From a virus, in the IMG/VR virus record IMGVR_UViG_3300050821_012676, positions 1 to 21,512 of that record: a DNA stretch of 21,512 nt; one strand, 5' to 3'. The notes under the pieces were generated by a model. The model saw nothing but the letters and a program-made list of their open reading frames with translations, was not told where the DNA came from and did no database searches. Shown here piece after piece: positions 1-21,512 of this stretch. The first letter of the stretch is position 1. Every line of letters starts with the position of its first letter. The position numbers and the translations under genes are program-made.

Positions 1-1320
1 ATAGACTTGGATATCCCTGATCAGGTATTTCAATTCAATCTTACCAATAGTGGCGCTGCCAGGGTAACTGCGCAAAGGGACTATATAAACGAGTGGGTTT
101 ACTTCTCGTATCCAAGTAACAAAGCCAACGCCGCCGTTTACGTGTACCCGACACAGACCTTGCAATATAACTACAGAGACACCTCATGGGCTATATTCAA
201 TGAAACCTATACAACCTATGGGCAGTTCAGGAAGTCTACAGGGAAGACATGGGCGAATATTGGGACTATATTCCCTACTTGGGCTCAGTGGAATGAACCA
301 TGGAATGCGGGGACTACAACACTACTGCAACAGCAGATATTGGCTGGAAACCAGCAGGGATTTCTACTCATCAGGGAGTCTGGAACTGCCGAGGGCAACT
401 CATTATACATCAAAGGGTTCTCTGGCAGTACCGTTACATCCCCAGACCATTGCCTATTCAACGGTGACTACATTGTGATCACGGGCTGTACTGGAACTAT
501 ATCCTCTCAGGTGAACGGAAGGACTTTCCAGGTCAACTCTGCTACTCAAAATACATTCGCACTAGGTCCTACTATTGGATCGGGAACATATTTTGGTAGT
601 GGTGTTATACAGAGGTTGTATATCCCCAATATACAAACCAAGCAGTTCCCAGTATCTTGGGGGATGGGCAGAAAGACGAGAATTGGCGCGCAGCAATATC
701 TATTCACCACTACTGCAAATGGACAAATAGAACTACAAATCTACTTGAGTCAGAATGCAAATTCTCCGTACAACTTCGGGCCTGTTGTACCTGCTCCCAA
801 CTCATCGAATAACTCGCTAGTATATTCAGATACTCTGTATACATGCCCAGAAAGTACCAACCTGGGGCTTACTCCTGCCAATACAAATTTGCAGATGCTT
901 ACAGCAGAAGATCAAGCACAGACATGGCATAGGATGAATACTTCTTTACTGGGAGATACAGTACAAATTGGCTTCACAATGTCGGCTGATCAGATGACAT
1001 CTTTGACGCCTGCGTCTGATCCAGTAACTATTACTGGCGCTACTCAAGCGTATCCATGTGTACTCAGTTGTACTAATAGTTTTTCACCTGGTTTACTCGT
1101 GACAATATCTGGTGTAGTAGGCATGTCTCAGCTGAATGGAAATGTATACATTGTTACTGCTTCATCTACTTCGACACTGAGTATCGATGTAGATTCTACT
1201 GCATTTACAGCATATGTTTCTGATGGTACAGCAACCCAAGTTGCAAATTTCAATCAGACGGCAGAGATTGAGCTGCACAGCATGGTAATCGATGTATCCC
1301 CAAGTCAGGTGCTCGTCTAA
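1..1320 (+). CDS. Large phage tail protein, C-terminal part (FCCH-like repeats), 5' end outside window
   Basis: The frame is open from the first base, so the gene begins upstream; the TTG at 7 is probably not its start. About 439 residues are visible. Two copies of a short beta-rich module resembling the FCCH-type repeats of phage tail proteins occur. One is near residues 149-200 (NGDYIVITG, then VNGRTFQV and NTFAL). The other is near residues 350-410 (VTISGVVGMSQLNG, then a DSTAFTAY region and a GTAT end). The last residues (AEIELHSMVIDV-SPSQVLV) resemble the ends of podovirus-type tail hub or stabilisation proteins. It is followed directly by another probable tail gene whose ATG overlaps this stop by one base. 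Seen: the repeats and the open 5' end. Inferred: a virion tail component. The exact position in the tail cannot be decided from this fragment. Confidence 0.8.
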   Translation: MDLDIPDQVFQFNLTNSGAARVTAQRDYINEWVYFSYPSNKANAAVYVYPTQTLQYNYRDTSWAIFNETYTTYGQFRKSTGKTWANIGTIFPTWAQWNEPWNAGTTTLLQQQILAGNQQGFLLIRESGTAEGNSLYIKGFSGSTVTSPDHCLFNGDYIVITGCTGTISSQVNGRTFQVNSATQNTFALGPTIGSGTYFGSGVIQRLYIPNIQTKQFPVSWGMGRKTRIGAQQYLFTTTANGQIELQIYLSQNANSPYNFGPVVPAPNSSNNSLVYSDTLYTCPESTNLGLTPANTNLQMLTAEDQAQTWHRMNTSLLGDTVQIGFTMSADQMTSLTPASDPVTITGATQAYPCVLSCTNSFSPGLLVTISGVVGMSQLNGNVYIVTASSTSTLSIDVDSTAFTAYVSDGTATQVANFNQTAEIELHSMVIDVSPSQVLV

Positions 1321-1766
1321 TGTCTAATGTAGTCAACCAAAGTCCTTTCTTAAGAACCTCTAGATCCTTCCCAAGAGAGGCTGAAAAGCTGACGATCGAG
1401 GTGGATAAGAGCTATATCGATATAGCAAATGCTGTAAATTCAAGAACGATAGGGATATTTCCCACTGGAAGACCTGCTTTGACAGGAGAATCCTGGTTCT
1501 TGAATGTGAACCAAAGGCAGCAGTCTTTTAGGCAAGTTTACAACATCACAAGTTATGCATCCTTTAATCATGGGATCAACTTTGATGAGGTGAGTGCTTT
1601 TACTGTAATTCGAGCTGTGGGATTCGACGGGACTAACTATTTCCCTATTCCATTTCTATCCTCGGTAAACATTTTTGTCACGCCGACTCAGGTGGTTCTT
1701 CAGACAACTTCACCCCCTGCTTTGGTGTCTGGGATCGTTATTCTAGAGTGGCTGTCTCAAGTGTGA
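1320..1766 (+). CDS. Small probable tail or virion structural protein (148 aa)
   Basis: Soluble protein with no membrane segment, beta-rich in its second half (IPFLSSVNIFVTPTQVVLQTT). Its ATG shares the final A of the upstream TAA, so translation is probably coupled to the large tail protein. A CAGGTG stretch upstream can act as ribosome binding site. Proteins of this size and style follow the large tail protein in many uncultured podovirus-like genomes, usually annotated as hypothetical. A structural role is inferred from position only; no catalytic motif is visible. Confidence 0.7.
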   Translation: MSNVVNQSPFLRTSRSFPREAEKLTIEVDKSYIDIANAVNSRTIGIFPTGRPALTGESWFLNVNQRQQSFRQVYNITSYASFNHGINFDEVSAFTVIRAVGFDGTNYFPIPFLSSVNIFVTPTQVVLQTTSPPALVSGIVILEWLSQV

Positions 1767-1768
1767 TG

Positions 1769-1782
1769 CAAGGAATTCCTTG
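1769..1782. promoter_or_regulatory. 14-bp perfect palindrome overlapping a TTGACA hexamer
   Basis: CAAGGAATTCCTTG reads the same on both strands and starts three bases after the preceding stop codon. A consensus -35 hexamer TTGACA begins at 1780, inside its right edge, but no good -10 hexamer lies 16-18 bp downstream. It could be an operator or a weak phage promoter element for the ejection-protein genes, or a chance palindrome. Confidence 0.3.
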
Positions 1783-1815
1783 ACATGATATCCTTAAGTT
1801 AAAAAGAGGTAGCTT

Positions 1816-2391
1816 ATGAGTTCTTCTCTCACAGGTGCAAAAGGAATGGGTGGGGTTACTGGTGGCGATAAGATTCCAAAGGGGTATGCAGCGAGCCAAC
1901 TCCAGCAGTTTTCTCCCGAACAAATGCAACTATTCCAGAATCTTTTCTCTCAAGTAGGGCCTCAGAGCTTTACTTCTAGACTAGCTGGAGGGGATCAGTC
2001 TCAGTTCGAGCAGTTGGAGGCGCCAGCGTTGCAGCAATTTCAAGGTCTTCAAGGAAATATTGCATCTAGATTCAGCGGAGCGGGCAGTGGCGCTCGCAAA
2101 AGCAGTGGATTTCAGAATACAATGAATCAGGCATCTTCCGACTTCGCCTCTGAATTATCTTCTAGACGTATGGGGTTGCAGCGACAAGCGATCCAGGATT
2201 TGCTGAGCATGAGTGGTGATTTGTTAGGACAGCGTCCTCAGGACAGGTTTTTGACCAAGCTTAATCAGGGGTCATCTCTTGGAGGTCCTATAGGAGCTGG
2301 AGTTGGGGCTGTAGGAGGGTTCTTTGCTGGAGGGCCAGCTGGGGCTTTGGCTGGAGGAAAATTAGGGTATGATGTCGGTTCAAAGTTTTAA
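1816..2391 (+). CDS. Glycine-zipper virion/ejection-type protein (191 aa)
   Basis: The N-terminal three quarters are polar and rich in glutamine, serine and phenylalanine (LQQFSPEQMQLFQNLFSQVG). The C-terminal 40 residues form a Gly/Ala membrane-compatible segment with repeated small residues (GAGVGAVGGFFAGGPAGALA), the pattern of a glycine zipper. AGAGGT before the ATG is the ribosome binding site. A soluble helical body with a glycine-zipper tail, placed between tail genes and two helical proteins, suggests an internal virion protein that enters the membrane during DNA ejection. That role is inferred from composition and position. Confidence 0.65.
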   Translation: MSSSLTGAKGMGGVTGGDKIPKGYAASQLQQFSPEQMQLFQNLFSQVGPQSFTSRLAGGDQSQFEQLEAPALQQFQGLQGNIASRFSGAGSGARKSSGFQNTMNQASSDFASELSSRRMGLQRQAIQDLLSMSGDLLGQRPQDRFLTKLNQGSSLGGPIGAGVGAVGGFFAGGPAGALAGGKLGYDVGSKF

Positions 2392-2402
2392 GGAGATTTC
2401 TA

Positions 2403-3071
2403 ATGGTTGATGTCATTGAAGAGAATAGAAAGCCAAAATTTTCTGAAAAGTTTAGCGCGGCTGTCGGAACGGGATTAAACCGAGCCTCTGAGCTTTACGG
2501 ATCTCATCAGGAGAACAAAGCCCTTAAAGAAATGGGAATAGATTTGTCTGGGATATCCGATCCAGATATTAGAAAGGCCATCACTCAGGAGTCTTTTAAG
2601 CAAAAACGCACAGATAAAGATATACAAAAGACATTTGGCGGCATCTTAGAAGAGATGCGCAACCTGAAAGAACATACTGGCCCTCTGAATCTAGCTGCTC
2701 TAAATCCTTATTCTGAAACCTCTGGGAAGAGAAGTCAGATCAATACACTGAGGTTGTCTTTGGAAGGATTATTCAGGGATTTGACCTTAAAGGGACAGTT
2801 TCCTAAGGCTATTTATGAGAGAATTCTAAAAGAGTTACCCCAGGCATCAGACACAGAGGAACAGTATCTGAATAAGATACAGGCTATAGAGAGCATCTTG
2901 GAAGCGCACTCTGGAGGTAAAGGTGCCCCTGCAAAGAGCGAGGCGAAAGGAAAGATGAAATTTGATCCTGCAAATGCTGAGCATGCTGCAAAATTCCAGC
3001 AATTGGATAAGCAATTCAAGGGCGACAGGCAAAAGGTGAATGAAGCATTAGCTAGAGAATTCAGCCCATGA
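2403..3071 (+). CDS. Uncharacterised helical protein, possible internal virion protein (222 aa)
   Basis: A strong AAGGAG lies seven bases before the ATG. The protein is charged and almost wholly alpha-helical by composition. It has lysine-rich stretches near residues 75-95 and a basic linker near residues 170-190 (SGGKGAPAKSEAKGK), and it ends in a short helical segment. No enzyme motif, cysteine pair or membrane segment is visible. Its last codons overlap the next start by 4 bp (ATGA), so the two are probably made together. Its place between the glycine-zipper protein and a 495-residue helical protein fits an ejection-protein or scaffold-like role, but the family is not recognised. Confidence 0.65.
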   Translation: MVDVIEENRKPKFSEKFSAAVGTGLNRASELYGSHQENKALKEMGIDLSGISDPDIRKAITQESFKQKRTDKDIQKTFGGILEEMRNLKEHTGPLNLAALNPYSETSGKRSQINTLRLSLEGLFRDLTLKGQFPKAIYERILKELPQASDTEEQYLNKIQAIESILEAHSGGKGAPAKSEAKGKMKFDPANAEHAAKFQQLDKQFKGDRQKVNEALAREFSP

Positions 3072-4555
3072 GTACGCCAGATTTCTATGCATTAATGACT
3101 CCATCAGCTCCTAAGCAAGAGACAGCATCCAACGACTTCTATTCGATAGCTGAGAAGGGAAACCTTGTGAAGCCTCAGAAAGGGAAGGCGGAGAAGGCTG
3201 GAAGGGTAGGAGCTCAGTATGGTTTAGGAAGGTTAGATGTAGCAGCGCTACCATATACATTGGCTGCTCAATTGCAAGGATCTGAAGGATACCAAAAAGC
3301 TGAATACAGAGGGCAGTTGTTAGATGAGCTCGAAAGACTGGCTGATCTCAAGCGTATGGGGCAATGGGACGAGCAGGATGAGAAAAACCTGCAAGAAATT
3401 CAACGGCAATTGCAAAGTCCTGAAGAGACTCCAGCTCACATCAAGCCCTATGATATCACCCCATCTGGGTTAGCAAAGAAGGGTGTGAAAGAGGCTACTG
3501 GATACAATCTTCAGCCTGAGGGAGCAGCAGAGCATATTGCTGAGTTCGCAGGGGCCTTTACTCCGAAAGAGATAGCTAAAATTGCGACGTCTCCAGCGAA
3601 GATCCCTGGTCTTTTGAATAAGGAAAAACGAGCGGCCATTAAGCTAGAGAAGCAGTGGAAGAATTTAGAGAGAGCGGCGGCATCGAATGTAGAGAAGGAA
3701 ACTCTTCTCAACTTCGCAAAATCTCATGGTTTAACTCCTGAGGAAACAAATCTTCTGTTCCATTCCAAAGGGAATGCTAAAGCCTTAGAATCTACTGCAA
3801 AGAAAACAAAAAAGTTCAAGGGCGTTGTTAGAGGACTCAAGGACAAGCTTGGCGCTAATTATGAGGAGTTGAAGGAGCTTGGTAGAAATGGCGGATATCT
3901 CAGCCTTCGAGAGGCGGAATCACTAACGGATGATCTTGGTAAGATCGTTACAGATATAGAGAAGACTTTTGTTGAGGGCGGAGACACCAAATCAGCTAGG
4001 CTTGCTATACAAGATGCCATCGAGAGGATCAACAATAGAGGCGGTACTGTTGAAGAGTTAATCAATAGCCGTCAGGGTCTTAAAGAGGGGCTCAATTGGA
4101 AGAATATTGACCGTGGCGACTCTATCTTAGCTCAGGCTGATAAGGCCTTCATGGATGCGATACAGAAGAAGAACCCAGCGGTTTACCAGAGACTTGTGGA
4201 TACCGATAGGGCTTATGCAAAGTACAAGCAATTTTCTAATGTTTTACGGGACAAAGCTCCCGAATTCAAGTTTAAAGGAATAGCTCTTCCTCCAGCAGTT
4301 GGGCCTGTCTTGGCTTATGGATTAACTTATTTATTCGGTGGTTTGAAGGGTGTCGTCGGTAAAGAGGCGGTGCAGAGGTTGTCTACAGAAATAGCGATCA
4401 ATCCAGCCTTCAGAGGGCCTGTCAAGAAGTTTCAGAACGCTTTGCTGAGTGGGTCTAAGAAGTCACAGAAGCAGGTTTTTTCAGTCATAAAACAGACGGT
4501 TAGAGAACAAGATCCAGAGCTCTATGCAGAGATAAAGGACCTGTCTATAGACTAG
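3068..4555 (+). CDS. Large helical protein with C-terminal hydrophobic segment, possible ejection protein (495 aa)
   Basis: The start overlaps the upstream stop as ATGA. The N-terminal region carries two short DFYSI/DFYAL-like elements (residues about 4-30), followed by long charged helices typical of coiled-coil virion proteins. Near residues 405-425 there is one hydrophobic glycine-containing stretch (PPAVGPVLAYGLTYLFGGLK) that could enter a membrane. No lytic transglycosylase or peptidase motif was found. Large, mostly helical proteins at the end of the tail block commonly form the ejected internal core of short-tailed phages, and that is the inferred role. Its TAG stop is interlocked with the stop of the opposing 22-residue gene at the palindrome CTAG. 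Confidence 0.65.
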   Translation: MSTPDFYALMTPSAPKQETASNDFYSIAEKGNLVKPQKGKAEKAGRVGAQYGLGRLDVAALPYTLAAQLQGSEGYQKAEYRGQLLDELERLADLKRMGQWDEQDEKNLQEIQRQLQSPEETPAHIKPYDITPSGLAKKGVKEATGYNLQPEGAAEHIAEFAGAFTPKEIAKIATSPAKIPGLLNKEKRAAIKLEKQWKNLERAAASNVEKETLLNFAKSHGLTPEETNLLFHSKGNAKALESTAKKTKKFKGVVRGLKDKLGANYEELKELGRNGGYLSLREAESLTDDLGKIVTDIEKTFVEGGDTKSARLAIQDAIERINNRGGTVEELINSRQGLKEGLNWKNIDRGDSILAQADKAFMDAIQKKNPAVYQRLVDTDRAYAKYKQFSNVLRDKAPEFKFKGIALPPAVGPVLAYGLTYLFGGLKGVVGKEAVQRLSTEIAINPAFRGPVKKFQNALLSGSKKSQKQVFSVIKQTVREQDPELYAEIKDLSID

Positions 4556-4620
4556 TTTCTAAAAATCGCTTCCACATAAATGCCTAGGCAAGCGGCAAAA
4601 AGTGCTGTTATCCATTCCAT
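4552..4620 (-). CDS. Single-span membrane mini-protein (22 aa)
   Basis: The whole product is one hydrophobic segment with an acidic start and basic end (MEWITALFAACLGIYVEAIF then RN). Its ATG overlaps the upstream TAA by one base (TAATG), and GGAG lies eight bases before the start, so coupling to the 54-residue gene is likely. It is too short for routine gene callers. Its length and amphipathic ends fit a small phage lysis or inner-membrane peptide. Its reality rests on the ribosome binding site, the tight coupling and the membrane-like composition. Confidence 0.45.
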   Translation of the reverse strand: MEWITALFAACLGIYVEAIFRN

Positions 4621-4784
4621 TATTCTTTCTCCAATATCTTTTGCATCATTTGACAGTATCTTTCCTCCAGGGAGCATAGTCGAGCGTGGACGTCTTTCAT
4701 TTCCTTGCTGATTTGTTTATCCATGGCCCAGCAAGAACATAAAATCGAAGAAGCGGACATTACTACTATCTGTACCCAGTGCAT
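4620..4784 (-). CDS. Small membrane/coiled-coil protein, paralogue of the gene at 5167-5433 (54 aa)
   Basis: A short hydrophobic N-terminus (MHWVQIVVMSASSILCSCWA) is followed by a charged helix. The helix contains EMKDVHARLCSLEER, which matches EMKDFHGRLCAIEER in the protein encoded at 5167-5433 at 11 of 15 positions. The codons differ at many synonymous sites, so the similarity is under protein-level selection and the duplication is old. The ribosome binding site is weak (AGAGAG). It lies between the holin-like gene and the 22-residue gene in a minus-strand membrane cassette. A role in lysis or in membrane sensing is inferred, not shown. Confidence 0.6.
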   Translation of the reverse strand: MHWVQIVVMSASSILCSCWAMDKQISKEMKDVHARLCSLEERYCQMMQKILEKE

Positions 4785-4804
4785 TTTAGTATTTCTCTCT
4801 ATTT

Positions 4805-5170
4805 TTATTGGTTAATCTTTAAAAGTAGTGTCAGCAGGAAGTATTTTGGTGCTACATTTATTTTTATAATTTTGTCTATGGAAATGCACAACGTTCCACT
4901 AACCATAACAGCCACAAACGCCGAAACAATCATCGTCATTCCAGAGCCAAAAGATCTGTCCCCATATTTGTCTACCATAGGATGGCAGAAGGCATAATAA
5001 AAGACTGAGAGGGCTAGCACGAGAAGAACCCCAGAAGATATAGATATGAACAGAGAACTCAGATACTCATATCTTAAGGCCTCTTTTAGGATTTCGGGTG
5101 CCTGTTCTAGAACGAAGTCCTTAGTTCCTTCTATATATTCAACCAATTTACTTACTATTTCTTCTTTCAT
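4805..5170 (-). CDS. Holin-like membrane protein (121 aa)
   Basis: A charged N-terminal helix (residues 1-35) is followed by a hydrophobic span near residues 39-61 (LFISISSGVLLVLALSVFYY). A soluble stretch with DKYGD follows, then a second span near 78-98 (MTMIVSAFVAVMVSGTL) and a hydrophobic C-terminus with NVAPKYF. This layout matches a common family of phage holin-like proteins whose C-terminus carries an INPEYYA-like motif. The start overlaps the stop of the upstream coiled-coil membrane protein (ATGA). If it is the holin it would control the timing of lysis at the cytoplasmic membrane, but no endolysin gene is visible in this window, so the assignment is by topology and neighbours. Confidence 0.6.
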   Translation of the reverse strand: MKEEIVSKLVEYIEGTKDFVLEQAPEILKEALRYEYLSSLFISISSGVLLVLALSVFYYAFCHPMVDKYGDRSFGSGMTMIVSAFVAVMVSGTLCISIDKIIKINVAPKYFLLTLLLKINQ

Positions 5171-5433
5171 AAATCATTACCCCTTTTTTCCGATCTTCCA
5201 CGCTCTTCTATGGCACAGAGTCTGCCATGAAAGTCTTTCATTTCAGTTTGAATGGCTGAGAGTAGACCAAATGTTTCAGCCCTATAAGCTTCCAATTTAG
5301 AGTCAGCGTGTCGTGCATCTGATCGCGCTTCACCCCTCATCCAAAGCCAGAGAGGAATAATCAACGCTGCGTTACCTAAGACGGTTACGAGTACGTAATA
5401 CCATTCATGTGTCTGAGCTGCGACGTTTTCCAT
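5167..5433 (-). CDS. Membrane-anchored coiled-coil protein of the lysis-like cassette (88 aa)
   Basis: The ATG at 5433 has AAGGAA six bases upstream, whereas the longer frame starting at 5490 (107 aa) has no ribosome binding site, so the shorter form is preferred. One transmembrane segment (residues about 9-31, including VLVTVLGNAALIIPLWLW) is followed by a charged helix (RGEARSDARHADSKLEAY, then EMKDFHGRLCAIEER). The topology resembles small phage membrane proteins near holins. The C-terminal helix is shared with the 54-residue protein at 4620-4784. The stop overlaps the holin-like start by 4 bp. It could be a holin partner, antiholin or i-spanin-like protein; none of these is proved. Confidence 0.6.
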   Translation of the reverse strand: MENVAAQTHEWYYVLVTVLGNAALIIPLWLWMRGEARSDARHADSKLEAYRAETFGLLSAIQTEMKDFHGRLCAIEERGRSEKRGNDL

Positions 5434-5506
5434 TTCATCTTCCTTATCGATACGGTGAGAATTTTCCATAGAGTTTACCCAACCCTTCATTTAAAAGGAA
5501 TGGGCA

Positions 5507-5752
5507 TCATTTCTTTAATTCGGGGTGTAAAGCTTTGTCTATCAAAATTTCAATTACCTTCTCAAAGTCGACTATAGCCACTCTGTGTATTTCAGATATT
5601 GGTATTCGATAGTTGCACTTTGGGCCGATATTTACTCGGAAAGCATTCCACCTGCCAGACTTAATCCCTCTTCTTACAGTGTTAGAATGTACTCCGATTC
5701 TTGCGGCAAACTCCTTGATAGACATGAAATCGCGTGGGGGATGTGTGACCAT
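5507..5752 (-). CDS. Small helix-turn-helix DNA-binding protein, excisionase/MerR-like (81 aa)
   Basis: MSIKEFAARIGVHSNTVRRG-IKSGRWNAFRV is a winged-helix motif of the excisionase/MerR type, in which a helix-turn-helix is followed by a short wing. The C-terminal 25 residues form a helix (DFEKVIEILIDKAL). No good ribosome binding site precedes either candidate start (ATG 5752, or internal ATG 5725, which would begin directly at MSIKEF). A 12-bp palindrome covers the upstream ATG, suggesting self-regulation. It heads the minus-strand membrane cassette and faces the fibre operon, so it may regulate one or both. An excisionase role is possible, but no integrase is seen. Confidence 0.65.
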   Translation of the reverse strand: MVTHPPRDFMSIKEFAARIGVHSNTVRRGIKSGRWNAFRVNIGPKCNYRIPISEIHRVAIVDFEKVIEILIDKALHPELKK

Positions 5753-5759
5753 ATATGGT
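5748..5759. promoter_or_regulatory. 12-bp perfect palindrome at the start of the HTH gene, candidate operator
   Basis: ACCATATATGGT is fully symmetric. It contains the first candidate ATG of the minus-strand HTH gene and lies 78 bp before the plus-strand fibre gene. Binding there could block both divergent transcripts. The arms resemble those of the dyad at 18291-18303 (TATGG/CCATA), but a shared regulator is only a suggestion. Confidence 0.4.
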
Positions 5760-5836
5760 TAATCATGGGTAATGTACATGATAAATATTCTAATCCATAA
5801 TGAATATTTAAAAAACAAGACTCTCTTGGAGGTCAC

Positions 5837-8587
5837 ATGTCTTCTGTAGTATACGGTATCGGTGGTTTAATAAAAGTCGCTCCTCCAGCACTGACAGGAG
5901 GCGGCGCTCCTCCTGCTAGTTTCGCTGGAATATTAGGGCAGCAATATTTTGATACGTCCCAAAGTCCTTCGGTAGAATATATTTATAACGGTTCTACTTG
6001 GGTAGCAGGCGGAAATAACCCAGCTACTCCGACAGCTCCTGGGATTGTGACCTTGTCAACTTATGCTCAGTTGTCTAACGGTACATCTCCCTCAGGTGCA
6101 TACTCACCTCTTGCAAATGATGTATACACATATGTCAACTCCGTAGCGATTGGGGGATCTCCCGTTGCAACAACAGTAACTCAGGGTATCAGCTTCCTAG
6201 CCACAAACGCTCAAGCAGTGGCTGGCGTTGTATCTACAAACACAGCTTTGATCCCTTCTAACCTTCCTTCTGTATTCGCATCCCCTCCATCCATTGGAAG
6301 CACGCTGCCTGCTCCAGGATCCTTCACGACACTGGCAGCTTCTGGCTTATCATCTCTTAGTGGAAGTGCGACTATTCTTTCTGCTGGAACTGCGATAAAC
6401 ATCGGTAGTGATGCTTCTGCGGACGCAATAAATCTAGGAACTGGAGCAGCTGCAAGAACGATCACAGTGGGTAACGTGACGGGAGCGACTGGCCTTCTAT
6501 TCAAAACTGGCACAGGTAACTTCTCACTAGATGGTGTCGCTGGCTCAACATATACAGTTGGGGCGTCAACAACTACGGGCACAATGACAATCGGGGGAAC
6601 AGCACAAACTGGAACTATTACTCTGGGATCATCTTCAGGTACTAACATTGTGGCAATAGGTGCAGGAGCTGGAGCTACCACTGTTAATATTGCAGGTGGA
6701 ATAACTGGAAATACAGTGTCCATCGGTAACGGTGCAAATACTAGCTCTCAGGTAATCAACATTGCAGATGGCGCATCAGCAGCAAACAGTACAGTCAATA
6801 TCTTGTCAGGAAATGGAAGTGCTGGAACACAAACGCTGAACGTTCTTACTGGAACTAGAGCGGGTGCTCTTAACCTGGCTACTGGCGCAGCTGCTAACGT
6901 GACGATCATCGGGTCAACAACTGGCGCGGCATCAATCAGTATGCTTGTTGGGACTGGTAACTTTTCTCTGGATGGCGCGGCTACCTCAACATATGCAGTT
7001 GGGGCTTCTACGACTACTGGGACGATTACTATCGGTGGTACTGCACAGACTGGAAACTTGGTATTAGGTTCCTCTTCTGGAACGAACGCAGTTCTTATCA
7101 TGAACGGTTCTGGAGCAGGTACACTTAGCCTTGGCGTCGTACAAACAGCTGGTGCGATCAACATGGGTACAGCGATGACAACTGGTACAATTACAGTTGG
7201 CGGTACAGGTGCTCAGACTGGAATCATAGCTATTGCCCCAGGAACAGGTGCTCAAACGATCAATATCGGGCATTCTACAGGTGGTAAGACGATCAATATC
7301 GGAGACGGTGCTGGCGCAAACGTATTGGCAATCGGTTCAAATAACGGGGCTAGCTCTCTTGCTCTGAAGGTTGGAACAGGTAACTTCACATTAGATGGAA
7401 ACGCAGCATCAACATACGCAGTAGGAGCTTCTACTACCACAGGAACAATAACTATCGGTGGTACTGCTCAAACAGGAACCCTGACAGTTGGCTCATCCTC
7501 TGGTACTAATACCATAGCAATAGGCGCTGGAGCTGGTGCTACTGATCTTCAACTAGTGAATGCTCAGCTTGCGGGCTCATGTGAAATCGGTACGGCAATG
7601 ACAACAGGAACTATCCAAGTGGGTGGTACTGGAGGTCATACTGGAACAATGTCTATAGCTCCAGGTACTGGCGCTCAGACACTGAACATCGCAAACTCAA
7701 CAGGCGGTAAAACAGTCGCGATTGCAACAGGTGCGGGTGCGAACGTAGTTTCACTGGGATCCTCTAACGGCGCGAGCTCTCTGACGCTCAAAGCTGGTAC
7801 AGGTAACTTCAGCTTGGATGGTGCAGCAACTACTACCTATGCAGTTGGAGCCTCAACAACAACAGGAACAATCACCGTTGGAGGGACTGCACAAACTGGC
7901 ACACTCACCATAGGTTCCTCTTCAGGCACTAACATCATAGCAATAGGTGCTGGTTCTGGAGCCACTGACCTTCAGTTAGTCAACGTACAGACAGCAGGAT
8001 CTGTTGAGATGGGTACAGCGATGACAACTGGTACAATCCAAATCGGAGGTACTGGAGCTCACACAGGTACGATCTCAATTGCCCCAGGTACTGGAGCCCA
8101 AACTCTTGCAATAGCTAACTCAACTGGTGTTAAGACTATCAACTTTGCTACAGGGGCAGCTGCCAACGTTCTGACCATCGGATCTACAACAGCTTCTTGT
8201 GCAGTGACTCTGCAAGCTGGATCAGGCGCAACAGGGCTGAAGTTCTCATCTGCTGGTAACGTACAGATGGTTCCTGCGACATCAAGCACCGCTGCTGCAA
8301 CGACCTCTGTCACAATGAACAATAGGGTATGTTGCGCTACTTGGACAGGCTTCACAACAGGTGCTGCCTCTACTCTTGATTTGACGATCACAAACAGCAC
8401 GATCTTGACTACCTCATGCATCTTGGGAGCTGTGTCTAACCTGAACGCAAGCACAAACAATGCTCAGATGACATTGGTTGGCATGACTCAAGCTGCTGGT
8501 TCTGTGATCATGCACTTGAAGAACAACGGAGCTGGCGCACTGGGAGCTGGGGATAACATTCTAACAAATATCTGGGTTCTATCTTAA
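5837..8587 (+). CDS. Repetitive tail-fibre-type protein (916 aa)
   Basis: A strong GGAGGT precedes the ATG. Residues 25-70 carry a motif common at the N-terminus of uncultured phage fibres (GILGQQYFDTS, then EYIYNGSTW). Residues about 110-135 contain TVTQGISFLATNAQAVAG. From residue 225 to about 800 the protein consists of Gly/Thr/Ala/Ile repeats, with GTGNFSLDG at residues 225, 372, 513 and 654 and a partial fifth unit near 793. Each unit contains YAVGASTTTGTITIGGTAQ and GSSSGTN, giving a spacing of 141-147 residues. The last 90 residues differ and are probably the distal tip. The composition predicts an elongated beta-structured trimer. It heads the fibre operon and very likely contributes to host recognition. 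The family is recognised only in general terms. Confidence 0.8.
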   Translation: MSSVVYGIGGLIKVAPPALTGGGAPPASFAGILGQQYFDTSQSPSVEYIYNGSTWVAGGNNPATPTAPGIVTLSTYAQLSNGTSPSGAYSPLANDVYTYVNSVAIGGSPVATTVTQGISFLATNAQAVAGVVSTNTALIPSNLPSVFASPPSIGSTLPAPGSFTTLAASGLSSLSGSATILSAGTAINIGSDASADAINLGTGAAARTITVGNVTGATGLLFKTGTGNFSLDGVAGSTYTVGASTTTGTMTIGGTAQTGTITLGSSSGTNIVAIGAGAGATTVNIAGGITGNTVSIGNGANTSSQVINIADGASAANSTVNILSGNGSAGTQTLNVLTGTRAGALNLATGAAANVTIIGSTTGAASISMLVGTGNFSLDGAATSTYAVGASTTTGTITIGGTAQTGNLVLGSSSGTNAVLIMNGSGAGTLSLGVVQTAGAINMGTAMTTGTITVGGTGAQTGIIAIAPGTGAQTINIGHSTGGKTINIGDGAGANVLAIGSNNGASSLALKVGTGNFTLDGNAASTYAVGASTTTGTITIGGTAQTGTLTVGSSSGTNTIAIGAGAGATDLQLVNAQLAGSCEIGTAMTTGTIQVGGTGGHTGTMSIAPGTGAQTLNIANSTGGKTVAIATGAGANVVSLGSSNGASSLTLKAGTGNFSLDGAATTTYAVGASTTTGTITVGGTAQTGTLTIGSSSGTNIIAIGAGSGATDLQLVNVQTAGSVEMGTAMTTGTIQIGGTGAHTGTISIAPGTGAQTLAIANSTGVKTINFATGAAANVLTIGSTTASCAVTLQAGSGATGLKFSSAGNVQMVPATSSTAAATTSVTMNNRVCCATWTGFTTGAASTLDLTITNSTILTTSCILGAVSNLNASTNNAQMTLVGMTQAAGSVIMHLKNNGAGALGAGDNILTNIWVLS
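6509..8204 (+). repeat. Tandem coding repeats inside the 916-aa fibre gene
   Basis: Four units begin at 6509, 6950, 7373 and 7796, with spacings of 441, 423 and 423 bp, all multiples of three. The peptides are nearly identical in their central part, but the DNA differs at many third codon positions (for example, GGT ACT GCA versus GGA ACA GCA for the same residues). The duplications are therefore old and kept by selection on the protein, not recent copy errors. Confidence 0.85.
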
Positions 8588-8602
8588 AATCTTGAGTATA
8601 AC

Positions 8603-8638
8603 ATGGCTGTCAACGTATAAATTTACTATGACAGCCAT
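8603..8638. other. Intergenic inverted repeat (10-bp stem)
   Basis: ATGGCTGTCA and TGACAGCCAT are exact reverse complements separated by 16 bases, in the gap after the fibre gene. No U-run follows on either strand, so it is not a typical intrinsic terminator. It may act as an RNA-processing or mRNA-stabilising hairpin at the fibre transcript end, or as an operator. Confidence 0.5.
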
Positions 8639-8659
8639 AATACACAAAAGGAAGCGGAT

Positions 8660-8878
8660 ATGGACGAAAGCACACCAGAGCTAGAAACAGTTACTCTCGA
8701 AGTGAAGATGGGAGAGGTAAGTTACAAATTCATCTGCCCAACAAGTGCTCCACTTGGAGAGATCCACGATGTACTGACCAGGTTAAAGACCTACATCGTT
8801 GATCGAATAAGGCAAGCTGATATTCCAGAATTCAAAAAAGCAGAAGACGAAATTAGTGTCTTACCAGTCGAGGATTAA
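8660..8878 (+). CDS. Small acidic hypothetical protein (72 aa)
   Basis: AAGGAAG precedes the ATG. The product is soluble and acidic, with a beta-like N-terminal half (ETVTLEVKMGEVSYKFICPT) and a helical second half (EIHDVLTRLKTYIVDRI). It overlaps nothing and ends directly before the next gene (TAA then ATG), so it is part of the fibre operon. No family is recognised. A chaperone or accessory role for neighbouring fibres is conceivable from the size and position, but the sequence does not show it. Confidence 0.6.
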   Translation: MDESTPELETVTLEVKMGEVSYKFICPTSAPLGEIHDVLTRLKTYIVDRIRQADIPEFKKAEDEISVLPVED

Positions 8879-9202
8879 ATGTCTACAGGCGCAAGAGTCG
8901 GATTTGATGTTGAGAGAGTTCTAGCTGGTCCCTTTTCAGGGATAGCTCAGACCATCGGCAGTGCGATCACAAAAAACCCTGTGATTATCGTTTTTGATAA
9001 CCAATCTACTGTTAGCGTTGCTCTTTCTGTAGATGGAACAAACACATTTAAAACGTTGGTCTCAGGAGAGGCTTTCGTCCTAGATTTGAGAGCAAACATT
9101 GGTAAGGCTCCAAATTATACAGTGGACTTAGGTACTCAATTCTTTGGGACGGGCACTGGTGGAACGGGCAATATGACAGTTGCTATTTTCTACTCATTTT
9201 AA
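8879..9202 (+). CDS. Small virion or decoration-type protein (107 aa)
   Basis: The start follows the upstream TAA directly and has GAGGA as ribosome binding site. The central core IIVFDNQSTVSVALSVDGT with SGEAFVLDLRAN and GTQFFGTG is a recurring pattern in small structural proteins of uncultured tailed phages, compatible with a beta-sandwich. The C-terminus (NMTVAIFYSF) ends in a strand. It lies inside the fibre operon. Structural assignment is by resemblance and context, and the exact site in the particle is unknown. Confidence 0.65.
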   Translation: MSTGARVGFDVERVLAGPFSGIAQTIGSAITKNPVIIVFDNQSTVSVALSVDGTNTFKTLVSGEAFVLDLRANIGKAPNYTVDLGTQFFGTGTGGTGNMTVAIFYSF

Positions 9203-9218
9203 CATCTAGAGGTGTCAG

Positions 9219-9788
9219 TTGAGCCAGATATATAAGAGTGGTAGCGGAGGGGGTCCTCCTTCAGGGATTCAATTAACTCCCGATGTAGGCGGTGCTGTAG
9301 TCCCAACAGCTGGCAATATTAATGTCTTCTCCAACACAAGCAGTATCAATACCACAAATGGTATACAGACGGTCAAAAATGCGACCAGTGAGTTAGATAT
9401 CCAGCTTACAAATAGAGCAGTTGGAACAGCTAGCACTACTGGCGGGGCTTCTACAAACCTGATCACATTAGCACTTGGAACAACTCCTGGCGTTTATACC
9501 TTTGATATCACTATAGCAGCTTTTGCAAAGACAGGGGTTGGCGCTCCTGCTGGTGCTGGCTATACGATTGTTGGGGGAGCTAGAACTACTGGTGCAGCTG
9601 CTGTGCTTATCCCTACTCAAGTAGTGGATCACTTCGAAGAGACGGTGCTACAAGGGCCTCCTCAACCAACAGCTGTTTTGGCGGTGAGTGGAAATAATGC
9701 TGTGGTCACTGTGACAGGAATTACCGATGGAGCAGCAGGTTTTGTGATCGATTGGCAAGGAACCTTAAATTACACATTTGCATCTTAG
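9219..9788 (+). CDS. Tail-fibre-associated protein (189 aa), TTG start
   Basis: The frame has no suitable ATG near its beginning. TTG at 9219 is supported by AGAGGTG ending six bases before it, and it gives an N-terminus (MSQIYKSGSGGGPPSG) typical of short phage fibre proteins. The rest is beta-rich and low in charge, with a region (ANTSSINTTNGI-like, residues about 33-50) followed by a jelly-roll-like C-terminal half ending in DWQGTLNYTF. It sits between other fibre genes. It is probably a trimeric fibre or tip component; no enzyme residues are visible. Confidence 0.65.
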   Translation: MSQIYKSGSGGGPPSGIQLTPDVGGAVVPTAGNINVFSNTSSINTTNGIQTVKNATSELDIQLTNRAVGTASTTGGASTNLITLALGTTPGVYTFDITIAAFAKTGVGAPAGAGYTIVGGARTTGAAAVLIPTQVVDHFEETVLQGPPQPTAVLAVSGNNAVVTVTGITDGAAGFVIDWQGTLNYTFAS

Positions 9789-9798
9789 GAGTTAACTC

Positions 9799-10635
9799 AT
9801 GCCAGGCTTTGATAGTGGATCTACAATGTACGCCCTCAATGTGGATTTCACAGGTAATTCACTTACAGCGGGTACTCCTCAAGTAACTGTGAATGGTCAG
9901 CTCTTAATTGGGTCTGGAGCTCTTCCAAATATAAAAGTCGGAACGCTGACATCTCCCAACGGAACGATCCAGATTGGATACTCTTCCCCTAACATCACTC
10001 TAGATACGACAGGTGGACAGGCAGCTACCAAATTCACAGTACAAACTACAACTGCAACAGGGGTTAATCCTGTAGTTCCAGATGCCACAGGTAATGTCAC
10101 AGTCTCTAGCGGCCAATTTGCGACAGGAACGTTTGGAACACGTGTGGTGACGATCAATAGTCCTGCACCTAATGAATTTGATATAGACTTGCAGATTTCA
10201 TCAGCTGTTGCCTCTACTCTAATCACAAAGAATGGTATTTGCCACTTCAACTCTGCTGACTTCACAGTAGATGCAAATGGATTCGTTTCTTCCAATGGTA
10301 ACACTGTCAACTGGCAGACAATTACAGCCAACCAGACACTTGTTAAGAACAACGGTTACATGTGCATATCTGCTGGAGGGAATCTCTCGTTAGCGCTCCC
10401 AACAACAGCAAGTTCCACTATCGGTGATATCATAGAAGTGACATTGGATGGCGCCACCTCTTGGACTATAACACAGGCGGCTAGTCAGCAAATACGATTC
10501 AGTGGATCCCAGACCACAGCGGGAACAGGTGGATCTTTAGCATCAACTGCTGTAGGAGACACAATTAAATTAGTGTACCAGGCAACTGGACGCTGGAATG
10601 TGATTAGTTCTATAGGAAACCTGACCGTAACTTAA
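9799..10635 (+). CDS. Tail-fibre protein (278 aa)
   Basis: TAGGAG precedes the ATG. The N-terminal half (residues 1-70) contains VNGQLLIGSGALPNIKVGTL and TIQIGYSSPNITL, typical of repeated phage fibre modules. The C-terminal 90 residues (ISAGGNLSLALPTTASSTIG to GRWNVISSIG) form a module often seen at the end of fibre proteins in uncultured phages, probably a beta-sandwich with exposed loops. It lies directly before the beta-helix spike gene. A receptor-binding or adaptor role is likely from family style and position. Confidence 0.7.
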   Translation: MPGFDSGSTMYALNVDFTGNSLTAGTPQVTVNGQLLIGSGALPNIKVGTLTSPNGTIQIGYSSPNITLDTTGGQAATKFTVQTTTATGVNPVVPDATGNVTVSSGQFATGTFGTRVVTINSPAPNEFDIDLQISSAVASTLITKNGICHFNSADFTVDANGFVSSNGNTVNWQTITANQTLVKNNGYMCISAGGNLSLALPTTASSTIGDIIEVTLDGATSWTITQAASQQIRFSGSQTTAGTGGSLASTAVGDTIKLVYQATGRWNVISSIGNLTVT

Positions 10636-10645
10636 AAGGAAAAAC

Positions 10646-11929
10646 ATGTCAAAACAGCAGTTAGGAACCAACACCTTTACTACGGCTAAGTGGATAGTCT
10701 CTCCAACAGCTTCCGACGGGACACACACTACGATTGCAGGAGCTCTTGCTGCTGCTAGTTCAGGTGATACAATCTTCATCCGCCCTGGAACGTACACAGA
10801 AAACCCTACTCTGGTTGCTGGAGTCAATCTTGCAGCCTTTCAATGCGATTATCTGGGGCATGTGATTATTAATGGGACATGCACTCTTACGACTGCGGGA
10901 GCGGTTGTTATAACTGGAATACAGCTCAAAACTAATTCAGCAGCTCTACTAGCTGTCACTGGCTCTGCTGCTTCAGTAGTAACACTACAAAACTGTTATC
11001 TAAACTGTGTGAATAACACTGGGATAACGTTCTCCAGTTCTAGCGGCAGCTCTGGAATAACTTTAAACAATTGTTCTGGCGATGTGGCAACAACTGGAAT
11101 AACTCTATTCTCTCATTCTAGCGCTGGTTTACTCATTTTTAACTACTGTATATTCACCAATACAGGGTCTTCCACAACAGCTAGCACGGTTTCTGCCGGA
11201 ACCATGACAACTTTTTCAAGTTCGTTCAATACTCTTATTACAACGTCTGGAACGGGAGCTTTGTCATCGCAATCGACCACATTCGGTAATGCTGTCAATG
11301 GTATATCTGTGACTCTTGGAGGAACTGGATCCAATGGATCAAACTACGATAACTATTCAAGTGGGAGTGCATCCTGTGTGTCTGTGGGAACAGGAGCCAC
11401 TGCAAACATTACAAATGCAGTTATAGCATCCTCCAATACAAACTCTATAGCAGGCGCGGGCACAGTATCTTACGGGGATCTAATTTTTACTGGATCAAGT
11501 AAAACTATAGGCACTACCACTCAAACAAACTATAACACATCAACCTTCACTCCAGTGGTGAATTTCGGCGGTGCAACAACTGGCATTACATATACTACTC
11601 AGACTGGAAAATATAGGAGAAATGGAGACACGGTCTTCTTCCAAATAGCAATCCAGTTGAGCAGTAAAGGAAGCGCAACAGGAGTCGCTACAATAACTGG
11701 ACTTCCATTTACCTCTTCATCCGTCCCATCAGTTTATGACTTTATAGGAGATGTAGTAACCATTACTTCGCCAGCATTGACAACTTATTTCTTTTTCGAT
11801 CTTTCCTCAGGTGCTTCCACATTGTCAATATATGCTGCGGCTGCTCAGGCTGGGGGAGCTACTCAACTTGCGGATACGAATTTTGCTAATGGAACAATCC
11901 TTAGGGTTCAAGGAACGTACTTCATCTAG
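10646..11929 (+). CDS. Beta-helix tail spike with C-terminal tip domain (427 aa)
   Basis: AAAGGA precedes the ATG. Residues about 25-55 (THTTIAGALAAASSGDTIFI then RPGTYTE) are the entry motif of pectate-lyase-like right-handed beta-helices. Residues 55-290 contain repeated short strands with asparagine/threonine turns (ITLNNCS, VVTLQNCY). From residue 300 (FTPVVNFGGATTGITYTTQ, then GKYRRNGDTVFF) the protein matches a C-terminal tip domain found in many phage fibres, with ATITGLPF following. It is probably a trimeric receptor-binding spike that may also bind or cleave host polysaccharide, but no catalytic residues can be assigned. Its TAG stop is interlocked with the opposing gene's stop. Confidence 0.75.
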   Translation: MSKQQLGTNTFTTAKWIVSPTASDGTHTTIAGALAAASSGDTIFIRPGTYTENPTLVAGVNLAAFQCDYLGHVIINGTCTLTTAGAVVITGIQLKTNSAALLAVTGSAASVVTLQNCYLNCVNNTGITFSSSSGSSGITLNNCSGDVATTGITLFSHSSAGLLIFNYCIFTNTGSSTTASTVSAGTMTTFSSSFNTLITTSGTGALSSQSTTFGNAVNGISVTLGGTGSNGSNYDNYSSGSASCVSVGTGATANITNAVIASSNTNSIAGAGTVSYGDLIFTGSSKTIGTTTQTNYNTSTFTPVVNFGGATTGITYTTQTGKYRRNGDTVFFQIAIQLSSKGSATGVATITGLPFTSSSVPSVYDFIGDVVTITSPALTTYFFFDLSSGASTLSIYAAAAQAGGATQLADTNFANGTILRVQGTYFI

Positions 11930-12216
11930 TTATTGCAAGACTCTGAGTAGTACTCAGCTTCCTTAGGTAAAACTACCACATCCTTGGTCACTGTGCGCCA
12001 GCAATACTCGCGCTCATGCCAAATGGCATAGAAGTAGAAACCATTGCTCAAAATGAGATTGTGAGATCCATCCTCTGGCCTTCCATCTTTAAAAAGGCTT
12101 TTCCATTCACACATTTCATTACAATGGATGGCAAGCTCCACATCGGGGGCATTATCCATGTTTCTCAGCAGAGTGCATCCATGGCACATGCAAATTGCCA
12201 GTATACTATTAATCAT
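11926..12216 (-). CDS. Uncharacterised cysteine-rich protein (96 aa)
   Basis: GAGGA lies just before the ATG. The product has seven cysteines. Its short hydrophobic N-terminus (MINSILAICMCHGCTLL) could be a membrane anchor or a signal-like segment but lacks a basic start. Aromatic motifs (GFYFYAIWHEREYCWRTV) fill the middle. It is not recognised. It converges on the spike gene, and the two TAG stops share the palindrome CTAG. It is transcribed separately from the minus-strand genes beyond 12387, because a plus-strand lipoprotein gene lies between. Confidence 0.5.
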   Translation of the reverse strand: MINSILAICMCHGCTLLRNMDNAPDVELAIHCNEMCEWKSLFKDGRPEDGSHNLILSNGFYFYAIWHEREYCWRTVTKDVVVLPKEAEYYSESCNN

Positions 12217-12252
12217 AAATCCTCATAATGAAGTTTTTAACCAGGAATTTAT

Positions 12253-12405
12253 ATGAGATACGTTACATTGCTCTTCCTTCTCTCAGCATGTTCTCCACAG
12301 TCAGTACTGATGGTTGAGGACCTGATCGAGGGGGAAGTAAAAGTACTGGAACACGTTGTAGAGGACGAAATGGGCGTTCCTCATCCTCAAAGTTCATCAA
12401 AATAA
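12253..12405 (+). CDS. Small lipoprotein (50 aa)
   Basis: AGGA lies six bases before the ATG. The N-terminus MRYVTLLFLLSAC is a short lipoprotein signal peptide with an LSAC lipobox, so cleavage and lipidation would occur at Cys13. The mature part is acidic and helical (DLIEGEVKVLEHVVEDEMG). Similar mini-lipoproteins with an IEGE-VE-VxEDE helix occur in uncultured podovirus-like phages. An outer-membrane spanin-like role in lysis is possible, but no partner is proved. It overlaps the end of the opposing DUF551-like gene by 19 bp. Confidence 0.6.
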   Translation: MRYVTLLFLLSACSPQSVLMVEDLIEGEVKVLEHVVEDEMGVPHPQSSSK

Positions 12406-12599
12406 CACCAGTAACTCACATTTGTAAGGTCGTGGGGCATATAACACTTATATGGCACCCACTTACCTGTAAATCCTACGTATTGTGCTATGCAGTAAAG
12501 GTAGGTTGCAGATGCCCTCTTATCGATATACTGAACCAGAACTGGGATACTTTCTTCTGGGAGCCTATCATTAGTCCTGACCCATACATTCGAAGCCAC
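12387..12599 (-). CDS. DUF551-like protein (70 aa), GTG start
   Basis: The N-terminus WVRTNDRLPEESIPVLVQYI matches the conserved DUF551 opening (W-x-x-x-x-x-RLP-x-x-x-x-x-VLV). The family's usual HWMPLP end is replaced by VSYWCYFDEL. The GTG start has AAAGG upstream and follows the 29-residue gene's TAG with one base between, so translation is probably coupled. DUF551 proteins are frequent small phage and prophage products of unknown function. The gene ends inside the opposing lipoprotein gene. Confidence 0.65.
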   Translation of the reverse strand: MASNVWVRTNDRLPEESIPVLVQYIDKRASATYLYCIAQYVGFTGKWVPYKCYMPHDLTNVSYWCYFDEL

Positions 12600-12600
12600 T

Positions 12601-12690
12601 CTATACCTTTCCTCTGATGATCTTTACAAATCCATCTATGATAACAACAAAAATGAATAGGTTAAAGACCACCCAAAATGAGTCACTCAT
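12601..12690 (-). CDS. Single-span membrane mini-protein (29 aa)
   Basis: A good ribosome binding site (GGAGGAA) precedes the ATG by six bases. The product is one transmembrane helix (FWVVFNLFIFVVIIDGFV) with a basic C-terminus (KIIRGKV). It is transcribed between the 18-residue gene and the DUF551-like gene with no useful gaps, as in a minus-strand operon. Many phages encode such peptides; the function is unknown. Confidence 0.5.
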   Translation of the reverse strand: MSDSFWVVFNLFIFVVIIDGFVKIIRGKV

Positions 12691-12693
12691 TTT

Positions 12694-12750
12694 CTATTCC
12701 TCCAATCCAATGATAGCTATCAACATCAATATAAACTGACCCCAGTCCAT
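12694..12750 (-). CDS. Possible 18-aa hydrophobic peptide
   Basis: AAGGA at the end of the 252-residue gene lies eight bases before the ATG. The peptide is MDWGQFILMLIAIIGLEE, a short hydrophobic segment with acidic end residues. Its end carries the ribosome binding site of the following 29-residue gene. It may be a real membrane peptide or only a leader that couples translation of its neighbours. Confidence 0.35.
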   Translation of the reverse strand: MDWGQFILMLIAIIGLEE

Positions 12751-12753
12751 AAC

Positions 12754-13512
12754 TTATTCCTTGTTGGCTCTGACCCAAGCATCTGTAATATAATCACTGA
12801 TTGCCTTAGCGTCATCTTTCATGTGTTCCCAGTTCTCTTGCGTTAGATCTGAGAGGAAGGAAACCGCGTGATCCATGGCATTGCCATAGTCTCCAGCTGC
12901 TGCATATCCAGCGGTTAATAGAGCTTCCGTTGTTTGCGTAGACAGGTGCTCTGCATTCCTTTCTCTCCAAGTATCTCGGTAAGCTTCCCATGCGCTGTCA
13001 TTATTTTCAAATATTCCAAGTACACGTCCGTGTGTTTTAAACACAAAATTAGCTCTTTCTAAACCTACCACTGAACGGGAGCTTGCAGCGGAAAATCCTT
13101 TACATGTTGTTGGCAGAACAGATTCTGCAACAGATACATCTCTAGAGATTCTTGGTGCTGGACCTGCGACATCTCTAGATCTACCTTCGGTCAGGGCAAG
13201 AGTGGCTCTTCGTTCTACTGCATCTATTGGGGGTATGAATGGGTTTCTTAAAAGAAAGGCTCTCACGGGGGGGATATTCATAACCGTATCTGCAACGGTT
13301 CTAACAAAACTGATCTGGCATCTTTGGAAAAACCCAAACAGTCCTGAAAAGGTGAAATCTAAAAAGTGCCCACCTCCGACGATAACGTTATTTACTCTAT
13401 CAAAATTATTAGCGACAACTGCTACTCCAGTTGCTGCCATTGCTACTGCTGCTGTTTGTGGCGTGAAATGACCACTTCCGACTATGACTCTTCCTACACT
13501 ATCTAAGCTCAT
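12754..13512 (-). CDS. Unidentified 252-aa protein with internal N-terminal repeat
   Basis: Residues about 5-14 (SVGRVIVGSGHF) and about 39-50 (RVNNVIVGGGHF) repeat the same motif, separated by an Ala/Val-rich hydrophobic stretch (AAVAMAATGVAVVANN). The middle is arginine-rich and low in structure (residues 95-135). The last 100 residues are helical and charged (DSAWEAYRDTWRERNAEH). No known catalytic motif is seen. It is the first gene of a minus-strand group that includes membrane peptides and the DUF551-like gene, and its start uses the AGGAATACAAACA leader. It could be a membrane-associated moron-type protein. The function is not known. Confidence 0.6.
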   Translation of the reverse strand: MSLDSVGRVIVGSGHFTPQTAAVAMAATGVAVVANNFDRVNNVIVGGGHFLDFTFSGLFGFFQRCQISFVRTVADTVMNIPPVRAFLLRNPFIPPIDAVERRATLALTEGRSRDVAGPAPRISRDVSVAESVLPTTCKGFSAASSRSVVGLERANFVFKTHGRVLGIFENNDSAWEAYRDTWRERNAEHLSTQTTEALLTAGYAAAGDYGNAMDHAVSFLSDLTQENWEHMKDDAKAISDYITDAWVRANKE

Positions 13513-13525
13513 TGTTTGTATTCCT
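13513..13525 (-). promoter_or_regulatory. Start-codon leader AGGAATACAAACA of the 252-aa gene
   Basis: On the minus strand AGGAATACAAACA runs directly into the ATG at 13512. It includes the Shine-Dalgarno AGGA with a nine-base spacer. The same 13 bases precede the ATG at 19263 on the plus strand and occur again at 16059-16071. Sharing beyond the Shine-Dalgarno suggests a common translational or transcriptional control element. Confidence 0.5.
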
Positions 13526-13643
13526 GTTGTAGATTGCTTGTGTGCAAGTTTATCTTACATATTCACGATATTTTCAAGAATGCTAAATATATTTTACATA
13601 ATTACATAAGTAGAGTATATTTTAATCCCCTTACAAGGTATTT

Positions 13644-13736
13644 ATGGAATTTACGATGACAGCCGCGACCTGCGCTATTTTGTTCTCAATAGTCACTTAT
13701 ATGATCCTTTGGGTGATCATAAGAAGAGAATTCTGA
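13644..13736 (+). CDS. Single-span membrane mini-protein (30 aa)
   Basis: AAGGT lies upstream of the ATG. The product MEFTMTAATCAILFSIVTYM continues with ILWVII and ends RREF: one membrane helix followed by a positive cytoplasmic tail. It is transcribed divergently from the 252-residue gene across an AT-rich 131-bp region (13513-13643) that probably contains both promoters. The function is unknown. Confidence 0.45.
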   Translation: MEFTMTAATCAILFSIVTYMILWVIIRREF

Positions 13737-13746
13737 GTGGCTAGAC

Positions 13747-13875
13747 TCAACACAAATTAGAGCAACTCATGGCACTTGTTACGTTGGAGTAACTGTTGGA
13801 AAGCGCCCATGCAACCAAAAACACGAATAGTCCAAAAACGAGGGCTATAAAAAATATTAACCAATCCACTTTCAT
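13747..13875 (-). CDS. Single-span membrane mini-protein (42 aa), coupled to zinc-ribbon gene
   Basis: GGAGGAG lies eight bases before the ATG, and the ATG overlaps the upstream TGA (ATGA). The N-terminal 25 residues form a membrane helix (WLIFFIALVFGLFVFLVAWA); the tail is polar (SNSYSNVTSAMS). The strong ribosome binding site and overlap with the replication-operon gene make it likely to be translated. The role is unknown. Confidence 0.55.
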   Translation of the reverse strand: MKVDWLIFFIALVFGLFVFLVAWALSNSYSNVTSAMSCSNLC

Positions 13876-14090
13876 AAGCTTATCTCCTCCCAGATCATTT
13901 TAACGACTTTTTCCATAGCTGGATCTTGAAAATCTCCAAACTTCAGAAGCATATCTATCTTGACTTTTGTGTACTGGTTGGGATTTCTCCTGACTGCACG
14001 AATACAGTCTGGGCATAACTCTAGTTCTAGATTTTTCTCATCCCACCTTCGATCACAAAATATGCAACGTTCCCAAACAACTTCGCTCAT
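13872..14090 (-). CDS. Zinc-ribbon protein of the replication operon (72 aa)
   Basis: Two CxxC pairs, CIFC (residues 9-12) and CPDC (residues 26-29), would bind one zinc ion. The rest is helical and charged (FQDPAMEKVVKMIWEE). Its ATG overlaps the initiator's TGA (ATGA), so it is translated with the replication initiator. A DNA- or protein-binding accessory role in replication is inferred from the operon. No closer family is recognised. Confidence 0.6.
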   Translation of the reverse strand: MSEVVWERCIFCDRRWDEKNLELELCPDCIRAVRRNPNQYTKVKIDMLLKFGDFQDPAMEKVVKMIWEEISL

Positions 14091-15007
14091 ATGTCTAATG
14101 GTATATTCATTTTTCTAAATCTTGAATGTATTTTTTCTTTGAATCCAGGCTCTCCAACTTTGTAACTGTTTTCTCCATGAACCCTTGGAAATTCAACGTA
14201 ATCATGCCCTAAAATCATGTCACCCTTTGAGATAAGGTGTTTGTATGTCTTTAGCTTGTTAATCAATTCTAGGTCGGTTGTAACGCGAATTTTGGGCATC
14301 TTAGAGTTGTCTTCCCTTAACCATTTGCGTAAGACTGCTGCGTGACAAGAATATTGTTTAAATTTCTTTTCGTTGATGTCAGCATACTCATCCAACCGTT
14401 CCAACATGTCCGCCACCCTTTCCTTTCCAAAGTCTGACACTAGCTTCTCATGCTTATCAGATTTCATTTTGATGCGAGTCATTCCTGAGATCTTGGATTT
14501 GAATTTAAATTCAGACGAAGCGGACGGGCGTGGGGGGACAGGCGAAGCCTGGGGGCTTGCCCCCTCTCTCTCTTCTTCTTTAGTATATGGTTTAGTATCT
14601 GGTATTGGTGTTGCGTTTTCGCAATATCCATGTTGCGTTTTCGCAATCTCCATATTGCACTTTTGCAATATGTCTATGGAAGGTACGAATTTTTCCTCGT
14701 TAGAGAATGCATACCAAATCGTTCGATCGTAGTGTTTGACGTTGAAGTTAGCTTTCTTCAAAACTCCACGTTTAATTAATTTTGATATAATACGTAAAAC
14801 TTTAAACTTGTTGAGGTAGGGAAAGTTGGCGGCGATCTCATCCAATGTTTGGTAGGTCCAAGTTCTGCCGTCCAAAAAGTGTCGGTTAAGTTTTTTGTTT
14901 ATCCTGACCCAATGTTGGAAATGATGGATGATTATGGATTCTTCTATCCCGTACTCTGCTGCTAGGTGGATATCGAAGCTGTGGTGGTGAGAATATGTGA
15001 TTGTCAT
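14087..15007 (-). CDS. Replication initiator / replisome organiser (winged-helix N-terminus, 306 aa)
   Basis: Residues 1-105 resemble winged-helix replication proteins of phages and plasmids: FDIHLAAEYGIEESIIIHHF, then DGRTWTYQTLDEIAANFPYL, then RGVLKK and YDRTIWYA. Residues 110-170 form a variable linker (PDTKPYTKEE). Residues 180-250 carry a helical region ending in CHAAVLRKWLRED, like the C-terminal DnaD-type motif of replisome organisers. AGGA lies six bases before the ATG. Three DNA iterons lie within the linker-coding part (14609-14674), as the lambda origin lies within O. The protein probably binds these and recruits the host helicase, but the exact helicase partner is not visible. Confidence 0.75.
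   Translation of the reverse strand: MTITYSHHHSFDIHLAAEYGIEESIIIHHFQHWVRINKKLNRHFLDGRTWTYQTLDEIAANFPYLNKFKVLRIISKLIKRGVLKKANFNVKHYDRTIWYAFSNEEKFVPSIDILQKCNMEIAKTQHGYCENATPIPDTKPYTKEEEREGASPQASPVPPRPSASSEFKFKSKISGMTRIKMKSDKHEKLVSDFGKERVADMLERLDEYADINEKKFKQYSCHAAVLRKWLREDNSKMPKIRVTTDLELINKLKTYKHLISKGDMILGHDYVEFPRVHGENSYKVGEPGFKEKIHSRFRKMNIPLDI
14609..14674. repeat. Three tandem 22-bp iterons, candidate replication origin inside the initiator gene
   Basis: Units start at 14609, 14631 and 14653. The first two agree at 21 of 22 bases and the third is diverged. Each contains an inverted repeat, TTGCGTTTTCGCAA in units one and two and ATTGCACTTTTGCAAT in unit three. The spacing of 22 bp is about two helical turns, so bound proteins would face the same side. 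It is not a multiple of three, so each unit is read in a different frame and encodes a different peptide (LQKCN, IAKTQ, YCENA). Selection must therefore act on the DNA. A pyrimidine-rich and AT-rich stretch (14560-14608) lies beside it and may be the unwinding region. Confidence 0.75.
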
Positions 15008-15032
15008 TCTGTGTCCTAGGTGATTATTTTCC

Positions 15033-15169
15033 CTGGGACCAACGTTAAACTTTCATTTTACTTTTTCTAAATGACTGAGAGTTGTACTATTTTGTCACTT
15101 TCTTTATACTTCCGGGAAGAAGTTAAGTTTTTGTAAAATGTGGGTTCATTGTTGGTCCCAGAGTTTTTT
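15033..15169 (+). ncRNA. Candidate structured non-coding RNA divergent from the initiator gene
   Basis: CTGGGACCAAC at 15033-15043 pairs perfectly with GTTGGTCCCAG at 15151-15161. Further in, CATTTTAC at 15054-15061 pairs perfectly with GTAAAATG at 15133-15140, with extra A-T and wobble pairs between, so the two stems nest. A local hairpin (ACTTC/GAAGT) sits near 15113-15128. TTTTTT follows the closing stem at 15164-15169. A possible promoter has TTGTCA at 15001 and TATTTT at 15025, which would place the start near 15035, at the first G of the stem. The region lacks any convincing gene. The opposite strand would be the 5' leader of the initiator, so a leader structure is the alternative. Confidence 0.5.
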
Positions 15170-15178
15170 AGTGGTTTA

Positions 15179-15210
15179 AGAGCGGTTGAAGAACCGCTCT
15201 CTTTTTTTTT
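15179..15210 (+). terminator. Intrinsic terminator
   Basis: AGAGCGGTT and AACCGCTCT form a perfect 9-bp stem with a GAAG tetraloop, followed by C and a run of nine T. It ends transcripts coming from the candidate RNA on the plus strand. If some pass through, they would reach the genes at 15273, so it could also serve as an attenuator. Confidence 0.85.
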
Positions 15211-15272
15211 AAAAGCGCGTTTCTTTTTTCTTCAAAATAGTAATTTCTCTTTTCTTTAACCTCAAGTGGTAA

Positions 15273-15878
15273 ATGGGGAAAAAGGATTTCCAAGATATTG
15301 AGCCTCTGTGGTATTCTGCTATGAGAAGGGACAACAAACATAGGTCATTTTCGATGCAAATTAAACTGTTAAAGATTAGCGTCAGCATCAAAAAAATCGA
15401 TAGATTTTTCGTAGATTTTGAGTTTCCTGAGTTAAGGATAATCCTAAAAGGTATTCGCTATAACAGGAACACTCATAGAGCGTTTTTACCCTTCGTAGTC
15501 ACGGAAGATAAGGGGGTATATTCTCCTTTTTGCTTTATGGATTCTGAGACGATGAAGGAAGTTATCAGTACAATGTTGTCCCTCATAAAAGAAGAGAAGT
15601 TACCAGAGTTAACGGAAGGGCAGCGTGAGTACATTAAAAGAATTCGAGAAGAGGAAGTCCAGCGGCGAAAGCGAAAACTTCGAGGACATGTGGGAAGAGC
15701 ACCTTCAAAACCTAAAGAGGATAAAGGCGCTAATAAGGCATTACAGGCAAACAGCAAAAAAGAAACTCCCGCTACAGTACGGCCATGTCCAGATCCTAAG
15801 GGAGGTCGTGAAAATGCGTTTCTTAGCACCTTCGGAGCAGGGTTTACTGAAATACCTTTGCCAAGAAGAAAACCTTGA
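15273..15878 (+). CDS. Uncharacterised protein (201 aa)
   Basis: Residues about 30-105 look like a compact alpha/beta domain (SIKKIDRFFVDFEFPELRII, then FMDSETMKEVISTMLSLI). Residues 115-140 are a strongly basic helix. The last 60 residues are low in complexity (PSKPKEDKGANKALQ) and overlap a second gene in the +1 frame. The start is uncertain: the ATG at 15273 has only a weak ribosome binding site, and ATGs at 15321 and 15354 are alternatives. It lies beside the replication region, so an early DNA-metabolism role is possible, but the family is not recognised. Confidence 0.55.
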   Translation: MGKKDFQDIEPLWYSAMRRDNKHRSFSMQIKLLKISVSIKKIDRFFVDFEFPELRIILKGIRYNRNTHRAFLPFVVTEDKGVYSPFCFMDSETMKEVISTMLSLIKEEKLPELTEGQREYIKRIREEEVQRRKRKLRGHVGRAPSKPKEDKGANKALQANSKKETPATVRPCPDPKGGRENAFLSTFGAGFTEIPLPRRKP

Positions 15879-16026
15879 TTATACCTTGAAGTCCAAGTTC
15901 AATTTGTACGGTAAGGGGAATAAAGAGGTGCAGTTCAACATGTTTCCAGAGATGTTCACATTCGAATTCCCCGCTTCTTCTGTAGAACTGGGGGAGGATG
16001 TGGTGGCTGGTAGATGTAGGGCTTAA
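15625..16026 (+). CDS. Uncharacterised protein overlapping the previous gene out of frame (133 aa)
   Basis: The GTG at 15625 has GGAAGG a few bases before it. Other starts are ATG 15688 and ATG 15814, the last with an excellent GGGAGGT and giving only 70 residues. The N-terminal half is helical and basic (LKRIKALIRHYRQTAKKK), and the C-terminal half has a mixed pattern (LYGKGNKEVQFNMF). It overlaps the 201-residue frame by 254 bp. Either the two genes truly overlap, the second one is short (from 15814), or a +1 frameshift joins the good parts of both. The function is unknown. Confidence 0.5.
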   Translation: MSTLKEFEKRKSSGESENFEDMWEEHLQNLKRIKALIRHYRQTAKKKLPLQYGHVQILREVVKMRFLAPSEQGLLKYLCQEENLDYTLKSKFNLYGKGNKEVQFNMFPEMFTFEFPASSVELGEDVVAGRCRA

Positions 16027-16054
16027 GAAAAAGGGTGATTTTTAGGTCACCCTT
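16027..16054 (-). terminator. Intrinsic terminator of the recombination operon
   Basis: Read on the minus strand, AAGGGTGA and TCACCCTT form an 8-bp stem with an 8-base loop, followed by a T-run (TTTTTC). It lies 88 bp past the exonuclease stop. On the plus strand the hairpin is followed by AAAAGG, so it works mainly for the minus-strand operon. Confidence 0.7.
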
Positions 16055-16056
16055 AA

Positions 16057-16071
16057 AAGGAATACAAACAT
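16057..16071 (+). promoter_or_regulatory. Orphan copy of the AAGGAATACAAACAT leader
   Basis: These 15 bases are identical to those leading into the ATG at 19263, but here ATA follows where ATG would be. The frame from there stays open for over 50 codons into the exonuclease gene on the other strand, with no ATG near the leader. The 70 bases beyond it (16072-16141) contain an imperfect hairpin near 16088-16113. It may be a lost gene start or the 5' part of a small RNA. Confidence 0.4.
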
Positions 16072-16141
16072 AGGAAAACCCAGAAGATCCGTGCGGTGTA
16101 GGAGTCACGCGGAAAGTCAGGTGAAATACGGTCGTATCATT

Positions 16142-16996
16142 TCATATTTTAACTATTTGGTCAACTCTCCAACTCATAGTGGATTTTTTCCTATATGGTT
16201 CAAGATCCATTTCTTTGAGCTCGGGAATGGCTGAGTAGTCTACCTTTCCCTTTGATTGTATTTGCGTTAACTTTAGGTAGCGGCCTTTCGTTGTGCCAGA
16301 GCATTTTGAAATTAAATCTTTTTTGAGTGCCTCTATCTGCTCATCCAAGAATTCTCGTTGAAGAAGAAGTTTGGATAATTTCTCCTCTTTCTCTAGAAAG
16401 TCGCTATCATTCGTTTCAAATATATCTTTTTCAGAAGCCTCTGGAAGTGTATGGGACTTTAATAGGGTCCTAAATTCGTTCGCTGCAACCTTCATTTTTT
16501 CGATGTATTCTTCATCTCTATGTACTGTCACAGTGCAGCACTGGACAGGGCAGTGTGGGTTGTAACTGAAATAATAGGCTACCTTTAGATCTGTAACTGC
16601 CATCTGCCATTGAATTTGAGGATAGTAATGTTTAGGGACTACATCTTTTAGAGCTATTTCATGATCCTCAGCCCCTGGGCACTTGATCTCGACTAGAATC
16701 TCGTCTTCGCTAATACCATCTAGACTAGCTGCCATCCATCCATCTTTAGTAACAAATTTAGGAACGACGAATGTGTCCATTTCTTTCTCAAACAGCCGTC
16801 TAGCTTCTTCCTCCATATCGAGTCCACGTTTCATTACATAAGACTGCTCACGTTTAATGGAGGTCGTCTTTTCCTTGTACAACTGAAGGGGTGTAGTCCA
16901 CTTAGATACACCCATGATAACGCACATGTCAGTTGCTGTGATGTATTTCTTACGTATCTCTAACCATTCATCTGAACCGATGATTACGCTATCCAT
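16142..16996 (-). CDS. YqaJ-type viral recombinase exonuclease (284 aa)
   Basis: This enzyme family digests one strand of double-stranded DNA ends to prepare them for annealing, like lambda Exo. Visible motifs are SDEWLEIRKKYITATD near the N-terminus, RGLDMEEEARRLFE (residues 57-70), and the catalytic acid in AASLDGI (D93). The E103-x-K105 pair follows in LVEIKCP, then HYYPQIQWQM with Q127 and Q129. This is the PD-(D/E)XK nuclease order of YqaJ proteins. The C-terminal 80 residues are a helical region with a coiled-coil stretch (FLEKEEKLSKLLLQREFLDE). AGG lies six bases before the ATG. The gene overlaps the ERF gene by 8 bp and ends the operon. Confidence 0.85.
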   Translation of the reverse strand: MDSVIIGSDEWLEIRKKYITATDMCVIMGVSKWTTPLQLYKEKTTSIKREQSYVMKRGLDMEEEARRLFEKEMDTFVVPKFVTKDGWMAASLDGISEDEILVEIKCPGAEDHEIALKDVVPKHYYPQIQWQMAVTDLKVAYYFSYNPHCPVQCCTVTVHRDEEYIEKMKVAANEFRTLLKSHTLPEASEKDIFETNDSDFLEKEEKLSKLLLQREFLDEQIEALKKDLISKCSGTTKGRYLKLTQIQSKGKVDYSAIPELKEMDLEPYRKKSTMSWRVDQIVKI

Positions 16997-17582
16997 TCAT
17001 TGCCTCATCTTTTTTCTTCATTTTCTTTCTTATTGTCAAAGAAATGAATTCCCAATCCTTGACTGGGATATCATATACACTACTTATTCTAAGTCTCTCT
17101 AAGATCCAGTCTCTTGCATCTGGGACGCTACGTAGTAGAGAGTCCAATTCGGCACGCTGTTCCTCATTAATAACACTTGCGTAAGGGGTCTTATTAGAGG
17201 CCTGAGCGATCTCTGCATCATCATCAGACTGATATACACCACACATTGAGGCTAGGCTGTATCTTCTGAAGTATGAGAGCACTGATCCTGTTTCCTGAGG
17301 CTTAGAACACATAGGAAGAGGCATGAGGCTCTTGATCCACTGGCCAGAGCTATGATACAGAGTAGTCACTAGAATCTGCTTTTCTCCTGCCATATCCATC
17401 GTTTGAGTTATGGAGAGGCCATTTGAAGCAAGAGGTTCTCTGCAAGCTTGCCATACAGAAGCCAGGTCGGCGTATTTACTCTTGAAGTGTGGGTTAGTGC
17501 TATCTTTGCTGGCAGCATTCATTTGCCCTTGTGCTTTAGCTAAGGCTGTAGCTATTTCTTTTATTTCTGCTGACTGATTCAT
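16989..17582 (-). CDS. erf: ERF-family single-strand annealing protein (197 aa)
   Basis: ERF proteins bind single-stranded DNA and anneal complementary strands during phage recombination. Residues 1-130 follow the family: EIATALAKAQGQMNAASKDS, then NPHFKSKYADLASVWQACRE, then GLSITQ, and SVLSYFRRYSLASMCGVYQ near residues 98-116, the usual core signature. DDDAEIA follows, as in many relatives. The C-terminal part is variable and ends in a basic tail (RKKMKKKDEAMNG). AAGGAG precedes the ATG by five bases. It is paired with the YqaJ exonuclease downstream, as in the classic exonuclease plus annealing-protein system. Confidence 0.9.
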   Translation of the reverse strand: MNQSAEIKEIATALAKAQGQMNAASKDSTNPHFKSKYADLASVWQACREPLASNGLSITQTMDMAGEKQILVTTLYHSSGQWIKSLMPLPMCSKPQETGSVLSYFRRYSLASMCGVYQSDDDAEIAQASNKTPYASVINEEQRAELDSLLRSVPDARDWILERLRISSVYDIPVKDWEFISLTIRKKMKKKDEAMNG

Positions 17583-17773
17583 GACTTCTCCTTGTATGTT
17601 CCTTGAAATTCTACTCTGCTTGAGGTTTCAGACCAAAACTGGTCATAGTCGATGGAGATGATATCCATCTTATCTGCAAACTCTGAAGACCAGTGCATTA
17701 CATCTAGAACTGGTCCACGGGAGGTTTTCATAAATACAATCGATACTCTGACATCGTCTTTATCCATTGTCAT
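17579..17773 (-). CDS. Small hypothetical protein of the recombination operon (64 aa)
   Basis: The start overlaps the upstream stop by 4 bp, and the stop overlaps the ERF start by 4 bp. The second ATG (17767) has the better ribosome binding distance to AGG. The product is soluble with a beta-like core (DVRVSIVFMKTSRGPVLDVM) and an acidic/aromatic end. No family is recognised. Tight coupling suggests a function with ERF and the exonuclease. Confidence 0.55.
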   Translation of the reverse strand: MTMDKDDVRVSIVFMKTSRGPVLDVMHWSSEFADKMDIISIDYDQFWSETSSRVEFQGTYKEKS

Positions 17774-17991
17774 GCCTGTATTTCCCTTAATTCTTCTTCA
17801 TCCATCGAACTGAACCTCTGCGACAACTGGTACTGTTCCCAGTCCTCGTAGTCCATTATGGAAGCATCTTCATCTTCTGATCGGATCTCGTCTACCCACT
17901 CCATGTACTGTGCATAGAACTCTTCTTCTTGGGCTTCTTCTGGAGAATCCTCGAACCCATAATATTTTAGAAAATTCTCACGTGATCTCAT
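17770..17991 (-). CDS. Small very acidic protein of the recombination operon (73 aa)
   Basis: About 24 of 73 residues are Asp or Glu against six Arg/Lys, giving a net charge near -18, with regular aromatic residues (DYEDWEQYQL). Such composition recalls DNA-mimic proteins that inhibit host nucleases or DNA-binding proteins, and Gam-type inhibitors of host exonuclease often accompany phage recombination genes. The resemblance is only in charge and context; sequence similarity to any known mimic was not tested. The gene overlaps its neighbours on both sides by 4 bp. Confidence 0.55.
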   Translation of the reverse strand: MRSRENFLKYYGFEDSPEEAQEEEFYAQYMEWVDEIRSEDEDASIMDYEDWEQYQLSQRFSSMDEEELREIQA

Positions 17992-18134
17992 TTTAGACCT
18001 CTCACTTTTATATAATATTCTATTGTTTCGATCATAATTAAAAGTGATTTTTGAAGTTCATGCAGCATGGAGATGAGAGTTTCATCGATGTCTTGCGGTT
18101 TTTTAGGTTCAAGAGTAGGATCCTTATTGCTCAT
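17988..18134 (-). CDS. Small helical protein, first gene of the recombination operon (48 aa)
   Basis: A near-perfect Shine-Dalgarno (AAGGAGGT) lies seven bases before the ATG, and the stop overlaps the next start (ATGA). The N-terminal third is polar (NKDPTLEPKKPQDID). The rest is an amphipathic helix (TLISMLHELQKSLLIMIETI). It is too short for many gene callers, but the ribosome binding site and coupling make it convincing. The function is unknown. Confidence 0.6.
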   Translation of the reverse strand: MSNKDPTLEPKKPQDIDETLISMLHELQKSLLIMIETIEYYIKVRGLK

Positions 18135-18169
18135 ATACAATACCTCCTTGTAGGTAGCGTTTCTTTTTT

Positions 18170-18197
18170 AACCCGCGGTAGTACGCGGGTTTTTTTT
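18170..18197 (+). terminator. Intrinsic terminator in the divergent control region
   Basis: AACCCGCG and CGCGGGTT form an 8-bp GC-rich stem with a six-base loop, followed by T-run TTTTTT on the plus strand. No plus-strand gene ends before it. On the minus strand the hairpin is followed by A-rich sequence, so it terminates plus-strand transcripts only. It may end a small RNA antisense to the start of the recombination operon or protect the early promoter from read-through. Confidence 0.7.
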
Positions 18198-18365
18198 ACG
18201 ATGACATCATCTTAAAAGACTATGGAGTTTTATCGCAAGTCTTTTCCACATTTACCAATGAAAAATAAGATTAAAAACAAACTTTGTCTATATGGTAGCC
18301 ATAGCAAAATCGATCTTGCTAATGCTATTGAGTTTGTGGCAATATATTAGTGAAATAGGGAAACC
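18198..18365. promoter_or_regulatory. Divergent control region with several dyads
   Basis: This AT-rich stretch separates the minus-strand recombination operon from the Cro-like gene. It holds GATGACATCATC (18200-18211, 5-bp arms). AAAAGACT (18214-18221) pairs with AGTCTTTT (18238-18245), separated by 16 bases. TATGG-TAG-CCATA lies at 18291-18303. The dyads are candidate operators for the adjacent HTH regulator. No consensus promoter pair with correct spacing was found by eye. Confidence 0.45.
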
Positions 18366-18704
18366 ATGAAAAACAAGTTAAGAGATTATTTAGAAAATCA
18401 TAGAATGACTCGGTTGGTGTTCTCTCAAAAAATACCAGTAGACCCGAGTATGGTATATAAGTGGTTGTCATATACGTGCATTCCTTCTCCTAAGCACGCA
18501 GAGAGGATAGAGGAGGTCACAGAGGGAGAGGTTCCTTTGACGTATTGGGGTTATTGGAAGACAGAGAAGGGAAAGATCATTAGGCTGGCTAGAAAACCTC
18601 TAGAGATGAGCAAGCAATTTGTAGCAGCTCACGCGGCTTATTATTTGGATGAGTATAAAAAACAAAGGGCTATCAAAAAGGCTGAGCGAGATGGATACTT
18701 ATGA
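18366..18704 (+). CDS. Cro/C1-type HTH regulator (112 aa)
   Basis: Residues about 4-50 form the helix-turn-helix region: LRDYLENHRMTRLVFSQKI, then VDPSMVYKWLSYTCIPSPKH and AERIEEVT. The pattern -F-x-x-K-x-x-V-x-x-S-x-V-x-K-W-L-S with P-S-x-x-H-x-x-R-I-E is that of small Cro-like phage repressors that take the host's Cro/C1 fold. The C-terminal part is basic and helical (KKQRAIKKAERDG). It is the first gene after the divergent control region, so it probably regulates both operons. A peptidase domain is absent, so RecA-dependent self-cleavage is not expected. Confidence 0.75.
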   Translation: MKNKLRDYLENHRMTRLVFSQKIPVDPSMVYKWLSYTCIPSPKHAERIEEVTEGEVPLTYWGYWKTEKGKIIRLARKPLEMSKQFVAAHAAYYLDEYKKQRAIKKAERDGYL

Positions 18705-19242
18705 GATTTCAGGAATACCCGTCCCGTGGACATCCCACAGGGGGTTTGGAAAGAAGAGTTTCAATCCACGCTTCCAGGAGAAGAGAGGCGCAAAGTGGGA
18801 GTTATCATTACAGCATGATAAAAGACCTTTGCTTACTGGAGCAGTACGCGTTGATTTTCTTTTCGAAATGCCAATTCCCAAATGCATGCCTAAAAAAATG
18901 CAGGAAAAGATTAGATCAGGGGAGAAAGTTTACTGTACTAAAAGGCCAGACGCGACCAACCTCCGTAAGCATGCCGAAGATTGTCTTACTGGGATTGTGC
19001 TACTTGATGACAACCAGGTTGTTGCTGGAGAGACACAAAAGTACTATGCTAAAGACGCTCCCAAAACGTGCATTAAAATTCAGGAGATTGACATGCCACT
19101 TTCGAAAGGAAAAAGCAAGAAGACCATAAGCAAAAACATCAAGGAAATGAGAGAGAGCGGGCACCCCGAGAATCAAGCGGTTGCAGCGGCTTTGTCTCAA
19201 GCAAGAAAATCTGGGGCTAAGATCCCAAAGAAAAAGAAATAG
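18691..19242 (+). CDS. rusA: RusA-type Holliday junction resolvase with C-terminal basic domain (183 aa)
   Basis: RusA cuts four-way DNA junctions at the end of recombination and replication. Residues 1-133 match the fold: MDTYEISGIPVPWTSHR, then VRVDFLFEMPIPK, then KRPDATNLRKHAEDCLTGIV and LDDNQVV. Conserved acids are D87, D97, D106 and D107; the usual second Asp of the D-x-D pair is Thr89, as in some phage relatives. Residues 135-183 are a separate basic domain (MPLSKGKSKKTISKNIKEMR), elsewhere a stand-alone small phage protein. ATG 18691 is preferred over 18649 because AAAGG lies upstream; it overlaps the regulator gene by 14 bp. The resolvase complements the ERF/YqaJ recombination genes. 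Confidence 0.8.
   Translation: MDTYEISGIPVPWTSHRGFGKKSFNPRFQEKRGAKWELSLQHDKRPLLTGAVRVDFLFEMPIPKCMPKKMQEKIRSGEKVYCTKRPDATNLRKHAEDCLTGIVLLDDNQVVAGETQKYYAKDAPKTCIKIQEIDMPLSKGKSKKTISKNIKEMRESGHPENQAVAAALSQARKSGAKIPKKKK
19093..19242 (+). CDS. Possible internally started product: 49-aa basic phage protein (DUF6496-like)
   Basis: In frame within the resolvase gene, AGGAG lies six bases before the ATG at 19093, giving MPLSKGKSKKTISKNIKEMR as the beginning and QAVAAALSQARKSGAKIPKK as the end. This matches what I remember as a free-standing 45-55 residue phage protein (DUF6496-like). There is no stop codon between it and RusA. It may be made both as a fusion and alone. Internal translation is inferred from the ribosome binding site. 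Confidence 0.5.
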   Translation: MPLSKGKSKKTISKNIKEMRESGHPENQAVAAALSQARKSGAKIPKKKK

Positions 19243-19249
19243 AGACATC

Positions 19250-19264
19250 AAGGAATACAAACAT
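19250..19264 (+). promoter_or_regulatory. Leader AAGGAATACAAACAT at the start of the 143-aa gene
   Basis: The leader contains AAGGA and ends inside the ATG at 19263. It is identical over 15 bases to 16057-16071 and over 13 bases to the leader of the gene starting at 13512 on the other strand. Confidence 0.55.
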
Positions 19265-19694
19265 GGATTTAGCAACTGTAGCAGCGTTTGCGTCTGCGGT
19301 AATTTCTGCACTTACATTCCTAGCATATAGAAAAGACAAGAGGTTCGAGCTCCTAAGCAAGAGAATGGATGCCTCTGAAGAGGGGGCGGATGAAAGATTT
19401 TGGAAGCTAGAGGATAAGATAGACGGAAATACTGCTATCTTGGAAATGAACATCACCCAAGAAATTATCAAGCTTGAGCACAATTCAAACCGTCACTTAG
19501 AGAACCATCTACATAGGATAAATGAAAGGCTTGAACGGATGGGCAAAGACTTATCGGAAGTTAAAGATAGGCTGACATTCCTTGAAGCATTCATGTTCTT
19601 CAATGAAGAAGTAGCTGCGCCTCAAACGAGGAGTGAGTCTGCAAAGAAGATGTGGCAGAGAAGACGTGGTAAACAAATTGAAGATCAGGGGTAA
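19263..19694 (+). CDS. Membrane-anchored coiled-coil protein (143 aa)
   Basis: A short N-terminal membrane segment (residues 2-21, DLATVAAFASAVISALTFLA) is followed by a basic stop-transfer sequence (YRKDKR). A long charged helix then has heptad-like spacing (LSKRMDASEEGADERFWKLE, later LENHLHRINERLERMGKDL) and a short basic tail. It would sit in the cytoplasmic membrane with a cytoplasmic coiled coil. The family is not recognised. Possible roles include anchoring phage replication complexes or superinfection exclusion; neither is shown. Its start uses the AGGAATACAAACA leader. Confidence 0.6.
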   Translation: MDLATVAAFASAVISALTFLAYRKDKRFELLSKRMDASEEGADERFWKLEDKIDGNTAILEMNITQEIIKLEHNSNRHLENHLHRINERLERMGKDLSEVKDRLTFLEAFMFFNEEVAAPQTRSESAKKMWQRRRGKQIEDQG

Positions 19695-19695
19695 A

Positions 19696-19905
19696 ATGAA
19701 AACGCAAAAAGACATCAACGATGAGGCAAGGAATATTCTAAATAGACTAGCTGCGTCTCATTATTCCAATACGGAAACTGTGAGTGTCATTTCCTGCGCT
19801 CTTGCCATGAAGGGACTGGAATGTGGAATTGATCTCCAAGATTTCAAGGGAATCCAAGATTTATTATTGAAATACTACGAGATCTTTTTAGAGAAAATAG
19901 AATGA
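19696..19905 (+). CDS. Small helical protein (69 aa)
   Basis: The ATG at 19696 follows the upstream stop by one base and has AGGGG in range; an earlier in-frame ATG at 19633 lies inside the previous gene and is not favoured. The product is alpha-helical (DEARNILNRLAASHYSNTET, then LQDFKGIQDLLLKYYEIFLE). The part around GIDLQDFKGI loosely resembles GFSLQEFSEI of the protein at 20807, so it may be a distant member of the same small family. The stop overlaps the next start by 4 bp. Confidence 0.6.
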   Translation: MKTQKDINDEARNILNRLAASHYSNTETVSVISCALAMKGLECGIDLQDFKGIQDLLLKYYEIFLEKIE

Positions 19906-20090
19906 CGATTAAAGACGAAAAATTAGCACTTAATATAAAAGTAACACCTTTAAACTCAGAATATGATAAAATTATCACCGCAGCACTGCTAGAATTCGGA
20001 TCTTGCAATTCAATATATCTCATGAGAAAGCTAAAGGTCACACACTTAATGGCTAAACAATTGATTAATACATATTGTTGTTTAACATAA
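19902..20090 (+). CDS. Small winged-helix protein resembling the FtsK gamma domain (62 aa)
   Basis: Residues 20-58 (EYDKIITAALLEFGSCNSIY then LMRKLKVTHLMAKQLINTY) resemble the FtsK gamma motif, in which a helix, a short S-x-x-L-Q-R-x-L-x-I-x-Y-x-x-A-x-x-L-I signature and a wing bind specific DNA octamers. Key matches are I/L at the helix, RKLKV and the A-x-x-LI ending. If real, it might bind DNA directly as a regulator. Only the DNA-binding domain is present. The start overlaps the upstream stop (ATGA). Confidence 0.5.
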   Translation: MTIKDEKLALNIKVTPLNSEYDKIITAALLEFGSCNSIYLMRKLKVTHLMAKQLINTYCCLT

Positions 20091-20145
20091 TGGGTATTAT
20101 CAGACTATAAAGGGAAAAGTGTAAAAAGACGGGTTAACATTCAAA

Positions 20146-20328
20146 ATGTATTTAGAGGCTCTGTGGGCAGTAGTAGAAGAAAATGGAAACTATCAAGTCA
20201 AGAAAATGAGCGATATTCTTAGGAAGGCGAGACTCGAGGGTCCAGTTAAAGAAAACCTGCGCCTTTTCCTCTCATACGAAAGCGCTATGCAGCATTACGA
20301 AGAATTAAACATTAGGACAGAAAAATGA
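20146..20328 (+). CDS. Small hypothetical protein (60 aa)
   Basis: The product is charged and helical (QVKKMSDILRKARLEGPVKE then LRLFLSYESAMQHYEEL). No clear ribosome binding site precedes the ATG, and 55 bases without a gene separate it from the upstream stop, so a separate promoter there is possible but not visible. The stop overlaps the next start by 4 bp, supporting a real gene. No family is recognised. Confidence 0.5.
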   Translation: MYLEALWAVVEENGNYQVKKMSDILRKARLEGPVKENLRLFLSYESAMQHYEELNIRTEK

Positions 20329-20810
20329 AAAAATACGATACAGACTTCTTCGAAGAACATGCTTGTAGAGGAGCGTTAACCGTAACTTGGTTAACTTCTG
20401 GAGGCACTGAATTTTGGCTGATATTTAATACAGACCCAAAAAGAGTTACGTGGATCGAATATTGTCCATATTGTGGGTATCGTCCCCCCAATCTAAGAGA
20501 GGATTGGGGAAATTCTACTAAACAACTTCTTAAAAAGATGCAGGAAGAACAACACATGGAAAAAATGACAAAATACGGCGAACTAGAAAAAGACGATCCA
20601 GAAAAGCAGGCTCTGGATGTGAGTGACGCAATATTGCAGGTTCTTTCCGAAATACAAGTCTCCGACAGCGTACGCCAAGCAGCCCTGGGAGCAGCCTGGT
20701 TCATTCTATGCTCTGAAACGGGAATGACTCCTGATCGATTTTCTTTGATATGTTTCAATATGGGAGAAAAGTACAAACGTAAGTACCTAGCAATAGCGGA
20801 ATTAAAATGA
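20325..20810 (+). CDS. Two-part protein: small CxxC domain fused to a helical domain paralogous to the next gene (161 aa)
   Basis: Residues 1-60 resemble a small phage protein with C14 and a CPYCGYRPP zinc-like element at 47-55. Residues 98-155 (QVSDSVRQAALGAAWFILCS, then GMTPDRFSLIC) match the next gene's TNIAQAALGSSWYRMCRAMG and FSLQEFSEIC. An in-frame ATG at 20556 (residue 78) is preceded by AGGAAG, so an 84-residue C-terminal product of nearly the same length as the next gene could also be made. It overlaps both neighbours by 4 bp. Function is unknown; the C-terminal domain is probably helical. Confidence 0.6.
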   Translation: MKKYDTDFFEEHACRGALTVTWLTSGGTEFWLIFNTDPKRVTWIEYCPYCGYRPPNLREDWGNSTKQLLKKMQEEQHMEKMTKYGELEKDDPEKQALDVSDAILQVLSEIQVSDSVRQAALGAAWFILCSETGMTPDRFSLICFNMGEKYKRKYLAIAELK

Positions 20811-21043
20811 TAGATGTAGACATGATAGCTAAACTCAAGTCATCAGAGGATGCGCACGATTTAGGCGACTTCTTGATTGTGTTCCTTATGAAAGCAGAAT
20901 GTCCAACGAATATAGCTCAAGCGGCCCTAGGGTCGTCCTGGTATCGCATGTGCCGTGCAATGGGATTCTCATTGCAGGAGTTTTCAGAGATTTGCGATGA
21001 GCTGAAGATACAATATAAAGAAGATTGGGGAGATGGACAATAA
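20807..21043 (+). CDS. Small helical protein, paralogue of the preceding C-terminal domain (78 aa)
   Basis: The shared core QAALG-[AS]-[AS]-W-[FY]-x-x-C-x-x-x-G-[MF]-[TS]-x-x-x-FS-x-IC is located near residues 39-64. The rest is acidic and helical. The start overlaps the upstream stop (ATGA). The gene arose most likely by tandem duplication of a single cistron. The function is not known; neither protein has catalytic residues that can be named. Confidence 0.6.
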   Translation: MIDVDMIAKLKSSEDAHDLGDFLIVFLMKAECPTNIAQAALGSSWYRMCRAMGFSLQEFSEICDELKIQYKEDWGDGQ

Positions 21044-21341
21044 AGAACTGCTTTGGTGCGTCGAGTTTGACTTGGACGGAGACTTCAGGGATGAAAAATC
21101 CTGGTACATAAACAAGACTTCATATGCGATTTCAGAGAACAAGAAACATGGAGCCTCAAGAAGAAGAAGCATGGTGTGGGTGTGCGCTTCCTTGGAAGAG
21201 GCAACAACTGCATCCGCCCTCATGCGCCTCGCCTACCCCTATGAAGATGCTGAAGAAAGTTCTACCGATCAATATCAAAAGGAAAGTGAGAATGATGCTG
21301 AAAATATGCACGAAGTGCCACCAAGAGAAACAACACTTTGA
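21033..21341 (+). CDS. Small hypothetical protein (102 aa)
   Basis: The start overlaps the upstream gene by 11 bp. The N-terminal half is beta/aromatic (ELLWCVEFDLDGDFRDEKSW then WVCASLEEA), and the last 35 residues are acidic and low in complexity. No family is recognised. The final 50 bp are shared in another frame with the downstream zinc-finger gene, so the exact end of selection on this frame is unclear. Confidence 0.5.
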   Translation: MDNKELLWCVEFDLDGDFRDEKSWYINKTSYAISENKKHGASRRRSMVWVCASLEEATTASALMRLAYPYEDAEESSTDQYQKESENDAENMHEVPPRETTL

Positions 21342-21486
21342 GTTTTCATGGCGAATGCGTCTAGGAGAGTATGGGGATGTGTGCAGGAAGTGCAACAACA
21401 AGAGAACTGGCAACGCTGAGAACAAAAAGATCCGCACAAAGATGCGCGAGGACGTTTGCTTCACATATAAAACCATGCTAAAATAG
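21292..21486 (+). CDS. Zinc-finger protein with two CxxC pairs (64 aa)
   Basis: The frame is longer upstream, but its N-terminal part is only the shadow of the previous gene. The ATG at 21292 has AAAGGAAA in range and opens directly into MMLKICTKCHQEKQHFEFSW. CTKC and CRKC (about residues 6-9 and 32-35) bind zinc; KxxxxFxxxxxxxxGxxxxCxxCxN is the pattern of a small zinc finger common in phages and in HNH-associated proteins, though no HNH residues follow. A DNA-binding role is likely. Confidence 0.6.
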   Translation: MMLKICTKCHQEKQHFEFSWRMRLGEYGDVCRKCNNKRTGNAENKKIRTKMREDVCFTYKTMLK

Positions 21487-21495
21487 AGACTGGGT

Positions 21496-21512
21496 ATGCC
21501 TGACATAATCAT
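21496..21512 (+). CDS. Possible start of a further gene, cut by the window end
   Basis: ATG at 21496 follows the zinc-finger stop by nine bases and reads MPDII to the window end. No strong ribosome binding site is visible. Only five codons are available, so the gene cannot be named. Confidence 0.25.

Follow-up and report, generated by a model that had tools for sequence, protein, structure and literature searches.

Do the tandem dyad repeats found inside a phage replication initiator gene mark the origin of replication, and are they read by the protein that the same gene encodes? The window examined in this study is the whole of viral record IMGVR_UViG_3300050821_012676 (21,512 bp, classed linear), and the neighbours of the initiator gene encode a YqaJ-type exonuclease, an ERF annealing protein and a RusA resolvase, which fits a phage recombination/replication region. 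It is very likely that the repeat units and the segment adjoining them form the theta-type replication origin of this phage, located in the linker-coding part of the initiator gene. A scan of sequenced genomes recovered a single relative, from a Prevotellaceae metagenome assembly. One viral contig (L004, IMGVR_UViG_3300021420_000144) is 99.99% identical to the window across 7,473 bp and therefore gives no independent evidence. Elsewhere in the record, positions 15033-15161 and 15179-15208, between the initiator gene and a divergent gene at 15273, contain 29-nt inverted arms (CTGGGACCAAC...GTTGGTCCCAG) and then a strong terminator; the + strand of this region folds much better than shuffled sequences (z -4.4) and has no match in Rfam, and it is possibly a small RNA or the remnant of a mobile element. 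A 916-aa frame at 5837-8587 is built of repeated short Gly/Thr-rich blocks (TGTITIGGTAQTGT...) and probably encodes a fibre-like structural protein.

The initial annotation had read the gene as encoding a winged-helix initiator, and this reading was supported by a profile match over the winged-helix domain to a phage replication initiation protein (PHROG 11233, E 1.5e-25, residues 7-116) and by the AlphaFold2 model, a confident winged helix in which a helix at residues 67-79 is followed by wing strands at residues 83-86 and 98-101 (Table 1). The pTM of the whole chain was 0.44, with pLDDT of 48-70 in the linker. DnaD-like and O-like profiles also matched, though more weakly; the DnaD-like and replisome-organizer matches extend into the C-terminal domain (residues 183-299), which is likely to be the helicase-recruiting part of the protein. 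The Pfam search of the initiator returned nothing useful, and comparison with solved structures by sequence gave no meaningful match.

Table 1. Features of the initiator gene and the proposed origin, in window coordinates.
Feature	Position	Strand	Sequence or basis
Replication initiator gene, 306 aa	14087..15007	minus	ORF; PHROG 11233 replication initiation protein, 1.5e-25
Winged-helix DNA-binding domain, residues 9-104	14696..14983	minus	AlphaFold2 pLDDT >90 over most; conserved in relatives
Predicted recognition helix, residues 67-79 (68, 71 and 72 covary with iteron arms)	14771..14809	minus	AlphaFold2 model, covariation
Iteron unit 1 in coding order	14651..14672	minus	CATATTGCAAAAGTGCAATATG
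Iteron unit 2 in coding order	14629..14650	minus	GAGATTGCGAAAACGCAACATG
Iteron unit 3 in coding order	14607..14628	minus	GATATTGCGAAAACGCAACACC
Conserved DNA word	14591..14608	minus	CCAATACCAGATACTAAA; kept at the DNA level and at fixed phase in relatives; ATACC begins 12 bp from last iteron centre
AT-rich stretch with second TACTAAA, purine-rich to its end	14566..14605	minus	67.5% AT; family AT profile
GC hairpin after AT-rich stretch	14551..14564	minus	GGGGGCAAGCCCCC; sequence
C-terminal helical domain, residues 183-299	14111..14461	minus	AlphaFold2 model

As had been proposed, three tandem 22-bp dyad units lie within the 306-aa initiator gene; they occupy 14607-14672 of the window. The + strand cores are TTGCGTTTTCGCAA (at both 14611-14624 and 14633-14646) and TTGCACTTTTGCAA (14655-14668), with a period of exactly 22, and these three are the sole matches to TTGCRNTTTNGCAA across the 21,512-bp record. 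On the coding strand the cores read, in order, TTGCAAAAGTGCAA, TTGCGAAAACGCAA and TTGCGAAAACGCAA. Unit 1 (14672-14651, coding strand) is CATATTGCA-AAAG-TGCAATATG, with perfect arms of 9 bp; compared to the other two units, its + strand core carries a paired, two-sided change that preserves the dyad. The core TTGCG-TTTT-CGCAA given in the initial annotation is thus correct for two copies, while the third is TTGCA-CTTT-TGCAA with the dyad kept. The units are read in frames 2, 0 and 1, yielding ILQKCN, IAKTQH and YCENAT, and the statement that one motif is read in three frames as three unrelated peptides is accordingly accurate. Arrays were scored as chains of dyad copies 16-30 bp apart, a score that also recovered the iterons of lambda as a positive control. 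The score of the window was matched by one of 2400 protein-preserving codon permutations and three of 2400 dinucleotide shuffles; however, these chance figures are lenient, since the score was designed after the array had been seen. For this reason relatives were examined, where recurrence of the array constitutes stronger evidence.

Viral contigs were scanned with winged-helix alignments and the relatives reduced to 138 distinct initiators, to which a later held-out set added 57 distinct genes (195 distinct related phage genes in total). The array score exceeded that of all 60 codon permutations in 66 of the 138 relatives, and no more than three of the 60 permutations reached it in 86 of the 138, where approximately 9 would be expected by chance; the array is therefore distinct on its own in 66-86 of the 138 relatives, some of which have two or fewer clear units. 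Measured from where the winged helix ends, the best array started at -30 to +120 nt in 110 of the 138 genes, compared to 30% of permuted genes. The most common spacing between units was 22 bp (116 of 188 steps), followed by 23 bp (39 of 188), then 21 bp (15 of 188). Among the held-out genes, 39 of 57 had a significant array and 47 of 57 had their best array within the linker. That the 22-bp dyad arrays of relatives exceed codon-permuted controls supports the earlier proposal that the repeat is kept as DNA rather than as peptide. The same controls bear on the possibility that the repeats arose as a by-product, either of the peptide they encode or of random tandem duplications that a tolerant linker would accept. 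Protein constraint in the linker is indeed low (pLDDT 48-70), but the three units occupy three frames, the arrays exceed protein-preserving codon permutations, the arms are dyadic and track the protein (see below), and the cross-phage tests contradict a by-product. This explanation is extremely unlikely, and for a peptide repeat as the cause, the three frames and the codon-permutation controls rule it out. As a separate observation, TTGCR-N4-YGCAA at 22 bp occurs twice in each of two contigs (L014 and L035): one copy lies in a winged-helix initiator gene, the other in a 109-aa frame without a clear match to that gene; the copy in the 109-aa frame is also present in L018, L025, L028, L032 and L047. 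These additional repeats are possibly a second or satellite set of iterons.

To compare units among phages, 151 units from 54 phages were aligned on the A-rich centre, which was picked by A content with the protein not consulted. Arm identity was 84% within a phage and 41% between phages, compared to 72% and 60% for the centre and 56% and 52% for the outer flanks. The consensus unit is CATT-arm-AAAN-arm-AATG, to which the units of the window conform. The initial annotation had taken absence or free divergence of the iterons in related phages as evidence against it; the arms do diverge freely, while array, spacing, centre and position are kept. Because these four properties persist and the arms track the protein, the divergence does not represent loss of the element.

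The tracking of the protein by the arms was evident from covariation in the 54 phages, where the top signals outside the iteron-encoded linker joined residue 68 to base -5 and residue 71 to base -6 of the half-site (covarying residues 118-125 were left out because they are encoded by the iterons themselves). At residue 68, K occurs with C, R with A, and D or E with G; at residue 71, R or K occurs with G and D or E with C; and at residue 72, R occurs with C and E, D or H with G. These pairings make sense chemically. The rules were fixed before new loci were fetched and were then applied to 32 phages less than 80% identical to any earlier sequence. The residue 68/base -5 rule was correct in 13 of 18 cases (4.4 expected) and the residue 71/base -6 rule in 16 of 23 (8.4 expected), each with a permutation p of 2e-4, the floor of the test, while the residue 72 rule was correct in 17 of 19 (14.2 expected, p=0.03). 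A further rule, relating residue 69 to base -3, failed in the held-out phages. To control for relatedness, 43 disjoint nearest-relative pairs were also compared. In these matched pairs, the joint change of residue 68 and base -5 was the best of 415 combinations (p=5.9e-5), and the residue 68 link thus survives control for relatedness; residue 71/base -6 was nominal (p=0.016), making this link probable. The joint test of residues 68 and 71 ranked 37th among all residue pairs and, not being outstanding, was not counted as evidence. In the window itself residues F68 and L71 are rare types and residue 72 is R with base C, so the code predicts the window's own arms at residue 72 only. The covariation and its held-out validation support the dimer contact on each dyad that had been predicted; at the computational level they argue strongly for an initiator that recognises, as a dimer, the iterons of its own gene.

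The covariation also bears on whether the units function as hairpins of mRNA or single-stranded DNA (stems TTGCG-AAAA-CGCAA), for example in translation, priming or packaging. The coding-strand RNA forms the three hairpins (fold energy z -2.67), but any perfect dyad would fold in this way, and a hairpin role predicts neither arm letters that follow helix residues nor a fixed 22-bp phase. It is therefore very unlikely that hairpins account for the units.

Beyond the array, CC(T/A)ATACCAGATA immediately follows the last unit, and (T/A)ATACCAGATA is common to the relatives. The word [AT]ATACCA was found in the linker of 134 of the 195 distinct genes, compared to 28.8 after codon permutation, and its density is 3.26 per kb in linkers but only 0.14 per kb in the rest of the genes. 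The word encodes P-I-P, with ATA as the Ile codon in 118 of 121 cases and CCA as the second Pro codon in 123 of 136 (each 34% elsewhere). Its position relative to the array is also fixed: of 53 even-centred arrays, 42 have ATACC at a distance of 12 bp from the centre of the last iteron, and in the window the distance is likewise 12 bp. In held-out phages with the word the distance was 12 (18 phages), 34 (5) or 56 (1), so that all 24 equal 12 + 22n; the word was missing in 8 held-out phages. Within the linkers of L127, L120, L134 and L138 the AT-rich word recurs in differing frames (AGATACTAAA is read as both PDTK and KILK in L127, and CAGATGGAAA is found in two frames in L120), which is direct evidence of selection at the DNA level. 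In the family, the 40 nt from the word onward are 70-77% AT, compared to a gene mean of 60%. By analogy with lambda and iteron plasmids, the AT-rich stretch of the window is likely to be an unwinding element; in iteron plasmids, Rep proteins bind one strand of single-stranded AT-rich repeats (PMC4081077). The recognition element of B. subtilis DnaD consists of pairs of TnnT (PMC10201434); considered as a possible meaning of the AT-rich word, TnnT was not enriched relative to codon permutation (z 0.6), whereas TACTA was (59 vs 21.5, z 9.4). A GC-rich hairpin similar to that at 14551-14564 of the window is found at the equivalent position in L005.

The word is of further relevance to the possibility that the units are operators for the initiator or another regulator, controlling expression or copy number, with replication starting elsewhere. 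Operators are also typically tandem dyads, and covariation shows only that protein binds DNA and not the consequence of binding. However, the units are located approximately 340 nt inside the gene and not at a promoter, and at fixed phase they adjoin a word that is rich in AT and conserved at the DNA level, for which an operator has no need. A role as operators instead of an origin is unlikely, although the units may serve jointly as origin and in autoregulation.

An origin in the linker-coding part of the gene thus remains the preferred reading. The array, its conservation at the DNA level, its spacing, the AT-rich word at fixed phase and the covariation of arm bases with residues 68 and 71 are computed results, from which we infer binding, melting, helicase loading and replication. 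On each 22-bp unit the N-terminal winged helix would bind as a dimer, each subunit using its recognition helix to read one arm across the A-rich, probably bent, centre. As 22 bp is about two helical turns, successive dimers would be placed on one face of the DNA and could build an O-some-like complex. The AT-rich stretch starting with ATACCAGATACTAAA, at fixed phase beside this complex, would then melt, and the C-terminal domain would bring the host helicase, either directly or via a loader. The concerted change of recognition helix and repeats in the ~195 related genes points to an arrangement like that of lambda, in which the recognition code can be partly read. In this large phage initiator family, origin and reader probably constitute one self-contained evolvable unit. 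A simple code would tie the arms to residues 68 and 71 (and probably 72), while three elements would stay fixed: the A-rich centre, the 22-bp phase and, at 12 bp from the last centre, the unwinding word ATACCAGATA. If this is true, new origin specificities can arise by mutations in one gene, and the cognate iteron can be predicted from the protein sequence.

From one gene, these findings allow a replication origin to be predicted in a wide range of uncultured phages, and they provide a partly validated code that ties initiator residues to origin letters. With this code, origin specificity and incompatibility between phages can be tested directly through paired changes of residue and base. In addition, the locus indicates that a coding sequence can hold a strictly spaced regulatory DNA array by using a tolerant protein linker. 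A published description of in-gene iterons with recognition-helix covariation in this initiator family was not found in a search made mostly outside the subscription literature, nor were the recognition code and the fixed-phase word found described in the literature searched.

The initial annotation held that the locus mirrors the O iterons of lambda; the anatomy matches, but no direct homology to lambda O was detected. In the lambda origin, dimeric O binds iterons that are bent at their centre; these lie midway through gene O, and an AT-rich tract comes after them (PMC7466680). The origins within gene O of lambda and the Stx phages P27 and 933W resemble the window in having tandem A-tract-centred dyad iterons in the middle of the initiator gene with an AT-rich tract after them (PMC7466680; lambda record), and both in-gene tandem dyad iterons and an AT-rich region adjoining the last iteron are present in the window. 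However, the lambda iterons are spaced at 20/24/23 with an odd centre (CCCTCAAAACGAGGG), compared to 22 with an even centre in the window. The initiator had no match to Phage_rep_O (PF04492) at E<=1, compared to 5.7e-36 for lambda O itself, and hhalign of the initiator alignment against lambda O gave a probability of 0.7%; this was a comparison with a single lambda O sequence, as the lambda O scan returned near-identical copies only and hence no diverse profile. PHROG 678 was matched by both the window initiator (1.5e-5) and lambda O (1.7e-35), which hints at a distant link between the two. RepA_N was not among the Pfam hits of the initiator at E<=1. Foldseek placed 4pql, which we take to be the N-terminal domain of a RepA_N protein, at rank 3 (E-value 0.044), a weak fold similarity.

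The initiators of Staphylococcus, Listeria, Lactobacillus and enteric phages (PHROG 6493, 428 and 11233) are clear winged-helix homologues (alignment A6 vs A4, probability 99.7, E 6e-27). Several of them likewise have in-gene dyad arrays with a spacing of 22-24 bp; in contrast to the window, these are mostly odd-centred 23-bp arrays, and the C-terminal domains differ. The oriV of repABC plasmids, located inside repC near a large A+T region (PMC3155836), also places the origin within the initiator gene, a likeness of principle only. In pSK41 Rep (319 aa), a plasmid protein, the N-terminal domain is a winged helix, the C-terminal domain has a recruiting role and the linker is encoded by the ori; the rep gene itself contains four Rep boxes, and an A+T tract bends the Rep box (PMC5703833). 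The window initiator shares with it the winged helix, the placement of boxes where its own gene encodes the linker, and a C-terminal domain, with binding and recruiting presumed here, while pSK41 is a plasmid and the window a phage. Since its anatomy matches that of both the lambda origin and pSK41 Rep, the arrangement is of a kind already known.

Follow-up and report, generated by a model that had tools for sequence, protein, structure and literature searches.

A predicted plasmid-style antisense-RNA switch on the leader of a phage replication initiator

Next to the replication initiator gene of a 21.5-kb virus record (here called the window, 21,512 nucleotides in full) lies a short stretch of DNA with a long inverted repeat and a terminator, which raises the question of what RNA is made there and what that RNA acts upon. 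The original prediction saw a structured plus-strand RNA, closed by the inverted repeat, that could regulate the initiator, act as a decoy or attenuate the genes at 15273. Our computations lead to another answer, namely that the region is a plasmid-style antisense-RNA switch on a phage replication initiator, and we put the probability of this predicted role at about 0.7. What we observe by computation are the arms and the terminator, the energetics of two alternative folds, and the recurrence of all these in relatives; we infer that both RNAs are transcribed, where each begins and ends, that they pair in the cell and that copy number is controlled.

The perfect 11-bp stem described originally (15033-15043 with 15151-15161, the gap separating these arms being 107) and the perfect 8-bp stem nested within it are both present, as are the T-run after the segment (15164-15169) and a strong terminator downstream, whose stem at 15179-15200 runs into a single C and then nine T. 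Both stems are portions of 29-nt arms that are 79% complementary. Arms of this length with 23 matches occurred in none of 150 shuffles of 14900-15300 (best 17), and a perfect 11-bp repeat occurred in two of 150, while the fold of the 129-nt segment (-40.9 kcal/mol, z -5.3) was equalled by none of 200 shuffles. Rfam gave no match in the window above the gathering threshold, no phage DNA resembling 14980-15275 was found, and two scans of genome contigs returned no relative. Scans with the initiator recovered one virus that is identical across the region (296 bases) and, once near copies had been removed, 26 diverged loci (27 with the window), the initiator proteins of 25 aligned relatives being 28-39% identical to that of the window. 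For covariation, these diverged loci are too dissimilar to be aligned. The upstream DNA of several relatives has the same layout in different letters, that is, a long-range inverted repeat and then a terminator facing away from the initiator; the stem and terminator feature is real and recurrent. Left out before counting were L002, L005 and L006 (same virus), L007 and L008 (the loci of L003 and L004), L014, L017, L020 and L035 (taken as near copies of L015, L018, L019 and L036) and L032 (too little upstream DNA), and L028, a near copy of L027, was excluded from the promoter, fixed-geometry and terminator counts.

Of 26 loci, 17 have a strict antisense-strand terminator whose end lies 100-280 nt upstream of the initiator, where 40 sets of shuffles gave a mean of 0.2 and never more than 2; on the mRNA strand, two of the 26 have one anywhere within 0-280 nt. 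Given this recurrence of place and orientation, the earlier proposal of a short plus-strand RNA that ends at the terminator and acts on the initiator is supported as a prediction. The start of the RNA appears to lie elsewhere than proposed. In a sigma-70-like promoter scoring of 24 loci (L028, L022 and L024 excluded), antisense-strand promoters were enriched 50-75 and 75-100 nt upstream of the initiator ATG (z 5.3 and 3.6; sites of at least 6 bits in 13/24 and 9/24 loci, respectively), with no enrichment in the same 24 loci at 0-25 nt (z 0.5), where the start near 15001 had been placed. A promoter-like plus-strand site does exist at 15001-15030 (9 of 12 matches), but the relatives are not enriched at its position. 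Within the window, the inner site at 15082-15110 scores 7.96 bits against 7.38 for the outer one, a difference of 0.6 bit, and 13500-16200 holds seven such promoter-like sites where 5.6 are expected from shuffles; since the window scores are nearly equal, our choice of the inner promoter rests on the relatives.

This promoter position falls inside the stem, which speaks against an RNA that consists of the closed 130-nt stem itself. Such an RNA, 130-190 nt long, started from the 15001 promoter and acting in trans or as a decoy, agrees with the strong fold (z -5.1 to -5.3), with the presence of the 15001-15030 site and with stem energies that do not disfavour the plus strand. In 13 of 16 loci the stem duplex has the greater stability when read in the antisense sense, roughly what composition alone predicts, and energy thus leaves undecided which strand the stem serves. 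We nevertheless consider the closed-stem RNA very unlikely, as relatives show no excess of promoters at the required position, the 5' arm of L003 has its partner past the terminator, and the pairing of an arm with the Shine-Dalgarno (SD) region described below is not predicted by it. By computation it is strongly suggested that an antisense RNA together with a two-state leader takes its place. A further role once proposed, as an attenuator for the genes at 15273, is not borne out, because only seven of the 27 loci have a divergent SD-bearing ORF of at least 60 aa that starts 120-480 nt away, and the window is not one of the seven. A decoy role is conceivable.

The preferred reading, an antisense-RNA switch on the initiator leader, would work as follows (features in Table 1). 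The initiator mRNA would begin near 15230 on the minus strand; mRNA-strand promoters are mildly enriched 175-225 nt upstream in relatives (z 1.5 and 1.8). In the leader alone, arm 1 (15163-15151) would pair with arm 2 (15043-15031) and leave the SD at 15017-15014 nearly free, which is the ON state. The promoter between the arms would give rise to a plus-strand RNA of about 15117-15209, ended by the terminator and fully complementary to the 5' half of the leader, including arm 1. With the antisense RNA on arm 1, arm 2 would fold onto the SD and translation would be turned OFF. As such, more phage copies would yield more antisense RNA, less initiator and hence less replication from the iterons inside the gene.

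Table 1. Coordinates of observed and predicted features at the initiator locus of the window.
Feature	Position	Strand	Basis or remark
Replication initiator gene	14087-15007	-	phrog_11233, E 1.5e-25; phrog_6493 (DnaD-like), E 7e-13
Three palindromic iteron-like repeats, 22-bp spacing	14611-14671	.	inside initiator gene, codons ~113-133
Predicted two-state leader of initiator mRNA	15008-15230	-	folding and SD-opening energies
SD region, OFF-state partner of arm 2	15009-15023	-	SD AGGA at 15014-15017
Arm 2 (anti-SD)	15031-15043	-	partner is arm 1 or SD region
Nested 8-bp stem	15054-15061, partner 15133-15140	.	sequence and leader fold
Promoter-like site of predicted antisense RNA	15082-15110	+	TTGTAC, 17 nt, TATACT; top-scoring plus-strand site in region
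Predicted antisense (countertranscribed) RNA, ~92 nt, both ends predicted	15117-15209	+	between promoter-like site and terminator; layout enriched in relatives
Arm 1 (5' arm in mRNA), covered by predicted antisense RNA	15151-15163	-	13-bp helix with 15031-15043 in whole leader
Intrinsic terminator and T-run of predicted antisense RNA	15178-15210	+	hairpin seen in sequence; recurs in relatives
Promoter-like site of initiator mRNA	15237-15265	-	TTGAGG, 17 nt, TACTAT; best minus-strand site, weak, 6.4 bits

The folding energies are consistent with this model. The region 14995-15230 folds with a z of -6.4 and 15117-15208 with a z of -3.2, and covering the upstream leader favours, by folding energy, a stem that sequesters the ribosome-binding site (RBS). 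The cost of opening the SD rises from 0.87 kcal/mol for the complete leader to 6.72 once the antisense-covered part is taken away, a gain of 5.85 kcal/mol that none of 40 shuffles reached (mean -0.33, sd 1.26) and that is robust to mRNA starts of 160-240 nt and antisense starts of 40-140 nt upstream. In the OFF state, 15013-15016 are paired with a probability of about 1.0 and 15017 is unpaired; in the ON state, two G of the SD are still paired (0.64-0.69) through a weak 2-bp helix with the coding region. An antisense RNA from the 15082-15110 promoter would leave arm 2 uncovered, whereas one from 15001-15030 would cover arm 2 too, with an OFF value of only about 3.2.

A locus was counted as carrying the switch if its SD-opening gain was at least 3 kcal/mol and at most 1 of 40 shuffles reached it. 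This was so in 17 of the 27 loci (16 of 26 without L028), the ten others being L015, L022-L026, L029, L031, L033 and L034, among which L025 has a gain of 2.1 with 0/40 shuffles. With one fixed geometry, 14 of the 26 initiators but just two of 119 control starts gave gains of at least 3 (Fisher 9e-11), the controls being other SD-bearing ORF starts of the window and the fetched loci, defined mechanically (at least 100 codons and an SD), so that not all of them are genuine genes. The switch idea arose from inspecting the window and the first six relatives, and without these seven loci the fixed geometry gives 7 of 19. Among the controls, the largest gains belong to the window starts at 8879 (3.3) and 20325 (2.7) and to a minus-strand start in L033 (4.3 kcal/mol), which are either more regulated leaders or chance. 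In 7 of the 16 positive loci, the minimum-energy fold of the whole leader keeps the SD hairpin, and the switch is therefore visible there only in the ensemble. On the initiator tree, the presence of the switch is unclustered (8 changes against a shuffled mean of 8.3), and the tree thus favours neither a single origin nor repeated gain.

Loci with the switch carry a strict terminator (11 of 16) not significantly more often than those without it (6 of 10; p 0.69), and because this association is missing we lowered our probability for the antisense switch from 0.72 to 0.70. The same lack of association, together with the fact that the energetics require the mRNA alone, would fit a two-state regulatory leader that responds to a protein, a ligand or temperature, or that depends on the order of co-transcriptional folding, with the plus-strand promoter and terminator serving another purpose. 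We regard such a regulator as rather unlikely, given that the loci show an excess of antisense-strand terminators (17/26) and promoters (z 5.3 and 3.6) at positions from which the resulting RNA would overlie arm 1 but spare arm 2, and that the staphylococcal plasmid pSK41, discussed below, has the complete set. The inverted arms might instead be DNA operators for a repressor of two divergent promoters, as the arms flank the antisense promoter and L037 has three near-copies of one arm. However, the arms inspected are long and individually non-palindromic, the pairing of arm 2 with the SD is unneeded by operators and yet recurs, and a search with find_repeats gave no additional arm copy within 13500-16200 of the window, which makes operators hardly credible. 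The L037 copies lie in tandem on the antisense strand, 98-146 nt upstream of the ATG; the arm that they nearly repeat is the complement of the promoter-side arm, and to have the target of the antisense RNA multiplied in this way is unusual.

A later scan provided a second set of loci, taken from the best 80 of 181 relatives, of which 49 lie on contigs new to the analysis. L120 (no start) and L096 and L118 (near a contig end) were excluded, and the 46 evaluable loci were split into 8 with free upstream DNA and 38 with an ORF that ends between 120 nt upstream of and 25 nt into the initiator gene. The antisense-strand terminator was found at 5 of the 8 free-upstream and 1 of the 38 gene-upstream loci (p 0.0002) and the SD-opening gain at 2 of the 8 (a third has 2.88) and 2 of the 38 (p 0.13), p-values that are optimistic as the 38 still include near copies. 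The terminators replicate in this second set, and the switch is without significance there.

The OOP RNA of phage lambda is located near the replication genes, and the predicted RNA resembles it in being a short phage antisense RNA by such genes. OOP is described as antisense to the cII mRNA and as acting with RNase III (PMC12197685), and the comparison made in the original prediction falls short in that the RNA predicted here opposes the leader of the initiator itself; an SD-sequestering leader is absent from the description of OOP in that source. An OOP-like arrangement opposite a cII-type gene was considered and rejected, there being no ORF of at least 60 aa opposite 15117-15208. Extrachromosomal mycobacterial prophages are reported to require a non-coding RNA for replication, but the RNA-based ones are described as using an initiator RNA without a RepA homologue (PMC7157519), in contrast to the protein initiator that is the predicted target here. 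Among the matches listed, titles and abstract beginnings in the open-licence literature contain no phage initiator under antisense control, and the main text of a 2025 review of phage small RNAs has neither 'copy number' nor 'initiator' (PMC12197685).

The closest known arrangement is found in pSK41, a staphylococcal RepA_N plasmid. Its RNAI, about 83 nt long, is described as being antisense to the rep leader some 100 nt upstream and as inducing an RBS-sequestering stem-loop with no attenuation of transcription; the plasmid origin lies inside rep, and the N and C domains of Rep are said to be DnaD-like (PMC5703833). Used as a positive control in the same calculation, pSK41 rep showed the same SD signature as the phage leader, the cost of SD opening rising from 2.0-2.7 to 12.2 kcal/mol for leaders of 200-250 nt with the antisense start 60-110 nt upstream (10.0 at 120). 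At a fixed 190 nt the gain was only 1.7, yet 0/40 shuffles reached it. Origin repeats within the initiator gene, predicted in the phage, are a further likeness, and the difference is that the present locus belongs to a phage and not to a plasmid. According to the same source, such RNA systems are apparently missing from RepA_N plasmids of other genera, while in pT181 (RNAI/repC) and pIP501 (RNAIII/repR) an antisense RNA on the rep leader governs a stem-loop before the start codon, in pT181 with a competing pre-emptor pairing (PMC5703833). These two systems share with the predicted phage system an antisense RNA on the rep leader that decides whether a stem-loop forms, but their induced stem is a transcription terminator. 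Attenuation of the pT181/pIP501 type was rejected for the window, where no strict mRNA-strand terminator lies upstream of the initiator.

The likeness to pSK41 extends in part to the initiator protein, whose predicted structure (mean pLDDT 75.5) joins a winged-helix N domain to a helical C domain through a disordered linker. Its three best structural matches in VIA-align are 4pql, 4pt7 and 5kbj (Z 10.2, 10.0 and 9.2; rmsd 4.3-5.1), by sequence the N domains of pSK41-like RepA initiators, although the top Z of 10.2 is only 1.1 above unrelated winged helices (next unrelated 9.1), and no DnaD structure was among the VIA-align matches listed. Foldseek with the initiator model found nothing at E<=0.001, a search of solved structures with a profile built from 26 initiators nothing below E 0.09, and comparison with pSK41 Rep no detectable sequence similarity (BLASTP E 0.35; hhalign probability 0.2); RepA_N was not among the Pfam matches at E<=1 of the seven members scanned. 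As modelled, the phage locus probably works like that of pSK41, which is a likeness of mechanism and not a demonstrated membership in RepA_N.

The palindromic repeats within the initiator gene probably mark a candidate origin, judging from the sequence, and in the window they sit where the linker begins. The window and, with L028 aside, 15 of 26 relatives have their best in-gene repeat at a period of 20-22 bp around codons 106-159; this repeat beats every one of 20 shuffles in the window and in 9 of the 15. Unexpectedly, eight of these nine relatives with clear iterons are no-switch loci, and clear iterons occur at 8 of the 10 loci that lack the switch but 2 of the 16 that have it (p 0.001, post hoc), as if repeat-based and RNA-based copy control were alternatives replacing each other.

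With regard to lifestyle, among 30 records a tyrosine integrase turned up in one and ParA (PF13614) in none, and among 25 a serine recombinase in one; these records include some near copies and may be incomplete. Here we tentatively speculate, with some doubt, that these diverse uncultured tailed phages, nearly all of whose records lack a recognisable integrase and all of whose records lack the one ParA family looked for, might be plasmid-like persisting phages with the copy-number logic of plasmids and an 'immunity type' set by RNA sequence. Since the antisense sequence varies between phages, the RNA would double in such phages as a factor of incompatibility and superinfection immunity, and the antisense RNA of a resident would silence the initiator of an incoming close relative. 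If the antisense switch is true, a control circuit of staphylococcal plasmids would run the initiator of a diverse phage group, and the layout common to both, an initiator with an internal origin, an antisense RNA and an SD-hiding leader, would link phage and plasmid replicons. Copy control, and perhaps superinfection immunity too, would then have a testable basis in RNA, and there would be a sequence signature for finding such phages in metagenomes. A relative of the initiator is also encoded at 12526-13341, 46 nt behind another gene, in a 41-kb Piscirickettsia salmonis plasmid record (L122, NZ_CP039233.1), which carries ParA together with phage terminase, portal, capsid and tail genes and is likely a phage-plasmid.

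Two further observations concern other ORFs of the window. The plus-strand ORFs 15273-15878 and 15625-16026 overlap each other and adjoin the predicted RNA, and neither has a family match; for 15273-15878, no PHROGs or Pfam family was found at the cut-offs used, and no relative beyond the identical virus. In addition, a 916-aa ORF at 5837-8587 contains many imperfect repeats of the type TTTGTITIGGTAQTG and is perhaps a putative tail fibre or spike.
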